From positions 62,001-126,000 of the forward strand of contig JAHQWH010000155.1 in the NCBI GenBank assembly GCA_029856105.1: a stretch of DNA of 64,000 nucleotides, read 5' to 3'. Each line of letters opens with the position of its first letter. Positions within the stretch are counted from its first letter, which is position 1. This DNA is from Promethearchaeia archaeon. GTDB taxonomy: Archaea > Asgardarchaeota > Lokiarchaeia > Sigyniarchaeales > SOKP01. The notes under the pieces were generated by a model that did not search any database, was not told the origin of the DNA, and worked only from the letters and a program-made list of their open reading frames with translations. A program made the translations under genes and the position numbers. This document shows positions 1-64,000 of the stretch, piece by piece.

Positions 1-225
1 TACTTGTTTTGTATATGCGAAATGAGCCCCACTGTGTATGGATAAACCAAGAACATCGACATCCTCTTGAATTGCTGCTTCTACGATCTGTTTTGCATTC
101 TGAAAACCTCCAAAAATGAGTTCCATGCCAGCATCTCTTAAGGCTCTTGATACTACGATCCCGCCCCTCCAATGACCATCAATTCCTGGTTTAGACATTA
201 ATACTCTAATCTTTTTCTCACTCAT
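1..225 (-). CDS. B12-binding small subunit of acyl-CoA mutase (methylmalonyl-CoA mutase type), partial
   Basis: The 3' end lies outside the window; the first 75 codons are visible, starting at ATG 225. The N-terminus carries the cobalamin-binding DxHxxG signature (Asp-Gly-His-Trp-Arg-Gly), whose His replaces dimethylbenzimidazole as the lower cobalt ligand. It continues with the usual pattern of this domain (VVSRALRDAGMELIF, then VDVLGLSIHSGAH). It is followed on the same strand by the large subunit 14 bp upstream, so the two form a split heteromeric mutase, the normal arrangement in archaea. Role: carbon-skeleton isomerisation of acyl-CoA, probably (R)-methylmalonyl-CoA to succinyl-CoA. Substrate preference cannot be fixed from this fragment. 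Confidence 0.9.
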   Translation of the reverse strand, partial: MSEKKIRVLMSKPGIDGHWRGGIVVSRALRDAGMELIFGGFQNAKQIVEAAIQEDVDVLGLSIHSGAHFAYTKQV

Positions 226-239
226 ATTTAACACCTTAA

Positions 240-1913
240 TTAAATTGCTAACGGAGGTTCCCAAATACCCCATATTTCTCTGTAAATATCACATATTTCA
301 CCTATTGTTGCCCCTTCTTTTGTAGCTTCCATTATTATAGGCATCACATTTTCTTCTTTTTCGCAGACACTTCTTAGTTTGTCTAAAATCCTCTCTAACT
401 TGGCGTTGTCTCTCCGTGCTTTTAACTTGTTAATCCGAGCAACTTCAATATCTATGGCTTTTTGCGATGTTCTAAAGACATCTGTGACTGTGTCGTATGG
501 AACTTGATATTTATTGATACCTAACATGATTTCTTCCCCTTTTTCAATGCGTACCCTTCTCTTATGGAACGCGTCTCTCATTTCTTTGTAGAGCCAACCC
601 GTAGATAAAGCTTTATCTATGGAACCAACCTTTTGAATTTTGTCCATATATTTCCATACTCTTTCTTCAACCTCATCAGTTAACCACTCCACATAATAAC
701 TCCCTGCTAATGGATCTATTGTGTTAGTTATTCTAGTTTCATCTGCGATTACTTGTTGAGTTCTTAACGCAACTAATGCCGCTTCTTCTGAAGGCAGGCA
801 TATAGCTTCGTCGTAGGAATTTGTATGGAGCGATTGACAGCCACCTATGTTAGCTTCTAAGCCTTGAATTGCTGTACGAACGATATTAATCAGAGGTAAT
901 TGCGCCGTTAAAGAGCTTCCAGCGGTCTGGACATGAAAGCGGAAGCCAAAATTCTTTGGGTCTTTTGCTTCATATTTATCTTTCATCAATTTATACCATA
1001 TTCTTCTCGCTGCTCGATATTTAGCTATCTCTTCAAAAAAATCCTTGTGTGCAGCTAAATGAAAGGCTAATCTACCCACAAAATCATCAATCTTCCATCC
1101 CCGCTCAATTAAATTATCAATATGGGAACAAGCACTTGCAAATACGAACCCAAGCTCCTGAACGGCATCTATGCCCCCTTCGCGGTAATTATAACCCGTG
1201 AAATTAATTGGATGCCATTTAGGAACATTCTTTTGAGCTACTGTCCATTCAATAAAATCACATGCTATTCGTAATAAGTGGTTTGGTGGAGAGTTTTTAT
1301 AAGGGATATAGCCAACTGTCATCGTTAGAATATCATTTTGTGTCGTACCCATTAAATCTTTTATGTCATATCCGCGCATTTTTGCCATGTTAAAATACAT
1401 TGCACACACAGGAGCACAAGTAAAGGGTTCAACAACTAAAGCTACGCTAATTTTATCTATGGGTATGTCTTCTGTAAGCGCAAAAAGGCTGTCAATGCAG
1501 TAAAGCGGAACACCAGATGTACCAACCTCTGGTGCAGCATCGGAGTTTGTAGGGTCAATTCCGTTAAAAGTAAGCGCATCAACGGCAGCACTGAACCCTG
1601 TTTCACCATTCTCGTACAAATATTTCCATCGTAGATTAGTCTCTTCTGGAGTTCCATGGCCTGAGAATAACCTCATAGTCCATAATTTTCCGCGATACAT
1701 GGTAGGATAAACTCCTCTTGTATAAGGTTCTTGTCCAGGAAAGTTAATTTTATCTAAATAATCTCCTTTTACATCTAATGGAGTGTACAGCTTTTTTATT
1801 GGAATCTCAGAGTCGGTTACGAATTTGACATCGCGTTCTTTTGACTCTTTTATTTTTTCTTCCCATTTTTCTTTTTCTAATCTAATTTTTTCTAAATAAT
1901 CTTTATCAAACAT
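240..1913 (-). CDS. Acyl-CoA mutase large subunit (methylmalonyl-CoA mutase alpha, N-terminal type)
   Basis: A 557-residue protein, the usual length for the split mutase catalytic (TIM-barrel) subunit lacking the B12 domain. I chose ATG 1913, giving a start MFDKDYLEKI typical of the family; an in-frame GTG lies four codons upstream at 1925. The conserved substrate-channel stretch YPTMYRGKLWTMR is near residue 75, followed by GTPEETN. Other family blocks are visible: NFTGYNYREGG, FHVQTAGSSLTAQ, and near the C-terminal third NTIDPLAGSYYVEWLTDE. It is immediately upstream of the B12-binding subunit and works with it as one enzyme. With the acyl-CoA dehydrogenase/ETF genes nearby this fits degradation of odd-chain or branched acyl-CoAs. 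Isobutyryl-CoA mutase or another mutase specificity is not excluded. Confidence 0.93.
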   Translation of the reverse strand: MFDKDYLEKIRLEKEKWEEKIKESKERDVKFVTDSEIPIKKLYTPLDVKGDYLDKINFPGQEPYTRGVYPTMYRGKLWTMRLFSGHGTPEETNLRWKYLYENGETGFSAAVDALTFNGIDPTNSDAAPEVGTSGVPLYCIDSLFALTEDIPIDKISVALVVEPFTCAPVCAMYFNMAKMRGYDIKDLMGTTQNDILTMTVGYIPYKNSPPNHLLRIACDFIEWTVAQKNVPKWHPINFTGYNYREGGIDAVQELGFVFASACSHIDNLIERGWKIDDFVGRLAFHLAAHKDFFEEIAKYRAARRIWYKLMKDKYEAKDPKNFGFRFHVQTAGSSLTAQLPLINIVRTAIQGLEANIGGCQSLHTNSYDEAICLPSEEAALVALRTQQVIADETRITNTIDPLAGSYYVEWLTDEVEERVWKYMDKIQKVGSIDKALSTGWLYKEMRDAFHKRRVRIEKGEEIMLGINKYQVPYDTVTDVFRTSQKAIDIEVARINKLKARRDNAKLERILDKLRSVCEKEENVMPIIMEATKEGATIGEICDIYREIWGIWEPPLAI

Positions 1914-1958
1914 ATTTAAAATCACGTTTTATTTAGCTATGTAATGTTAAACTTTCAT

Positions 1959-2111
1959 TCAATTTAAAATTTGAAAAAAATCAGTAGAAGAAGCAATTTT
2001 TAAACAGTGTTTTAATTTAACATCTTTAATAATGATTCCACTAGAGATTGAAACTGCAAACGCATCCATTGCCAGAGCAATTGCGATTAAAACTAATAAA
2101 ATAAAATCCAT
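1959..2111 (-). pseudogene. Truncated MntP-family manganese efflux pump remnant
   Basis: The minus strand reads from ATG 2111 through 50 codons to TGA 1959. The translation begins MDFILLVLIAIALAMDAFAV, then SISSGIIIK and LKHCLKIAS. This matches the first transmembrane helix of MntP/YebN pumps, which contain the conserved MDAFAVSI element and a following Lys-rich loop. The family is about 180-200 residues with six helices, so only about a quarter remains; the mutase gene begins directly behind it. After the LKIAS segment, where the family continues into helix 2, the frame degenerates and stops. I read it as a 5' gene relic created by deletion. Confidence 0.6.
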
Positions 2112-2226
2112 AATTTAATTTAGGCTAGAAATTTTTTTTAATCTACTTTATGTGTAAAGTATTAAATTAAATTCTTTTAATAAATTCTATCTAATCAGAA
2201 TAGAACAAGTATTTTGTGAGAAATAA

Positions 2227-3240
2227 ATGACTTTTCAAAATAATGATACGAATAAAATTAGACAAGAACTAGAATTGGGGAAGATACCTATTGCAATTAA
2301 AGTTTCTAATCTTGTTAAAAGATTTGAGGATCTTATCGCTGTAAATGATGTTTCTTTCGAGATTTTTGAAGGAGAAATCGTAGGGATTCTTGGTCCTAAT
2401 GGTGCTGGTAAAACTACCACTATTCGATTATTAACGGGTATTTTTAAATTAGAAGACAAGGCAAGCATTGAAATTTTTAACGAAGATATAACGAAAAATC
2501 TAAATAAATACAAAATAAATTTTGGAATTGTGCCAGAAGTTAGTAATGCTTTTTCTGATTTTACTGTATTGCAAAATCTTAAGTTTGCAGGTGGTATATA
2601 TGGTTTTCCGAAGAAAAAGATTGAAAAGCGCTCAAAAGAACTGCTAGAACAATTTGACTTGATCGATAAAATGCATTCCAAAACAAAAACGCTATCAAAA
2701 GGGCTTAAGCAGCGTCTTAATTTTTGTTTAGCGTTATTTCATAAACCACCTATCCTAATTCTAGACGAACCTACAAGTGGATTAGATCCAATCTCCGTAA
2801 AAATAATGAGAAACCGAATTCTTCAATTGAAAAAGGATGGTAAAACGATTTTAATAACTACTCACAACATGGAAGAAGCACAAACCATTTGCGATAGAAT
2901 TTTAATTATGAATAGAGGAAAGATTATTGCTGATGAAAGTCCTGATAATATTCGTGAACGATTTAGATCTACATCTACGATCCTATTTAAAATTGATGGA
3001 GTTTTATCTAACGATCAAAAAACTTCCTTGATGGATACCTTTGATAGTATTAAGGAAATAAATGAATATTACTCCATATCTAGCTACGCCGTTTTAAAAG
3101 ATATATCTAAGTTATATAATTATTCAAAAGAAAATAATTTAGAGATTTCTGATTTTAAAGTGAAAGAAACATCGTTAGAAGAAGTGTTTATCCATCTAAT
3201 AAAAGAAGATTCAATTTCTATGGGAGGATTAGAAAAATGA
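2227..3240 (+). CDS. ABC-2 type exporter, ATP-binding protein
   Basis: A 337-residue DrrA/NatA-like ATPase. Walker A GPNGAGKTT is at residues 56-64, the signature LSKGLKQR at 156-163 (the KG variant usual in this subfamily), Walker B LILDEPTSGLD at about 177-187 and the switch His at 213. The Q-loop position reads IVPEV (Glu for Gln), also common in ABC-2 exporters. About 100 C-terminal residues form the small extra domain of this subfamily. It overlaps the permease gene by 4 bp (ATGA), so the two are translationally coupled and form one exporter. A GGAGGA ribosome binding site for the permease lies inside its 3' end. Substrate unknown. Confidence 0.93.
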   Translation: MTFQNNDTNKIRQELELGKIPIAIKVSNLVKRFEDLIAVNDVSFEIFEGEIVGILGPNGAGKTTTIRLLTGIFKLEDKASIEIFNEDITKNLNKYKINFGIVPEVSNAFSDFTVLQNLKFAGGIYGFPKKKIEKRSKELLEQFDLIDKMHSKTKTLSKGLKQRLNFCLALFHKPPILILDEPTSGLDPISVKIMRNRILQLKKDGKTILITTHNMEEAQTICDRILIMNRGKIIADESPDNIRERFRSTSTILFKIDGVLSNDQKTSLMDTFDSIKEINEYYSISSYAVLKDISKLYNYSKENNLEISDFKVKETSLEEVFIHLIKEDSISMGGLEK

Positions 3241-4022
3241 TAAACGATAGTTTAAATAGAATTTGGATACTAAGTAAGAAAAACATCTCGCTCTACATAA
3301 AAAGAGGTCCCGTTTTAATTTTTGGCTTGTTATTTCCTTTCTTTATGACGCTTTCTTGGGCTATTGGTAGAGCCATCCCTATCAACCATGTATTTATTGG
3401 AATTGTATCTATGACTTCTTTCTTCACCGCAACAGCAATCAGTCCTGTTGTATTACCAATTGAAACTCGTGAAAAATCGTTAGAAAGAATTTTAGTCTCT
3501 CCGATTTCATTAAACGAAATTTTATTAGGGATTGTCATCGCTTCGACTCTATACACATTAATAATTACATCGATAATAACCATTATCTTTATCCTATTGT
3601 TTTCAATTGTGTTTGATTCAATTGCAACGATCCTTTTAATGTTTTTAGGGATTTGTTTAATGTCAATCTTAGGATCTCTATTGGGGGTATTAGTTGCAGC
3701 ATATCCAACAGATATGACTTCTAACGTGATGATTATTATGAATCTTATTAAGTTCCCTTTACTATTTATGAGCGGCATATTTATTCCTCTTCATGGTTTG
3801 CCCCCTCTTTTATTATTTTTATCCTTTATTTCACCAATAACCTTTCTAACGGACTTATTAAGATTTTGCGTAGATGGAAGCAATTTCTTTGCGTATCAAT
3901 TTGATATCGTCTTGTTAACCTTGTGGGTTGTTGTATTATTTATTTTAGGTTATTTTCTACATAAAAAAACAATGCCAAAAAGGTTAGCAGAAACAAAAAA
4001 AATAAAAATCAAAAAAAAATGA
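3237..4022 (+). CDS. ABC-2 type exporter, permease protein
   Basis: A 261-residue integral membrane protein with about six hydrophobic helices and a basic C-terminal tail (HKKTMPKRLAETKKIKIKKK). The order of segments, with a helix pair around 25-65, a long middle cluster at 100-155, a re-entrant LMSGIFIPLHGLPP segment near 175-190 and a final helix at about 225-245, is that of ABC-2 membrane proteins. MSGIFIPLxxLP is a family hallmark. The start overlaps the ATPase stop. The pair is a homodimeric exporter of unknown cargo (drug, lipid or polysaccharide are the usual options). Confidence 0.9.
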   Translation: MINDSLNRIWILSKKNISLYIKRGPVLIFGLLFPFFMTLSWAIGRAIPINHVFIGIVSMTSFFTATAISPVVLPIETREKSLERILVSPISLNEILLGIVIASTLYTLIITSIITIIFILLFSIVFDSIATILLMFLGICLMSILGSLLGVLVAAYPTDMTSNVMIIMNLIKFPLLFMSGIFIPLHGLPPLLLFLSFISPITFLTDLLRFCVDGSNFFAYQFDIVLLTLWVVVLFILGYFLHKKTMPKRLAETKKIKIKKK

Positions 4023-4051
4023 ACACATAAAATGAAAGTGTTGTCTAAAAA

Positions 4052-4350
4052 ATGAAAGATTTTCTGTCAGATTTAGAATTTTTGTCAGGTGAACCTCTGT
4101 TAAAGACGATTATTAAATCAAAAATGTTTAATATTAATCGCGTCTGCTTAGAAACAGGATTGGAAATAGAACCACACCCAGAACCTTACGCTGTATTTTT
4201 TTTATGTTAGAAGGCTCTGGAATATTTACAAGTGAAGCTGGAGAGGTCCCCCTTAAAAAAAATGGCTTTGTATTTATTAAAGCAGACGAAATAAGAGGGA
4301 TCAAAACTCTTGAAAACTTGGTGTTTTTAGCTGTGCAGGATGGGCACTGA
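4052..4350 (+). pseudogene. Cupin-domain protein gene with a frameshift in a T8 tract
   Basis: Frame 1 from ATG 4052 gives MKDFLSDLEFLSG ... LEIEPHPEPYAVFF, then runs into TAG at 4208. The adjacent frame continues at once with MLEGSGIFTSEAGEVPLKKN, then GFVFIKADEIRGIK and LVFLAVQDGH, stopping at TGA 4348. Joined, these form a single cupin barrel of about 99 residues with the usual G-x-E-x-x-P-H, V-L-E-G-S-G and I-x-A-x-x-x-x-x-I-x-N elements. The break falls in eight consecutive T (4196-4203); one T more or two fewer restores the frame. It could be a true pseudogene, a sequencing or assembly error in a homopolymer, or (less likely) programmed frameshifting. Confidence 0.7.
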
Positions 4351-4384
4351 AACACCTTTTTTTTATTTATTAAATTTCCAAGTA
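4324..4384 (+). repeat. Direct repeat copy A (cupin 3' end and downstream sequence)
   Basis: About 61 bp running from the last codons of the cupin gene (FLAVQDGH-stop) into its 3' flank. A second copy with only a few substitutions and a 2-3 bp length difference lies at 5279-5336. Both share TTTTTAGCTGTGCA at the start and ATTTATTAAATTTCCAAGTA at the end. The HEPN/MNT pair lies between the two copies. Confidence 0.75.
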
Positions 4385-4508
4385 ATTTTGTTCATAGTAA
4401 TTTTAGAGCATATTTTAATCAGATTAGATCTTAAAATCATTGAAATTAGTAATAATAAACCTCAATATGAAGTAAACATATATAGTTAAAAAAACAAAGT
4501 TATTATAT

Positions 4509-4901
4509 ATGCATAAGGAAGAAATTGAGCTTTTTCTAAAACGAGCTAGAAATTTTTTGGATGGAGCTAAAGAGAGATTTCAGAAAGAAGATTGGGATTT
4601 AACTTGTTTCATGGCAGAGCAATCTGTTCAACTTTTTATAAAAGCTATAATTCTAGAAAAAAGTGGTGAAGTTCCCAAAACACATTCAATCAGGAAGTTA
4701 TTTGGATTATTGTATCAATTGACTAAAGATAAGGTATTCAAATACGATAGAAAAACCTTAATATTTCTCGAAAGTGCATATTTAAACTCTAGATATTTTA
4801 GCTTTGTTTATGAGAAAGAAGATGCTAAAGAAGCCTTAAAAATTGCAGTAGAGGTAAAAGATCTTGTCGAAAATGTTAGAGATGATGATAGAGACGAATG
4901 A
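4509..4901 (+). CDS. HEPN domain protein (toxin-type partner of MNT nucleotidyltransferase)
   Basis: 130 residues, all-helical, with the typical archaeal HEPN pattern: an N-terminal RARNFLDGAKERF helix, WDLTCFMAEQSVQLFIKAIIL, then THSIRKLFGLL and a C-terminal SRYFSFVYEKEDAKEALKIA helix. The canonical RNase motif R-x4-6-H is not evident; the C-terminal helix has SRYFSFVY instead, the layout seen in HEPN proteins paired with minimal nucleotidyltransferases, where a Tyr can be a target of AMPylation. The nucleotidyltransferase gene follows immediately. Expected role: toxin half of a HEPN/MNT toxin-antitoxin module. It lies in an island bounded by direct repeats. Confidence 0.85.
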   Translation: MHKEEIELFLKRARNFLDGAKERFQKEDWDLTCFMAEQSVQLFIKAIILEKSGEVPKTHSIRKLFGLLYQLTKDKVFKYDRKTLIFLESAYLNSRYFSFVYEKEDAKEALKIAVEVKDLVENVRDDDRDE

Positions 4902-4902
4902 T

Positions 4903-5217
4903 ATGATTAAAAATAACAAAAAATATTTAAAAAAAATTGAAAGCAGTATAAAGACTATCTTAAATGATACTCAAATTTATTTATTTGGGAGTATACTTAG
5001 AGGTGATCTAGTTGCGGGGAGTGATATAGATATATTGATAATTGCAGATGTCCCTAAAAAGCACTTGAAACGAGCAGAAATAATCGCAGAGATTGAAGAA
5101 AATGCCGGATTACCGCTTAGTCACCCGTTTGAATTCCATTTATTAACTCAAGAAGAACTAAATACATGGATTAGAATTTATAAGTTTAAGTTTGAGAAAA
5201 TATCATCATATCTATAA
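4903..5217 (+). CDS. MNT-type minimal nucleotidyltransferase (antitoxin)
   Basis: 104 residues from ATG 4903, which lies 1 bp after the HEPN stop; in-frame upstream starts (ATG 4885, 4882, 4873 and TTG 4864) would overlap the HEPN gene. The polymerase-beta-fold signature LFGSILRGDLVAGSDIDILI is complete: GS followed by the two metal-binding Asp residues of SDID. A third acidic residue is supplied by HPFEFHLL. Proteins of this family AMPylate a Tyr in the partner HEPN protein and neutralise it. The pair is probably co-transcribed. Confidence 0.88.
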   Translation: MIKNNKKYLKKIESSIKTILNDTQIYLFGSILRGDLVAGSDIDILIIADVPKKHLKRAEIIAEIEENAGLPLSHPFEFHLLTQEELNTWIRIYKFKFEKISSYL

Positions 5218-5269
5218 AATTAGAAAATAATCCATAGAAAATGTTAAGCTCTACTAAAGGAAAAAGGCT

Positions 5270-5305
5270 AAAAACACTTTTTTAGCTGTGCAAGACGGAC
5301 ACTAA
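5270..5305 (+). pseudogene. 3' remnant of a second cupin gene
   Basis: In one frame the sequence reads KNTFLAVQDGH-stop, almost identical to the last residues of the broken cupin at 4052-4350 (ENLVFLAVQDGH-stop). Nothing recognisable as a cupin precedes it, because the MNT gene ends 50 bp upstream. It is the coding part of direct repeat copy B. Confidence 0.6.
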
Positions 5306-5336
5306 AACACTTTTTCATTTATTAAATTTCCAAGTA
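5279..5336 (+). repeat. Direct repeat copy B
   Basis: 58 bp matching 4324-4384, with transitions at a few positions (GGATGGGCACTGA against AGACGGACACTAA) and a shorter T tract. With copy A it brackets the HEPN/MNT genes. The level of divergence indicates an old duplication rather than a recent target-site duplication. Confidence 0.75.
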
Positions 5337-5499
5337 TTTAAAATATGTTTTTAAAAATTAAATTTCATCTCAAATTTAGATTAAAATAGTTGTAGAAGTA
5401 ACCTCGCATTAATATTTGATAATTTTGTTTATAATTTATTGATAAATCGCCCAAAAACCCAAATTTTTATCATATGATTTAAATTATAATAATCAAATC

Positions 5500-6267
5500 A
5501 TGGCAGACTATAAATTCTGGTTGACTAAAATCGAAGATGGAATCTTTTGGCTCTATCTTAATAACCCAGACAAAAAAAACGCATTTGATCTTAAGGTCGC
5601 TAGTGAATTGGACCAAATATTAGAAGAAGAGATAAAGCAAAATTTAAGCGTAATTCGCGTATTAGTATGCACTACTTCTATGGACGATATTTTTACCGTA
5701 GGGCTTGATATTAAATGGCTCGTAACTCTGGACGAATCTAAAGCAAAAGATATGACAAGGAAGTTACAGAAAATTTTTAGTAAGTTTGAAAGCATTTCAA
5801 TCCCCGTTATAATGGCTATAAAGGGTTTGAACCTTACGGCGGGATTTGAACTTATGTTGTGCGCAGACATTATCATTGCTGCCGATAACGCAAGATTTGG
5901 GCAAGTTGAGACAAAATGGGGTATGACACCTGCTGCTGGAGCAACTCAAAGATTAATTCGATTAGTAGGACCTCTAAAAGCAAGAGAGATTATATACACT
6001 TCGAGGATCTTCGACGCTCAAGAAGCTTTGAAAATGGGTTTAGTAAATGAAGTTGTCCCGTTGATGGAGCTTGAGAATCGAGTTAAAGAAATGGCAGGAT
6101 TGATGATTAAAAATTCAAGTAGAGCAATTGCTTTATGCAAGCGATTGATTCAAGATGGGATATATAACAACGAACATGGGTTTCAAATGGAAGGAGAAGC
6201 TTTTCACGAGCTTTTTGCTTCTGGAGAACCTAAAAAAAAATTAAAGTTATTCTTAGAAAAAAAATAA
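5500..6267 (+). CDS. Enoyl-CoA hydratase/isomerase (crotonase family)
   Basis: 255 residues. Both catalytic glutamates of enoyl-CoA hydratase are present: Glu117 in TAGFELMLCAD and Glu137 in ARFGQVETKWG, followed by the GATQRLIRLVGPLKAREI block. Oxyanion-hole backbone positions lie in FTVGLDIKWL (about 65-74) and around Ala114-Gly115. It should hydrate trans-2-enoyl-CoA to 3-hydroxyacyl-CoA in beta-oxidation. The acyl-CoA dehydrogenase gene that makes its substrate follows 120 bp downstream and the ETF genes come next. The ATG has no obvious Shine-Dalgarno, suggesting a short-leader or leaderless message. Confidence 0.92.
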   Translation: MADYKFWLTKIEDGIFWLYLNNPDKKNAFDLKVASELDQILEEEIKQNLSVIRVLVCTTSMDDIFTVGLDIKWLVTLDESKAKDMTRKLQKIFSKFESISIPVIMAIKGLNLTAGFELMLCADIIIAADNARFGQVETKWGMTPAAGATQRLIRLVGPLKAREIIYTSRIFDAQEALKMGLVNEVVPLMELENRVKEMAGLMIKNSSRAIALCKRLIQDGIYNNEHGFQMEGEAFHELFASGEPKKKLKLFLEKK

Positions 6268-6388
6268 GACTATTATATCATTTGATCTACTAAATTTAAT
6301 TAGGATTATTTACTAAAATATATAATCGATTAAGAGAGTATAAGTTAAAGTAATAAAATACGAAATAAATAAATTGTAGAGGATTTAT

Positions 6389-7540
6389 ATGGATTTTTCA
6401 TTAACTGAAAAGCAAAAAATGATCAAAAAAATAACTCGTGAATTTGCGGAAGAATATATTGCTCCAGTGGCACAAGAGAGCGATCAAAAAGCTGAATTGG
6501 ACAAAAATGTTCTTAAAAAGATGAGTGAATTGAAATATTTTGGTACATGTATTCCAGAAGAGTATGGGGGTGCTGGATTGCATAACGATACTATAAGTTT
6601 TGCGATTATAACTGAAGAGATAGGACGAGTTGATGCGTCTTGGGCCATAACTACGGGCGTTCACGCGAGTGTGTGTGCTTATCCTATTTATAGGTTTGGA
6701 ACTGAAGAACAAAAGCAAAAATTTCTAATTGACCTTGCGAAAGGTAATAAGATCGGTGCTTTTGCTTTAACCGAAGCGAATGCAGGTTCTGATGCTGGAG
6801 GTGTTCAGCTAACTGCAGAGAAAGATGGAAATGAATATATACTAAACGGTAGTAAAATTTTTCAGACGAATGGCGGTATTGCAAAAACATTACTAGTTGT
6901 TGCAAGGACAGGTGGAAAAGATACCAGAAAACAATTAACTGTCTTTATAGTAGATGCCGATACACCAGGGTATTCAGTGGGTGTGAGAGAAGATAAATTA
7001 GGAGTTAGAGCATCTAACACTTCAGAGTTAGTGTTTCAAGACGTTAGAGTTCCCGAAGAAAATATATTAGGCGGACTTGGGAATGGATTTAGGATTGGCC
7101 TTCAAATCTTAGATTACGGTAGAATTAGCATAGCTTCTCAATGCGTAGGGCTAGGTCAAGCGTGTTTAGAAGCAGCCATTAAATACGCCAACGAGCGGGA
7201 ACAATTTGGACAAAAAATATCTCGTTTCCAAGGAATTCAGTGGAAAATTGCTGATATGACAACTGCTATAGAATCAGCCCGGTTATTGACTTATAGAGCT
7301 GCGTGGATGTGCGATCAAGGAATGGATTATGGTTTGTCTGGATCTATGGCTAAGCTTGTAGCTTCTGAAGCTGCGATGATGGCAGCTCACCAGGCTGTTC
7401 AAATCCACGGCGGTTATGGTTTAATGAAAGCTTATGCTGTTGAAAGATATTTTCGGGACGCAAAGATGGGAGAAATCTATGAGGGTACATCAGAGATACA
7501 AAGATTGGTTATCGCTAATCATATGTTAAGAAAAAAATAA
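6389..7540 (+). CDS. Acyl-CoA dehydrogenase
   Basis: 383 residues, the standard length. The FAD/substrate block FALTEANAGSDA is at residues 125-136, the helical C-terminal domain contains REQFGQKISRFQGIQWKIADM, and the terminal signature GGYGLMKAYAVERYFRDAKM is followed by IYEGTSEIQR, in which Glu365 is the expected catalytic base. It oxidises acyl-CoA to trans-2-enoyl-CoA and passes electrons to ETF, which is encoded next. Chain-length preference (butyryl-, isovaleryl- or longer) cannot be read directly. An AGAGGA ribosome binding site precedes the ATG by 5 bp. Confidence 0.96.
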   Translation: MDFSLTEKQKMIKKITREFAEEYIAPVAQESDQKAELDKNVLKKMSELKYFGTCIPEEYGGAGLHNDTISFAIITEEIGRVDASWAITTGVHASVCAYPIYRFGTEEQKQKFLIDLAKGNKIGAFALTEANAGSDAGGVQLTAEKDGNEYILNGSKIFQTNGGIAKTLLVVARTGGKDTRKQLTVFIVDADTPGYSVGVREDKLGVRASNTSELVFQDVRVPEENILGGLGNGFRIGLQILDYGRISIASQCVGLGQACLEAAIKYANEREQFGQKISRFQGIQWKIADMTTAIESARLLTYRAAWMCDQGMDYGLSGSMAKLVASEAAMMAAHQAVQIHGGYGLMKAYAVERYFRDAKMGEIYEGTSEIQRLVIANHMLRKK

Positions 7541-7741
7541 TTAATTTTTTCAATTTTCTAATTTTTTGATATTATATAGAGATTCTATTTTTAATTATTT
7601 TAGGTTTATTTCAAATAAGCTTAAAATAATCTATAACTATGATAAATTTAATAAGATTTTATAATGGCTTTTAATAATTTGATATAACATAATGACGATT
7701 TAATTCTATCTTTCTACATTAAAAAATGGATATTTGAAACC

Positions 7742-8551
7742 ATGAAAATATTTGTTTGTATTAAGCAAGTACCGGGTATTTCTGAGGTCAAAATAGACCC
7801 AAAAACCAATACATTAGTAAGAGAAGGAATACCTTCAATTATTAATCCACACGATAAGCATGCGATCGAATTAGGGCTTTCAATTAAGGAAGGGTACGGT
7901 GGTGAAGTGATCGCAATAAGCATGGGACCTCCCCAGACAGAGCAAGCTTTACGAGAGGTTTTATCAATGGGCGTAGATAAAGCGTACCTTTTAACTGATA
8001 GAGCTTTTGCTGGGGCAGATACGTTAGCTACATCGCACACGCTAGCCTTAGCGATTAAAAAAATATTGAGAGAAGTAGATAAAGGCGAAAAATACATTGT
8101 GATCTGTGGAACTCAAGCAATTGATGGAGACACTGCTCAAGTAGGACCAGAATTAGCAGAAGAGTTAGGAATCCCTCAAATAACATATGTATTGAAGTTT
8201 CAATTAAAAGACGAGGATCTCGTTGTTGTAGAGCGGGTGTTTAGAACTGAAGAGGTAGTTGTTATTGAAACAAAATTACCAGTATTAATTTCTGTATTAA
8301 AAAATATAAATAAGCCACGAACTCCAAGTATGGGAGGAATTGTAAAAGCTTATCAGGAAAAGGAAGTTCAATTTTTAAATTCTGAAGATTTAGGCGCTAA
8401 TAAGGCAGATATAGGATTAAACGGGTCGATGACGGAAGTTTGGAAAATATTTATTCCGCAAAGAAAAGGAGAGCATCTCATATTGGACGGCACTATAGAA
8501 GAAATGGTTTCTGAATTAGTTAATAATCTAAAAGACGATAAAGTTTTATGA
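7742..8551 (+). CDS. etfB: Electron transfer flavoprotein beta subunit
   Basis: 269 residues with the EtfB hallmark start MKIFVCIKQVPG, the INPHDKHAIELGL element, the nucleotide-binding region GADTLATSHTLALAI and CGTQAIDGDTAQVGPELAEELG near residues 120-145. It pairs with the alpha subunit encoded immediately downstream; its TGA overlaps an ATG (ATGA) at 8548. Function: accepts electrons from the acyl-CoA dehydrogenase. Whether the complex is a simple carrier or a bifurcating type cannot be settled here. Confidence 0.95.
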   Translation: MKIFVCIKQVPGISEVKIDPKTNTLVREGIPSIINPHDKHAIELGLSIKEGYGGEVIAISMGPPQTEQALREVLSMGVDKAYLLTDRAFAGADTLATSHTLALAIKKILREVDKGEKYIVICGTQAIDGDTAQVGPELAEELGIPQITYVLKFQLKDEDLVVVERVFRTEEVVVIETKLPVLISVLKNINKPRTPSMGGIVKAYQEKEVQFLNSEDLGANKADIGLNGSMTEVWKIFIPQRKGEHLILDGTIEEMVSELVNNLKDDKVL

Positions 8552-8565
8552 AGGGAGGTTTGAAG

Positions 8566-9759
8566 ATGAGTATTATTGTGGATACTGATTTATGTGAAGG
8601 CTGTGGTGTTTGTTTAACTTCATGTCCTTATGGAGGCGTTGAAATTATCGATGACATTGCTGTTTTTACTGAAGACTGTAATTTATGTGGGGCGTGTATA
8701 GAATCATGCCCTGTAGATGCCATTACATTGGTACGGGCAGAAGGAATGGAAAAGGTGGATAAAACACAGTATAAAGGAGTTTGGATAATAGCAGAACATT
8801 ATAAAAACGAAATTCATAAAGTTGCGTTTCAGCTCTTGGGAAAGGGGCGAGAGTTATCAAACACATTAAATGTGAATTTAACTCTTGTCATATTAGGAGA
8901 TAAATTTGATGATAAATTGGAAGAGATTGGTGAATACGGTGCGGACGAAGTTATATACGTTAAATCTGCTATATTAAAAGACTATTATTCGGACTTGTAT
9001 GTAAACTCATTAACTGATTTAATTACCAAATATAAGCCGGAGATTATATTAATAGGAGCTACTCCAACAGGAAGAGATTTTGCTCCAAGAGTTGCCAAGC
9101 GATTGAATGCCGGATTGACAGCAGATTGTACGGGGTTAGATATCGAAGAGGAAACGGGTAATTTGATGCAAACAAGACCTACTTTTGGGGGTAATATCAT
9201 GGCTACAATTCGTACTCCTATGAGTAGGCCACAAATGGCAACCGTGAGACCTGGTATTTTTAAAGCTGATAAAACAGCTAAAAAGAAAGTAAGAATTATT
9301 AAAATCGAAAAAGAATTTAAAGAAAAAGATACAGTAACTAAAATCATAAAGATCATAGCCAAACAAAAGGAGAACATCAATCTAGAAGACGCTGAAATAA
9401 TTGTTGCTGGAGGCAGAGGCGTTGGTTCAATGGAAGGTTTTAAAATTATTGAAGAATTGGCTAAGGTCTTAGGAGCAGAACTGGGAGGCTCAAGAGTCAC
9501 AGTAGAACTAAATTGGTTAGGAGAGAATAGACAAGTTGGGCAAACTGGGAAAACTGTTTCTCCAAAACTCTATATCGCATGCGGAATTTCGGGAGCGATC
9601 CAACATTTAGTTGGTATGCAAAATTCAGAAATTATCGTTGCAATTAACAAAGATCCACATGCTCCGATTTTCCAAGTAGCTCACTATGGTATCGTTGGCG
9701 ATCTACATAAAGTAGCACCTGCATTGATTGAAGAACTTAAAAAAACTAAGCTTGAGTAA
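8566..9759 (+). CDS. etfA: Electron transfer flavoprotein alpha subunit with N-terminal 2x[4Fe-4S] ferredoxin domain
   Basis: 397 residues. ATG 8566 is preferred because a strong GGGAGGT (8553-8559) sits 6 bp before it; ATG 8548 overlaps the EtfB stop and has no such site. Residues 1-60 form a ferredoxin domain with two clusters (CEGCGVCLTSCP and CNLCGACIESCP). The EtfA body follows, and the FAD-binding end includes GGRGVGSMEGFKIIEELA, GGSRVTVELNWLGENRQVGQTG and the terminal ACGISGAIQHLVGMQNSE. The fused ferredoxin suggests that the electron acceptor is a ferredoxin or Fe-S partner. The CCG-type Fe-S oxidoreductases at 20.9-23.5 kb are candidates (inference). Confidence 0.94.
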   Translation: MSIIVDTDLCEGCGVCLTSCPYGGVEIIDDIAVFTEDCNLCGACIESCPVDAITLVRAEGMEKVDKTQYKGVWIIAEHYKNEIHKVAFQLLGKGRELSNTLNVNLTLVILGDKFDDKLEEIGEYGADEVIYVKSAILKDYYSDLYVNSLTDLITKYKPEIILIGATPTGRDFAPRVAKRLNAGLTADCTGLDIEEETGNLMQTRPTFGGNIMATIRTPMSRPQMATVRPGIFKADKTAKKKVRIIKIEKEFKEKDTVTKIIKIIAKQKENINLEDAEIIVAGGRGVGSMEGFKIIEELAKVLGAELGGSRVTVELNWLGENRQVGQTGKTVSPKLYIACGISGAIQHLVGMQNSEIIVAINKDPHAPIFQVAHYGIVGDLHKVAPALIEELKKTKLE

Positions 9760-9806
9760 AATTATAAAAAATTAAAAATAAAAATAAAAATAAAATATTT
9801 TCGTTT

Positions 9807-10598
9807 TTAGACTTTATCTAGACGGCCACCGTTTATTCCTATGACTTCTCCATTCATAAACCAAGCGGCATCGCTGCACAAAAATAATATTACTTGAGAA
9901 ACATATTTTGATTCTCCTATCCCTAAAGGAATTCTTCCTGAGTAGTATTTTCTCCATTTTCCTTCTTGTTTACTTAATAATTCACCAAGAATTGGAGTTT
10001 CGATAAGTGTAGGCATGATTGCATGAGATTTTATATTGTATCGAATTAATTCTAATCCTGCGGTTTTAACCATTCCAATCATCCCAGATTTAGCAGCAGC
10101 ATAATTCAATTGTCCAATATTTCCTTCAGCAGCTTGACTACTAATCGTAATTACTCGCCTATCAGGATATTCAGCGATCTTTTCTTTTGGATTTTCTTTG
10201 CAATAACCAATCCATCGTTTAGCACACGCTTGTAAAGTTAGGTAAAACCCTTTAAGGTGCGTATTTATCACATCGTCCCAATATTCTTCTGATAATTTGT
10301 GTATCATTCCATCCTTTAAAATACCGGCAGAATGAATTAGAAAATCAATCGTTTCATATTTTTCAAACGCCTGTTTAACTCCAGCTTCAACCAAGTCAGA
10401 TTTTCGTACATCTCCCTCAATAAATAGGACCTCTCCGCCTGCGTCTTTAATTTCTTTTTCGACACGCAATCCATTTTCTTTATCAAAATCAAAAATTACT
10501 ACTTTTGCTCCTTCAGCTGCAAAATCCTTAGCGGCTCTTTCTGCCAAACCTGAAGCTCCACCCGTGAGAAAAGCTACCTTACCATCAAACTTTCCCAT
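9807..10598 (-). CDS. SDR-family dehydrogenase, probably 3-hydroxyacyl-CoA dehydrogenase-like
   Basis: 263 residues. The Rossmann motif TGGASGLA is at 12-19, Asp in IFDFDKENG (NAD-type) at about 37, HSAGILKDG at 89-97, and the catalytic Ser153/154, Tyr166 and Lys170 in ITISSQ and YAAAK. The C-terminal ICYNIKSHAIMPT-type segment (here RYNIKSHAIMPTLIETPI) is the substrate loop. It is convergent with the ETF operon. Position beside hydratase and dehydrogenase genes suggests oxidation of 3-hydroxyacyl-CoA, the step otherwise missing here. Another alcohol or acetoacetyl-CoA reductase role is possible. Confidence 0.85.
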   Translation of the reverse strand: MGKFDGKVAFLTGGASGLAERAAKDFAAEGAKVVIFDFDKENGLRVEKEIKDAGGEVLFIEGDVRKSDLVEAGVKQAFEKYETIDFLIHSAGILKDGMIHKLSEEYWDDVINTHLKGFYLTLQACAKRWIGYCKENPKEKIAEYPDRRVITISSQAAEGNIGQLNYAAAKSGMIGMVKTAGLELIRYNIKSHAIMPTLIETPILGELLSKQEGKWRKYYSGRIPLGIGESKYVSQVILFLCSDAAWFMNGEVIGINGGRLDKV

Positions 10599-11591
10599 TT
10601 TATTCGACCTCGAGTTTTTGTTTTTTTTTTATATTTTTTGTTATTTAATTTAGTTCAATATAAGTTTGAAGAATAATAAGAATTTAAAATTTTTATTATT
10701 TAAGATAGAACATTTAGATCTAGATTACTATCTATAATTCTATCGTTGACTTTTGTTTTGACTTTTACTATATTTTAGATCGATGAATATAATAATATTT
10801 ATGTTACCATTTTCTTTTCAATTACGATTAAAAAGGAATTACAACGCGTAAGAAAAAAAAACTAAGTAATGGAATGTGAATATATTTAGCGGGAAAAACT
10901 CATTCGTGGAGGAATAAATTATGGGCTAAAATAGAAACATTCCACTACAAATAGAAAATCGAAATTTTCTATCATAATAAAGATCATTCAGATATAAAAA
11001 TATTTCGAAAAATTCGCTAAATTTACAAACGCTCTATTTGAATATTCAATAAATTTACATGTTATAAGTTGGTTTGAAATAATATCTATGTTATTTTAAC
11101 TATATAATCTTAGAATTAAATATAATTGCTAAGATAACTCATAATTTTAATTAAAAAAAAATATTTTTCTCGAATTTCATGGAATAAAAATCAATTTATT
11201 TCAAAAATATTATCCAAATTAGTGTAAAAAATTTTCGATCGTAAAGAATAAAATTGTAAAATGTACGATTTTATTAAGAACTTAATAAGGAAAAAGTCGC
11301 CATAAAATGTGAAATTAATACATCCTACTCATATTTGGGTTTTCTTTAATTTTCTATTTGTTTTCTGTTTGATTTGTAGCCTATCTTTTTGCATTCTACT
11401 ATAGCATAGATTATAAAGTTGAAAATTCAAATTATTCGTGCTTAAATTTGATTTATTAAAATCTTTTAACCTATGAATGGGATAATAATGGGAACCCATT
11501 ATCGTAAATACCGAATATTTTAATTAAATTTAAGAGCCTAATTAAAATTATTAAAGATAGTAAATCTCTTAATTTTTAACGAAATTTAATC
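10599..11591. other. Long gene-free interval (about 1 kb)
   Basis: No ORF with family resemblance was found in this very AT-rich stretch. Between about 10880 and 11050 the plus strand gives a repeatedly interrupted reading frame (for example KLWAKIETFHYK, stop, then KIEIFYHNKDHSDIKIFRKI) that could be a decayed transposase-like gene, but no diagnostic motif remains. Close to the right end lies the inverted repeat described separately. The rest is probably the upstream region of the fermentation operon. Confidence 0.4.
11485..11502. promoter_or_regulatory. Inverted repeat upstream of the indolepyruvate oxidoreductase operon
   Basis: ATAATGGG and CCCATTAT form a perfect 8-bp inverted repeat separated by AA. 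It begins 107 bp before the IorB ATG. The GC-rich centre stands out against the surrounding AT-rich DNA. A further AATGGGA half-copy precedes it at 11476-11482. It is a plausible operator for a dimeric regulator; the loop is too short for a terminator hairpin. Confidence 0.45.
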
Positions 11592-12212
11592 ATGGAAATT
11601 AAAAGTTATAATTTATTGAATGTAGGGGTGGGTGGCCAAGGCGTTATTAGAGCAGCACAAATTCTTTCATATGCTGCTTTATTGGAAGATTATAAAGTTA
11701 GAACTGCAGAAACGCATGGTATGGCCCAGAGAGGTGGTTCAGTTGCGTCATATCTTCGATTTGGTACTGAAGTAGAAGGGCCACTTGTTCCACGGGGGAA
11801 AACCGATACTATTTTGGCTTTTGAAGCAAGTGAGGCTGTTAGGATTTTTAATTATGCTGGGCCAAAAACTGTCTTTTTAATAAATAAAAACATCATTATT
11901 CCTCCTATGATTCATCAAATGGGTATGGACTATCCAAATATAGAACAAATAAGTGAATTTTTGAAGAATGTTTCTCAAAACATATATTTTATAAATGCTG
12001 ATGAGATGGCAATGACTTTGGGAAACCTTCGAACCATGAATGTTGTAATGCTAGGCGTACTGTTAGGTTCAGAAGCTATACCCCTTAAAAAGGAGTCTCT
12101 TATACAGGCTATTTTGAGCTATCTCCCAACAAAACTACACGATGTAAATAAAAAAGCATTTGAAATGGGAATTGAAAAAGGAAAAAACATAAGGAGGGAT
12201 TTTAATGAGTAA
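11592..12212 (+). CDS. iorB: Indolepyruvate ferredoxin oxidoreductase, beta (gamma-domain) subunit
   Basis: 206 residues. The N-terminus NLLNVGVGGQGV-like (here YNLLNVGVGGQGVIRAAQIL), then TAETHGMAQRGGSVASYLRFG, is characteristic of the 2-oxoacid:ferredoxin oxidoreductase gamma domain as found in IorB. It overlaps the iorA start by 8 bp, and a strong AAGGAGGG for iorA lies in its last codons. Together with IorA it converts aryl-pyruvates from aromatic amino-acid transamination into aryl-acetyl-CoA, CO2 and reduced ferredoxin. Confidence 0.94.
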   Translation: MEIKSYNLLNVGVGGQGVIRAAQILSYAALLEDYKVRTAETHGMAQRGGSVASYLRFGTEVEGPLVPRGKTDTILAFEASEAVRIFNYAGPKTVFLINKNIIIPPMIHQMGMDYPNIEQISEFLKNVSQNIYFINADEMAMTLGNLRTMNVVMLGVLLGSEAIPLKKESLIQAILSYLPTKLHDVNKKAFEMGIEKGKNIRRDFNE

Positions 12213-14112
12213 ACCTTACTATGCAGAAAACAATCCCGGAAAAAAAATCGTAATGTTAGGCAATGAAGCAATTGCTCGCGGAATTTTGGAAGCAGGTGTT
12301 GTCATTGGTGCGGGATATCCTGGCACTCCATCGTCCGAGATATTACCAACCTTAGCTGAAATGCAAAAATATTTTCCACATCTCAAATTAGAATGGAGTA
12401 TTAACGAAAAAGTAGGTTTTGAAGTAGCATACGGCGGATCTATGTCAAATGTACGTTCAGTTGCGGTAATGAAGCATGTTGGGTTAAATGTCGCATCAGA
12501 TGCGTTCATGACGGCGTGTTATGCTGGAGCTCGAGGTGGAATGGTGGTGATCTCAGCAGATGATCCTAATTGCTATTCTTCTCAAAATGAACAGGATAAT
12601 CGATATTTTGGGCTTCACGCTTTAGTACCGGTGTTTGAACCCGCGACGCCACAAGAAGCAAAAGATATGATAAAATACGCTTTTGATTTTTCGGAAGAAT
12701 ATCACTCTTTAGTATTATTTCGGACTACAACTAGGTTGAACCACGGGAGAGGAGACGTTATTCTTGGAGAAGTTAAAGAAATTAATCGCGATTACGGTTT
12801 TGATTGGGATCGTTCCAGATGGGTTTGTTTGCCATCACACTCACGAGTTTTGCGTGTTAGATTGTTAGAAAGGTTAGATGAAATCTCTGAATTTGCTGAC
12901 CAATTTCCTTTTAACTCGTTAAAATTATCAAAAGATAAAATTAACGGCGTTAGATATGGATTTGTTGCTGCTGGCATACCATACTCTCAATTGCTAGATG
13001 CCCTTAATTATTACGGCATTTCTGAAAAAGTTTCAATTTTAAAACTTGGATTAGTTTATCCACCACCTAAAGAATTGATTAAGAAATTATTTGCTCACTC
13101 TGACGAAATCTTAGTAGTTGAGGAACTCGAACCTTTCCTTGAAAATATCATGAAGCAAATTGCTTTCGAAGAAGGCATCTCAAATGAACTAAAAATTCAT
13201 GGCAAAGACTTGTTTCCTCAAAATGGTGAATTCTCTGCAGAAATATATTTAGAAAATATTGCAAGTTTGGTTGGATTGCCCTACGAAAAAGTATCTGTGC
13301 CAGAAAATATGATGATTATACCTCCAAGGCTTCCTATTTTATGTCCTGGATGTGGTCATAGAGCAACTTTTTACGCAATTAAACAAGTAGAAAAGAAGAT
13401 GAAAACTAAGTTCGTTAATTCTTCGGATATTGGTTGTTACACGCTAGCAGTATACAAACCCCTTGAAGGAATAGACACTGAAGTTTGTATGGGGGGCTCT
13501 ATTGGTTTAGCAAACGGAATTGCTAAAATTCAACCGGAGAAAAATCCCGTGTTAGCAATATTAGGCGATTCCACATTCTTCCATTCTGGTATACCGGCTT
13601 TAATAAACGCTGTTTATAACAAAAATAACATTTTAGTTGTTATTTTAGATAATAGATCGACTAGTATGACGGGATTTCAAGACAATCCAGGTACAGGTAT
13701 TACGCTTACAAAAGAACAGGGAATTCGCGTAATCATAGAAGATCTCGTAAAGGGCTGTGGCGTATCTTCGGATAAGATTTGGGTAGAAGATTCTAACAAT
13801 CTAATCAAAACTATAGAAAAGCTAGAATTAGCTGTTAAGGCTGAAGGTGTTCGAGTTTTTATCTCTCGACACTTATGTTCTTTAGTAGAAGCTAATCAAT
13901 TTCGGGTACAACATATAAAACCACCTATAGTAAAAGTAGATCAAGACAAATGCGTTGGATGTCTTATATGTGTTAATAAATTTGGATGTTCTGCGCTAAA
14001 TTTTGAAGATAGTGAAAATAAAGTAATAATCGATCAAGCTACTTGTAGGGGGTGCAAAGTATGTATCGAAGTTTGCCCTCAAAATGCAATTTATGAGGAG
14101 ATTGAATCTTAA
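12205..14112 (+). CDS. iorA: Indolepyruvate ferredoxin oxidoreductase, alpha subunit
   Basis: 635 residues, the normal IorA length. The N-terminal pyrimidine-binding domain has GNEAIARGILEAGVVIGAGYPGTPS. The middle domain carries PRLPILCPGCGHRATFYAI, and the TPP-binding module GDSTFFHSGIPALINAVYN is followed by VILDNRSTSMTGFQDNPG. The C-terminal 60 residues form a ferredoxin domain (CVGCLICVNKFGC and CRGCKVCIEVCP). A Shine-Dalgarno AAGGAGGG lies 6 bp before the ATG. The complex is oxygen-sensitive and cytoplasmic. The downstream acyl-CoA synthetase gene starts directly at its stop codon, so the product CoA ester can be used for ATP synthesis. Confidence 0.96.
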   Translation: MSKPYYAENNPGKKIVMLGNEAIARGILEAGVVIGAGYPGTPSSEILPTLAEMQKYFPHLKLEWSINEKVGFEVAYGGSMSNVRSVAVMKHVGLNVASDAFMTACYAGARGGMVVISADDPNCYSSQNEQDNRYFGLHALVPVFEPATPQEAKDMIKYAFDFSEEYHSLVLFRTTTRLNHGRGDVILGEVKEINRDYGFDWDRSRWVCLPSHSRVLRVRLLERLDEISEFADQFPFNSLKLSKDKINGVRYGFVAAGIPYSQLLDALNYYGISEKVSILKLGLVYPPPKELIKKLFAHSDEILVVEELEPFLENIMKQIAFEEGISNELKIHGKDLFPQNGEFSAEIYLENIASLVGLPYEKVSVPENMMIIPPRLPILCPGCGHRATFYAIKQVEKKMKTKFVNSSDIGCYTLAVYKPLEGIDTEVCMGGSIGLANGIAKIQPEKNPVLAILGDSTFFHSGIPALINAVYNKNNILVVILDNRSTSMTGFQDNPGTGITLTKEQGIRVIIEDLVKGCGVSSDKIWVEDSNNLIKTIEKLELAVKAEGVRVFISRHLCSLVEANQFRVQHIKPPIVKVDQDKCVGCLICVNKFGCSALNFEDSENKVIIDQATCRGCKVCIEVCPQNAIYEEIES

Positions 14113-15477
14113 ATGCACAATTTTTTTTTTCCTAAAAGTATAGCCGTAATAGGAGCAACCGCAAATCCTAGAAAGTTCGGAAACGCAGTTACTATTAACA
14201 TTCTAAAAAATAAAAATTTAGAAAGCGAATTGTTTCTTGTAACTCAAAAAAGCAACGAAATTTTAGGATTAAATTGTTATAAAAGTATATTAGATGTCCC
14301 AAAAGATGTAGATCTCGTGATAATTTTAGTCCCAGCAAAAGCAGTTGATGGCGTAATAGATCAATGTATAGAAAAACAAGTAAAACGAATAATAATAGTT
14401 ACTGCTGGTTTTGGGGAAATTAATCAAGAAGGTAAAAAAACCGAAAAACGAATCGCAGAAAAATGTGCAAAAGTGGGCATTCGAGTTATGGGACCTAATT
14501 GTGTAGGAATACAAAACATAGACATAGGCCTTAACGCTTCGTTTATTCAAGCAGCGCCCCCAGGAACTATTAGCATGATTAGCCAATCTGGTTCGTTCGG
14601 ATGTGCCAGTTTTTATGCGATGGAAAGAGAAAATCTAGGATGTTCAAAATTCGCTAATATTGGAAATAACATTGATATTTCTTTTGTCGATGTTCTTGAA
14701 TTTTTTAGAGAAGATCCTAACAGTCGAATCATTTGTATTTACATGGAAACGATTGAAGATGGAAGAAAATTTTTAAAATCTTTAAAATCTATTGTTCCTA
14801 TTAAACCAATTATTGTCTTAAAAGGAGGAAGAACTTCATCTGGAATGAAGGCGGCAAGTAGCCACACAGGTTCGATAGCAACAAATTATAAAATGTTGAA
14901 AACATCCATTAAACAAGCTGGAGCAACATTATGCGAAAATGCTTCCGATTTTATTACCGCTTGTAAAACATTCTCTTTCTTACCAATTCCTAAAGGTGAA
15001 AAGATAGGAGTGTTAACTAATAGTGGAGGGAGCTCTGTTTTATTCAGTGATAAAGCGGAAGAGTTTAATTTAAAACTAGTAGAATTTTCTGATACACTTA
15101 AAGAAAGAGTATCGCCTCACCTAATATCTTTAGTAAAGATAGAGAACCCACTTGATATGATAGGCGTTGCTGGTGAGGAACAGTATTACGAAATAACCAA
15201 AGCCATGTTAGAAGATTCAGAAATAGATATAGTTGTTCCGTGCTTGGTAATACCCCCTTTCTTAGAAATGAGCTCTGACGAGCATTATCGTGGAATGATA
15301 AAAGCTTGGAACGAAACTGGCAGGTTAAAACCTATTATACCTTTAATTTTCTTTGGAGAAAATTTTAAAGATCTAAAGAAATTTGCCAAAAAAGAAAAAG
15401 CTCCAATTTTTTATACACCTCATGAAGCAGCATACGCTATAAAAATTTTAGTAGAACGATTGAAACTGAAAAATTGA
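14113..15477 (+). CDS. ADP-forming acyl-CoA synthetase, alpha (CoA-binding) subunit
   Basis: 454 residues, no intergenic space after iorA (TAA-ATG). The start FFPKSIAVIGATANPRKFGN is the CoA-binding Rossmann domain. IRVMGPNCVGIQN and SMISQSGSFG are typical ligase elements, and SSHTGSIA near residue 252 provides the phosphorylated His. The length corresponds to the alpha subunit; no ATP-grasp beta subunit is seen in the window, so it must pair with one encoded elsewhere. Expected reaction: aryl-acetyl-CoA + ADP + Pi to aryl-acetate + ATP + CoA, the energy-conserving last step of aromatic amino-acid fermentation. Confidence 0.92.
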   Translation: MHNFFFPKSIAVIGATANPRKFGNAVTINILKNKNLESELFLVTQKSNEILGLNCYKSILDVPKDVDLVIILVPAKAVDGVIDQCIEKQVKRIIIVTAGFGEINQEGKKTEKRIAEKCAKVGIRVMGPNCVGIQNIDIGLNASFIQAAPPGTISMISQSGSFGCASFYAMERENLGCSKFANIGNNIDISFVDVLEFFREDPNSRIICIYMETIEDGRKFLKSLKSIVPIKPIIVLKGGRTSSGMKAASSHTGSIATNYKMLKTSIKQAGATLCENASDFITACKTFSFLPIPKGEKIGVLTNSGGSSVLFSDKAEEFNLKLVEFSDTLKERVSPHLISLVKIENPLDMIGVAGEEQYYEITKAMLEDSEIDIVVPCLVIPPFLEMSSDEHYRGMIKAWNETGRLKPIIPLIFFGENFKDLKKFAKKEKAPIFYTPHEAAYAIKILVERLKLKN

Positions 15478-15513
15478 AGTGGTATTCTTAAAAACAGTAA
15501 TTTTTTTACTAGA

Positions 15514-15939
15514 CTATTGTTCAAAATCTTCTACTACATCAAAACCATTCTTTTTTAACACTTGAAATCCATTTTCGTTGTCGTCTAATCTTAATACTGT
15601 CGTAGTTCTAGTTTCTGACAATTTTTCAGCAAATGTATATAAATATTCAATGTTAACTTTGTTATCTCCAAGCGTTTTAGCAATGTTATACAATTGAGAA
15701 ATGTTATCCTTAAGCCTTACTGCTATAACTTCTGTAACTGAATGCATATAATCGTTATCTTCTAATAACTCAACGCATTTCTCAAATGGTTTAACTAAAA
15801 GCAATAATAATCCATAATCTTCTGTTTCGGCAACTGTTATAGATTTGATATATATTTTATTTTCCTTAAGGAATTCGAAGAAATTGGCTAGTTGTCTTGG
15901 TTCGTTAGGGAGAAACACAGAAATTTGTTTGAGTTTCAT
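15514..15939 (-). CDS. Tandem ACT-domain protein
   Basis: 141 residues forming two ACT folds: residues 1-70 begin KQISVFLPNEPRQLANFFEFL, and 72-141 contain LKDNISQLYNIAKTLGDNKVNIEYLYTF. Both have the beta-alpha-beta start with a Pro/Gln-Leu turn used for amino-acid binding. Small double-ACT proteins of this sort are regularly encoded next to archaeal indolepyruvate oxidoreductases and arylacetate-CoA ligases, and here it is convergent with that operon (36 bp apart). Likely role: sensing an aromatic amino acid or its derivative and modulating the pathway; target unknown. Confidence 0.87.
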   Translation of the reverse strand: MKLKQISVFLPNEPRQLANFFEFLKENKIYIKSITVAETEDYGLLLLLVKPFEKCVELLEDNDYMHSVTEVIAVRLKDNISQLYNIAKTLGDNKVNIEYLYTFAEKLSETRTTTVLRLDDNENGFQVLKKNGFDVVEDFEQ

Positions 15940-16156
15940 TGTTTAATCAAATTATATTAATTTTTATTCGAAATATTATCTTAAATGATAATTGTAATTA
16001 ATTAAATTACGTTTAAAAATGATACTGAAATAGCGAAAATTGAAAATTTTTAAAGATCTCACTTAATTTTTTAAATGTAATTTACTTCTGAATTCATAAT
16101 GCGAAATTTCATTTATTTTTAATATAATAGTTTAAATTTGGATAAAAGTGGTAATT

Positions 16157-16885
16157 ATGATTAATTGGGAGAAAAAATTTAATGAGCAATTAACATGGAC
16201 TGCTGAATTAAGAGATCGTTTATACGAAAAAGCAGAATTCTCTCATAGAAAAAATTTATTAGAATTAGGTTGCAGAACTGGCGAATTACTGAAAGAAATT
16301 GGAATAAAATATAATTTAAACTTATTCGGTATAGATACGGATAAAAATAAAATCGAATACGCAAGTGCCAACTTAGAGAAAAATCTTATCGATGCAAAGC
16401 TCATAACGATGGATATATTAAATAATAACTTTGAAGATAACTTTTTTGATGTTGTTATTACTTCTTGTTATTTCTTGTGGGAAATGGAATTTAATTATAT
16501 TTTAACAGAAATTCATAGAATTTTGAAACATAATGGAGTTTTTTTGATTTTTGACGAGCCCGATTTTGGAGGAATTATTGAGTATCCTGACACGGGTTTA
16601 AAGAAAGAGTTATATAATAGCCTTAAAGATGCAGGAGCAGACCCCGAAATAGGAAGGAAGATACCTCAATATTTTTCAAACAAATTTAGACTCGTGGAAC
16701 ATTTTTGTTCAAGTTTTCCATGGATCCCAAGCGTAAACAGGGCCAGTTTAATCAAAGATTTAGATCTCTACATAAAAAAATTAAATACTAAAAAATTTAA
16801 TTCAGTTTTGATTATACAAAGTATAGAAAGTAATAAATATTTTTTATTTATCCCAATATTTGGTTATTATCTTAAGAAGATTTAA
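16157..16885 (+). CDS. Class I SAM-dependent methyltransferase
   Basis: 242 residues from ATG 16157 (an in-frame GTG lies 9 bp upstream). Motif I LLELGCRTGELLKEIG is near residues 33-48, the acidic residue of motif II is in LFGIDTDKNKIEYA, and motif IV is in DNFFDVVITSCYFLW. A C-terminal substrate domain of about 80 residues follows. The next gene, 17 bp downstream, is a second methyltransferase of different sequence, so they are probably co-transcribed. Substrate unknown; small-molecule or lipid methylation is typical of this group. Confidence 0.82.
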   Translation: MINWEKKFNEQLTWTAELRDRLYEKAEFSHRKNLLELGCRTGELLKEIGIKYNLNLFGIDTDKNKIEYASANLEKNLIDAKLITMDILNNNFEDNFFDVVITSCYFLWEMEFNYILTEIHRILKHNGVFLIFDEPDFGGIIEYPDTGLKKELYNSLKDAGADPEIGRKIPQYFSNKFRLVEHFCSSFPWIPSVNRASLIKDLDLYIKKLNTKKFNSVLIIQSIESNKYFLFIPIFGYYLKKI

Positions 16886-16902
16886 AGAATTGATAAAAGT
16901 TA

Positions 16903-17655
16903 ATGAGTTTAAAAGAGTTTTACGACCTCCATAAAAATTTTTCAGCTAGAAATCTTTCTGAATACGATCTTTCTCCCGGAATTAGATGTAAATTTGATTT
17001 ATTAATAAAAATAATTGGTAAAAGTAAAACCTTTAAAAACGCGATAGATTTAGGTTGTTCAGGAAACTCTCTTCTTTACGCCTTAGAAAATGTACAAAAT
17101 AAATCGTATTACGACATATCTGCTATACCTTTAAAGCAATATTCTAAACAGAACCCTTTATGTGGAGATGTTGTAAAATTACCGTATAAAAACAATACAT
17201 TTGACTTGGTACTTGCTTTAGATGTGTTAGAACACGTAAAAAATGATGATTTAGCTATCTCTGAAATAAAAAGAATATTAACACAGGGCGGATTTGCTGT
17301 AATTACAGTTCCACATAGGATGAAATATTATTCAAAACAAGATAAGATAATTGGTCATTATCGTAGATATGAAATTGAGCACATTTTAGGATTATTCCAG
17401 CGCTATAATTTCAAGTATTTAAAACAATTTGGAGTCTATGGGATACTAATGAAAATTTCCTTACTACAATCGATTAATCCGAGAAAAACAGAAAAAAATT
17501 TAATAAAGTTACGCAATAAATATCGCTCAAATTTAATTTTCAGAAAAATTTGGAACCTTTTTGTCAAATTTAGTTCGACACTAATGAAAATAGATGCGAA
17601 GTATTATTCTCCAAAACGAATGATGAATATGGCATTTATATTTCTAAAATTATAA
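16903..17655 (+). CDS. Class I SAM-dependent methyltransferase (UbiE/Methyltransf_11-like)
   Basis: 250 residues. Motif I is AIDLGCSGNSLLYALE (Gly-Cys-Ser-Gly rather than GxGxG), motif IV FDLVLALDVLEHVKNDDLA, and the post-motif IKRILTQGGFAVITVPH is a close match to the Methyltransf_11 pattern. The C-terminal half is basic and carries KFSSTLMKIDAKYYSPKRMM. It belongs with the preceding methyltransferase. No specific substrate can be named. Confidence 0.82.
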   Translation: MSLKEFYDLHKNFSARNLSEYDLSPGIRCKFDLLIKIIGKSKTFKNAIDLGCSGNSLLYALENVQNKSYYDISAIPLKQYSKQNPLCGDVVKLPYKNNTFDLVLALDVLEHVKNDDLAISEIKRILTQGGFAVITVPHRMKYYSKQDKIIGHYRRYEIEHILGLFQRYNFKYLKQFGVYGILMKISLLQSINPRKTEKNLIKLRNKYRSNLIFRKIWNLFVKFSSTLMKIDAKYYSPKRMMNMAFIFLKL

Positions 17656-17657
17656 TC

Positions 17658-18053
17658 TTATTTGTTTTCAGCGTATTCTTTTTTCATTTTTTCAAATAAC
17701 TTTTTATATTGTTCTATGTATTTCTCGTCGTTAGTTTCCTCTATTTTCTTAAGAAGTTCCACTGAATTATTTAATACAGTTGAAGTTTTTTTGAGTTTAT
17801 CAAAATATAATTGCTTTATTTGTTGAGATTTAGCAACTCTTAGAGAACTTTTATAACCCTTAATCGAGTTTTCTAAATTTTTTTGTGATTCGATTACTGA
17901 ATCAGCTAACTGCTTTTTTCTCTGTTCTAGCTTAATGCAGTTATCACATATTAATTCCCCCGATTTATTTTGCCCTTTTTTAATCATAAACGGATTCCCA
18001 CATCTAGAGCATTCAACTAGCGCAACTATTAATTTATCGTTAGGTTCGGGCAT
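17658..18053 (-). CDS. Zinc-ribbon plus coiled-coil protein, function unknown
   Basis: 131 residues. Two CxxC pairs (CSRCGNPF at 15-22 and CDNC at 36-39) form a zinc ribbon, followed by about 90 residues of predicted amphipathic coiled coil rich in Lys, Glu and Leu. Convergent with the methyltransferase gene (3 bp apart). No enzymatic motif. Possibly a nucleic-acid or protein-binding adaptor; I do not recognise a named family. Confidence 0.7.
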   Translation of the reverse strand: MPEPNDKLIVALVECSRCGNPFMIKKGQNKSGELICDNCIKLEQRKKQLADSVIESQKNLENSIKGYKSSLRVAKSQQIKQLYFDKLKKTSTVLNNSVELLKKIEETNDEKYIEQYKKLFEKMKKEYAENK

Positions 18054-18196
18054 AAAAGATAACTAATTAAATTTTTATTTTTTTTTAAATTTTAAATTAT
18101 TAAGTTAATAACTTTTTTCCAATTTAATTCTTAATTTTTTTAACAGAGTATCTCATTATCAAGAAAGTTTATGATAAATTTTACATAATTTTTTTT

Positions 18197-18991
18197 ATGG
18201 ATTTAACAACAATATTTTTATTAATATTATTAGGTTTTTTAACAGGAACTCTTTCAGTTATTGCTGGAATTGGAGGCGGAGTTTTTTTTGTATCCATAAT
18301 GGTACTTTTGTTTTCGATGCCGATTAATAACGCCATAGACACATCTACATTCATAATTTTAACGTCTTCTTGTGCAGGATTTATTACTTATCTAAAACAA
18401 GAAAGAACAAGTTTTAAATTAGCTTTGACATTTGGTGTATTTTCTATTTTAGGGAGCGTTTTAGCCACTATTCTATTTTCATTTATTCAAATCGATAATT
18501 CAATGTTAAAGATTCTATTTGCATTGACATTACTCGTGGCAGGATTAAATATGATCCATAAAGCTATTAAAACAAAAGGAGGATTAACAAGTAAAAATCC
18601 AGAAAAGGGAGAATTCTCATTGCACGATTACGATTATAAAACCAATTTAAAAAAAGCTATTCCATTATTTATATTAGCAGGTTTTGTTGCAAACCTACTA
18701 GGCATTGGTGGAGGTATTATAAATACTCCTTCCCTCAACATAATATTGGGTTTTCCTATCCATAATTCTACAGCAATTTCAACTTCAATAATCTTTTTCA
18801 CTGCAATATATAATACAATCATTAAGTGCCTTTTAGGCCAAATAGATTATTTAGTTGGTCTTCTAATAACCACGGGCGCTATATTTGGTTCGATATTTGG
18901 GGCAAAAATATCGAAAAAAATGTCGAAAACATATTTAAAATTTTTCGTGGCAATAATCTTACTAGTTTTAGCAATTAGAATGTTTTTTTAG
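18197..18991 (+). CDS. TauE/SafE (TSUP) family membrane transporter
   Basis: 264 residues with about eight hydrophobic helices arranged in two homologous halves. Each half begins with the family signature: TGTLSVIAGIGGGVFFVSIMV near residues 15-35 and VANLLGIGGGIINTPSLNII near 165-185. The two halves are joined by a hydrophilic loop (KTKGGLTSKNPEKGEFSLHD). Members export or import sulfite, sulfonates or organic acids. Nothing nearby identifies the cargo. Confidence 0.88.
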   Translation: MDLTTIFLLILLGFLTGTLSVIAGIGGGVFFVSIMVLLFSMPINNAIDTSTFIILTSSCAGFITYLKQERTSFKLALTFGVFSILGSVLATILFSFIQIDNSMLKILFALTLLVAGLNMIHKAIKTKGGLTSKNPEKGEFSLHDYDYKTNLKKAIPLFILAGFVANLLGIGGGIINTPSLNIILGFPIHNSTAISTSIIFFTAIYNTIIKCLLGQIDYLVGLLITTGAIFGSIFGAKISKKMSKTYLKFFVAIILLVLAIRMFF

Positions 18992-19082
18992 AGTTAATAT
19001 GAAAAAAATATAATGGAAAACTGATAGTATTATATGTAAACGAATTATGATGTAAGAAAAATAAAATAAAAGGAAATAAAAC

Positions 19083-19874
19083 ATGAACGAAAAAATTGAA
19101 TTGGTAATTAAAGATAATATCGCGATTATAAGACTAACAGATCCTGAGAATTTTAACCCTTTAAATAAAAGTTCTGGGAAAAAGCTGTTAGAAATTATAG
19201 AATCTATTCGAAATAATAGTACTGTAAGATGCCTAGTAATAACCGGCTCAGGAAAGGCATTTTCAGCGGGCGGAGATATAAAACAATTTAAGGCGAGTAT
19301 TGAAAATGGCACATCAGGTCAAGTTATGGACGATTTAACGAAAGACCTATATAAAATTGCCTTAACTTTGCGTCTTTATCCAAAACCTGTTATTGCGGCT
19401 GTGAATGGCTGGGCAGTAGGTGCTGGAATGAACCTCGCTCTCTCGTGTGATTTTATAATTGCTTCAGAAAAAGCGAGATTTAGGCAATCTTTTTCCAAAC
19501 TCGCTCTAATTCCGGGATTTGCAGGAACTATTTTTTTAAGCCGTCAGCTCACATGGCAACAAGCAACACAAATGGCGTTTTTTGGAGACACCTATTCAGC
19601 TGAGGAGATGAAAAAGCTTGGTTTTGTCAACGAAATCGTACCTCATGAAGATTTAGAAGAAGTTTCTCTACAATGGGCTGAGCGACTCGCCAAGGGACCT
19701 ATGTTAACATATGCAAGGACCAAAAAATTATTCTTTGAAGCCCTCAGTACTCCATTAGAAGAACACCTTGAAAATGAGCGTCAAATGCAGATAAAATCGG
19801 CTGAATCTGAAGAATATAAAATTGGTGTATTTGCTCTAAACGACAAAAAAGAACCTAATTTTATTGGAGATTAA
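19083..19874 (+). CDS. Crotonase-fold protein with atypical active site
   Basis: 263 residues with clear crotonase architecture: ITGSGKAFSAGGDIKQFK (oxyanion hole) near 54-71 and GWAVGAGMNLALSCDFIIAS at 109-128. The two hydratase glutamates are replaced (Asn117 and Phe137), and the PaaG-type Asp in the IPD motif is Gly (ALIPGFAGTIF). So it is not an ordinary enoyl-CoA hydratase; PaaG/PaaB-like isomerases or CoA-thioester lyases are the nearest relatives by pattern. It is a stand-alone gene. A weak AAAGGAAA precedes the ATG. Confidence 0.85.
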   Translation: MNEKIELVIKDNIAIIRLTDPENFNPLNKSSGKKLLEIIESIRNNSTVRCLVITGSGKAFSAGGDIKQFKASIENGTSGQVMDDLTKDLYKIALTLRLYPKPVIAAVNGWAVGAGMNLALSCDFIIASEKARFRQSFSKLALIPGFAGTIFLSRQLTWQQATQMAFFGDTYSAEEMKKLGFVNEIVPHEDLEEVSLQWAERLAKGPMLTYARTKKLFFEALSTPLEEHLENERQMQIKSAESEEYKIGVFALNDKKEPNFIGD

Positions 19875-19975
19875 TAGCCAAAAATTCGTATAAAATAATT
19901 TCTATAAAATCTTAAATCCTTTTTAGCATAGTATATATTAATTTAATATGTCAATAATTGATTGGATGAGTAAAG

Positions 19976-20791
19976 ATGAGTAAAGGTTTTAGACTTTTAA
20001 GGGTTGAATATCTTTTTTCTGTGCTCGTTCCTTGTTTATTGAGCATATATTTAAACAATTACGATGTTTTTGCTCACATTTGGATACTAGCTGGATTTGG
20101 GTTTTATGCCATTACGGGAAACACGCTCAATGATGTAATCGATATGGAAGATCCAAACGAAAAGGAGACGCTAGAAAGAGTACAGGGTTATCGACGAAAA
20201 GAAATATTCACAATTTCTTTGGCAAGTTTTTTATTAGGGACCGTATGTTTCATGAATAGTATCGTAGCAAACCCACTCTTAGGAGTTTATTTAGCTATCA
20301 TCGTTATTTCCGTAATTTTTTATTGCCTATTTAAATCGCTGGTTATTATTAACCATATTATTTTAGGAATATCGCATATTTTTTTACCTTATTTTATGAT
20401 AAAAATCAACGCTGGCGATATTTCTATGAATTACTTTCCTAATCTAACTTTATTTGAGTTATTAATATTACTCACTATAGCTTCTGTGGCATTTTCCGGT
20501 CAAATGCTTCACGAAATGATTGATGGAGATTCGTTATCAAAATTATCTCCAAAAGCTTCACGATTAATAATCTGGATATCATCTATAATATCGCTGACAA
20601 TCGCTATAGTTTCGTTAGTTGTTACTCAATACATTATATTTCTACCAGTAGTCTTCTTTCCTTTTGGAATAATGTATATTTTTAGGAAAATTCGAACGGA
20701 TTTAGCCGGTAGAAGCTCGTTAAAAGATGTAGGAATCATATTAGGAAATCTTACTTTCTTTTATATTATAATTTTAATCATAGCACCTTAA
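19976..20791 (+). CDS. UbiA-family prenyltransferase
   Basis: 271 residues, about eight to nine transmembrane helices. The first Asp-rich motif N52-D53-x-x-D56 (LNDVIDMEDPNEK) binds the Mg-diphosphate of the prenyl donor. The second is in LHEMIDGDSLSK near residue 180. Archaeal members make geranylgeranylglyceryl phosphate derivatives (DGGGP synthase), quinones or other prenylated products. The sequence is divergent and no lipid genes are adjacent, so the product is not assignable. The ATG is preceded by a near-duplicate ATGAGTAAAG at 19967. Confidence 0.82.
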   Translation: MSKGFRLLRVEYLFSVLVPCLLSIYLNNYDVFAHIWILAGFGFYAITGNTLNDVIDMEDPNEKETLERVQGYRRKEIFTISLASFLLGTVCFMNSIVANPLLGVYLAIIVISVIFYCLFKSLVIINHIILGISHIFLPYFMIKINAGDISMNYFPNLTLFELLILLTIASVAFSGQMLHEMIDGDSLSKLSPKASRLIIWISSIISLTIAIVSLVVTQYIIFLPVVFFPFGIMYIFRKIRTDLAGRSSLKDVGIILGNLTFFYIIILIIAP

Positions 20792-20901
20792 AAAACCATC
20801 TGTAATAATGATTTTAAAAGATTATATACTTTTAAGCCAATAATAATTAAGTGAATTATTAAAATCAAGAAGAGATAAAGAATAAAATAATTGAGTTTGA
20901 A

Positions 20902-22170
20902 ATGACTAAAATTGAACCTGTTGATAGAGATTTTTTTTCTCCGTTTAATGAAGAAGCTTGCACTCTATGTGGAGAATGTTTTCATAATTGCCCCGTAATG
21001 GGACTTTCTATTGAAGAATCTATTGAGGAAATGAAAAAATTAATCGCTGGGAATGAAACAAAACGAGTGCTAAAAGAATGTCAAAGTTGTCATTCATGTA
21101 ATTTTTATTGCCCTGAAAATGCTCGTCCTGCAGAGTTGATTTTGCAGAGATGGAATGAAAAATATAAAGAAGAGGGGTTAAGAATCCGTGGGAAGTATTA
21201 CATGACGCTTTATCCGCACTACCCTAACTTCCGATCTTACGTTATGGACCACATGCCTAAAAAAACAAAAGAACTTGTTAAATCATGGGCAGATTTATCT
21301 CCTTTAAAAGGCGACACGCTTACTTATCCAGGATGTAACATAATTACATATGCCGAGTTAACGCAAACAAGCTTTTTTAAGGATCTAGACATTAGGGGTA
21401 GGCTTGAATATTGTTGTGGAGAAACACTATTTCGAACGGGATACGAGGACGAGTTATTTCAAGTTACTAAGAGGTTAGATAAATGGTTTAATATATTAAA
21501 ACCTAAGAATTTGCTAGTTTTGTGTACAGCAGGAACTAATGTTTTCAAAAATGTACTACCTCATTATGGATTAACCTATAAATTTGATTCTATTAAATCT
21601 TATATCCAATATTTATGGGAAAAAATAGAAAATGGTACAATTCAAATTACTAATAAATTAGATATGATGGTTTCAATTCAAGATTCTTGTTATTCAAAAA
21701 TGTTTGGAGATGACTACATGGATTTACCTCGAAAAATTTTAGAAGCAATTGGGGTAAAAGTAATCGAAATCGAAACATGTCGCGAAAATATGAGGTGCTG
21801 TGGAATTGGGGGTGGATTTTCTATGGATTCAGCGTATCACACAATGAAAATAAGATCAGCAACAATGAGAAACATAAAAGAATTTAAAAAAGTAAAAGTT
21901 GATGCGCTTTGTGTATATTGTGCAGGATGTCTCGCTACTTATAGTACAGCTAAAAAATTATATTTAGGGAAAATAAAAATCTATCATATTATCGAATTAT
22001 TACAAATGGCATGTGGAGAGAAGCCAATGTCTAATAAAGCAAAGAAAAAAAGAGCTAAGCACTTCTTCTGGGGGATCATGAAAAAGCAACTTCCGAAATT
22101 GCCTTCGAAAAAAACATTTAAAATAGCAGATCTACCAGAAGATCCACCACCGTATAGCGAGGCGTATTAA
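20902..22170 (+). CDS. CCG-domain Fe-S oxidoreductase (HdrD/GlpC-like)
   Basis: 422 residues. The N-terminus has two [4Fe-4S] ferredoxin motifs (CTLCGECFHNCP and CQSCHSCNFYCP). Two CCG domains follow: the first with YPGC, EYCCGETLF and LVLCTAG; the second with QDSC, MRCCGIGGG and CVYCAGC. This is the layout of heterodisulfide-reductase catalytic subunits and related quinone- or ETF-linked Fe-S proteins. A basic C-terminal tail ends the protein. The next gene is a paralogue 2 bp downstream. In this fatty-acid-degrading context an ETF-dependent electron-transfer role is plausible (inference). Confidence 0.88.
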   Translation: MTKIEPVDRDFFSPFNEEACTLCGECFHNCPVMGLSIEESIEEMKKLIAGNETKRVLKECQSCHSCNFYCPENARPAELILQRWNEKYKEEGLRIRGKYYMTLYPHYPNFRSYVMDHMPKKTKELVKSWADLSPLKGDTLTYPGCNIITYAELTQTSFFKDLDIRGRLEYCCGETLFRTGYEDELFQVTKRLDKWFNILKPKNLLVLCTAGTNVFKNVLPHYGLTYKFDSIKSYIQYLWEKIENGTIQITNKLDMMVSIQDSCYSKMFGDDYMDLPRKILEAIGVKVIEIETCRENMRCCGIGGGFSMDSAYHTMKIRSATMRNIKEFKKVKVDALCVYCAGCLATYSTAKKLYLGKIKIYHIIELLQMACGEKPMSNKAKKKRAKHFFWGIMKKQLPKLPSKKTFKIADLPEDPPPYSEAY

Positions 22171-22172
22171 AA

Positions 22173-23531
22173 ATGGTGGAAATTAAAAGAACTCCGGCTT
22201 TCAGAGAAGACTTATGTGATTTGTGTGGGCTTTGTTTTCATCTATGTCCAGTTCTACAATTACCTTTGGATGAAGCAAAAGAAGAGATTCAAAATTTAAT
22301 CGAAGGTCGAAAGTCAAATTATGTACTTGAAAAATGCAATACTTGTTTATCTTGCAATCTATACTGCCCTCAAAACGCTAATCCATATCAATTGATACTC
22401 GAGAGATGGAATGATTTGTATAAAGAGAGAGGTGCGCCTCCCCTTTACTATTTTGTTTGTCCCACTGAAGATCGTAACATTTGGCAACTTCTAAATTTGT
22501 TTTTATCTAATCGAGAAAGAAGATGGATATACAGGTGGATGCATTACATCCCTAAGAACGAGGATACTGTTTTGTTAATTGGAAACTATACACATATATT
22601 CCCATTTATCATTGGGGGTAGTAGATTGCTTGATTGCTTCAAACCTATTGATCGGATCGACCAATGGGAAGGAGGTGCTTACTTATACCAAGGAGGATAT
22701 TTAGATATTGTAAAAAAGATAGCTGAGAGGACAAAAAGAGATTTTGATAGTTGGGGCGTTAAAAATGTTGTTGCCACATTAGATGCTGTTGAGTATTTCT
22801 TCAAGGAAGTCCACCCGAAGGAAATGGGGGTGAAACACGATCAGAATTTTATAAATTTTCATCGCTGGTTATTGGATAATATTAGCTCTGGAGAAATCAA
22901 TCTTCAAAACCAACTTAATCTAACGGTTACCGTTCACGATAACTGCTTTTCTAAAGCACTAGGAGGATATTGGGAGGAACCAAGAACAATATTGGAGAAA
23001 TGCGGTTGTAAAATACTTGAGATGAAACATATTAAAAAAGATTCCTTATGTTGCGGGTTTGGAGCCGGGGCATCGTGGGTTAAGAATATTTCTCTACCTT
23101 TTGATATGATCTCTGAAGGAGTAAAAAAATTTAAGGAAGCAGAAGAGACCGGCGCAAAAGCACTAATAACTTACTGTGGAGGATGTCTTTATTTAATGTG
23201 GGCTACTAAGGAGTTGTTGAGAAGTAAAATAGATTTATATCATATCATTGAAATTGTCAGAATGGCAATGGGCGAAGAATTAGATTACCCTAAAGATCAC
23301 ATTAAACGAGCCTGGGATGTCGTTGCGATTATTACTTACTCTTTGCTACTATCGTCTTTTAAGAAAAACTTTTATATAAGAAGCATAACATACGACAAAG
23401 ATTTTAGCACATATAAACCGAAGAAATATTTACTATTAAGGTTGATAAGGTATCTGTTTGATTTCAAGTTAATTAGAATCGTTTACGCTAAAATATTTAG
23501 GTTAATGATGCCGATTATGAAGACTCGATAA
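22173..23531 (+). CDS. CCG-domain Fe-S oxidoreductase paralogue with degenerate first CCG domain
   Basis: 452 residues, clearly homologous to the preceding protein along its length. The ferredoxin motifs (CDLCGLCFHLCP and CNTCLSCNLYCP) and the second CCG domain (HDNC, LCCGFGAG, YCGGC) are intact. The first CCG domain has lost its cysteines: where the partner has EYCCGETLF it has QWEGGAYLY, and the LVLCTAG position is VVATLDA. A C-terminal extension of about 100 residues contains a hydrophobic stretch (VVAIITYSLLLSSF) and basic amphipathic helices, perhaps for membrane association. The pair probably forms a heteromer in which only some cluster sites are catalytic. Confidence 0.87.
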   Translation: MVEIKRTPAFREDLCDLCGLCFHLCPVLQLPLDEAKEEIQNLIEGRKSNYVLEKCNTCLSCNLYCPQNANPYQLILERWNDLYKERGAPPLYYFVCPTEDRNIWQLLNLFLSNRERRWIYRWMHYIPKNEDTVLLIGNYTHIFPFIIGGSRLLDCFKPIDRIDQWEGGAYLYQGGYLDIVKKIAERTKRDFDSWGVKNVVATLDAVEYFFKEVHPKEMGVKHDQNFINFHRWLLDNISSGEINLQNQLNLTVTVHDNCFSKALGGYWEEPRTILEKCGCKILEMKHIKKDSLCCGFGAGASWVKNISLPFDMISEGVKKFKEAEETGAKALITYCGGCLYLMWATKELLRSKIDLYHIIEIVRMAMGEELDYPKDHIKRAWDVVAIITYSLLLSSFKKNFYIRSITYDKDFSTYKPKKYLLLRLIRYLFDFKLIRIVYAKIFRLMMPIMKTR

Positions 23532-23702
23532 AATATAATTTTATATTTTCTATATTGTTTAATTATTAATGTTATAAATATCGGCGAAACTATAGAATTT
23601 ATTGATTATCATTTACAATTTCACAAAAATGATTAAGAAATATGAATGGAAATTATAATCTCCTGATAAATATCATTTAAATATTGTATAAATTGTGTTC
23701 AG

Positions 23703-24752
23703 ATGGATTTAATTAATCAAAAATTTCTAAGAGAAGCAAGATTTTATGAAAAAATCAATGAAAAATTCTCCCAATGCCTAAGTTGTGAAAGAAAATGCAA
23801 AATAGCAAAAGGAAAAGTTGGTTTTTGTCAAACTCGAATTAATATAGCCGGAGTTATCTATACAATTGTTTATGGATTAATTCCTGCTTTATCTTTCAAT
23901 CCTATAGAAAAAAAACCATTATTTCATTATCATCCTGGAAGTACAGCTATAACCGTTGGTACTTATGGATGCAACTTCAATTGTTTTTGGTGTCAAAATC
24001 ACCATATTTCACATCCTAAAGAAAATATTGTTGATTTGGCCAGAAAGGCAAAAGATTATCTTTCCCCAGAAAAAGTAATCGAGCTAGCTATAAAAAATAA
24101 TTGCCAGGGAACATCAATCTCGTTTAATGAGCCTACACTACTATTTGAATATTCCTTAGATGTTTTTAAATTAGCAAAAAAGGAAGGGCTATACAATACA
24201 TATGTTACTAATGGATATATGACTGAGGAAGTATTAAAAGAATTGGTGAAAAGCGGATTAGATGCCATGAATATAGATATTAAAGGTGATAGTTTTATGG
24301 TCAAAAGATATTGTGATAGCGACATAGAAAATGTATGGAGAAATGCAAAATTAGCGAAAAATCATGGCGTACACATAGAAATAACAACACTTCTTATCGA
24401 AGATTTTAACACCGATGAAAAAATAATTAAATCAATTTCAGAAAGGATAATTACTGATCTGGGAAAAGAAACTCCATTTCATATTACTCGTTTTTTTCCA
24501 CATTACAAATCTCATGAACATGGTCTTATTAATCCAACTCCAATAAAAACTTTATATAAAGCATATGATATCGCAAAAAAAATCGGTTTAGAATTTGTTT
24601 ATTTAGGAAATTTGCCTAATTCGAAATACGAAAACACTTATTGTCCTAAATGTTCAAATTTAGTTATTGAACGATCTGGATTTGAAATTAATAGAGTTTT
24701 TTTGAATTCTCATGGAAATTGTAAATTTTGTGGAAGAAATATTTCCAAATGA
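23703..24752 (+). CDS. AmmeMemoRadiSam-type radical SAM protein (PflA-like)
   Basis: 349 residues. The radical SAM cluster motif CxxxCxxC is Cys90, Cys94 and Cys97 in GTYGCNFNCFWCQNH. The N-terminal CLSCERKCKIAKGKVGFC is the conserved block of the 'AmmeMemoRadiSam system radical SAM enzyme' group, and FNEPTLLFEYSLDVFKLAK is the usual SAM/substrate region. The C-terminus is a zinc-ribbon-like CPKC ... CKFC. The usual AMMECR1 and Memo partners are not in the window. Function of the system is unestablished. Confidence 0.88.
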   Translation: MDLINQKFLREARFYEKINEKFSQCLSCERKCKIAKGKVGFCQTRINIAGVIYTIVYGLIPALSFNPIEKKPLFHYHPGSTAITVGTYGCNFNCFWCQNHHISHPKENIVDLARKAKDYLSPEKVIELAIKNNCQGTSISFNEPTLLFEYSLDVFKLAKKEGLYNTYVTNGYMTEEVLKELVKSGLDAMNIDIKGDSFMVKRYCDSDIENVWRNAKLAKNHGVHIEITTLLIEDFNTDEKIIKSISERIITDLGKETPFHITRFFPHYKSHEHGLINPTPIKTLYKAYDIAKKIGLEFVYLGNLPNSKYENTYCPKCSNLVIERSGFEINRVFLNSHGNCKFCGRNISK

Positions 24753-24979
24753 AACTAAGGGTTTTTAAAAAAAATTCCTTTATAAATGTTTTTTATTGAA
24801 ATTCTGTGTAGAGATACCATTTATATATGGACTAAAAATATAATTTAATTACAAAAGGCCGAAAATCGGTAAATTTTAGTTATTCACAGCTAAAATTATG
24901 CTTTATAATGCAATTCTAAAGAAATCTAATAATTAATTAAAAAATTACATCTAATAGCGTAAAAAGGAGGGGGAAAATT

Positions 24980-26212
24980 ATATCTGATACTATTTCTAAA
25001 AAAAAAATTGAATATATCCAACAAAAAGACGAATTTGACTATTTAAAAAGCTTAATAGATTCTCTTGATAAGGGTAATTGTATAGGAATTTTACTACAAG
25101 GTCCACCAGGCACAGGGAAGACCTTGTTAGCAATTTCACTTGCTAAGGAATATAAAGCTTCTTACTATATTATTGACGGGTCACCTGACCTTGATAGAAG
25201 AGATATTGAAGGTAATTGGGAACTTTTAAAGGGCGAAACTAAATTTAATTATGGCCCTCTTACTTTAGCCATTAAGGATGCAAATAATGAAGGAATAGCT
25301 TTTATTATTATTAATGAAATTAACGCTATTCGCGAAAATGAACAAATATCGTTAAATTCTCTTCTATCCGAAAATCATATCAACTTAATTTCAAAGGGTT
25401 TTGAAAAACACGAATTAAATTCTGAAAGTAAATTAATCATTATAGGAACTATGAATAAAGGGGTTATTGGTATTAATAAATTACAAGAAGCCTTTGAAGA
25501 TCGCTTTATTATAACCCCTGAAATATCTTATCCGTTAAAAAACAAAGAAATTGATATTGCGAGCCAAATCTCGGGATGTAAGAAAAAGATTGCAGAGATT
25601 GTTGTAGATGCTGCCCGCCAAATTAGGAAACAGGCGATTCAGGATTATTCTATAACAAAAATATTTTCAACTCGCTTAGTAGTAAATTTCTGCATGTTAA
25701 TTTCTCTGATGCCCCCTAAATACTTAAAACACAACATCGAAAATGTAATCATCAATAAACTCGGAACTACTACTGAAGAAAAGAAAAGTATCGCCATGAT
25801 ACTTGATGGAAAGATGTTCGAGACCAAGTTAAAGGAAGAATTAATAAGTAAAAAGACAACTATAAAGAGCTGGGATTGTAAGTTAGATAAAGATTCACTC
25901 GACCAACTACTTACTAATACTAAAGCATGTTTTACTAATTATATTAGTAAATATGGTCGATCAAATGCGTTTAGACATAACGGAAATATAATGTGGAAAT
26001 TGATTCAATGGATGTGGTTAAATAAAAGGGAAACTTTACAAAATTATTTTCAATTGACAGAGGTTCTAAGCCTACATACACAATACAAGCAAGAAACAGG
26101 AAAAGACTACATTTACAACGGAAATATTACCTTAAATTATATAAAGTGGATATATCAGCATAATCCCGAAGATTTAAAGAAGTTTATGAAAGAATTATAT
26201 CCTGTTTTATAA
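24980..26212 (+). CDS. MoxR-type AAA+ ATPase, apparent ATA start
   Basis: 410 residues if read from ATA 24980. Walker A GPPGTGKT is at 41-48, so initiation at the first ordinary start codon (TTG 25124) would remove it. No ATG, GTG or TTG lies in frame upstream. A strong AAGGAGGGGG (24964-24973) sits 6 bp before the ATA. Walker B is in IAFIIINEINA, sensor 1 in LIIIGTMN and an Arg finger in EAFEDRFIIT. The last 110 residues carry two copies of an NGNI-x-x-x-x-I-x-W pattern (RHNGNIMWKLIQWMW and YNGNITLNYIKWIY), not a usual MoxR feature. The VWA partner gene follows 50 bp downstream; such pairs act as chaperone-like remodelling machines. Confidence 0.85.
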   Translation: MSDTISKKKIEYIQQKDEFDYLKSLIDSLDKGNCIGILLQGPPGTGKTLLAISLAKEYKASYYIIDGSPDLDRRDIEGNWELLKGETKFNYGPLTLAIKDANNEGIAFIIINEINAIRENEQISLNSLLSENHINLISKGFEKHELNSESKLIIIGTMNKGVIGINKLQEAFEDRFIITPEISYPLKNKEIDIASQISGCKKKIAEIVVDAARQIRKQAIQDYSITKIFSTRLVVNFCMLISLMPPKYLKHNIENVIINKLGTTTEEKKSIAMILDGKMFETKLKEELISKKTTIKSWDCKLDKDSLDQLLTNTKACFTNYISKYGRSNAFRHNGNIMWKLIQWMWLNKRETLQNYFQLTEVLSLHTQYKQETGKDYIYNGNITLNYIKWIYQHNPEDLKKFMKELYPVL

Positions 26213-26262
26213 CTTAAAATATATATAAATTACATAAAATCAAATTAAAAAGCTGCGTAATC

Positions 26263-28332
26263 TTGTTAACTGAATTAATAGACCTTTTTGAAAGGGATTT
26301 TACATCCGATGTATTTGCTTTAACTAATATTGGAAAACGGATTAGTGGAAACAAGGATATAATGATACAGTATATAGGCAATATCCCTGCAGTTTATACT
26401 GATTGCAAATTTATATATTTACCTGACAAATTTAAAGAGGATATAAAAGCGGCTCAAGGGCTTGTTGCTCACGAAAGCGGTCACATAGGATACGGTTCAT
26501 TCGAACTAGGATTGATAAAATTGATTGATGGCCTTACTAAAAAATACAAATTACCACCGCTCTTTATTAAAAATTTAATTAATGTCGTTGAAGATGTAAG
26601 AATTAATGGTATTAATGATAAAAAATTCCCTGGTTTTTATAGAAATTTGAGGGAGTTAACACTTAAGATGTTACCACAAATTAAATCATCAATTAAATCG
26701 AACAATGACATATTATTATATATCAATTTGTATATGGAAGATTTCGACGAGTTCCAAAAAAAACCAAGTATAGGAATGTTCAATCTAAGTGAAAAAGATT
26801 GGAAAGGGGTTTTGAAGGTTAAAAAATTTCTTTTAAAGTCATTAAGCCCTAGTGCATCTATTATTTCGTGTGATGTGTTATGCAACATTCTCAAAAAGTA
26901 TTTCCCTGAAGAAGATTCGGGTTCGGCACAAAAGAAAGGTAATCCCAATCCCAATCCTAATATGAAACCTAATCCTAAAATGAACCCCCATCCTCAAATG
27001 AAAACTATCAACCATATGGAAATAAATGCTCGAAATAAAAAAAAAAAAGAAAAAACGGATTTAGATAAAATAAGTGAAAAGCTCATAGAAAAACTAAAAG
27101 ATACTAAGTTAAGTCCCGAGGATTTAGACGATTTAAAGGACCCTGCTGAAAATTTAAATCCTAAAGGGAATAAAAGCCGTAAAGAAAAAGATAGGGCCCA
27201 AAAAAGAAGTAAAAACAAAAAGAACAAGAAAGGAGACGGAGAAATAGATAAAGAATGTGATAAAAATAATCAAAGTAAAGATGCAAAGGAATCTGATAAA
27301 AAATTTAAAAATAGTTCTCAAGATGATGAACTTGATGATCTCATCAAAAAAAAATTTAATTTGGACGATTTAAAAAAAGATTTAAAACCAAGGAAAGAAG
27401 GTCATACCTCCATTAACAATGAAAGAAAAAAAGATAACTTTATAACAGAAATTAGAAAACTTGTTAAGAACGCGGATGACGCTATGAAAGAACGACTATT
27501 GATTTTAGGGGGAGGTAAATATTTTATCAGTTCAAGTAAGTGTGAACGTGAAAGAAAAGTAATCAATGTTAAAATTGAAAGTCAGAAAATGTGTCCTGAC
27601 ACTATGACTTATGTCCAAATTAAGGCTAAATATCATGGGATAATCAAAAAAATGAAGTTAATTTTTGCTGACTTGAAAAATAAAGCTGCGGTTGATACAT
27701 TTCAAAAGAAAGGGAGGCTAAATAACAAATATATAAAGGCAGTTACCAGTGATTATCAATTTAAGCAATGCTTTACAAGAAAAATAATAAAAAAAGAATT
27801 GAGGTTGCTACTAATAGTAGATATTAGTGGAAGCATGAAGGGTGTTAAGATTCGAGCAGCAAAAATAGCAATGGTCATGTTGTATGAAGCGCTTGAAGAT
27901 TTGGCGAAAATTAGAATAGTTCTGTTTACAGGCAGATATGACGCTTTGAATATTTTGGTGAAGGATTTTAACGAGCCTCTTAAACTTAATTATTTTGATA
28001 AGTTTGGTTGTCACCAAACTTCTCGTCAAAATTTAGATGGAATTTCAATAAAACACGAGTCTGAAAGACTGGAAAAGAACGATCTCATAATAGTCGTTTC
28101 AGATGGGCAACCCTCGGCAGACGGGGGATATAGCTTGTTTGATGCGATACCCGATATTCATGATGTTAGAAAACGTTTCAAAATATTTGCGTTTTCTATA
28201 GATTCTCAAGGTGATTATTTGAACAAAATGTATGGTAAAGATTGGATACTAACAAGTTCTCGAAAAGAATTAGAGTTAGGCAATAAAATGCTGAAATTTT
28301 GCCAAATAATCGTAAAAGAATTTTACAGATAA
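26263..28332 (+). CDS. VWA-domain protein with N-terminal HExxH (zincin-like) domain
   Basis: 689 residues, TTG start. The N-terminal part has HESGH at 70-74 in GLVAHESGHIGYGSFE and a downstream NVVEDVRING segment, the helix pair expected of a gluzincin-like fold in which the second Glu is a possible metal ligand. Residues about 225-400 are low-complexity: a Pro/Asn/Met repeat (NPNPNMKPNPKM) followed by a highly charged Lys/Asp/Glu region. The C-terminal VWA domain starts with LLLIVDISGSMKG (MIDAS DxSxS at about 520-524) and has VVSDGQPSADGG. It is the natural partner of the MoxR ATPase upstream. Reminiscent of NorD/CobT-like proteins; the client is unknown. Confidence 0.86.
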   Translation: MLTELIDLFERDFTSDVFALTNIGKRISGNKDIMIQYIGNIPAVYTDCKFIYLPDKFKEDIKAAQGLVAHESGHIGYGSFELGLIKLIDGLTKKYKLPPLFIKNLINVVEDVRINGINDKKFPGFYRNLRELTLKMLPQIKSSIKSNNDILLYINLYMEDFDEFQKKPSIGMFNLSEKDWKGVLKVKKFLLKSLSPSASIISCDVLCNILKKYFPEEDSGSAQKKGNPNPNPNMKPNPKMNPHPQMKTINHMEINARNKKKKEKTDLDKISEKLIEKLKDTKLSPEDLDDLKDPAENLNPKGNKSRKEKDRAQKRSKNKKNKKGDGEIDKECDKNNQSKDAKESDKKFKNSSQDDELDDLIKKKFNLDDLKKDLKPRKEGHTSINNERKKDNFITEIRKLVKNADDAMKERLLILGGGKYFISSSKCERERKVINVKIESQKMCPDTMTYVQIKAKYHGIIKKMKLIFADLKNKAAVDTFQKKGRLNNKYIKAVTSDYQFKQCFTRKIIKKELRLLLIVDISGSMKGVKIRAAKIAMVMLYEALEDLAKIRIVLFTGRYDALNILVKDFNEPLKLNYFDKFGCHQTSRQNLDGISIKHESERLEKNDLIIVVSDGQPSADGGYSLFDAIPDIHDVRKRFKIFAFSIDSQGDYLNKMYGKDWILTSSRKELELGNKMLKFCQIIVKEFYR

Positions 28333-28428
28333 AGGTTATAAATATATTAAAATGGTAGAAATATCAAACACAGATTTTATAATTTTATTAAAATAATTGA
28401 AAGAAAGATTAATAATTTATTTCATAAC

Positions 28429-29199
28429 TCATAGATACTTTTTCAACCACATTACCGTATTAGTGATAAATTCTTTCAGAAATTTTGCTTCAAAATCATG
28501 GGTTGCGTTTTGTATTTCTATAAGCTTATTATTCTCATCTTTGGGTAACAATTGGAATGCTTTTCTTGTAAATTCTAGGGGAACTGACTCGTCCGAGGTG
28601 CCTTGCACTATAAGAGTAGGAGAATCTAGTTTCTTTAAAGAAGGTTTTACCCTAAATTTTGCAAAATCTGTCATAAAACTAAGATCAATTACGATAGGCT
28701 CACCATCTCCAGATGAGGGAATTTTTACAGGTCCTTTGTTTAAATCCTTAAACCAATCAGTTTGGTCTTCTGATGAATGAACAAAGAAGTACGGTGCCCA
28801 AAATATATACGTTATAATACCTGGTAAATTTGCTTTTAATGCTGTAATACCACCATATGAAAGGCCCAATACAGCAATTCTTGAATATCCTTGATTCTGT
28901 ACCCAATTATAAACATTTTCGAGATCGTTAGCTTGTTTAGATAATGTAATCGGCTCTCTTTTATTTTCGCCAGAGCCCGAGAAATCAAAGATAAGTACAT
29001 CATAACCTTCTTTATTTAAAGCTTTAGCTGTTTCAGGAAAGCGCCCCCACTCGTATTTATCCCCTGTAAAACCGTGACACATTATAAGAATGGGAGGTTT
29101 GTCTAAATTACTTTCATGCTTTTCTTCTGAAGTTATATAATGTACTCCATGGAGATCATTCCTATTTATATTAGGGATTAAGACTCTTTTTTCTATCAT
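28429..29199 (-). CDS. Alpha/beta hydrolase (serine esterase/peptidase-like)
   Basis: 256 residues. The oxyanion HGF is in IMCHGFTGDKYEW, the nucleophile elbow GLSYGG near residue 114, the acid in QGTSDESVP and the His in NATHDFEAKF. The segment FDFSGSGENKREPITLS is the usual post-beta-4 loop. It belongs to the general esterase/acyl-peptidase-like branch, not the subgroup of the four tandem hydrolases that follow on the other strand. Substrate unknown. Confidence 0.88.
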   Translation of the reverse strand: MIEKRVLIPNINRNDLHGVHYITSEEKHESNLDKPPILIMCHGFTGDKYEWGRFPETAKALNKEGYDVLIFDFSGSGENKREPITLSKQANDLENVYNWVQNQGYSRIAVLGLSYGGITALKANLPGIITYIFWAPYFFVHSSEDQTDWFKDLNKGPVKIPSSGDGEPIVIDLSFMTDFAKFRVKPSLKKLDSPTLIVQGTSDESVPLEFTRKAFQLLPKDENNKLIEIQNATHDFEAKFLKEFITNTVMWLKKYL

Positions 29200-29306
29200 A
29201 AGACATTCTTCATAATATTCATATTAAAAGTATTAAATTAAAAGTAAAATGATTTTAAAAATTTATTTTTGATTAAACTTATTTTTATTTTATTTTTTAA
29301 GATCTT

Positions 29307-30143
29307 ATGGTAGAAAAATTTGCTGATGCTAACGGTATTAAAATTTGTTATGAAATCCATGGAAAAGGATATCCCGTTGTACTAATACATGGATTTGGTT
29401 CGAAAAAAGAAAGTTTTATGGCTCAAATTCCTATTTTATCCCATAAATTTAAGATTATTTCATTTGATAATAGAGGTGCTGGAAAATCCGACCGTCCAGA
29501 CATTCCCTACACTATGGAGATGTTTGCTGACGACATAAGAGGGTTAATGGATTTTTTGAACATTGAAAAAGCTCATTGTATAGGTTTTTCATTAGGAGGA
29601 ACGATTTTACAAAATTTTGTATTAAAGTATCCTGAAAGAGTGAATAATTTAGTATTAATCAATTCAATTTCGAAGGTCCCAGAGGGATACGGGCCAGAGA
29701 TGTTTATTAATTCTCAACTTAAAGGTTTAGAATTGTTAAAACAAGATCCTGTAAGCGCATTCTGGCATGGTGCTAAAATAGGATTTTATATCAAATTTAG
29801 AAAAGAAATGGAAGCAAACCCTAAGAAGAAATTCTATGGTTTGTGGTCAGTTGAAGGCCTTATAAAATATTATAAAACTACCCCACCAACACCACAAGAC
29901 ATTAAAAATTTGGCTTATAGCCTAACGACTCAAAACACTTTTAAAAGATTAAAAGAAGTTGAACTTAAAACGCTAATTCTTACTGCTTCTCATGATAAAC
30001 TTGTCCCAAAATCTCTCATGTTAGAACTTCATAGGGAGATTCCTAACAGTATTTTTAAGGTAATTGACAAGGCAGGACATGAATCTATAAAAGAAAAAGC
30101 TCCTGAAGTAAATAAAATTATATTAAAATTCTTAGAAAATTAA
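29307..30143 (+). CDS. Alpha/beta hydrolase, tandem paralogue 1
   Basis: 278 residues. Oxyanion loop HGFG at 28-31, DNRGAGKSDRP at 54-64, nucleophile Ser95 in GFSLGG, acid Asp in TASHDKLVP and His in KAGHES. First of four adjacent paralogues. It is nearest to the second copy: both share the block GFYxKFRKEMxANPKKKFYG. Residues 130-200 form the variable lid. This is the 3-oxoadipate enol-lactonase/epoxide hydrolase-like branch; substrate unknown. Confidence 0.9.
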   Translation: MVEKFADANGIKICYEIHGKGYPVVLIHGFGSKKESFMAQIPILSHKFKIISFDNRGAGKSDRPDIPYTMEMFADDIRGLMDFLNIEKAHCIGFSLGGTILQNFVLKYPERVNNLVLINSISKVPEGYGPEMFINSQLKGLELLKQDPVSAFWHGAKIGFYIKFRKEMEANPKKKFYGLWSVEGLIKYYKTTPPTPQDIKNLAYSLTTQNTFKRLKEVELKTLILTASHDKLVPKSLMLELHREIPNSIFKVIDKAGHESIKEKAPEVNKIILKFLEN

Positions 30144-30240
30144 TGAATAGATTAAAACAATATCTTGATTTAATATATTTAAAATTAATTTTTATGTTAA
30201 GAATAATTTACAACAAATTTTGTAATATAGGGGATTAAAA

Positions 30241-31077
30241 CTGTCAGAATTATACGCAGATGTTAATGGAATAAAATTATGCTATCAAATGCAAGGGCAA
30301 GAGTATCCCGTAATACTAGTACATGGTTTTGGAGGCAATAAAGAAGGCTGGATTGCCCAATATGGACCGTTGAGCGAAGAGTTTCAAGTTGTAAGATTTG
30401 ATAACCGCAATGGAGGAGGATCCGATCGTCCAAATGAACCTCTTACTGTTGAGATATTAGCCGATGATGTTAGAGGATTAATGGACTACCTTAAAATCGA
30501 GAAAGCACACATTATTGGTTGGTCATTAGGGGGTATCATCGTTCAAAAATTTGCGTTAAAATATCCGAGTCGATTGGATAAATTAATATTAATTAATACA
30601 GTCATGGGAGCTCCAAACGAACAGGGCGTTGAGTTGCTAAAAAAAAATATGATCGAAGAGTTAGAATTAAGAAAACAGGATCCCGAAGAAGATTTTTGGA
30701 GAGGTGCTAGGTTAGGTTTTTATTTAAAATTTAGGAAAGAAATGAAAGCAAATCCTAAAAAGAAATTCTATGGTTTATGGTCTGTAGAAGATCTAATTAA
30801 AAATTCAATAAAGGATCTACCCACGACTCAAGATATCATAAATCAATCAAACGCTCTCTTTAAAACGATTACATTAAATGATTTGAGTAAAATCAAAAAC
30901 CCTACATTATTATTAGCAGCTTCGCATGATAGATTAACTTCTAGTAATACTATGGCTGAAATGCATAAAGTTATACCAAATAGTACTTTAGAAATCATTG
31001 ATAAAGCTGGACATAGTTCACCCCATTCAAAAGCTCCGGAGATAAATAAAATTATAATCAATTTTTTAAAGAATTAA
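30241..31077 (+). CDS. Alpha/beta hydrolase, tandem paralogue 2, apparent CTG start
   Basis: 278 residues from CTG 30241. In-frame sequence before the first ATG (30289) reads SELYADVNGIKLCYQ, which aligns without gaps to the N-termini of the neighbouring paralogues and places the nucleophile at Ser95, as in copies 1 and 3. Between the upstream in-frame stop (30223) and this codon there is no ATG, GTG or TTG. AGGGGA (30229-30234) lies 6 bp before CTG. Active-site elements: HGFG, GWSLGG, AASHDRLTS and KAGHSSP. The DNRNGGGSDRP loop differs from the usual DNRGxGKSDRP. Confidence 0.86.
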   Translation: MSELYADVNGIKLCYQMQGQEYPVILVHGFGGNKEGWIAQYGPLSEEFQVVRFDNRNGGGSDRPNEPLTVEILADDVRGLMDYLKIEKAHIIGWSLGGIIVQKFALKYPSRLDKLILINTVMGAPNEQGVELLKKNMIEELELRKQDPEEDFWRGARLGFYLKFRKEMKANPKKKFYGLWSVEDLIKNSIKDLPTTQDIINQSNALFKTITLNDLSKIKNPTLLLAASHDRLTSSNTMAEMHKVIPNSTLEIIDKAGHSSPHSKAPEINKIIINFLKN

Positions 31078-31140
31078 ATATAGATTTAATAACAGAGACT
31101 AATTAAAGAATTATTTCAACTAATTTAAAAGGTGTTTAAT

Positions 31141-31980
31141 ATAACTGAAAGTTTTGCGAATGTGAATAATATAAAGATTTGTTATGAAATTCGGGGCGAT
31201 GGTGATCCTGTTATTTTGATCCATGGATTTGGAGCAAAAAAGGAGGAATGGATTGGACAATTTTTACCATTGTCAGAACATTTTAAAGTAATAAGATTTG
31301 ATAATCGGGGATCAGGTAAATCAGATAGACCAAACCAACCTTACACAATGGAATTATTTGCTAAGGATACCATTGAATTAATGGATTTTTTAAAAATTGA
31401 AAAAACACATATTATTGGATGGTCTGTTGGAGGAATGATTGCTCAGAATCTTGTATTAATGTTTCCAAACAGAGTAAATAAATTAGTCTTAATTAATACA
31501 CTTCCCTATTGGCCAGGGGAAAATACTGCCTTAGAGATGTATAAAGATAGCAAAATTTTAGCATACGAAGCAAGAATGAAAGATCCTGTAAAAGCTTTTT
31601 TTGATGGCATAACACCAAGTTTTACACGTAAATTTAAAAAAATCCTACTAGAAGATCCAAAAAAGAAAATTCATGGATTATTTTCCGCTGAAGATTTAAT
31701 TGAAATGGATAATACTGATCCTACAACACCGCAGGATATTATAAATTATACTCATGCACTAGGACATCATAATGTTCTTAATCGCTTACCAAACATTAAG
31801 AAGGAAACATTAATAATATGTGCTTCCCATGATCGTTCTACTCCAATGTCTATGAATGTTATGATTCATGAAAGAATTTCTAAGAGTGAAATAGTAATAA
31901 TTGAGAAAGCAGGTCATGGGTCACCTAAAGAGAGAGCACCAGAAATCAATCAACATATCATCAATTTTTTAAAGAAATAA
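31141..31980 (+). CDS. Alpha/beta hydrolase, tandem paralogue 3, probable ATA start
   Basis: 279 residues if started at ATA 31141, giving (M)TESFANVNNIKICYE, which aligns residue by residue with paralogues 1, 2 and 4; AAAGGTG (31128-31134) lies 6 bp upstream. The only standard codon nearby, GTG 31132, is embedded in that Shine-Dalgarno-like sequence and would add three residues. Nucleophile Ser95 in GWSVGG, acid in CASHDRSTP, His in KAGHGSP. Substrate unknown. Confidence 0.86.
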   Translation: MTESFANVNNIKICYEIRGDGDPVILIHGFGAKKEEWIGQFLPLSEHFKVIRFDNRGSGKSDRPNQPYTMELFAKDTIELMDFLKIEKTHIIGWSVGGMIAQNLVLMFPNRVNKLVLINTLPYWPGENTALEMYKDSKILAYEARMKDPVKAFFDGITPSFTRKFKKILLEDPKKKIHGLFSAEDLIEMDNTDPTTPQDIINYTHALGHHNVLNRLPNIKKETLIICASHDRSTPMSMNVMIHERISKSEIVIIEKAGHGSPKERAPEINQHIINFLKK

Positions 31981-32045
31981 GTTTTATCTTTTCATTTTTC
32001 TTTTTCTATATTATATTTAAAATTGAAAATTAGCAGATGATTAAA

Positions 32046-32882
32046 ATGAGTGATTTGTTCACAGAAGTTAATAATATTAAGATTTGTTATGAAGTTAATG
32101 GTCAGGGTTATCCTATTATTTTAGTACATGGTTTTGCGATGTATAAAGAATTTTGGATAGCTCAAAAACCATTATCAGAACAATTTAAAGTAATTAATCT
32201 AGATAATCGCGGCTGTGGAAAATCAGACCACCCAACTGAAACTTTTGATATGGAAACATTAGCTAAAGATATTAAGGATCTAATGGATTTCTTAAAAATT
32301 GAAAAAGCACACATTATTGGACACTCATTAGGAGGAATGATTGCTCAACATTTTGCATTAGAATATCCAAATCGTATAAATAAATTAATTTTAATAGCAA
32401 CTTTTCCTAATTTACCTTTAGACAAATCAGGATTAGAGATGTATAAGAAGAGCCAACTAGAGACTTATGAAGCGAAATTAAAAGATCCTATTAAAGCTTT
32501 TAATAATAAGATGAAACAAAGATTTACTCGAAATTTTTATAAATTAATGGTTCAAGAACCAAGTAGTAAATTTCACGGCTTATTTTCAACAGAAGACCTC
32601 ATGGAAAATGAAAAGAATAAAGGTACTTCTAAAACTCAAGATATTATTAATCAAATAAATGCAATTTCAAAACATAATACCTTAGAACAACTTCATAATA
32701 TTAAACACAATACCTTAATCCTTGCAGGAGAGAAGGATCGAATTATTTCGAAGATTTCAAGTAATGAAATGCATAGTAAAATTCCAAATAACACCTTAAA
32801 AGTATTCAGTGGTAGTCATTATTTCCCTTTAGAAGAAGCTCCCGAAGTTAATAATATTATACTAAATTTCTTAAATGAGTAA
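32046..32882 (+). CDS. Alpha/beta hydrolase, tandem paralogue 4
   Basis: 278 residues from ATG 32046, the start that matches the paralogues; ATG 32037 would add three residues. HGFAMYKEFW, nucleophile Ser94 in GHSLGGMIAQ, acid in AGEKDRIIS and His in SGSHYFP. It is the most divergent of the four around the acid and His. The oxyanion loop has HGFA instead of HGFG. Confidence 0.88.
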   Translation: MSDLFTEVNNIKICYEVNGQGYPIILVHGFAMYKEFWIAQKPLSEQFKVINLDNRGCGKSDHPTETFDMETLAKDIKDLMDFLKIEKAHIIGHSLGGMIAQHFALEYPNRINKLILIATFPNLPLDKSGLEMYKKSQLETYEAKLKDPIKAFNNKMKQRFTRNFYKLMVQEPSSKFHGLFSTEDLMENEKNKGTSKTQDIINQINAISKHNTLEQLHNIKHNTLILAGEKDRIISKISSNEMHSKIPNNTLKVFSGSHYFPLEEAPEVNNIILNFLNE

Positions 32883-32903
32883 TAAGTATAATTTTTCATT
32901 TAT

Positions 32904-34094
32904 CTAGTTTTTATGTGCGAAAATTTTCTGGAAAGCCATGACAAATGGCGGGAAGGCAATAATTGCAACAGTAATTCCTAACCAGTAAGGAGGAAGCGTG
33001 TCAAGTATAAAAGGTCCAATAAGAGGCCCTAATATCTGAGCCATGCTATCTAATGCGGAAGAAAGTCCATTAATTTTGCCTTGTTCCTGAGGAGATGCTG
33101 TTTGGGTAATTTTACTAAGCATGGGACCTCGGGTTAAGGAGGCTGCAAAACTAATAAACATCATAAGAATAAAAAGAGCAAAAATATTTGTTGAAAAACC
33201 CAATAAGAAAAAGCAGACTAGAAATGTAGCCAAACCCAAACGTATAGCATTATCTTCCCCAAGTTTCCTAATAGTTGGTTTAAAAAGAGTAAATCTTATT
33301 CCTGTCCGAAATATTCCAGATGTCATAAATAAGATTGAAATGTCGATTGGCGTAAGATCTAGAACGCTAACACTGAAAAAGGAAAGGGAAGACATTACAA
33401 TGGTAAAGGATATTGTATGAAAGCCCCAGAGAGCTAAAATAGAGAGAGCACTTTTATTATCTCTTATTTTAGGCAAAACTTCAAACTTGCTTTCATGAGG
33501 TTGAATTCTTTTTTCCTTCGGCCATGTCTCTTCCAACATAGCTAGCGTAACAATAATTGTAATTACTGTTAGACCAGCTGCAAATAATCCAGGCCCTAAA
33601 AGACCAAACCACGTAAAAAGAACACCGCCGATTGCTGGTCCTATTAGAGATGCTAACACATGGGCGATCCCAACGTTAGCCATTTGAATACCTCTATCTT
33701 TTGGTGGAACTTTATCGCTTATGATAGCTTTAGCAATTGGAAAATTTCCTCCAAATATTCCATCAATCATGCGTGCTAAAAATAACATCCATAATGTGTT
33801 TGAAAAAGCGGTTAATATAAACGCTAAACATGTACCGAATTGAGAAATCAAAAGTAATGGTCTTCTCCCATATTTATCACTGAGTTTTGCTAAGATTGGC
33901 CCAAAAACAAAGCCGAACATCGCATTAATAGAGAATATTAATCCGATCATCGTCATAGAGGTATCAAAGAGATCACTGAAAAAACCCACCATAGGAAAGA
34001 AAAGCGTGAACCCAAGTACATCAATGAAAATAGCAATCCATAAGGGCGTTAATATTCGATATTTGAATAATTTTCTATTGTTATTTTCGGTCAT
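32904..34094 (-). CDS. MFS transporter (TetA/DHA1-like)
   Basis: 396 residues, 12 predicted helices. The loop 2-3 motif reads GPILAKLSDKYGRRPLLLIS (the MFS G-x-x-x-D-R/K-x-G-R-R signature) near residues 62-81. Helix 5 motif C-like GPAIGGVLFTWFG is near 155-165, typical of drug:H+ antiporters. The final half includes GKINGLSSALDSMAQILGPLIG. Convergent with the hydrolase array (22 bp). Exported compound unknown. Confidence 0.9.
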   Translation of the reverse strand: MTENNNRKLFKYRILTPLWIAIFIDVLGFTLFFPMVGFFSDLFDTSMTMIGLIFSINAMFGFVFGPILAKLSDKYGRRPLLLISQFGTCLAFILTAFSNTLWMLFLARMIDGIFGGNFPIAKAIISDKVPPKDRGIQMANVGIAHVLASLIGPAIGGVLFTWFGLLGPGLFAAGLTVITIIVTLAMLEETWPKEKRIQPHESKFEVLPKIRDNKSALSILALWGFHTISFTIVMSSLSFFSVSVLDLTPIDISILFMTSGIFRTGIRFTLFKPTIRKLGEDNAIRLGLATFLVCFFLLGFSTNIFALFILMMFISFAASLTRGPMLSKITQTASPQEQGKINGLSSALDSMAQILGPLIGPFILDTLPPYWLGITVAIIAFPPFVMAFQKIFAHKN

Positions 34095-34408
34095 ATTTTA
34101 AATATCCTAAATTATTTTTAAGAAGAATAAGACAAGAATGCTCATAATATTCCCTAAACTTATCAAGTAAAATTGATGATGACTATTAAATTATGTTAAA
34201 AAATATTTTGTATTTCTTATATAGATAAGATTTTAGCTTAAGTAATTTTACTTATAAGACTCTCTGTTTCAATAATTTTATATGTGAATACTAGATGATT
34301 AATCTAGCAAAAAATAGTTAAAAGTTATTTATCATCCTTCAAAAAGAGGTTAATTTTAAAATTCATTAGAGTTATTTTGTTTTTAAGAAAAAAAAAGTAT
34401 CGTAATTA
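34095..34408. other. Intergenic interval between divergent MFS and gelsolin-like genes
   Basis: About 314 bp separating two divergent genes. It is very AT-rich. No ORF, RNA gene or strong inverted repeat was recognised. It should contain both promoters. Confidence 0.4.
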
Positions 34409-35545
34409 ATGATGTCTGAAACTTATGAAAACTTTATGATTTATGGATTAGAAAGTACCGGAGAAAAAGTAAGGTTAGATATAACAGAAGAAGATTTTCG
34501 CGCTAATAATGGAACGAACGTATTAAATCCTTTCCAAGTACTAGTTATCGTAAAAGAAGGGTTGAGGAGAATCTACATTTGGAAGGGTATTGAGTCCCCC
34601 GTTAGAAAAAAGTTTATTGCGTCGCAAGTCGCAGCACAATTACAAAACGATTTAGTCGTTAATGGCCATTTTCATAGGTGTAAGATAATTTCGGTCGACC
34701 AAGGAGACGAACCACGCGATTTTTTGAGAGCGTTTGATTTTGAATCAACAGAAATTCCAGAAATCTCAGAAGCTGACAAAAGCGAGTTTAGACAGATTAA
34801 CTCTATTTCTACGGGTACAACATCTAAAACTATAGAAAAGAAGGTTTATCAATGGGGGGGACCTCCTCCTGCTTTAAAAGCTAATAGTACAATCATCAAA
34901 CAAACAAGAGAATCCGATAAAGCAATTACGCCAAAAATTAAAGACATTAATAAACCTCCCGAATTAGATACTAAGAAAATTATCGAAAAGATTGTAGCAA
35001 ACGAGGTCCCAGCCAATTTTAAGCGTCAAAATTTGATTTTAGGTAACTTCGAAATTTACGGAGCAGTTATCAAGAAAGCTAAAATTTTCGGAAAAGAAGT
35101 AGAAGAGATCGATTGGGAACCAGTTAACTCCTTACCTCACGAAGTAGTCGAGCTAGATAATCGCACTTTAAGAATTTATTTCGATGGAGAAAATGGGACA
35201 ATCAAAGGACTAGAAATACTTCAAAAAATGGGTGCTCCTCAAATTGAAAAAAAAGATAGCAAAATAGATTATAATAAATGGACAGTAAAAGATTTGAAGC
35301 AATATTGCCAAGAACGCAACATAAAAATACCATCGTGGTATAAAAAAGCAGATATTATAAAGCTTATTCAATACGGGCCCACTCAAGATGCTACTGAACA
35401 AAAAATTGACTATAACAAGTGGACGGTAAAACTACTAAAGGAATTCTGTCAAAAAAATAATATTAAGGTTCCATCTTCCTATAGAAAAGCGGATATCATA
35501 CAACTTGTGAATGATTTTAATAATAGTATACCAAATAAAGATTAA
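34409..35545 (+). CDS. Gelsolin-like domain protein with two C-terminal HeH (SAP/Rho_N-like) repeats
   Basis: 378 residues (ATG 34409 or 34412). Residues about 8-112 have the gelsolin-fold pattern: NPFQVLVIVKEGLRRIYIWKG (40-60), a following helix SPVRKKFIASQVAAQL, and VDQGDEPRDFLRAF (96-109), equivalent to the conserved end of gelsolin domains. A basic linker follows. A second beta-rich region at about 195-275 begins LILGNFEIYGAVIKKA. The C-terminus is an exact tandem of two 47-residue units (285-331 and 332-378), each with DYNKWTVKxLKxxCQxxNIK and Y(K/R)KADII, a helix-extended-loop-helix fold of the SAP/LEM/Rho_N type. Gelsolin-like proteins are an Asgard signature and regulate actin-like filaments; the HeH tail suggests a nucleic-acid or other tether (inference). 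Confidence 0.82.
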   Translation: MMSETYENFMIYGLESTGEKVRLDITEEDFRANNGTNVLNPFQVLVIVKEGLRRIYIWKGIESPVRKKFIASQVAAQLQNDLVVNGHFHRCKIISVDQGDEPRDFLRAFDFESTEIPEISEADKSEFRQINSISTGTTSKTIEKKVYQWGGPPPALKANSTIIKQTRESDKAITPKIKDINKPPELDTKKIIEKIVANEVPANFKRQNLILGNFEIYGAVIKKAKIFGKEVEEIDWEPVNSLPHEVVELDNRTLRIYFDGENGTIKGLEILQKMGAPQIEKKDSKIDYNKWTVKDLKQYCQERNIKIPSWYKKADIIKLIQYGPTQDATEQKIDYNKWTVKLLKEFCQKNNIKVPSSYRKADIIQLVNDFNNSIPNKD

Positions 35546-35829
35546 ATCAATTACTTTTTTAATAAATTTCTCCATATTTGCCCCCTCCATTCTCTTAAAT
35601 AAATGCTTAAACAATATATTAAACGATGGAAAATCGTTTAATTCTTTATTTAGTAAATTTCTATTAAACTATATTTAGGGACTTTAGATAAAATAATCTC
35701 TCGTAATTTCATAATAAGAAATAATAGAAAATTACATTAAACTACAAAAATTTCAGAATACAAATAAAAAGCATTTAAATAAAAAATGAAGTAAAATTTA
35801 CTGAAATCACTTAAAAAGTAAGTAATCTT

Positions 35830-36870
35830 ATGAAAACAAAATCGCAGATTAATATTTTGACCTATATAGGCCGCAGAATATTAATTTCAATTCCTGTTTT
35901 ATTTGGGATCATAACAATAGCCTTTTTAATTAGTAGGGCGGTTCCAGGTGATCCTGCTCTTAATAGGCTTCCTGTTCAAGCCCTTGGTAGATTATATGAA
36001 GCGGAACGAGAGAAATTAGGATTAAATCAACCAATTATTGTACAATATTTAATATTTATAAGATTAATATTAACCGGGGATTGGGGATATTCATTAGTAA
36101 TATCACCAGATACCGAAATCTGGTTTCTGATATGGGAGCGTTTGCCAAGAACATTAGAACTTATCTTCATAAGCATGTTCATTGCAACATATATAGGACT
36201 TAAAATAGGGAAAAAAACAGCTTTTAAAAGAAATAAATTTCAAGATAGTATGAGTAGAGTTATACTTTATTTGATTATGGCTATTCCGGGATATTTAATA
36301 GCATTGTCTACTTTATATTATTTCTCAGCTACGGATATTAAATTATTTCCTTTTTGGGGCTATAAAACGCCAGGCATAGGAGACCCACCTACGATTACTT
36401 ACTCTCGAATAATAGATTCACTATTAGTTTTTAGGTTTGATATTACAATTGATTATTTATATCATTTATTTGTTCCAATTATTACACTGGTTATTATTCA
36501 ACTTGTAATAATAACTAGGCATACCAGATCAAGTATGATAACTATTTTACAGCAAGATTATATTCGAACTGCCATAGCAAAGGGAGTAGATGATAAAACA
36601 GTGCTTAAAAAACATGCACTAAAAAATGCTATTCCGCCTGTAATTACTCAAATTACAATGGGTTTTCCTACTCTACTTGGAACTATGATACCAATTGAAG
36701 TAGCGTTAGAGATTAAGGGGATTGGTCAATGGTTTAATAATGCAGTATACCTCAAAGATTATAATATAATTGTTGCATTAGTATTTGTATACGGAATAAT
36801 AGCAATATCTTTCAATCTAATTGCAGATATTGCATATTCAATAGCAGATCCAAGAATAAGATATAAATAA
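35830..36870 (+). CDS. DppB/OppB-type ABC transporter permease (orphan)
   Basis: 346 residues. The start YIGRRILISIPVLFGIITIAFLI and VPGDPA are diagnostic of the first permease of peptide/nickel importers. The EAA loop is in HTRSSMITILQQDYIRTAIAKG, then KHALKNAIPPVITQI, and the C-terminus has ADPRIRYK. About six helices. The partners normally encoded with it (second permease DppC, ATPases, binding protein) are absent: the next gene is on the other strand. It may work with components elsewhere or be a remnant of an operon. Confidence 0.9.
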   Translation: MKTKSQINILTYIGRRILISIPVLFGIITIAFLISRAVPGDPALNRLPVQALGRLYEAEREKLGLNQPIIVQYLIFIRLILTGDWGYSLVISPDTEIWFLIWERLPRTLELIFISMFIATYIGLKIGKKTAFKRNKFQDSMSRVILYLIMAIPGYLIALSTLYYFSATDIKLFPFWGYKTPGIGDPPTITYSRIIDSLLVFRFDITIDYLYHLFVPIITLVIIQLVIITRHTRSSMITILQQDYIRTAIAKGVDDKTVLKKHALKNAIPPVITQITMGFPTLLGTMIPIEVALEIKGIGQWFNNAVYLKDYNIIVALVFVYGIIAISFNLIADIAYSIADPRIRYK

Positions 36871-36946
36871 CCCCTAAAGAATTAACAGTGGTTATTAAAA
36901 AATTATCAAAATAATGAAAATAAAAAAATTACTAAATTAAATTTAC

Positions 36947-39913
36947 TTAATCCTGAGAAGCGTAGAAATCGTCGAAATTCTCTTGTAATTGATCTATGTA
37001 TAGCTTTCTCTTTCCAGGTATAACTTTTTCTGTAAGCATTTTTGCTTTCGCGTAGCAGGTGGCTGCTTCTACGCGCATTCCTAAGTGTTTATAAGACTTG
37101 GCTAATTTTAGAAAAGTGTGAAATGCGAACCAACCTCTTGGGTTAGCTTCTAAAGCCTGGGTAAATTTCTCGATAGCACCTTTATAATTTTCTGAGTTCA
37201 TCAATACTTCTCCATAGGTATCATACAGGTTTGCATCGAGAGGATGGAGTTCGATAGCTTTTTCAATTGTCTCAATCGCTTCATCGTATCTTCCGATATT
37301 ACTCAATGAAATGGCTCTATTGTTTAATAACCCTGAAGAATCCGGATAAAGGTCTAAGGCTTCGTCAAGAGTCTTGATCACTTCTAAATATTTACCCATC
37401 GTGTAATACGTAAAACTTTTCAGTTGATACAGCGACTTACGCTCCTGTGGAAATCTTTTCATCATCTCATCGATTAGTGCCATTAATTCACCTTTCATAT
37501 TATCGTTCGGGAGATATAAGTAAATTTTTGTAGCATGGAAATCGTAGTGGTCAGGGCTTAGTTCAATTGCTTTTTCAATTTCAACTAAAGCCTCTACTAT
37601 CCCATTTGTCTCATTTAAAATATAACTATAAAGTTGATAATACCTAGACAACTGTTTTTCACTCGGCTCCATTGATATCGCCTTCTCAAATTCTTCAACA
37701 TAGAGCTTTTTGTCTGCTTTATTCGCGTCAAAATTGTATACAATGTTAAATCCGTGAACTAATCCAGTAATAATATGAGAAAGTGGGTGGTTTGCGTAAT
37801 GAAATTTTACCTTGTTGACGATGTCTAAGGCTTTCTCGAATTTTCCTCGTGCTAAATACGAAAAGGATAGTATCAAATACGCTGCCGTATCAACACGGGG
37901 GTTACGCTTGAGTAAATTGAATTCAACTACCTGTTTAATCCAATCTTTTCCCTCTTTGTACTTATTTGTAACCGTGTATAATAGAGCTTTCATTACTGAG
38001 AGTTCCAAGTCCTTAGGATTTGCTTCAATTAATAAATTAATAAGTTCCAAAGGTTCGTCAATCGATTTTACACAGCACTCTTTGTCTGTTAGGAGGCACA
38101 GGAATTTAGTTCGTTGGAGCAAAAAATTATCAGGATGTTCAGCTAATGCTTCTTCAACAACGTCTAAAGCTTTATTGTGATCCAGATTTATTAATATTTG
38201 TGCTTTTTGAGCAATAAGCGACACATCGTAAGTCCTGCTTAACCCTGATTCGATTGTTTCTAAAGCTCTACTGTGATTACCCATAAAGAAATAGGTTATT
38301 GATTGAAATAAATAACCAATATATTCGTCAGGGTGTTTTATGATGATTTCTTCAGTTAGCTCGAGCGAATCCTCTAACTCTCCGTTGTATGTGTAAAATA
38401 AATCTTTCAGAAGCAATAACTCGATATCAGTTAAATTCTTTAGATTCTCTGTAAGTAAGTCGTTTACTTTAGATTGTTTCCCTCTCGTTAATTTATGTTC
38501 AATTTTTGTCAAAAATTCCGAATTCTTAGGAAAGTATGTCTTTTTGAACTGAGATGTTCTAATAAAGTTAATTTTAGTCAAATAGAATATGTCCAAAGTA
38601 TCAAAAATTCTGTTGTGTAAGAAATAATACGCTTCGCTATCGGCTGGTTTGTTCATCGTACTCGCCGTATCAGATGTATCAAAACTTTGAATTACCTCGA
38701 AAACGTTTTGAAAGGCGATCCCTTTTATTTTATCTGTGTGGTTGATCAAATTCTTCTCGCTCTCAAATTTATAGGCCAAATGCTCGATATACTCGGGAAT
38801 GAATTTTTTTAAAGCCGGTTTCAACTCGTCGTGGAATAAATTACTACACATTTCGCCGGTTATATCTTCAAGTAACTCGTTGATATCGGGTATGTGATAT
38901 TGAACTCCATTTGCTTTCTGGAATTTACTCAAATACGTAAACTTCCTAATATAATCCTCGATAATTACATTGAGCATTTTTTCTAACCGCTCTTCTGCCT
39001 GAATGTAGTATGTGTATTTATTGCTCACATTTAATTTAAAGAAGCGTATCGGGTAGATGTTATCTTCAACGATCTTCTCAATGAAGAAGTTCAGTGTTGT
39101 TAGCTTTATATCGTATTCTAAAGCAAAATCTTTAGATGTGATGTAGTTAGGGTATTGATCCGGGTGATTAATAGCGAGATAAAGCAAAATTTTATCAAAA
39201 TCCACCTCGTCGGATAAAGTGCTTTCAACCTTAGTATAATCCAACCTAAGTACCATATTCAAAAATCTGTATTTTATCCCGTCATCATAGATATCGTAAT
39301 CGTTAAAAAACTCTGTTACCTTGTCTGTTATTACCTCAACTCTCTTAATCTCTTCGTTTAATATTGATTGGCGATCCAAATCGTATTTTTTTAACATATT
39401 AAAGTATTCTAGTTCACCTGAATTAGTAATCTGATACTCGCGGTTACTTTTTTCGATATAACCATTATCTAGTAAAATATTTATATTCTTTGACAATGAA
39501 GATTGATTAATTCTGAGTGGTTCCTCAAGGAAATCTGACCATTTACAATGGTGGTTATTATATAACATCCATAGAATCCAATCGTCGTAATTTCTCTTAT
39601 TTGTTATAATCTCAGGTGGATAATTCAACGTTTTTTCTAGCGCATCTTTAACTTGAAGATCGGCATACTGTTGACGACCCTCAGCTGTAATCTTATACTT
39701 ACCCTTTGTCTCCTTCTCAATAAAACCATTATTAATTAATATTGCAAGATATTTCGACAAAGTTGCTTGACTTATATTTACAGGATCCGATTTAAAATCA
39801 GACCATGAACAATGGTCGTTATTATAGAGCATCCAGAGTATAATATGCTCAAAATCTTTGTTGATTTTCATAGGAGTAATTATACCTTCAGGTGGAAATT
39901 TTGGTACACTCAT
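36947..39913 (-). CDS. Tandem winged-helix and TPR regulator
   Basis: 988 residues. Residues 18-95 and about 105-180 are two similar winged-helix domains, each with WMLYNNxHCxWSDF, SQATLSKYL or NQSSLSKNI as recognition helix, and NGFIEKETKGKYKIT or NGYIEKSNREYQIT as the wing. A helical middle (about 190-490) is followed by roughly a dozen TPR units to residue 970, for example DEAIETIEKAIELHPLDAN and YKGAIEKFTQALEANPRGW. The gene is divergent from a small-ORF array, and its ATG lies 25 bp from a TATATA element, implying a leaderless message. A palindrome in the shared promoter may be its operator. HTH plus TPR is the architecture of peptide-responsive bacterial regulators, but the size here is much larger. 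Confidence 0.87.
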   Translation of the reverse strand: MSVPKFPPEGIITPMKINKDFEHIILWMLYNNDHCSWSDFKSDPVNISQATLSKYLAILINNGFIEKETKGKYKITAEGRQQYADLQVKDALEKTLNYPPEIITNKRNYDDWILWMLYNNHHCKWSDFLEEPLRINQSSLSKNINILLDNGYIEKSNREYQITNSGELEYFNMLKKYDLDRQSILNEEIKRVEVITDKVTEFFNDYDIYDDGIKYRFLNMVLRLDYTKVESTLSDEVDFDKILLYLAINHPDQYPNYITSKDFALEYDIKLTTLNFFIEKIVEDNIYPIRFFKLNVSNKYTYYIQAEERLEKMLNVIIEDYIRKFTYLSKFQKANGVQYHIPDINELLEDITGEMCSNLFHDELKPALKKFIPEYIEHLAYKFESEKNLINHTDKIKGIAFQNVFEVIQSFDTSDTASTMNKPADSEAYYFLHNRIFDTLDIFYLTKINFIRTSQFKKTYFPKNSEFLTKIEHKLTRGKQSKVNDLLTENLKNLTDIELLLLKDLFYTYNGELEDSLELTEEIIIKHPDEYIGYLFQSITYFFMGNHSRALETIESGLSRTYDVSLIAQKAQILINLDHNKALDVVEEALAEHPDNFLLQRTKFLCLLTDKECCVKSIDEPLELINLLIEANPKDLELSVMKALLYTVTNKYKEGKDWIKQVVEFNLLKRNPRVDTAAYLILSFSYLARGKFEKALDIVNKVKFHYANHPLSHIITGLVHGFNIVYNFDANKADKKLYVEEFEKAISMEPSEKQLSRYYQLYSYILNETNGIVEALVEIEKAIELSPDHYDFHATKIYLYLPNDNMKGELMALIDEMMKRFPQERKSLYQLKSFTYYTMGKYLEVIKTLDEALDLYPDSSGLLNNRAISLSNIGRYDEAIETIEKAIELHPLDANLYDTYGEVLMNSENYKGAIEKFTQALEANPRGWFAFHTFLKLAKSYKHLGMRVEAATCYAKAKMLTEKVIPGKRKLYIDQLQENFDDFYASQD

Positions 39914-39934
39914 GATTAAATAATGGTTTTGTAT

Positions 39935-40004
39935 CTATATAAGGTTTTTTATTCGCATCGAACTTCGAAGTTCGTTCGAACTTCCTAAAGTTAAACTATA
40001 TAAG
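39935..40004. promoter_or_regulatory. Divergent promoter region with two TATA elements
   Basis: CTATATAAG occurs twice, at 39935-39943 and 39996-40004. The left copy, read on the minus strand as CTTATATAG, is 25 bp from the regulator ATG. The right copy would place a plus-strand start near 40030, giving the first small gene a leader of about 45 nt. The palindromic element lies exactly between them. Confidence 0.55.
39959..39984. promoter_or_regulatory. Perfect palindrome with a third half-site (putative operator)
   Basis: 39959-39974 is a perfect 16-bp palindrome, CGAACTTCGAAGTTCG. Two bases later CGAACTTC recurs at 39977-39984, giving three GAACTTC-type half-sites. The site lies between the two TATA elements of the regulator and small-gene array, where binding could control both. 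It is strikingly GC-rich for this DNA. Confidence 0.65.
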
Positions 40005-40075
40005 AACTGCGAATCTAATAAAATTATCAACAAAAAAAGAACTTAAAAAAAAAAAAAGTAAAAAAGTGAAAAAAA

Positions 40076-40363
40076 ATGGCACAAGCAATAGTAAAAAAAA
40101 CCATTTCCAAAAACCATATGGAGTGCGACCTCCCAACTTTAGCCCAGAACTTAGCACTTGAGGTGCTGGAGCCTCAGGTGCTGGTTCAAATCAACGAAGA
40201 AGCGAAGGTTGAATCAAGTTTACTAAAGAACAAGTTTTTGAGAGTGTTCAATAATATTAAATATAACGCGAGGATTTCGGAAGAGAAAGTCTGTATAAAT
40301 AATTATAAGGGGCAAGTAGACGCAAAGCTTCTTGGAGCTCGCAATTCCATGTTAAATTTCTAA
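40076..40363 (+). CDS. Small protein 1 of the array (95 residues), function unknown
   Basis: 95 residues, no recognised family. Mixed helical prediction, Lys/Glu/Asn-rich, no signal peptide. It ends ARNSMLNF-stop; the two microgenes downstream also end in Leu-x-Phe-stop. An A-rich leader with AAGTGAAAAAAA precedes the ATG, and a T10 tract (40373-40382) follows. It is divergent from the winged-helix/TPR regulator and has the palindrome in its promoter. Confidence 0.55.
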   Translation: MAQAIVKKTISKNHMECDLPTLAQNLALEVLEPQVLVQINEEAKVESSLLKNKFLRVFNNIKYNARISEEKVCINNYKGQVDAKLLGARNSMLNF

Positions 40364-40372
40364 TTAAAAATA

Positions 40373-40382
40373 TTTTTTTTTT
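40373..40382 (+). terminator. Poly-T tract after small protein 1
   Basis: Ten consecutive T starting 10 bp after the stop codon, in the form expected of an archaeal intrinsic terminator. Equivalent tracts follow both microgenes downstream. Confidence 0.5.
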
Positions 40383-40432
40383 AACCAGGAAAAAAACAAA
40401 AAAACCAGAAAAAAAAAACGAGGTAAAATAAA

Positions 40433-40507
40433 ATGGAAAAGTATGAGGAAAGAAGAAGAATAATAATTAAGAACGCAGGGTACGTTCCTAAGCGTTTAGA
40501 TTTTTAA
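40433..40507 (+). CDS. Microgene 2 of the array (24 residues)
   Basis: ATG 40433 to TAA 40505-40507: MEKYEERRRIII, then KNAGYVPKRLDF. Highly basic N-terminal half and a C-terminal Gly-Tyr ... Leu-Asp-Phe. A purine-rich ACGAGGTAAAATAAA leader precedes the start, with GAGGT as ribosome binding site about 8 bp before ATG. A T8 tract at 40514-40521 follows. The third microgene has the same organisation. No known family. Confidence 0.5.
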   Translation: MEKYEERRRIIIKNAGYVPKRLDF

Positions 40508-40513
40508 ATTAAA

Positions 40514-40521
40514 TTTTTTTT
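40514..40521 (+). terminator. Poly-T tract after microgene 2
   Basis: Eight T, 6 bp after the stop codon, within ATTAAATTTTTTTTAAT. Placement parallels the tracts after the other two small genes. Confidence 0.45.
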
Positions 40522-40581
40522 AATTCAAGATTTAACCAAAACAAATAAAAAAAAACAAAAAATAAAAACGAGTGAAAAAAA

Positions 40582-40659
40582 ATGAAAAGAAAAGAGAGAA
40601 TATATAACAAAGCGATCCTAAACCCTACGGGATATAATACTGCAACATTAAGATTTTAA
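40582..40659 (+). CDS. Microgene 3 of the array (25 residues)
   Basis: ATG 40582 to TAA 40657-40659: MKRKERIYNKAI, then LNPTGYNTATLRF. It shares with microgene 2 a basic head containing Glu-Arg, a central Asn ... Gly-Tyr and a terminal Leu-x-Phe. Leader ACGAGTGAAAAAAA resembles that of microgene 2 (ACGAGGTAAAATAAA). A T9 tract (40665-40673) follows. The repeated layout argues that these very short frames are real, but nothing proves translation. Confidence 0.5.
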   Translation: MKRKERIYNKAILNPTGYNTATLRF

Positions 40660-40664
40660 ATTAA

Positions 40665-40673
40665 TTTTTTTTT
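40665..40673 (+). terminator. Poly-T tract after microgene 3
   Basis: Nine T beginning 6 bp after the stop codon, matching the arrangement at the preceding microgene. Confidence 0.45.
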
Positions 40674-40850
40674 AATTTTTATTTTTAAACATTTTAGATA
40701 GTTCTTTAAACTGTTTTCGCCCATTTTTAGAAATTAAGTAGCGACCTTCTTCTATTTTGAAAATAAATCCCTATCAGAGAGCAGACATAAATATTTTGAT
40801 ATATTTGGTTGAGAGAAACTGAGAGGTTTGTGATTTACGATATTGAAAAT
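40672..40850 (-). pseudogene. Decayed winged-helix domain related to the TPR regulator
   Basis: The minus strand contains KPLSFSQPNISKYLCLLSDR in one frame, and after a frameshift near 40771-40780 continues GFIFKIEEGRYLISKNGRKQ and FKELSKMF, ending at TAA 40672. Compare the living regulator: DPVNISQATLSKYLAIL and NNGFIEKETKGKYKITAEGR. The helix-turn-helix, wing and order all match, so this is a broken copy of the same domain family. It lies between microgene 3 and the protease gene. Confidence 0.6.
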
Positions 40851-40877
40851 TAAAAAAAATTAAATTTAATTAAAATT

Positions 40878-41789
40878 TTAACTAAATACACTGGTTCCTT
40901 CCTGCTCTAAGAGATTTCGAATCTTTGTGAGATAACTTCTTTTATAAAGTTGAAGCTTTGATTCAGAAAAAGGTAATAAACTCCAATAATAGACCAGAAT
41001 CTCTTCAGGATGTAATCTGTGCTGGTTGTTGTAAGGGTCGATTTCTTCGCACAAGTCAAACAATTTTTGGGGAGCGTTAATGAATTTTGGTCGATTGTTT
41101 TCATATAAAGGCAAGCATTTATTATCTTTCATTTCAGACTCAAGAAAAGTAAAACGGAAATATTCAAAGAAGTACCCACCATTATAAGGGGTTTTTGAAT
41201 AGAGAAAAGGAACTGCTTTTATTTGAGCCCCGTTGATCTGAAATTCTACATAGGAATTCTTCCCAATAGTATCAGGATTTGACACATATAGGTGTTTATA
41301 TTCTTTAGGGATATCTAATTCAGGACAAGCTGTAAATCCTAGTTTAAGATATAACTCATTCCTAAATTTTGGGTTAGTAGTGCTAATTACATGAAAAAGT
41401 TCGTGTGCGATTAGTTCTTTTAATTCGTCGTATGGCCATTGAACCATAGAAATTGGGACGTAGATACACGTATTCCTCGTATAAGCAGCATCACATTCCT
41501 CTCGACCTGTAGTTTTTATAAGCTTAACGCTGTCCAATAAGTATTCTTTGTACGGCGCGTAGCAAATGTCCAATTCACTGAAAATTCTATTAACGATAGT
41601 TTCCTCAGAATTTGTCCATTCAACCGTTTGTCGGGAAAGAAATTCCAATAAGTCTTCTTTCGATACCTTTTCCGTGGTTCCTAAGCGAGACTGTAAATCA
41701 AACTCGCTAAAATTAGAAATATAATCGTCTTTTTCGGCGATTATGGAGGATGCTATTTTTGCATCAATAAGTTCAGCCTTCAAATACAT
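40878..41789 (-). CDS. Predicted HExxH metalloprotease
   Basis: 303 residues. Zinc motif HELFH at 129-133 in LKELIAHELFHVIS; possible third ligand Glu262 or Glu263 in LHPEEILVYYWSLL near the C-terminus, as in gluzincins. No signal peptide or transmembrane helix, so it is probably cytoplasmic. I do not recognise a named peptidase family. It converges on the small-gene array and winged-helix remnant, which raises the possibility that it processes the small products (inference from position only). Confidence 0.75.
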   Translation of the reverse strand: MYLKAELIDAKIASSIIAEKDDYISNFSEFDLQSRLGTTEKVSKEDLLEFLSRQTVEWTNSEETIVNRIFSELDICYAPYKEYLLDSVKLIKTTGREECDAAYTRNTCIYVPISMVQWPYDELKELIAHELFHVISTTNPKFRNELYLKLGFTACPELDIPKEYKHLYVSNPDTIGKNSYVEFQINGAQIKAVPFLYSKTPYNGGYFFEYFRFTFLESEMKDNKCLPLYENNRPKFINAPQKLFDLCEEIDPYNNQHRLHPEEILVYYWSLLPFSESKLQLYKRSYLTKIRNLLEQEGTSVFS

Positions 41790-42054
41790 TTCACCCTAGT
41801 AAAAAATGCAAATGGATTTAATGATGAAAATTATGAGATTGTATTTAAAAAAACAGAGGGTAAAAAATTAGTATTCAGTCGAAATTGATATTAAAACCTC
41901 TCCTTATTTCCGTGATTTATGATATTATTTTTTTAATATTTAATATTTATATGGTATGTATGGGTAACTGTTATTTAGCAAACAAAATATGGTTAGAGAG
42001 TATTACTAATTGTCTAAAATCTAAATCTACAAATTAGCTAAAGGTGGGAAAGAA

Positions 42055-43080
42055 ATAGTAAATAATAGATTAATAAAAAAAATAACTACAAGAATACTAA
42101 CAGATAGTTCTGAAATTTTAACATATTTGCAATTTGGAACTAATATTCCAATTCTACCCGATCTTTCAAAATACATTTTACATGATCTGGAGTACTTTAA
42201 AGCAAAATCCATTTTGCTATTAGAAGGTGGAAATCCTGCTGGACAAGTATTAGTATATGATGATGGGCGAGATACGTTATTTTTTGGATATTTTGGCATA
42301 TTGAACCATAATAGTGCTAAAATAAATTTTCTAATTGATGAACTTATTAAATATGCGAAAGAAAAAGATTTAAAATTTATAAGAGGACCAATCAATATAC
42401 CGGTGATTATTTATGGATGGGGTTTTATGACAGAAGGAAGTTTAGAAAATTTGTTTATAGGAAAACCCGTGAATCCTCCAATATATCCAAATTCATTCTT
42501 AAAGAAGAAATTTTATGTAAAATCTGAACAGGTGACTTGGTTAGGTCCCCGTTTACCTCGATTTGATCCATGGAAACTCAAGAAATATGATTATAGTGAT
42601 TACGAATATTTTTACCCTAATGATATCGCTGATTTTAAAAAGTATAAATCCGAATTTTTAAGAATTCACGCAGAAAACTTGCCCCTCTCCGCTCAAATTA
42701 CTCCGAATATAAGTGGGGTTTATGATAGTTATGTAGATTTTGTTTTTAGATATGGATTTAACTTTATGGTTTTTTTTGTAAAATTTAAACCTACAGAAAA
42801 AATTGTTGCGTGTGGAGCTTATTTACCAAATCCTTTTAGAAAGGATTCAAAAGGAAACTACGATTCTTGTGTGATTTATACATGGGCAGTTGAATCTAAA
42901 CATAGGCGTAAGGGGTTAGGGATGCTAATGTATGGGGCTACTTCTCAATTACTTTGGAAACATAAAATTAAATTTGGTATCGGACCTATGCCTAAAAGTA
43001 ATACTGCCAATATGGGTTTTGCGGTGAAACTTGGTGGTGTTATTAGTAGAACTCATCTTATTTTTGAATACAAGGTATAA
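42055..43080 (+). CDS. GNAT-like acyltransferase, probable ATA start
   Basis: 341 residues from ATA 42055; AAAGGTGGG (42040-42048) lies 6 bp upstream. The frame is open from 42025 and coding-like through LTDSSEILTYLQFGTNIPILPDLS, and the first ordinary codon in frame (TTG 42127) lies inside this segment. The N-terminal half contains KFIRGPINIPVIIYGWGF. The C-terminal half has the GNAT acetyl-CoA pattern YTWAVESKHRRKGLGMLMYGA (R/Q-x-x-G-x-G/A). Similar two-lobed proteins are seen as uncharacterised N-acetyltransferases. Substrate unknown. Confidence 0.8.
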   Translation: MVNNRLIKKITTRILTDSSEILTYLQFGTNIPILPDLSKYILHDLEYFKAKSILLLEGGNPAGQVLVYDDGRDTLFFGYFGILNHNSAKINFLIDELIKYAKEKDLKFIRGPINIPVIIYGWGFMTEGSLENLFIGKPVNPPIYPNSFLKKKFYVKSEQVTWLGPRLPRFDPWKLKKYDYSDYEYFYPNDIADFKKYKSEFLRIHAENLPLSAQITPNISGVYDSYVDFVFRYGFNFMVFFVKFKPTEKIVACGAYLPNPFRKDSKGNYDSCVIYTWAVESKHRRKGLGMLMYGATSQLLWKHKIKFGIGPMPKSNTANMGFAVKLGGVISRTHLIFEYKV

Positions 43081-43205
43081 TAAAAATAATAGGTTATGCT
43101 CATAATGTAGATAGGAGATATTAAATAATGACAAAATCGGCAGGATTAGACTCATAAATCTAAAGAAAATGAAGGAAATTAAATATTATATTGATATAAA
43201 TTAAA

Positions 43206-43544
43206 TCATAAAGGGAAATTAGAGCGAAATGAAGTTCCTTTTTTTCCTTTAATCAAATCTTTAATGTCCTGTTCTATTAATCTAAAATTATTATCTCCTT
43301 CAACTTTAATTTCATATATTGGTTTAAAATTCTTTTTGTTTTGAGTATCAAGATTATTTTCGAATAAACGGATTAAATAAGAACAAGGAGCATCAATAAT
43401 TGATATTATTATCCGCTTCCTATTTTCTTCTTCATTAGCATTAAATTTTACATTTTGTAAAGTGATTTCACACATATTTACGAATCTTTTAATTTTTAAT
43501 TGATAATTATTATCCAGTTTTTCTAATGCCGCTAAAAGATTCAA
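43206..43544 (-). CDS. Conserved-looking small protein, function unknown
   Basis: 112 residues from TTG 43544. The frame is open for 10 more codons upstream (DDYIKAIDDIP) to a TAG, with no standard start there, so the true N-terminus may be longer and use a non-standard codon. Lys/Asn/Ile-rich with alternating helix and strand; no motif recognised. Not obviously linked to its neighbours. Confidence 0.5.
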   Translation of the reverse strand: MNLLAALEKLDNNYQLKIKRFVNMCEITLQNVKFNANEEENRKRIIISIIDAPCSYLIRLFENNLDTQNKKNFKPIYEIKVEGDNNFRLIEQDIKDLIKGKKGTSFRSNFPL

Positions 43545-43736
43545 AACATTATCGGGAATATCATCTATCGCTTTAATATAATCATCCTAAATTAATAATT
43601 TAAAAAATTTCTATACAAACCTATTATGAAAGAATTTCTTTATAAATTCAATTTTTCAAGGATTAAAATAAATAAGTCGGGAAAAAAGAATTGCTATTTG
43701 ATTTTAGAGTTATTTTAATTAAAAAAAAATATTTTT

Positions 43737-44453
43737 TTATAACTCACGCCCGATTCCATAATAAATAAAAATTGCTGAGGAGATCATTAAAAAAAAAGTA
43801 ATTACAACCCACACCGACCTAAAAAGAGGGTCTTGCCACGTGATATAAAGAACTGCCCCATAAAGTATTAAATACATCCCAAAAACACCAATAATAAAAG
43901 TTACGAGTTTCTTCTTTAGTATTTTATCTTGAAATGTTTTTATTAAGCGTCTTGAATATATCATTGTTGGTATAACAATACATACTGTAAAAAAAATATA
44001 AATACACATAAAAAAAGTCCAACTATAAATCGGTCGCCACTGTTCGGTAAATGTAATTCCATTGGGAATAAAAAAAATTAAACAATTAACAAAACCGTAA
44101 ATTATTGTAATAATCAATTGTTTTTTTATTGTGAATATAAATTCAAGCTTAAGTATGCTAACTATAAATGTAAGGATAAAAATAGGTGAAAACAGCATTG
44201 GAAAAAATGTGAATAAGTAAAGTATTTGTAACAACAACACATTGTCAGGTATAAATGCTGCTATTACAATAAAAATTGCATTAAATATCAGTCCGAAAGC
44301 TGTAAAAAAATAAACCATGCTTAAAGTAATAATGGGACGCGGTCGGTTACGTATTAGTAATTTTACCGCGATAAACAAAAATATACTTGCTACAATCAAC
44401 TGTGGGATAAAAATGGTTAATATTCTTGACGGATCGATTGATTGTAATATCAT
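43737..44453 (-). CDS. Seven-helix membrane protein, sensor-like
   Basis: 238 residues with seven evenly spaced hydrophobic segments, a short hydrophilic N-terminus and no cytoplasmic domain after helix 7 (ends IYYGIGREL). The layout is that of the 7TM sensory input modules found in front of histidine kinases, here stand-alone. RNRPRPIITLSMVYFFTAFG marks the first cytoplasmic loop and helix 2. Family and ligand unknown. Confidence 0.65.
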   Translation of the reverse strand: MILQSIDPSRILTIFIPQLIVASIFLFIAVKLLIRNRPRPIITLSMVYFFTAFGLIFNAIFIVIAAFIPDNVLLLQILYLFTFFPMLFSPIFILTFIVSILKLEFIFTIKKQLIITIIYGFVNCLIFFIPNGITFTEQWRPIYSWTFFMCIYIFFTVCIVIPTMIYSRRLIKTFQDKILKKKLVTFIIGVFGMYLILYGAVLYITWQDPLFRSVWVVITFFLMISSAIFIYYGIGREL

Positions 44454-44577
44454 TGTTATAACACTAAGATTTATTAACCAGTTAGTTAATTTAATATATT
44501 ATTTCTATATTATTTATTGTTCAATCTTTTATTTAAGTGTAATAATGTGGGAATATAAATTAAATGTTTATTTGTAT

Positions 44578-45429
44578 TTAGAATTTGAAATTTATTGATT
44601 TTGATTGAAAATAATCATATCCAATTATTTGGGGGGCAAGAATCATCCTTTTTATTTTTAGAACTCCCGAAAAAATCACCTCAAAAGTAAGATACGAAGC
44701 AGCTATTCTTACTATAGGTGCCATTGATATAAAAGGAAGATTTCCTGAAAATATTCCGTCAATAGCACCTTTTTCACGATCATAGTGAGAGATTAGTTCG
44801 GGGAACTGTGTCAATTTATCTAGAACCTGCCTTTTAATTTCAAATAAAACCGATTTTGATTGATAAATTTCGGGAATTGTCATTTTTTTTGTTGTAAAGC
44901 CGTAGCAAGTCTCGTAATCCTGGCTTTCAGGAGTAAACCACCACGCCCAGAGGTAAGGCACCGCCCATGCCTCTAGCATTAAAATCTTTAATTCTCTACA
45001 TTTACGCGAAATCAGTATAGAAGCAATAGGATCATCTAAAGTTAAAGCCACAACGGAAGAACCCTCTATAATATTTAATACATTTCGCTCGTTAACTTCG
45101 TAATACTTACATACATTAATATTGGGGTTAATATTCTTTATTAATTTTTCAACTACATCGACTTTATATTTACCTATATCTGCTCTTACGCATACTTGTC
45201 TGTTTAAATTAGATTCTTCAAACTTGTCGTTATCGCAAATAACAAGATTTTCACATCCAGAACGAGCAAGTTGTTCCGTCAGAGGTCCACCAAGACCTCC
45301 TTGACCAAGGATTGTAATTCGAGCTTTACGAAGTTGTTCTTGTTCAAGAAATGTTACGAGCCCGATATTTCTATTAATTTGATTCCAATACGACTGAGAC
45401 CAATTTTTTGGTCGTTTATCTTCAAACAT
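44578..45429 (-). CDS. E1/ThiF/MoeB-like adenylyltransferase
   Basis: 283 residues. The E1 adenylation core is complete: ITILGQGGLGGPLTEQLARSG (38-58), the acidic DNDKFEESNLNRQ (66-78, Asp plus the Asn/Arg nucleotide contacts) and Lys88 in GKYKVD, with VVALTLDDP equivalent to the conserved Asp region. The zinc CxxC pairs of MoeB/ThiF are absent, and a catalytic Cys is uncertain (TCYGFTTKKMT is the only candidate). No ubiquitin-like, JAB or E2 gene is near. Options are activation of a ubiquitin-like sulfur carrier or an amino-acid/peptide substrate. Confidence 0.82.
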   Translation of the reverse strand: MFEDKRPKNWSQSYWNQINRNIGLVTFLEQEQLRKARITILGQGGLGGPLTEQLARSGCENLVICDNDKFEESNLNRQVCVRADIGKYKVDVVEKLIKNINPNINVCKYYEVNERNVLNIIEGSSVVALTLDDPIASILISRKCRELKILMLEAWAVPYLWAWWFTPESQDYETCYGFTTKKMTIPEIYQSKSVLFEIKRQVLDKLTQFPELISHYDREKGAIDGIFSGNLPFISMAPIVRIAASYLTFEVIFSGVLKIKRMILAPQIIGYDYFQSKSINFKF

Positions 45430-45580
45430 AATAATCTGATTTTAATGATTAAATAACACATTTCAAGTTATTATACACTCTATTGCAGTTTTGGTTTAAC
45501 TAATTCCCTTACTCTATAATCCTTGAACTGATTTTCATCGGAGATATGCTAAAACATATTTTCCATTTAATAAAAAGAAT

Positions 45581-46828
45581 TTACGTTTTTTTTATTTCTT
45601 TAAAGTATTTTATAATTTTAAGAAACTCTGCCGTTTCTGGAATTAATTTGATATCTTTATTTGATACTTTTTCGTGATACACAAACAATACTTGGTCTTC
45701 ATAGGAATTTGTCGCTTTATTGTACTTGAAAGCGGGAATGTAGCCTGTTGGTTTAAATCCAGCATTAAAGAAAATCGTTTGATGTGCGGGATCATAAGCG
45801 GATAAATATGCTTCAAAATAGCGTAGTTTCAATTCCTGAGTTATTGATTTTATCTCTTCTATAAACACATATAACTCCTCTAAATTTGAAACTTTATAAA
45901 CCACTTTTTCTGCGATACAGATATTATCGTAGTGTAAAAATTCAAAGAAAGAATTAGTTCCTTTTATCGAAATTGTAATTAGTTCGTTACCAAACTTGTC
46001 TCTTTCAACCTTTCTCTTTAGAAGCGAGTTTATGTTTACTATTTTATCCTTATCCAATTTCGACTCTAAAGTATCGTAACTCTTTATCGTAGGCAGTTCT
46101 AAACTATATTTTTGAAAAGCGTAAAAATAACAGAATATCGCCTGAGATATTATTTTAGGTTTTTCAGAGCTTCTGTAATTAAATAGCGATTTCCGATTGT
46201 AAATAGTAAATAAGATTTCTGATTCAGAATGGTTAAAAAATATGTCCTTATTAGGAAAAAACGCTGTTGGGTTAAATCCTGTTAACTTTGCTATATATTG
46301 TATACTAGAAAAACTTGAACGAATTTCAGCAAACCAAATTAATATTTGATCTTTAAATTTGTACATAGGAGCTATCACACAAGCGATACTCGCAGTGGAT
46401 ATGTCTGCTTCATGTTGATAATTCTTTCTAAAGGCGAAACCAAAAAAATTTCCGATTTTATTTTTAAAATCAAGGTGAAAGCCAATACATCCTATTGCTT
46501 TATCGGGTTTAAATCTAAAAATTATCCAATAATAATTAGGACTTCTTATCATGCTCCGAACCTCAGAGATATCCTCCATTCTTTTATAAGGATAAGTATT
46601 TTCGTAAACTTCCTTGAAGATATTTGTGATTTCCTCTGCGTCCTCTTCTGTGGCAAACTTTAATGAGGGTATTTTCTTTCCGTTCCTTCTGGAGTTTTCA
46701 AATTCATACCCTTTTTCTAAATCCATTTCCCTTGAGTAAGGATAATTATTGAGCATATCCTCAATAGTAATGATATCCTCTTTAGATTTAGAAATATTTT
46801 TAGAAAACATAATTAAATGGTTATCCAT
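45581..46828 (-). CDS. GNAT-like acetyltransferase, two-domain
   Basis: 415 residues. Residues about 55-200 look like a GNAT fold: LKFATEEDAEEITNIFKEVYENTYPY, then AIGCIGFHLDFKNKIGNFFGFAFRKNYQHEADIS in the acetyl-CoA region and IAKLTGFNPTAFFP near its end. A second, more divergent lobe ends with YLSAYDPAHQTIFFNAGFKPTGYIPAF, also GNAT-like. The acetyl-CoA motif is poorly conserved, so activity is uncertain. Convergent with the MFS region. Confidence 0.7.
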   Translation of the reverse strand: MDNHLIMFSKNISKSKEDIITIEDMLNNYPYSREMDLEKGYEFENSRRNGKKIPSLKFATEEDAEEITNIFKEVYENTYPYKRMEDISEVRSMIRSPNYYWIIFRFKPDKAIGCIGFHLDFKNKIGNFFGFAFRKNYQHEADISTASIACVIAPMYKFKDQILIWFAEIRSSFSSIQYIAKLTGFNPTAFFPNKDIFFNHSESEILFTIYNRKSLFNYRSSEKPKIISQAIFCYFYAFQKYSLELPTIKSYDTLESKLDKDKIVNINSLLKRKVERDKFGNELITISIKGTNSFFEFLHYDNICIAEKVVYKVSNLEELYVFIEEIKSITQELKLRYFEAYLSAYDPAHQTIFFNAGFKPTGYIPAFKYNKATNSYEDQVLFVYHEKVSNKDIKLIPETAEFLKIIKYFKEIKKT

Positions 46829-47276
46829 GAGCTACTTAACATTATTATTATTTTATTATTAAATTTATGGAATATATAGAGGATAACTTATAATGACAAC
46901 TTATAAAGGAAAAATTTTCGTCAACAAAAAATGATTAAGTTGTTTAAATCTAATTAGTTACCAGTTACTAGATGTATAACTCGTTTTTAAAATTGTCAAA
47001 AGAGAGCTTAAAATTAAATTTTAAAATTAAGATTATTACTATTGATTTTAATTACTACTTCGGAATAATCTTCAAAAGGTTCATTTTTTACACGAATCAA
47101 ACTTGGAAAGAAATTTCTACAAGATTGTTGAAAAAAATCTTCACCAATTTTTTTAATCGTTCGAAGTTTGAGTAAAGTTCACGATTCGAAAATATTAATA
47201 GCATCATACTTATCAGATACTAAAAGAAATGGAATTTTAGTATTTAAAATCAAATTATTAGGAGTTTTGAAAAAGA
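46829..47276. other. Intergenic interval, about 450 bp
   Basis: Divergent upstream region of the GNAT-like and MFS genes. It holds only short frames without family resemblance. A CGTTCGAAGTT element at 47158-47168 resembles half of the palindrome at 39959 but is not itself a longer inverted repeat. Confidence 0.35.
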
Positions 47277-48572
47277 ATGGAAGAATTAACTACGAAAAAA
47301 ACGTTTAGGCATTACCTTTATTTTATGTTTGGGCAACAGTTTTCGCTGTAAGGCTCAGGGATTGTAGGTTTTGTAATAGCTTGGTGGATTACGATTGAAA
47401 CACAGAGTGCTATATTTCTTTCAATCGCAGTATTTTTAATATTTTTACCTCAAGTTATTGTTACGCCATTTGCAGGCGTTTTAGCTGATAGGATGAACCG
47501 CAAAACGATTATCTTTATGGTAGATTCTCTTCAAGCGGTTTTAACTTTTGGTCTGTTTCTATTTTTCTTTATAGGATATATCAATATTTGGTTGATATTT
47601 GTAATACATACTTTGCGCAGCGTTCTTTTTGCGTTTCAGGTGCCCGCATTTCAAGCGATTATTCCATCTATGGTCCCAAAAGAAAGATTAACTCGAATTA
47701 ATGAACTTAATTTTCTTATTTCGGGAGTGGTTTTTATAATAGGACCCTTATTATCTGCTATACTTTTAGAGTTGTTTCCAATAACATTCATCTTTTTAAT
47801 CGATGTTCTAACCTTCGTTATAGCGCTTATTCCGTTGCTATTAATAACAATTCCCAATGAAGCGAAATCCTCGAAGGAGTCAGAATCAGAAAAGAAATCG
47901 TTCACGAGAGAATTTAAGGAAGACTTCCTTGTCGTAAAAGCAATCCCAGGTCTTTTAAGCATGATAATATTTGCTATGATTTTTAACTTCATAAATAGAC
48001 CTTTTAACGTATTATGGCCTTACTTTATAAACATAACCCATGATGGAACAGCGTTGCATTTGGCGTTTCTTTTTGGTTCTATGCAGATAGGAAGACTACT
48101 TGGCTCTTTAATTACGTCACTCAAAAAGGAGTGGAAACATAAGATCAAAATTAATCTAATTGGAGCGACGATATTTTTTGCCGCGTATTTACTAATAAGT
48201 ATTGCACCCTATCGAAATTTTAATTTAATGATGATTGGTGGATTCCTCGGTGCGATAATATTTCCCATAACAGTAGCTACTTACTTAACGATATTACAAA
48301 CAGTAATTCCTTCGGACAAAATTGGAAGAGTTATGTCAATAGACCATACGATTTCTATGGCAATAGCTCCTATTGGTGCTCTAATGGCTGGGTCTATGGC
48401 GGATTTAATTGGTATAAATACGCTATTTACGATTTGCTCTTTAATGGGTATTTTTTATCCCGTTCTCTTATGGTTTTTCACAAAGATTAGATATCTTGAA
48501 CATACTCGAGAAGAGGATATAAAAGTTGTGCCTCAAGAAGAAATTATAGAATTAAAAGCTCAAGAAGCTTAA
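47277..48572 (+). pseudogene. MFS transporter (EntS/DHA3-like) with an in-frame TAA at codon 25
   Basis: From ATG 47277 the frame reads MEELTTKKTFRHYLYFMFGQ, QFSL, TAA (47349-47351), then continues GSGIVGFVIAWWITIETQSA. This is exactly the helix-1 pattern of DHA3 exporters, so the stop interrupts a real N-terminus. The rest is intact: GVLADRMNRKTIIFMVDSLQ (motif A region), FQAIIPSMVPKERLTRINEL, and 12-helix topology to IKVVPQEE. Translation restarting at ATG 47493 would lack helices 1-2. Either a recent pseudogene or a one-base error (for example TTA or CAA to TAA). Confidence 0.75.
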
Positions 48573-48649
48573 TTTTAATTTTTTTTATTTTTTTTTATCT
48601 AAAAATCAGGTTAAATAATTTTTTATAAGACTATAGTAATAATTATACT

Positions 48650-49453
48650 ATGGAGAACAAAGTAGAAGGAAAAGTAAATTCCGAATTCGAGCAGAAGAAA
48701 GGGCAAGTTGTGGAACTACCCATTTTAGACTTCCTTAAAATTAATTTTATTAGCTTCTTGGTTCCTCTTTATGCATGTTTAGGGCTTTTTTTACTATTTG
48801 AATATGGTTTTATTACCAATTTTTCAATTCCACAAATAATTCATTTCTTAATACTCCCTGGTTTCCTACTATTTCTTTATTTTATTTATCTTATTTTGTT
48901 AATTGAGTTCACAGCATTATGGGCTCGACGATGGAGTAAAAAATCACCTCCCAAAGAAGGAGTTTTCAAACGGATTTTAGATGATGTTAATAGCGAAGAA
49001 GGAAAGATGATGAAGTACTACCACAAAAGAGGATTTATAATAAAATATCCAATGTGGTTGACTTCCAAATCGCCTTTTCCTTGGCTCGTGAATCGCACGC
49101 TAAGAAGGATTAGTCACAATAAAATAGGAAAGAACGTAATTTATTGCGATTCCTACGTAGGTTTAGAATTCACAGATTTAGGAGATAACACCTTTTTCTA
49201 CCCTACGGCTGCATTATCGAGTCACGCCGTCAATACAATCTTTGGAAAGATAAGTATGATGGAAATAAAACTTGGAAAAAACACGACATTCTATCCTGGA
49301 ATAATTGCCGGTCCCAACGCTTTAACAAAGGATAATAACGTTATTTTTCCAAATACGGTATTACATAAAAATTGGAGAGGGAAGCCAGATAAATACTATT
49401 ACCAAGGAAGCCCCGGAAGACCTATAGAAATCAAACATTTGGAAAAAAAGTAA
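48650..49453 (+). CDS. Membrane-anchored left-handed beta-helix (hexapeptide) protein
   Basis: 267 residues. Two strong helices at about 28-52 and 60-92 are followed by a cytosolic or external domain with imperfect hexapeptide repeats: IGKNVIYCDSYVGLEFTDLGDNTFFYPTA, then FGKISMMEIKLGKNTTFYPGIIAGPNA and NNVIFPNTVLHKNWRG. Such domains occur in acyltransferases and in the C-terminal part of large adenylating/transferase proteins. No catalytic His is obvious, so an enzymatic role is not certain. Confidence 0.7.
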   Translation: MENKVEGKVNSEFEQKKGQVVELPILDFLKINFISFLVPLYACLGLFLLFEYGFITNFSIPQIIHFLILPGFLLFLYFIYLILLIEFTALWARRWSKKSPPKEGVFKRILDDVNSEEGKMMKYYHKRGFIIKYPMWLTSKSPFPWLVNRTLRRISHNKIGKNVIYCDSYVGLEFTDLGDNTFFYPTAALSSHAVNTIFGKISMMEIKLGKNTTFYPGIIAGPNALTKDNNVIFPNTVLHKNWRGKPDKYYYQGSPGRPIEIKHLEKK

Positions 49454-49484
49454 GAGCTTTCTTACAATTTTATTTTATTTTAAA

Positions 49485-50984
49485 TTAAGAAGTTTGTATA
49501 GTTTCAATTTTTGGGAACTTTCCATGCTTTTGCAAGAATTCTCGATAATAATTCACTTTATCTAAAACAGAACCCGCAAGTTCTAACGATTCGAAAACAG
49601 GAACGTTGCGATTTAACAATTTTAGTTTAAATTTGTATCTACTTTTATAAGCTTCGAATCCTTCGTTTATTTTTAACATAACGCAATACATTGGTTTTGT
49701 ACACGCGCTTTTTGCTTTAGAAATAAATCTTATAAATTCTTTGTTTAAATCGAGCCCTTTATACCCCAATTCGTCCAAAATTTCTTCAAACCCTCCAAAT
49801 CTTTCGGGATCTTTAACGAAGATAATAGAAGAAATGTTAGGGTCTTTATCTAGAGCTAAAATTGTACGATAATAGATGTTTGGTTGGATTCCCATTCCGC
49901 CTAAATCTATTGGATTTGTTAAGTTAGTATTTACATCTGGGATGAATCTTTTCATTTTATTCATTGTCTTCTCTGTTAATTGGGGTATTTTTAAATTAAA
50001 TTTTTCTAATATGTCTATTGCCTCAATCGTGGAACCACCACCAATTCCAATCACCCCTACATTGCGCGTGTCTGGTAAGCGAGTTAGATTAAAGGCAGAG
50101 GCTAGCGCGGCAAGCTCGTTTGAATTACTTGCTATACAACTACCTGTTTGCGTCCCTACTGCCTTCCAAATTTCATTGTTCCCGGCTAAACCTCCAGTGT
50201 GAGATAAAATTGCTTTCTTTGTTGCTTCACCATATCCAGCCCTCCAAAGAATTACGGGTTTCCTATTTAAATTGCATTTTTTAACAATTCCCATAAATTT
50301 CCGTCCCTGTTCGATTGATCTCAAGTTCTCAATGTACAAACCAATAATTTTGGTGTGTTCATCAGTTAAGAAATATTCTAAAAATTCTACTGGAGATAAA
50401 TCTAACGAATTACCAATTGAAATCGATTTTGAGGTGTATAATCCATATGAAACGATAAGCTGAGAGATATTTTGAGCAATTCCACCAGATTGAAATATTC
50501 CACCAAAGTTGCCTGCTTTTCTGGATTGCGCAAAGGCAAAATAGAGACCTCCTTTTGGATTGTATACGCCGATACAGTTAGGCCCTATAATTCGAATGTT
50601 ATATTTTCGAGCTACTTGTATAGTTTGGTTTTCCAGCGTCGCGTTTCCTACCTCGCGGAAACCGGAAGAAAAAATTGTGCAAAACGGGACATTTCTCTGA
50701 CCGACTTCCTCCAATAATTTAGGAACCAGACGTGAAGGGACAGCTAATATGACGTAATCAATGGGTTCTGAAATATCTAAAATAGAGTTATAGACTTTAT
50801 AACCTAAGAGCTCTTTTCCAGCTAATCGAGGATTAAATAAATACATCGGTCCTCGAAACTTATCTTTCATTGCCCGGACGAAAAAGCCCCCACCTGCTGG
50901 ATCCCAGCTCGCTCCAATAATTCCAATAGATCTTGGAAAGAATAATCTATTAAAATCAATTTTTGATTCTTGTAATGTAGACAT
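49485..50984 (-). CDS. ADP-forming acyl-CoA synthetase-like, CoA-binding subunit
   Basis: 499 residues from ATG 50984 (TTG 50999 is an alternative). The CoA-binding start FFPRSIGIIGASWDPAGGGF, then IRIIGPNCIGVYNPKGGL, FQSGGIAQN and the phosphohistidine segment LSHTGGLAGN. It is homologous to, but clearly different from, the subunit at 14.1 kb. No ATP-grasp partner is adjacent. It would interconvert an acyl-CoA and acid with ATP formation; substrate unknown. Confidence 0.88.
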   Translation of the reverse strand: MSTLQESKIDFNRLFFPRSIGIIGASWDPAGGGFFVRAMKDKFRGPMYLFNPRLAGKELLGYKVYNSILDISEPIDYVILAVPSRLVPKLLEEVGQRNVPFCTIFSSGFREVGNATLENQTIQVARKYNIRIIGPNCIGVYNPKGGLYFAFAQSRKAGNFGGIFQSGGIAQNISQLIVSYGLYTSKSISIGNSLDLSPVEFLEYFLTDEHTKIIGLYIENLRSIEQGRKFMGIVKKCNLNRKPVILWRAGYGEATKKAILSHTGGLAGNNEIWKAVGTQTGSCIASNSNELAALASAFNLTRLPDTRNVGVIGIGGGSTIEAIDILEKFNLKIPQLTEKTMNKMKRFIPDVNTNLTNPIDLGGMGIQPNIYYRTILALDKDPNISSIIFVKDPERFGGFEEILDELGYKGLDLNKEFIRFISKAKSACTKPMYCVMLKINEGFEAYKSRYKFKLKLLNRNVPVFESLELAGSVLDKVNYYREFLQKHGKFPKIETIQTS

Positions 50985-51085
50985 GAAGAAAATAACCAAA
51001 ATGGGTTTAAAAGATTAATGAATAAAATAGAACTTGACTAAAATATTTTATTATACTTTAAAGGGGAAGCTATCTTAGAAAATTA

Positions 51086-51811
51086 TTAGGTGACTCTTCC
51101 TAATAATTCATTAGCCATTGAAATATCATCAGTAATAATTCCATCGACCCCAAGTTCTATTAAACGCTCCATAACATCCTTATCGTTTACGGTCCAAACA
51201 TTAACTTTAAGATTGTTTTTATGAGCAAAATCAACGATTTCTTTGTCAGCTATATTATAATTTGGATGAATTGAGTAAAACTTTTTATCTGCTGCTTTTA
51301 AAATCTTTCTTTTAATTTGGGGAACTCGTACAAGATCTGTGGATAACAAAACGCCGAGCTTTATTTTAGGCTCTAATTTTTTCAACTTCACTAACTCGCC
51401 AAATGCAAAACTGCTAACAATTGAAGTATTTACAAGATTTTCCTCTTTCATAATTTTAATCAATTTCTCAAGTAGACCACTAGTTTTAATTTCTATTTGC
51501 AAACACACTTTCTCTTTTGCAATTTTAATTAATTCTAATAAAGTAGGTATTTTTTCGCCTTCGCCAGCATCTAATTTTTTAATTTCTTCCAAAGTCATAT
51601 CTTTAATCAATCCATGGACGCCTGTAATACTTAAGGTATCTGAATCGTGAATTATGACAATTTCGCCATCTTTAGTTTTATATATGTCAAATTCTACCAT
51701 ATCAGCTTTTAATTCGATTGCTTTCTTAAAAGCCATTAAAGTGTTTTCAGGGGCGATCGCGTTTGCGCCTTTATGTCCAATTACTAAAATATCTTTTTTT
51801 TCTAATGTCAT
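51086..51811 (-). CDS. Glycerophosphodiester phosphodiesterase, paralogue 1
   Basis: 241 residues, no signal peptide. GDPD pattern: GHKGANAIAPENTLMAFKKA (13-32), MVEFDIYKTKDGEIVIIHD (Glu, Asp, His metal and catalytic residues) and the C-terminal VNVWTVNDKDVMERLIELGVDGIITD. The usual HRG at the active site reads HKG: Lys replaces the phosphate-contacting Arg. It forms a tandem pair with the upstream paralogue, 34 bp apart. Hydrolyses glycerophosphodiesters to glycerol phosphate and alcohol; in archaea the glycerol-1-phosphate backbone is a likely target. Confidence 0.9.
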   Translation of the reverse strand: MTLEKKDILVIGHKGANAIAPENTLMAFKKAIELKADMVEFDIYKTKDGEIVIIHDSDTLSITGVHGLIKDMTLEEIKKLDAGEGEKIPTLLELIKIAKEKVCLQIEIKTSGLLEKLIKIMKEENLVNTSIVSSFAFGELVKLKKLEPKIKLGVLLSTDLVRVPQIKRKILKAADKKFYSIHPNYNIADKEIVDFAHKNNLKVNVWTVNDKDVMERLIELGVDGIITDDISMANELLGRVT

Positions 51812-51845
51812 AAATAAAATCCCTTCAAATATTTAAGATTCGAAT

Positions 51846-52580
51846 TTAAGAAAATGATTTTAAGATTTCTTTCGTATGGGAAATATCATCAGTGATTATA
51901 CCATCAACACCTAACCTTATAAGTTTCTTAATAACCACCTTAGAATCAACCGTATACGGAAAAACTTTTATGTTATTAGCGTGAGCAAAATCTACAAACT
52001 GCTGATCTACCATCATAACAAAGGGATTAATCGCGTAAAGGTTATTATCTATGCAATACTGAATCATTTCTTTTTTTGTATCCCAATCATTCTTTATAGT
52101 GCTTGTAGTTGGTTCTAGTGAAGCTAATTTTAGGGAGGGCTCTAACTTTTGAATTTTTAATAGCTCATCATGTATAAAGGAACTTACCAATGTTGTGTCT
52201 AAAATATCATAATCTCTAAAAATACGAATAACTTTTTCTACAATTCCTTCTACTATGATTTCGCAATTTAAACCAATCTTATTTTTTGTCAGTTCAACTA
52301 ATTCTTGCAAAGTGGGAATTTTTTCGCCATCTCCAAAGTCTAATTTTCTCAATTCGTTTAAAGTCATATCTTTTATTAATCCATCTTTACCAGTTATTCT
52401 TTTAATGTCTTCGTCATGTGTAACTACTAGATATCCATCTCGAGTTTCTTGGACATCAAACTCCACATAATCGCCTTTTAATTCAATAGCTTTTTGAAAC
52501 GCTTTTAGTGTATTTTCGGGTGAAACAGAGCTTGCACCACGATGTCCTACTATTAGAATTTTTTTTTCGCTTTCAATCAT
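51846..52580 (-). CDS. Glycerophosphodiester phosphodiesterase, paralogue 2
   Basis: 244 residues. GHRGASSVSPENTLKAFQKA has the canonical His-Arg, YVEFDVQETRDGYLVVTHDED carries Glu/Asp/His, and the end is KVFPYTVDSKVVIKKLIRLG then VDGIITD. First gene of the two-gene unit. It keeps all standard catalytic residues, unlike its neighbour. Cytoplasmic by lack of a signal peptide. Confidence 0.92.
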   Translation of the reverse strand: MIESEKKILIVGHRGASSVSPENTLKAFQKAIELKGDYVEFDVQETRDGYLVVTHDEDIKRITGKDGLIKDMTLNELRKLDFGDGEKIPTLQELVELTKNKIGLNCEIIVEGIVEKVIRIFRDYDILDTTLVSSFIHDELLKIQKLEPSLKLASLEPTTSTIKNDWDTKKEMIQYCIDNNLYAINPFVMMVDQQFVDFAHANNIKVFPYTVDSKVVIKKLIRLGVDGIITDDISHTKEILKSFS

Positions 52581-52922
52581 CTTATAAATCTTACTTAAAA
52601 CTTAAACTTGCTAAGGAAATTTAATATTACTTTTTAATTAAATTTTATTTTAGCAAATTAAAAACTATTAACTCCGAAAAACTCGACTTCTGATTATTTA
52701 TACTTTCACAAACAAATTTCTCATAACCAAATTATTAGTTATACAATAAGATTGTAAAAGAAAAATTTAAATACTCAAATACGGCAACAAGTATTGGTCG
52801 CCATTAAATTTATAAATATAGAATATTTTAATAATTAATTGATAGAAGATTATTGTATAATACTAACAAGTAAATATAGAGAGATAATTTTTAAAGAAAA
52901 AAATTTGGTGGTCAACGAAACT

Positions 52923-53174
52923 ATGAGATTTTGCCCAGATTGCGATAACATCTTGATACCTAGAAACAAAAAGCTATTCTGCAAAGCGTGTGAGAAAGAA
53001 TTCGAGATAGATCCAAATAATAACGATTATAATATAGTTAAAACGATAAAACACGATGATAAAGAAGCAGCTCCTATAGTGGTAAAGAAAGTCCCTACAC
53101 AATCGAAAATTTCATCTCAAGATAGGAAAGCTTTTGAAGAGTTCTTCGATGCGGGCGATGTAAGCGATTACTAG
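52923..53174 (+). CDS. Short RPB9/TFS-type zinc-ribbon protein
   Basis: 83 residues from ATG 52923. MRFCPDCDNILIPRNKKLFC and KACEKEFEID form the N-terminal zinc ribbon (CxxC ... CxxC) characteristic of RNA polymerase subunit RPB9 and archaeal transcription factor S. The second zinc ribbon with the catalytic DE of TFS is absent; the tail is acidic (EFFDAGDVSDY). GTG 52908 and other upstream starts would add residues unlike the family. It could be an N-terminal-only paralogue that binds polymerase without cleavage activity. Confidence 0.75.
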   Translation: MRFCPDCDNILIPRNKKLFCKACEKEFEIDPNNNDYNIVKTIKHDDKEAAPIVVKKVPTQSKISSQDRKAFEEFFDAGDVSDY

Positions 53175-53336
53175 TTTTGCGGAGAGAAACTATTATACTC
53201 TATTCGTTCCATCTTCCTCGTTTTTAATTTTAGATTTTGTTAAAAAAAGATATTTTTAACTTTCATATTAGATTTAATTTAAGTGGGATTTTTTTTTTAA
53301 CGATTTTGATAATAGTAATGTTGAAAGTTGATTAAA

Positions 53337-53735
53337 ATGGCTGAAGAAAAAAAGAAACGGTTAAAAGGTTTTGCTAAAGTCGTAGCTAAAGAGGTCGAAG
53401 TTTTAAATACTATTGAGCAGTTCAAGGAAGATTTTAAAGATTCTGAATTAAAAATTCTCTTAAACGCCAAAGATGGAAAATACGCTGCTTTGTTAGTAAT
53501 CGAAAAAGGCAAAGTTTTTGTGGAGAGTATTGAAAACAACCCAAAGGAAAACATCAAGAAGAAGAATGCTGGATGGGATGGTTTATTACAAACAAAGACC
53601 GAAGTGTTTGTTGACCTCTTGGGAGGAGGTGATATTTCAATGGGATCAATTATTTGGAAAATTCTCACCTTTCGAATCAAAATTAAGGGAATTAAAAACG
53701 TTCTAACTCTATTGAAATTATTTGAATATGAATAG
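53337..53735 (+). CDS. SCP2-like (sterol carrier) domain protein
   Basis: 132 residues from ATG 53337 (a TTG lies three codons upstream). The alternating beta strands and helices FKDSELKILLNAKDGKYAAL, EKGKVFVESI, and the C-terminal QTKTEVFVDLLGGGDISMGS, followed by a helix ending IKNVLTLLKLFEY, match the SCP2 fold, in which a hydrophobic tunnel binds acyl chains or lipids. Stand-alone gene. A lipid or acyl-CoA binding role is likely; assignment rests on pattern only. Confidence 0.6.
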   Translation: MAEEKKKRLKGFAKVVAKEVEVLNTIEQFKEDFKDSELKILLNAKDGKYAALLVIEKGKVFVESIENNPKENIKKKNAGWDGLLQTKTEVFVDLLGGGDISMGSIIWKILTFRIKIKGIKNVLTLLKLFEYE

Positions 53736-53808
53736 ACTTTTGTTAGAAGTTCATAAAATCTAAATTAAAGATAAGAATTTGATTTTTTCTTTCTTCTATT
53801 TTCTAATT

Positions 53809-54240
53809 TTAAATTTCTAATTTGAATACATTAATTAATGATAACATTTTTTCTTTTAATCCTTCAGAGGGCTCATCTTTGATAGATTGAATAAGTACAT
53901 TTTTATCTTGTTCAGAGATATCGTGAAATCTATCAAGAAATAGTCTCAAGTAGAGAATTTTTTTTGATGGATTTTTCTGGATATTGGAAACGAGATTATC
54001 AATTATGTAACTGATTGAAATAAGTTCTGAGCTTGTCGATTCAGAAACACAAATATTTTCTTTAGAAAAGCCATGTTCTTTAATAATATTATTTTTTTTA
54101 ATAATATCGCTGGTTATCTCTTTGAGAAGATCATTTCGTGAGGTGATTGTTAAGTTTGAAAGAAATTCTTCCATTTCTCTGGTTTTTTTCTCAATATCCT
54201 TAATCATCAACAGCGTTTTGTTTACTTTTTCCTGATTCAT
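53809..54240 (-). CDS. Helical coiled-coil protein, function unknown
   Basis: 143 residues, all-helical with a heptad-like N-terminal half (NKTLLMIKDIEKKTREMEEF) and a C-terminal helical bundle. Ser/Lys/Glu-rich, no cysteines of note, no transmembrane segment. Divergent from the ABC exporter operon 230 bp away. No family recognised. Confidence 0.55.
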   Translation of the reverse strand: MNQEKVNKTLLMIKDIEKKTREMEEFLSNLTITSRNDLLKEITSDIIKKNNIIKEHGFSKENICVSESTSSELISISYIIDNLVSNIQKNPSKKILYLRLFLDRFHDISEQDKNVLIQSIKDEPSEGLKEKMLSLINVFKLEI

Positions 54241-54470
54241 ATATAGACTAGACTTGTCTAAATTTTTAAATTTTTCCTTACTTATTTTAGTTGTATGGAT
54301 AAACTTATAGTAGGAGACATCTAAACGTTCGAATAAATTAGAACCTTAAGGTTTAAAGCCTTTTTATACTTTCTTTTCTTACAACATTAAAATTTGTTTA
54401 ATCACATATTAGATTATTTTTAATTATTATTATCAAATCTAAATTTTTTAATTTTAACGGGTTAACATTT

Positions 54471-55649
54471 ATGTCTGAATCAAGAATCATAAAAAAGACT
54501 CCTGAAATGGAAGATTACGAAGAAGAAACGGGAAAATTAGCAATATGGAAAGGTAAGGTAAATAAAGATTTTAAGAAGTGGCAAATAAAGAAGCAAAAAG
54601 ATTCGATTAAAAAAGCAAAAACAGAAACGCTCTCATTATCTCGTCAAGAAAGAAAACAAGTAAAAACAGATTTGAAGCAACAAAAAGAAGTAGGGAAAGA
54701 TTACGAACATCTAATTGTTGTTGAAAATTTACACAAAACATATTTGCTAGGGACGACAGCAGTGGCAGCTCTCCGTGGCGTCGATTTAACAATTGATAAA
54801 GGCAATTTCATTGATATTATGGGTCCTTCTGGAAGTGGTAAGACAACTCTCTTGAATCTAATTGGTGGTCTTGACACTCCTACGAGAGGAAAAATCTTTT
54901 TAGAAGGTCGTAATATTTCTATGCTAAATGATAATGCTTTAGCAGAAATAAGAAGAGAACGAATAGGATTTGTCTTTCAATTTTATAATTTATTACCTCA
55001 GATGACATCTTTAGAAAATGTAATGGTTCCTTTACATTTTTCAGGTAAATTAAGTAAACGAGGAAAGAAAAAGAAAGCTTTGGATTTATTAGATCTTGTT
55101 GGTTTAGAAGAACGTTCACATCATACTCCTTCAGAATTAAGCGGCGGAGAACAACAAAGAGTAGCAATTGCGAGAGCTTTTGCTAACGACCCAGCCTTAG
55201 TAATTCTCGACGAACCGACCGGCGACTTAGATTCCAAGACCGGAATTATGATTTTGAACCTTATTAGAGATCTGAATAAAAAAGGAGCAACATTTATATC
55301 GGTATCTCACGATGCAGCAGTTTCTGAATTCGCTTCTAAAGTTTTTCACATGAGAGATGGAAAGTTAACCCATGAAGGTAAAATTGGAGGCTTGAAAGAA
55401 ACAGAAACCATGCAAATAAGAAGAAAACAAGAAGCCGAAATAAATAAAGAAAAATGTAAAAATTTGATTTTTAGATTTTTGTTCGCAAATCAGGGGAAAA
55501 ATAAGATTAATGTAAGCGATATTAAAGATTCTATTCCAAATCCAATTGTTATGAACTTACCAGAACATTTTAACGATATTTTGGCAGAATTATTACAAGA
55601 AAATAATATTAACGGAAATATTACAGGAGATATATTGTTCTTAAATTAA
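54471..55649 (+). CDS. MacB/LolD-type ABC transporter ATPase with N- and C-terminal extensions
   Basis: 392 residues; the core ATPase is about 225. Residues 1-80 form a charged, probably coiled-coil extension (KKWQIKKQKDSIKKAKTE). The core has LIVVENLHKTYLLG, Walker A GPSGSGKTT at about 118-126, the Q-loop FVFQFYNLLPQMTSLENVM, signature LSGGEQQRV and Walker B LVILDEPTGDLDS. A C-terminal domain of about 70 residues follows (INVSDIKDSIPNPIVMNLPE). The permease gene starts 53 bp downstream. Together they form a mechanotransmission-type (MacB/FtsX) ABC system rather than a classical exporter. Confidence 0.92.
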   Translation: MSESRIIKKTPEMEDYEEETGKLAIWKGKVNKDFKKWQIKKQKDSIKKAKTETLSLSRQERKQVKTDLKQQKEVGKDYEHLIVVENLHKTYLLGTTAVAALRGVDLTIDKGNFIDIMGPSGSGKTTLLNLIGGLDTPTRGKIFLEGRNISMLNDNALAEIRRERIGFVFQFYNLLPQMTSLENVMVPLHFSGKLSKRGKKKKALDLLDLVGLEERSHHTPSELSGGEQQRVAIARAFANDPALVILDEPTGDLDSKTGIMILNLIRDLNKKGATFISVSHDAAVSEFASKVFHMRDGKLTHEGKIGGLKETETMQIRRKQEAEINKEKCKNLIFRFLFANQGKNKINVSDIKDSIPNPIVMNLPEHFNDILAELLQENNINGNITGDILFLN

Positions 55650-55702
55650 AGTAATTCATCTATATGAATATTTAATACAAATATAGAAATTTTTTAGTTC
55701 AA

Positions 55703-58693
55703 ATGCCCAATATTAGATTAGTATTTAAATACGCATTTAAAGACCTTTTACGTCATAAAGTTAGAACTTCATTAGGTATAATCGGGGTAATGATTTCTGT
55801 AGGACTTTTAGCATTAGTTCTATTTTTATCTGATTCTATTTCTGTAACATTTGTTGATTACCTTAGTATAGACGCGGGTCAGCAGGACTTTAATATCCGC
55901 GTAAGACATTACAATGGTGAGCCCAGTAATCGTTCTAATTATTTTGATTATCAACCATTAGTAGAAACAATACAAAACGATTTGGATGAAATCGGAGGCT
56001 TCATACCAAGAATGAGCTTATGGGGTAATGTAAACGTTTCTAAAGGGTTCGAAACTCAAGAATTGTTTAATGAAAGAGTAGGAGTATCTATCTCAGGAAT
56101 AAATTTTACTTTGGAAAATAAACTGAGATTTGGTAGTTTTGTTAAACCCGGTTTAAACGAATTGTTAGATTTATCGAATCTACCCTTATATCACTGCGCT
56201 ATTTATTCTGGTTTCAACGATGATATCAAATACGCGGAAAACGATACAATTGAAATAAGGATGGGTTTGTGGCATGGTGATGAATATTTATACAGAGTTC
56301 AAAATTTTACAATTGATAGGATTTTTGATTTTCAATTAAAATGGCCAATAGGTTACGAAAATAGACCATTAATAGTTGTTGATATTAACACGCTTTATGA
56401 CCTTTTTGGTAATGAAAAGTTTAATGGAAAATGTAATGAATTAATTCTTACATTAAAAAAAGGTCTAAACTTGTATGACGCAAGAGATATTGAGGGTTCT
56501 GAAAACATAGTGAAAGACTTAGCTGGTGAAATCCAACTTTTAATCGGAATTAATGAATATAACATCGATCTACCCAAATTAAATATATTAGGTTTTTCAG
56601 AATATTTGAGCGTTGGAATCACGATAATCTTTGTTTTTGTATCAATGATCTCGATGTTGATATCAGGAGTGTTAATCAACGGAATACTTAAAACATCTGT
56701 AGAAGAACGAATAAGAGAGTTCGGAATCTTTAGGACCTTAGGTGCTACTAAGAAATATAATCTGATAATAGTATTAGTTCAAGGAATGATCCTATGTAAT
56801 TTTGGAACGATATTAGGTATTATTTTTGCCCAACTGGCAACTCAATACGTAGTGCTCCCTATCGCGGGGGCTGTAGTGGCAGAATCCATACCTGGTTTAG
56901 CAGGCAATTTATCGTTTTCTATTACATTTTTGTCTATATTATTTTCATATATTATAGGAGTAAGTGTTGGGCTTATAGTAAGCATCTCTCCAGCGTTAAA
57001 AGTAATGAAACTTCAATTAATTGAGTCAATTCATCCATATCGTAAGGAAGATGTGTTATATAGGCTTCGAAAAAAGGCTCCTGTAAATTATAAATTATTA
57101 GTAGTTGGTATTATCTTAGCTGCTAACGGTGCTTTTGTTCTTTTTGTTATTCCAAGAATAATGACAACTGGAGATTTTGCGCTAATGTCAGGTGTATTAA
57201 TAGCTCTCCTTATACTGTTTTTAATCGGAATGACACTAGCTGGACTAGGATTATTACCTTTAATTTTAAGATTTTTTATTGAGTTTTTTCACATGTTTAA
57301 TAAAAAACTAGCACCAGTGTATAAAATATTCATATTTAGATATGCGAGGAGAAATTCGAGCACAATTGTTACTTTTGCTTTTACTTTTTCTTTCGTGATA
57401 TTTACGGCAGGGGCATTTAGTTTTTTGTCGAGTCAAACAGTGCTAGGTGCAAATCTTAGCTATGGTGCCGATTTAGTGATAGAAACGCAAGGTTGGTCCG
57501 AGGCGGAAGAAGTAGAAGAGTTTGGTTTTGGAGGTATGGGTGGTGACTTAACAAGTATTTCAATTAACGAGCTTAAAAGTAGTCAAGATAATGGATATTC
57601 TGTAGATCCAAACAGAATCTTAACAAGCGACTTTAAATTTGAATTGCTAAAAATAGAGGGCATAGAAAGAGTATCTACGGTAATCGCAAGCCCTTTCCAT
57701 TTGACGCAAATTTACTCAGAAGAAGGTAAAGAATTCACAGCAGAGATTGGAGATTACGCAGGTTTATCCGGTCATGAAATTAGTTTAATAGGAATTGATG
57801 AAGTATATCCTTCTACAATTAAAACTGAATTTATAGAATTTACTCAAGGTGATCTTTTATCGTCTTTTGAACAACTTTTTGAGGAACAAGAGGCATATAC
57901 ATGCATCATTTCCGAAGGTATTTCTGTAAGTTTAGATATGCATTTAGGCGACATTGTACGAATGGTAATTCAACTCGGCGACGAATCTGAGATATATCCG
58001 TTTAAAGTAGTTGGTATAGCAGCCGTTATGCCAGGTTTTTTTGCGGAATTTGGCAGATCAAGCGCATCGGCACATATGGGAGGAGTTATGATTTCACAAG
58101 ATGTTTATATGAATATTATGGATATCCCTCCTATCCCGTATTTAGATAAAGTATTTATTAAACTCAACTTAGATACTCGAAGTTTTTCAATTAAAAGCCA
58201 ATTAGAAATAGAGAACGAACAAAATTATGATTTTGATGTTATTAGCTTACAACAAGAGGTTACACAACAACAATTATTTTTCACGATTATAGATGTATTT
58301 TTTACGATAACTTTAGACGCAACGATAGTAATATGCCTTTTTGGATTGCTCTCATCTTCTTATTCTACAATAATAGAAAGAAAAAAGGAAATTGGAATCA
58401 TCAGAACCTTAGGGTTGAAAGGAAAGGAAATAACTAAACTGTTTACTATCGAATCATTAATTATAATGTTGAGTAGTGGAACGGTAGGCGTCATTGTGGG
58501 ATGGACAACCGGATTATTATTAACTACATCAATGAATTTGATGAGCGATTTGCCAAATATCCCCATTTTTCCGTTATCAGATATGATAGCAATTTTTACG
58601 ATTTCAATTATATTTACTTTAGTTGGATTAAAAATATTATTAAGAAAATCCCGGAAAAAGAAAATTGTTGATATTTACAGAGAAACTATGTAA
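55703..58693 (+). CDS. Large FtsX-type ABC permease
   Basis: 996 residues. The N-terminal helix follows FKDLLRHKVRTSLGIIGVMISVGLL, the MacB/FtsX hallmark. An extracellular domain of about 240 residues precedes the first FtsX core (about 300-450, with ERIREFGIFRTLGATKKYN). Further helices at about 470-560, a second extracellular domain (about 585-850) and a final FtsX core (ERKKEIGIIRTLGLKGKEI) follow. So two permease repeats are fused in one chain. It works with the preceding ATPase. The surface protein and protease encoded next may be its clients. Confidence 0.9.
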   Translation: MPNIRLVFKYAFKDLLRHKVRTSLGIIGVMISVGLLALVLFLSDSISVTFVDYLSIDAGQQDFNIRVRHYNGEPSNRSNYFDYQPLVETIQNDLDEIGGFIPRMSLWGNVNVSKGFETQELFNERVGVSISGINFTLENKLRFGSFVKPGLNELLDLSNLPLYHCAIYSGFNDDIKYAENDTIEIRMGLWHGDEYLYRVQNFTIDRIFDFQLKWPIGYENRPLIVVDINTLYDLFGNEKFNGKCNELILTLKKGLNLYDARDIEGSENIVKDLAGEIQLLIGINEYNIDLPKLNILGFSEYLSVGITIIFVFVSMISMLISGVLINGILKTSVEERIREFGIFRTLGATKKYNLIIVLVQGMILCNFGTILGIIFAQLATQYVVLPIAGAVVAESIPGLAGNLSFSITFLSILFSYIIGVSVGLIVSISPALKVMKLQLIESIHPYRKEDVLYRLRKKAPVNYKLLVVGIILAANGAFVLFVIPRIMTTGDFALMSGVLIALLILFLIGMTLAGLGLLPLILRFFIEFFHMFNKKLAPVYKIFIFRYARRNSSTIVTFAFTFSFVIFTAGAFSFLSSQTVLGANLSYGADLVIETQGWSEAEEVEEFGFGGMGGDLTSISINELKSSQDNGYSVDPNRILTSDFKFELLKIEGIERVSTVIASPFHLTQIYSEEGKEFTAEIGDYAGLSGHEISLIGIDEVYPSTIKTEFIEFTQGDLLSSFEQLFEEQEAYTCIISEGISVSLDMHLGDIVRMVIQLGDESEIYPFKVVGIAAVMPGFFAEFGRSSASAHMGGVMISQDVYMNIMDIPPIPYLDKVFIKLNLDTRSFSIKSQLEIENEQNYDFDVISLQQEVTQQQLFFTIIDVFFTITLDATIVICLFGLLSSSYSTIIERKKEIGIIRTLGLKGKEITKLFTIESLIIMLSSGTVGVIVGWTTGLLLTTSMNLMSDLPNIPIFPLSDMIAIFTISIIFTLVGLKILLRKSRKKKIVDIYRETM

Positions 58694-58710
58694 GGAGGAT
58701 TAGAAAAAAC

Positions 58711-61700
58711 TTGAGAAGATTTAAAAAAATAATAGTTTTTGTAATAATTCTGAGTTTTCTTTCTACTCCGCTTTATAGAAATTTTAAGAAAGAAGTCATT
58801 GCTCCTAAAATAGAAAATGACGATGGGTTTAAATGGGATTTAATAAATCCGTCTGACATCGCAGGAACAGATCTTTATGCTGAGCAGATTAATGCGTTTG
58901 TCGCGGGTAACAAGTCTATCATAAAGCAGTCCCTTTTTACTAATGATACTAGTATTTTGCCCCGTTTTGATACTAGAGACCCCGCATTTTATAAATGCAA
59001 TGTTCTCTTTAGTGCATCGAATGGAATTACGCCTGAAATTTTTCCACGCGTTCTTAACGAAGATGGTTTTAATAGGCAATACGAAATGACTTTCAACAGT
59101 TTTTCTGGATTCCTTTATTACGACGAAGAAATAAACGAAGATGACGTTAAACTAAGGGCAGATAGAGCTCTCGAAATCATAAAAAGAAAGTTTGAAATTG
59201 ATCTCATAATGGTTAACGTATCTAATCCATACCTTTTTCCTTTTGTTGGTTATTATCCCGATTGGGACAATTATTTTCACGAAATCACTACAAATCTCCC
59301 TATGGACGGGTATTGGAAAGCGTTAGATGTTGAACGCTTAACATCTGAAGAATATATAAATAGTCAGCATTTATCCTCGACATTTTTTTTAGTAAATTCT
59401 TTGGATTTATTAGATAAAGATATAACCGAATCAATAGATCAAGTTAATTTTAACATCGATTCTCTCGATTTAACATACTTAGAAAATCTTGAAGATTCTG
59501 GAGGTTTTGCTGATATGTTTAGCGGTTTAACTTTATCAAACGAATCCCATTACACAAGTTTAATGGTACAATACGAAGGTTTAAGTGAGGGTATTAAAAA
59601 TATTGGCGAAAATGAGTATAAATTTAATCTATGGGACGCTTTGGGTTATCAAGGAGAACCGCTTCAACCAAGTGAAAAAATATTTATAGCATTAACGGGA
59701 GCCTTTATGAGCGAAATAGATATTAATATTTTTTGCACCGAAATAGTAGATGAAACACCTAAATATTTCACCTTTTACGATTTTTTGTTAGAACAAATAG
59801 CTTTATTGTCGTTCTATGCGGATGTTGATTTCGACGTTCAAACCTTAAAGGATTATTCATTTGAATTAATTTGGGTCGATGAAAAAGGATTTAAACATAA
59901 TTATGTCAATCCTGTAAATTTAAATGACCCTACTGATTATATAAATTTTTTACATCAACTTGGATGGCAAGGTTTGCCAGGGATTCCTACGGGAATATTG
60001 AATCCTATCGAAGATTTTGTAATTACATATAAAGTTTCGAATTCAGAACCAAATTTACTTATTACTAAAGATTTAATTGGGGAAAACGCATCATTTGGAG
60101 TTTATAATACTTTTTCTTTTAATATAACGGCAAAAAATGTAGGAAACGAAACCGCGTGGGGCGTTCCTACTCCAATCCCAATAGAATTAGATGACGCATT
60201 TTCAATAATTGTAGGACCAATCGGTGTAATTTTAGGGCTTGACGAAGACCTTAAAGATGCTATTTGGGAGGTGGCAAGAATTGAATATTCCGGTCAATAT
60301 GATTCATTAGAAGATTTTTTTAATTTTGACGAGGACCCTCGGATGTTTTATTTTGATACCACTGGAGCCGGTTTAATTGATACATATTATCCAAACATTA
60401 GTAATATCTCTGAACTTCTACCATATAACGAAAACATGAACCATGTGATTGATCTAATAGTAATTGGTAATCCACAATTGATATCTTCTTTAGAAACAAT
60501 AGGACTGCCTTCAGATTCTCTAAAAGAAACTTTCACTAATAATGAAAGTATTTGGAACGATGATAATTGGAAATTAGAACCAAATGAGATAATTTCCTAT
60601 ACTTTTGACAATTTTTCCATTGAAGGATTTGACACTTTTTCTCAATTTTACAAGTACAATTTCACGATGAAAGAAACATTTCCAGAATTACCCTCATTAA
60701 TTTCAGGTGTTTCGATCGAAGAAACTTCGCCTCAAATGGCATTGGCTAATGACGAAGAAGACTGGATTATCGAATCAGAAGAAAAATATGTAGACCAACA
60801 TGAAATTGAGATTCAATTTCTTTTTGAGAATACAACAAATATAGATTTAATTAACAATTCTCTAGATAGAGTTTCAATAATAATCAACTTCACAGATCCT
60901 AACAATGTTTTGGAATTTGAAGTTTTTAATTTTTCTACAGAAGAATTTCAACAGATATCCGAGTTTTTGACATCAACAGATAATAATAAATCAACGTTTT
61001 CATTTGTTAAAAATCAAGGAACATTAGATTGGTTGTTTGATCCTACAGCGAGAGATAATCATACAATCTTATTAAAAATAAAAGGAATTAGTACAAGCCT
61101 TTTTAATATTTCAATTAATGACTTAGATGTAGAGCTTTATTATAGGGATGTTAATGAATATAAGGTTTTAGGATCGAGAGTCATCTATACTTCGCTAAGT
61201 GGAATAGTTGAGTACATAAGGACCTCGAATTCAATATCTCTAAGCACTTATGATATGGCTTCGATTGTTTCCTATTCTTATTTAACCAATTATAGCACAA
61301 AAGTGGGAGATATTAATAACCTTACATTAGTTTTTAGAAACATAGGTTCTGATTTTGCTGAAAACATTAACATTTCAATATTAATTCCGGGCATAATTTA
61401 CGATCCAATCAACTTTACTATTGCGGAAAATTACCTAAAATATAATATAGATGAACTTGCTCCTTACACCGAAAAGCAAGTAAGTTTTTCTTTTTACGTT
61501 CCAAATTCTGCAATAATTGGCAGTACAAATATTAGTTATAGTACCCCAGAACATATCCAAAATTTAAATTCAACTATTTTAGAAACGCATCCAAATCACG
61601 TCTATTTTTCCGCCCCCATTGATTATTTAACTCGTTTTCCCTATATTAAAACAATAGATATTTATTTTAATGCTTCGAATCTTGTTCCCTCTATAGGGGA

Positions 61701-62577
61701 AGAAATAAATTTGTCCGTTCACATTAAAAACAACGGTCTTGAAGGATTCAACATTCAAAACTTAACTATTTCAATGAACGATCAGTTTGGGGATTTAGCA
61801 CGAATTGATAATGAAACTGTAAACATAGCGGAGATAGGATATAATGAAATTAAATCCTTTAATATAACCCTAATCAAAAGCGATTGGAAAGGGTATTTTT
61901 ATCCTTCCATTAATTATGTGGAGGTTTCGGAAAATAATTTGATTCAAATTGCTTCTTCAGAACCATTAATATTAGGGAAAATTAATATTTCTATTATTAA
62001 ATCAGTTGATAAGAACCAAGTTGAAATTGGGGATATTATAACTGTCGAACTTAATGTTAAAAATGTTGGAACAATTTGTGCTAAAAATGTTAGCATTAAC
62101 GACATTATTAGCTTCATAGAAATTGACTTCAACTTAATAAGTGGTAGTCTTATTAACACAATCTCTTGTTTGCAACCAGGAGATAATATGACATTTTCAT
62201 ATAAAATTCAAGCTATAACTCAAACCTTATTAAAGTTAAAACCTGCCAGTGTTGAGTATTATTACCTATTGAAGATCAAGGATGCATCTAATTTAGTTGA
62301 AATTAAAGTAATAATTCCAGAAACAATTCAAGTCTTTTTTATTTTAGGTCCAATGTTAATTTCTTTATCAGTTTTAACCATTTTCCTTTGGAAAACTAAA
62401 AAATATAAAGTCAAAAAATATGAGCTTCAACGGAACGAACTATTGCTTTTCAAAGTTTCTGGCAGTATTACCGTTCTAAAAATTGAGAATACTTTAAGAG
62501 ATAGATTTAATTCAATTTCTAAGGCTCAAAGTGAAAAAATTATAGAAAAAGAAAATGGAGGTGAATCCATTAGCTGA
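58711..62577 (+). CDS. Large secreted, C-terminally anchored surface protein
   Basis: 1288 residues, TTG start 9 bp after AAGGAGGA. The signal/anchor is RRFKKIIVFVIILSFLSTPL. The bulk is extracellular, Asn/Ser/Thr-rich with many N-x-S/T sequons. Residues 490-530 and the C-terminal third contain CARDB/DUF11-like beta-sandwich units: INNLTLVFRNIGSDFAENINIS, EINLSVHIKNNGLEGFNI and DIITVELNVKNVGTICAKNV. A C-terminal helix (VFFILGPMLISLSVLTIFLW at about 1206-1225) and a basic cytosolic tail anchor it. The downstream protease start overlaps its stop (CTGA). It looks like the substrate or scaffold of the upstream ABC unit. No known family for the N-terminal 450 residues. Confidence 0.8.
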   Translation: MRRFKKIIVFVIILSFLSTPLYRNFKKEVIAPKIENDDGFKWDLINPSDIAGTDLYAEQINAFVAGNKSIIKQSLFTNDTSILPRFDTRDPAFYKCNVLFSASNGITPEIFPRVLNEDGFNRQYEMTFNSFSGFLYYDEEINEDDVKLRADRALEIIKRKFEIDLIMVNVSNPYLFPFVGYYPDWDNYFHEITTNLPMDGYWKALDVERLTSEEYINSQHLSSTFFLVNSLDLLDKDITESIDQVNFNIDSLDLTYLENLEDSGGFADMFSGLTLSNESHYTSLMVQYEGLSEGIKNIGENEYKFNLWDALGYQGEPLQPSEKIFIALTGAFMSEIDINIFCTEIVDETPKYFTFYDFLLEQIALLSFYADVDFDVQTLKDYSFELIWVDEKGFKHNYVNPVNLNDPTDYINFLHQLGWQGLPGIPTGILNPIEDFVITYKVSNSEPNLLITKDLIGENASFGVYNTFSFNITAKNVGNETAWGVPTPIPIELDDAFSIIVGPIGVILGLDEDLKDAIWEVARIEYSGQYDSLEDFFNFDEDPRMFYFDTTGAGLIDTYYPNISNISELLPYNENMNHVIDLIVIGNPQLISSLETIGLPSDSLKETFTNNESIWNDDNWKLEPNEIISYTFDNFSIEGFDTFSQFYKYNFTMKETFPELPSLISGVSIEETSPQMALANDEEDWIIESEEKYVDQHEIEIQFLFENTTNIDLINNSLDRVSIIINFTDPNNVLEFEVFNFSTEEFQQISEFLTSTDNNKSTFSFVKNQGTLDWLFDPTARDNHTILLKIKGISTSLFNISINDLDVELYYRDVNEYKVLGSRVIYTSLSGIVEYIRTSNSISLSTYDMASIVSYSYLTNYSTKVGDINNLTLVFRNIGSDFAENINISILIPGIIYDPINFTIAENYLKYNIDELAPYTEKQVSFSFYVPNSAIIGSTNISYSTPEHIQNLNSTILETHPNHVYFSAPIDYLTRFPYIKTIDIYFNASNLVPSIGEEINLSVHIKNNGLEGFNIQNLTISMNDQFGDLARIDNETVNIAEIGYNEIKSFNITLIKSDWKGYFYPSINYVEVSENNLIQIASSEPLILGKINISIIKSVDKNQVEIGDIITVELNVKNVGTICAKNVSINDIISFIEIDFNLISGSLINTISCLQPGDNMTFSYKIQAITQTLLKLKPASVEYYYLLKIKDASNLVEIKVIIPETIQVFFILGPMLISLSVLTIFLWKTKKYKVKKYELQRNELLLFKVSGSITVLKIENTLRDRFNSISKAQSEKIIEKENGGESIS

Positions 62578-64000
62578 AGAAACTAATTAAATTCACACTT
62601 ATTTTATTTCTTATCATAGGTTCGACTATGGGAACGAGTTTCATTTATAATTTAATAGTTCCATATCAATTAAATTTTGCAAAACAAGAGAGTGTCGATT
62701 ATCTACGTAGTTCAAATAATGGTAAAAAATCTGTTATCGTATTTTTTAATAACTCATATTATGATGATGAGGCTAAAACCAAGTTTGAATTTTATGGAGG
62801 AATTTTTAAAGAAAACGAAGATTGGAACTATAAATTTCACAATTTTTCAGGTTTTGCTGGGGTTTTTCCTTTAGAAAATATTTCCATCTATAAGCAAGAA
62901 TTTCCAGAAATAAATATCGAAACTGATGAAATTATTGAAGTTCAAATGAATTATGCTAACATTCAAACCCAATCAGTTAATTCAACATGGTATATAAATG
63001 GTTATAAAGGAAATACGGATTCTTCTATTGCTGTTTTGGACAGTGGTGTAAATCTTAACCATGACTTTTTACAAGGTAGAATTATAGATTCGCAGAATTT
63101 TATTAGTCAAGATCCGATGACGGATGATATTGGTCATGGCACATTCATATCTTCAGTTATTGCGGGCACTGGTACTTCAACTTATAATTCTAATAGCCCT
63201 TCAATAGTGAATTTATACGGCAATTATTCTCATTTAGATCTTTTTGACGAATATTTACCTTCTAAAAACTATTCAATAAAAATCTTTTCTACTAATATAT
63301 CAAAATCAGATTCGATTATCGCAATAAATTCCACAAGTAATTTTCAGTTAAGTGAGATAGATGAATTTTGGTTTGAGTTATATCTTAATTCTAATTTAGT
63401 CAACTCGTCTCACATTCAAAATCCTAATCAATACTATTCATTTTTTCATAAAGTTCCTCAAACTGAACAGGGAATTTACGATTTGTACATAAAGTATCAC
63501 AAAAAAATTAGTTCTATTCCTTTGTTTTCATTCAATTCGTCTGTTTCGTTCTTTCCAGAATCGTATACTGAGCATTTCAATCATTTTACAGGAATAGCTA
63601 ACGCAACTAATATACTGGCATATAAGATCGTAAACCAAACTGGAAAGGGCTATGTGTCTGATATAATATCAGCAATGGCAAGTGTGATTCAAAATCGAAC
63701 GCAACATCATATCGTTAGTGTTTGTTTAAGTATTGGAACTTTAGGAGAGGATGTTTCCGCTATTAACGCTGTAATTGATGAAGTAATTGAAAACCATATT
63801 TTAGTGGTAATTGCCGCGGGAAATAAAGGGATTGAAAGTTCAAAACCTTTTAATAAGTTAGGTATGAATAAAAACGCGATTGTTGTAGGTGCAATCAATG
63901 ATAAAGATCAAATAACATCTTATAGTAGCATGGGGCTGGATGTAGGGAATAACATTTTCAAACCAGATATAGTTGCTCCTGGAGGTAGTAAATTACCAGG
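62574..64000 (+). CDS. Subtilisin-like (S8) serine protease, partial, apparent CTG start
   Basis: The gene runs off the window. The first codon after the in-frame TAG at 62571 is CTG 62574, preceded by GGAGGTGA (62557-62564). Started there, it has a good signal sequence (KKLIKFTLILFLIIGS). The next ATG (62628) would cut it off. Catalytic Asp156 is in IAVLDSGVN, His188 in DDIGHGTFIS and the oxyanion Asn417 in VVIAAGNKG; the Ser lies beyond the end. Between His and the helix leading to LAYKIVNQTG there is an insertion of about 140 residues (about 200-340), beta-rich and Asn/Ser-rich. The start overlaps the surface-protein stop, so the two are translationally coupled; it may process that protein. 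Confidence 0.85.
   Translation, partial: MKKLIKFTLILFLIIGSTMGTSFIYNLIVPYQLNFAKQESVDYLRSSNNGKKSVIVFFNNSYYDDEAKTKFEFYGGIFKENEDWNYKFHNFSGFAGVFPLENISIYKQEFPEINIETDEIIEVQMNYANIQTQSVNSTWYINGYKGNTDSSIAVLDSGVNLNHDFLQGRIIDSQNFISQDPMTDDIGHGTFISSVIAGTGTSTYNSNSPSIVNLYGNYSHLDLFDEYLPSKNYSIKIFSTNISKSDSIIAINSTSNFQLSEIDEFWFELYLNSNLVNSSHIQNPNQYYSFFHKVPQTEQGIYDLYIKYHKKISSIPLFSFNSSVSFFPESYTEHFNHFTGIANATNILAYKIVNQTGKGYVSDIISAMASVIQNRTQHHIVSVCLSIGTLGEDVSAINAVIDEVIENHILVVIAAGNKGIESSKPFNKLGMNKNAIVVGAINDKDQITSYSSMGLDVGNNIFKPDIVAPGGSKLP

Follow-up and report, generated by a model that had tools for sequence, protein, structure and literature searches.

A conserved pairing of a putative DNA-binding TPR regulator and arrays of small-protein genes in Lokiarchaeota

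A 64,000-nt stretch of DNA from a Promethearchaeia archaeon (GCA_029856105.1, genome completeness 92%; contig JAHQWH010000155.1, positions 62,001-126,000; hereafter the window) encodes, at 36947-41789, a large regulator divergent from an array of very small genes, and sequence comparison supports the regulator and these microgenes being a conserved unit. The array adjoins the regulator in all ten same-genus genomes in which the regulator is 60-92% identical and its upstream DNA is readable, a conservation that an earlier note on this DNA had set beforehand as the test of its proposal. We give an even chance to a one-component switch, in which the regulator binds a candidate operator and controls both its own gene and the microprotein array. 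The literature searched, including passages of PMC10075063, PMC9765709 and PMC12700828, contained no description of such a regulator-microgene locus. Lokiarchaeota thereby gain a sizeable family of local regulators with matching small-protein operons. Genes of 22-29 aa fall below common gene-finder length cut-offs.

The regulator gene (988 aa; 36947-39913, minus strand; from the open reading frame list, domain matches and AlphaFold2) is separated by 162 bp from the divergent gene A (95 aa, ending in LNF; 40076-40363, plus strand; open reading frame list and orthologues). Gene C (24 aa, ending in LDF with the tail RLDF; 40433-40507) and gene D (25 aa, ending in LRF with the tail TLRF; 40582-40659) follow on the plus strand and are recognizable from their orthologues; a fourth array gene type, B, is known from relatives and is missing from the window. 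The earlier note had described these three frames of 95, 24 and 25 codons at 40076-40659, their Leu-x-Phe ends and a poly-T tract for each, and all are present, with tracts of ten (40373-40382), eight (40514-40521) and nine (40665-40673) T residues on the plus strand after the three stops. Shine-Dalgarno-like motifs precede gene C (GAGGT, 40420-40424, plus strand, with a like motif before C in orthologues) and gene D (GAGTGA, 40570-40575, plus strand). The same note placed a HExxH gene convergent with the array, and it is indeed there (303 aa, motif HELFH; 40878-41789, minus strand; open reading frame list).

Judged by substitution patterns, the 95-, 24- and 25-codon genes of the window are coding. 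Pooled pN/pS among same-genus orthologues, which are mutually related sequences, is 0.61 for A, 0.63 for B, 0.51 for C and 0.43 for D, and none of 200 bootstraps for any type reached 1 or more. Gene A (36-75% identity) and gene C each have orthologues in nine of the ten orthologous loci; two C genes start with GTG, and the sequence of L039 stops short of C. Gene D is intact in four of the ten. The A proteins have an M-x-Q start and a conserved C-terminal region, which is also the best part of an otherwise poor structure model of protein A (mean pLDDT 61.7).

The regulator matches the Pfam families HTH_45 (2.5e-12) and TPR_2 (2.4e-25), with winged helices at approximately residues 21-89 and 109-176. 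Its AlphaFold2 model (mean pLDDT 83.3, pTM 0.58) places a third winged helix at approximately 236-330 and folds the helical repeats of approximately 496-987 into a TPR superhelix. The architecture given in the earlier note, a 988-residue regulator with winged helices and a TPR half, is thus borne out, and the model adds a third winged helix to the two that it counted. Among the best 25 of the 46 Pfam families matching the regulator, the HTH matches are HTH_45, HTH_34, MarR- and ArsR-type, and PF01381 is absent. The protein is predicted, from domain matches and model, to bind DNA through its winged helices, which we consider likely. Family match and model together join a DNA-binding domain and a putative sensor domain (TPR) in one protein, as in one-component regulators, and we infer that the TPR half senses an inducing signal.

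Open frames of the regulator family span approximately 635-1030 aa, save two of approximately 460 aa and one 595-aa fragment. A phylum search gave matches at E 1e-120 in at least 4 of 61 genera, all in one family; such counts are lower bounds because three candidates per genome were scored. The family may extend outside Lokiarchaeota, since a protein search also returned records labelled Hermod-, Hod-, Thor- or Odinarchaeota by their sources.

The intergenic region carries a TATA-like box for each gene, both recognized by eye. The regulator box (39936-39941, minus strand; similar boxes in orthologues) lies approximately 25 bp from the ATG, from which we infer a leaderless transcript; the array box is at 39997-40003 (plus strand) and has a similar place in orthologues. 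The perfect 16-bp palindrome reported between the promoters, CGAACTTCGAAGTTCG at 39959-39974, is present, with exact copies in 3 of the 11 orthologous regions, but the overlapping inverted repeat GAAGTTCG-TT-CGAACTTC at 39967-39984 is more conserved, being exact in 7 of the 11 (window included), with one mismatch in two regions, two mismatches in one and four in one. The 11 regions hold 25 GAACTTC/GAAGTTC sites versus a shuffle mean of 0.3, and the upstream regions of 57 further regulators hold 51 such half-sites in 39 regions versus a shuffle mean of 1.1. The regulator likely binds the GAACTTC-type operator candidate. In the source genome the candidate is the sole place with up to two mismatches. 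One other place resembles it with three mismatches, which is meaningless because a reversed control pattern gave two forward and two reverse matches; we therefore rejected a wider regulon.

The 95-residue protein founds what is, by homology search, a new family, with 77 matches in 45 of the 227 genomes of the phylum. The 120 records of the family listed are unnamed or hypothetical, save one labelled nucleoside diphosphate kinase. A divergent regulator of the window regulator's family lies within 4 kb of 54 of the 77 matches, at a distance of 155-287 bp in 32 of the 42 cases measured. Weighing against the switch, the other 23 show no regulator within 4 kb, some of them at contig ends; among 22 A matches without an adjacent regulator that were examined, 14 have a half-site upstream (background 0.29) and 8 have none.

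In the switch that we favor, the 988-residue regulator would sit on the operator candidate between the two divergent promoters and control its own gene and the array of conserved small proteins, while the TPR half would read the inducing signal. The T-tracts may terminate part of the transcripts, so that the promoter-near genes would be made most. The microproteins would be the output of the switch, and their C-terminal tails may dock on a partner. In favor of this reading, similar tails recur on proteins with unlike N-termini; against it, the tails within one array resemble one another and are not identical. Divergently autoregulated one-component regulators consist of a regulator gene, a shared operator and a divergent target operon; the conserved inverted repeat, flanked here by the two TATA-like boxes, has the layout of such a shared operator and is a candidate for one. 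The locus differs from ordinary members of this class in that the target is an array encoding proteins of 22-95 aa, that most array genes carry their own Shine-Dalgarno-like motif and T-tract, and that the regulator combines two or three winged helices with a long TPR run.

Sister regulators bear on the role of the microproteins. Their divergent partners are small-gene arrays, in one clade a kinase-like pair, or large proteins (membrane, secreted or other). In a 70-regulator tree, in which partner labels were assigned by reading the loci and 'array' means one or more small genes (in some loci an A-like gene alone or a single short gene), partner type tracks lineage with 10 changes versus a shuffled mean of 22.8, none of 200 shuffles being as low. 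The tree left out L055 (34 bp upstream) and L044 (a fragment), represents L045 by the second regulator of that locus and not the array-adjacent one, and places L009, which is paired with a 917-aa protein, in the membrane/secreted group. The microproteins are likely an output because membrane-protein or kinase-like genes take the place of the array opposite sister regulators, and no regulator was seen beside some arrays. A common role as regulated output fits every regulator lineage.

In one genome (G159), a regulator (L057) and an array (L170) lie on separate contigs. In favor of the switch, the DNA upstream of L170 resembles that of regulators with like arrays (L059, 99; L056, 87; L045, 85) and has an operator stretch in common with L057 (score 35, 0 of 300 shuffles). 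Against it, L057 ranks only 34 of 68 for this array, and the operator match was not convincing in three further presumed split pairs, for which 8, 125 and 208 of 300 shuffles scored as high.

The leading alternative, to which we give about half the credence of the switch, is peptide feedback, in which the TPR would take the small proteins, or C-terminal pieces of them, as its ligand, and the array would tune its own regulator within one cell or between cells, in the manner of RRNPP systems and with a separate origin. The setting is suggestive, with a TPR receptor beside 22-29 aa genes and a common divergent operator candidate. The tails point the same way. A hydrophobic-x-F/Y end occurs in all three window microgenes versus 12 of 172 open frames of at least 200 aa from 16 loci. 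Non-homologous members of close arrays tend to the same end (A 6/10, B 4/10, C 8/10 and D 4/5, all mutually related sequences, with D counted in the five rows where it is intact and the L040 and L041 copies appearing decayed by eye). KDL- and RDLLK-type tails accompany short-class regulators only, among the regulator-linked arrays read.

The TPR superhelix itself could read tails, as complexes of Tom71 with Hsp70 (Ssa1) tails are among the 50 nearest folds that Foldseek listed for the regulator model. Hop and PEX5 likewise hold C-terminal peptide tails with their TPRs. Unlike the regulator, Tom70/71, Hop and PEX5 serve as receptors for chaperones or for import and do not bind DNA.

Against feedback stand the sister regulators without a microgene partner, the arrays without a regulator seen beside them (one type of which combines both tail kinds) and the several different tails per array. 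The hydropathy of the microproteins also argues against it: the maximal 15-residue mean across 35 A-D proteins of close orthologues is 1.07, so no signal-peptide-like core is apparent, and the microproteins are predicted to remain cytosolic, although this measure covers hydropathy only and other export routes are possible.

Streptococcal Rgg-SHP and ComR-ComS also pair very short genes with a receptor, but the microproteins here have a charged N-terminus and no hydrophobic core, in addition to the differences from RRNPP systems that follow. The RRNPP signature in PMC10075063 comprises a propeptide of 10-100 aa, secreted by Sec, or SHP-like and PptAB-exported, and an adjacent gene for a TPR receptor of 250-500 aa; the same paper describes a PF01381-type HTH in DNA-binding members and SHPs that escape recognition as Sec-exported. 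Rap, Rgg, NprR, PlcR, PrgX and AimR share with this locus a C-terminal TPR domain, N-terminal DNA binding (in most members) and directly adjacent small genes (10 of 10 orthologues here). The 95-, 24- and 25-aa genes fall within the propeptide range, and the receptor has TPRs, in a longer run. The likeness to RRNPP systems drawn in the earlier note does not amount to membership: the receptor is 988 aa long, and its winged helices are of the HTH_45/MarR-like kind instead of PF01381. The locus is further set apart by its several different small genes (one of 95 aa), its archaeal host, the lack of a secretion-type segment by hydropathy and sister regulators without small genes.

We regard as similarly tentative the broader proposal that archaea evolved a peptide-receptor system separately from RRNPP, one in which the TPR would read microprotein tails and receptor lineages and tail types would co-diversify across Lokiarchaeota. 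If the TPR does read the tails, DNA-binding TPR peptide sensing would extend past Gram-positive bacteria and their mobile elements, and encoded-peptide signalling would occur in the archaea regarded as the nearest relatives of eukaryotes. The conserved tails and the 18-bp operator candidate make concrete tests feasible.

A toxin-antitoxin, defence or peptide-antibiotic locus, with the small proteins as toxins, antitoxins or modified-peptide precursors, is improbable. Several small genes do lie under one regulator, gene content varies between relatives, and a distant A-like protein (L173) has an N-terminus that we take to be antitoxin-like. The A protein of the window has no Pfam match, however, and tblastn of IMG/VR contigs found no relative of the regulator, a result on which we also set aside a viral origin for it. 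A ThiF-family gene lies 4 kb away, but it is part of an adjacent syntenic block and occurs in 3 of the 10 orthologous loci (DNA fetched), and we rejected it as a peptide-modifying enzyme.

We consider still less probable a regulatory leader RNA, in which the short frames would act by being translated or through a stem-loop in gene A, with the peptides as by-products. The stem-loop (40154-40181, plus strand; arms 40154-40163 and 40172-40181) is conserved at the nucleotide level: 97.3% of 110 cells are paired, two pairs show double changes, and same-residue pairs have identical codons in 266 of 298 cases within it versus 1107 of 1653 elsewhere. A T-tract 3' of 31 of the 35 A-D genes of close orthologues would also suit such an RNA. 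Countering this are the protein-level purifying selection on all four gene types, the retention of the A family in other contexts and the fact that no window gene follows the array across all orthologous loci. Searches for known RNA families found none in 36900-41900 up to E 0.5 and none at gathering score in ten orphan-array loci.

The ORF at 35830-36870, presumably a lone DppB/OppB-like permease, was considered as a peptide importer and rejected as a conserved part, since tblastn with thresholds of 35% identity and 60 aa matched nothing in the ten orthologous loci (DNA fetched).

That the HExxH protease matures or destroys the peptides in a three-part system, as the earlier note would have it, is very unlikely: the protease is array-side on the same contig and faces the array, from <1 kb to approximately 10 kb off, in all five genomes with both it and an at least 60% identical regulator (G000, G002, G004, G008 and G009), but it has no match at E 1e-5 in six array-bearing same-genus genomes (G007, G010, G014, G017, G021 and G022), and no regulator was seen on the 9-14 kb around it in G020, G030 and G034. 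Presence, absence and synteny rule it out as a conserved part and make it an intermittent neighbour only. It goes with the GNAT and 7TM genes of an adjacent block, and in G003 too it is found in their company.

The earlier note described a 988-residue regulator (36947-39913, minus strand), three small ORFs divergent from it, a palindrome and an HExxH protease, and all of these are present as it placed them. We compared ten same-genus genomes in which the regulator shares 60-92% identity along almost its whole length and the upstream DNA is readable; an eleventh case (L044), a fragment, was set aside. Regulator and divergent array occur together in all ten, which bears out their co-occurrence in related genomes. 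Four small-gene types recur in these close orthologous arrays. Gene A (40076-40363, plus strand) encodes 89-95 aa and starts MAQA, gene B encodes 23-29 aa (e.g., ..EGFNPANLICRF), and genes C (40433-40507, plus strand; e.g., ..IIIKNAGYIPERLEF) and D (40582-40659, plus strand; e.g., ..AILNPTGYNTATLRF) each encode 22-25 aa. The window carries A, C and D, locus L036 carries B, C and D, and loci L034, L037 and L038 have the complete set. All 35 A-D genes of the close orthologues passed a lenient Shine-Dalgarno filter, and a T-tract of at least four bases lies within about 45 bases past the stop in 31 of them. Pooled across all pairs, pN/pS is 0.61 for A (10 rows), 0.63 for B (10), 0.51 for C (10) and 0.43 for D (5), with 0/200 column bootstraps reaching 1 for each type. 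Phe or Tyr stands at the C-terminal end in 8/10 (A), 7/10 (B), 8/10 (C) and 5/5 (D) rows compared with 20/172 larger open frames; since the rows are related, they amount to four independent gene families and not to 35 separate cases. Judged by comparative sequence, given the arrays in all ten relatives and pN/pS below 1, the microgenes are real.

The control region between the divergent promoters contains an inverted repeat, GAAGTTCG-TT-CGAACTTC, that is exact in seven of 11 orthologous intergenic regions and has one mismatch in two, two mismatches in one and four in one. The palindrome singled out earlier, though present in the window, is exact in three of these regions against seven for the repeat. 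Across the 3.66-Mb source genome, the site of the inverted repeat is the only place with at most two mismatches to it; one further place has three, no better than a control pattern. The repeat sits between TATA-like boxes at 39936-39941 and 39997-40003, upstream of both, a position that fits control of both promoters by this candidate operator and would suit activation and repression alike. Upstream of 57 further family regulators, 51 half-sites were found in 39 regions (shuffle mean 1.1).

A search of 227 phylum genomes with a 28-member alignment of gene A returned 77 matches in 45 genomes. The regulator list (cut-off E 1e-120; each genome contributing three scored candidates) comprises 44/227 genomes, and 41 are common to both. 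In two of the other four A-family genomes (G024, G050), a more distant regulator lies beside the A gene. A divergent regulator is found within 4 kb of 54 matches (42 by coordinates, 12 by inspecting the locus), at 155-287 bp in 32 of the 42 measured cases. The remaining 23 include contig-end cases, orphans and one likely spurious match (G131). Half-sites occur upstream of 14 of 22 A genes for which no adjoining regulator was seen, against a background of 0.29. One orphan A type recurs in nine same-genus genomes, and in eight of these a 75-79 aa protein whose end resembles those of the short KDL-type microgenes is listed ahead of it.

Gene A also holds a 10-bp stem-loop in which 97.3% of 110 cells pair (1/500 shuffles as high), with double changes at two pairs (19/500 shuffles as high). 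Same-residue pairs have identical codons in 266/298 cases in the stem-loop vs 1107/1653 outside. It may be an RNA element or a DNA site. Orphan arrays have a common leader upstream of the first small gene, AAACCCGA..TCGGG-GGAGGTGGCGAAA, read by eye as a hairpin followed by a Shine-Dalgarno sequence (L144, L150, L152-L155, L157, L161, L162). This leader is possibly an RNA regulatory element; the seven of nine loci searched against Rfam (L144, L150, L152, L154, L155, L157, L161) had no match at gathering score. A different hairpin-like leader containing GGGCGAA, again seen by eye, precedes an A-like gene in L172, L173 and L175, which had no Rfam match at gathering score either. The N-terminus encoded by these A-like genes looks antitoxin-like.

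The regulator matches tandem winged helices (HTH_45, HTH_34, MarR-type) and TPRs. A model built with AlphaFold2 on 56 sequences (mean pLDDT 83.3, pTM 0.58) predicts two winged helices (residues ~21-89 and ~109-176), then a third helix-turn-helix that has two strands (~236-330), and helical repeats across ~496-987. The closest solved folds, among the best 50 listed, are general TPR proteins (TTC7B, APC/C subunits, OGT, LbcA, Tom70/71), and RRNPP receptors, the Firmicutes peptide-receptor family, are absent from those 50. In a scan of named genomes with the regulator alignment (best 80 of 143 kept), 75/75 loci kept had Lokiarchaeota or Lokiarchaeia titles, so we assume a Lokiarchaeon as the source. 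Protein-search matches also include records named Hermod-, Hod-, Thor- or Odinarchaeota.

The regulators fall into size classes of ~990, ~840 and ~640 residues, with the N-terminal 400-450 residues common to all. In a phylogeny built from 70 N-terminal sequences, with partner labels assigned by the analyst, the divergent partners are small-gene arrays for 46, kinase-like pairs for five in one clade (100/99) and membrane, secreted or other large proteins for 10; none was seen for nine. Partner type tracks lineage (10 changes vs a shuffled mean of 22.8; 0/200 as low), and all 12 members of the window regulator's clade have arrays. Among the regulator-linked arrays examined, KDL or RDLLK tails occur only with short-class regulators.

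We favour, with middling confidence, the reading that the microproteins are the output of a one-component switch, because sister regulator lineages face membrane proteins or kinase-like genes and the common denominator would be regulated output. That they instead serve as a feedback ligand of the regulator is rather doubtful; the hydrophobic-x-aromatic ends common to the array proteins, the TPR of the regulator and the adjacency of the microgenes speak for it. By hydropathy, no secretion-type segment was seen in the A-D microproteins of the close orthologues. The RRNPP likeness drawn in the earlier note extends to the layout of the locus, but membership fails on receptor length (988 aa vs the 250-500 aa of the signature in PMC10075063) and on HTH type. 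A full-text literature search, with most subscription papers outside its reach, found no description of such a locus.

In genome G159, the regulator L057 is on one contig and the array L170 on another. The DNA upstream of the array scores highest with L059, L056 and L045, whose regulators adjoin like arrays; its operator stretch in common with L057 was equalled in 0/300 shuffles, yet L057 ranks 34/68. Three other candidate split pairs compared had no such operator match. Arrays L045, L056 and L170 encode 45-46 aa proteins, zinc-ribbon-like by eye, with CxxC and an FDF end. Elsewhere, one regulator clade (L070, L071, L073, L079, L082) has a divergent 242-254 aa gene, histidine-kinase-like by eye; in all but one of these five loci a 279-281 aa gene comes next. 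Small GTPase genes (by eye: IGAQFSKF..FWDIAGQ; L010, L086, L090, L091, L094, L173) and TPR-like genes of ~650 aa (L010, L084) recur in the neighbourhood of short-class regulators or A-like genes.

The protease (40878-41789, minus strand) matched in 9/77 genomes. Five genomes have both a match and a regulator of 60% or higher identity, and in each of them the protease gene sits on the array's side and points towards it, <1 kb to ~10 kb away. We set it aside as a neighbour and not a component of the system: six array-bearing genomes have no match, no regulator was seen near three copies, and array loci L034 and L037 keep the block of GNAT, 7TM and other genes that it adjoins but lack the protease. 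A solitary winged-helix fragment lies between array and protease in L036 (9920-10168) and L038 (8158-8406), with 75-83 aa matched at 49-53% identity to the regulator N-terminus; window 40660-40870 (minus strand), read by eye, seems to hold a decayed remnant. On the 3′ side of the regulator, a protein (34409-35545) that has HeH/SAP repeats and matches gelsolin weakly is found in 9/10 orthologous loci, the tenth contig ending at the regulator.
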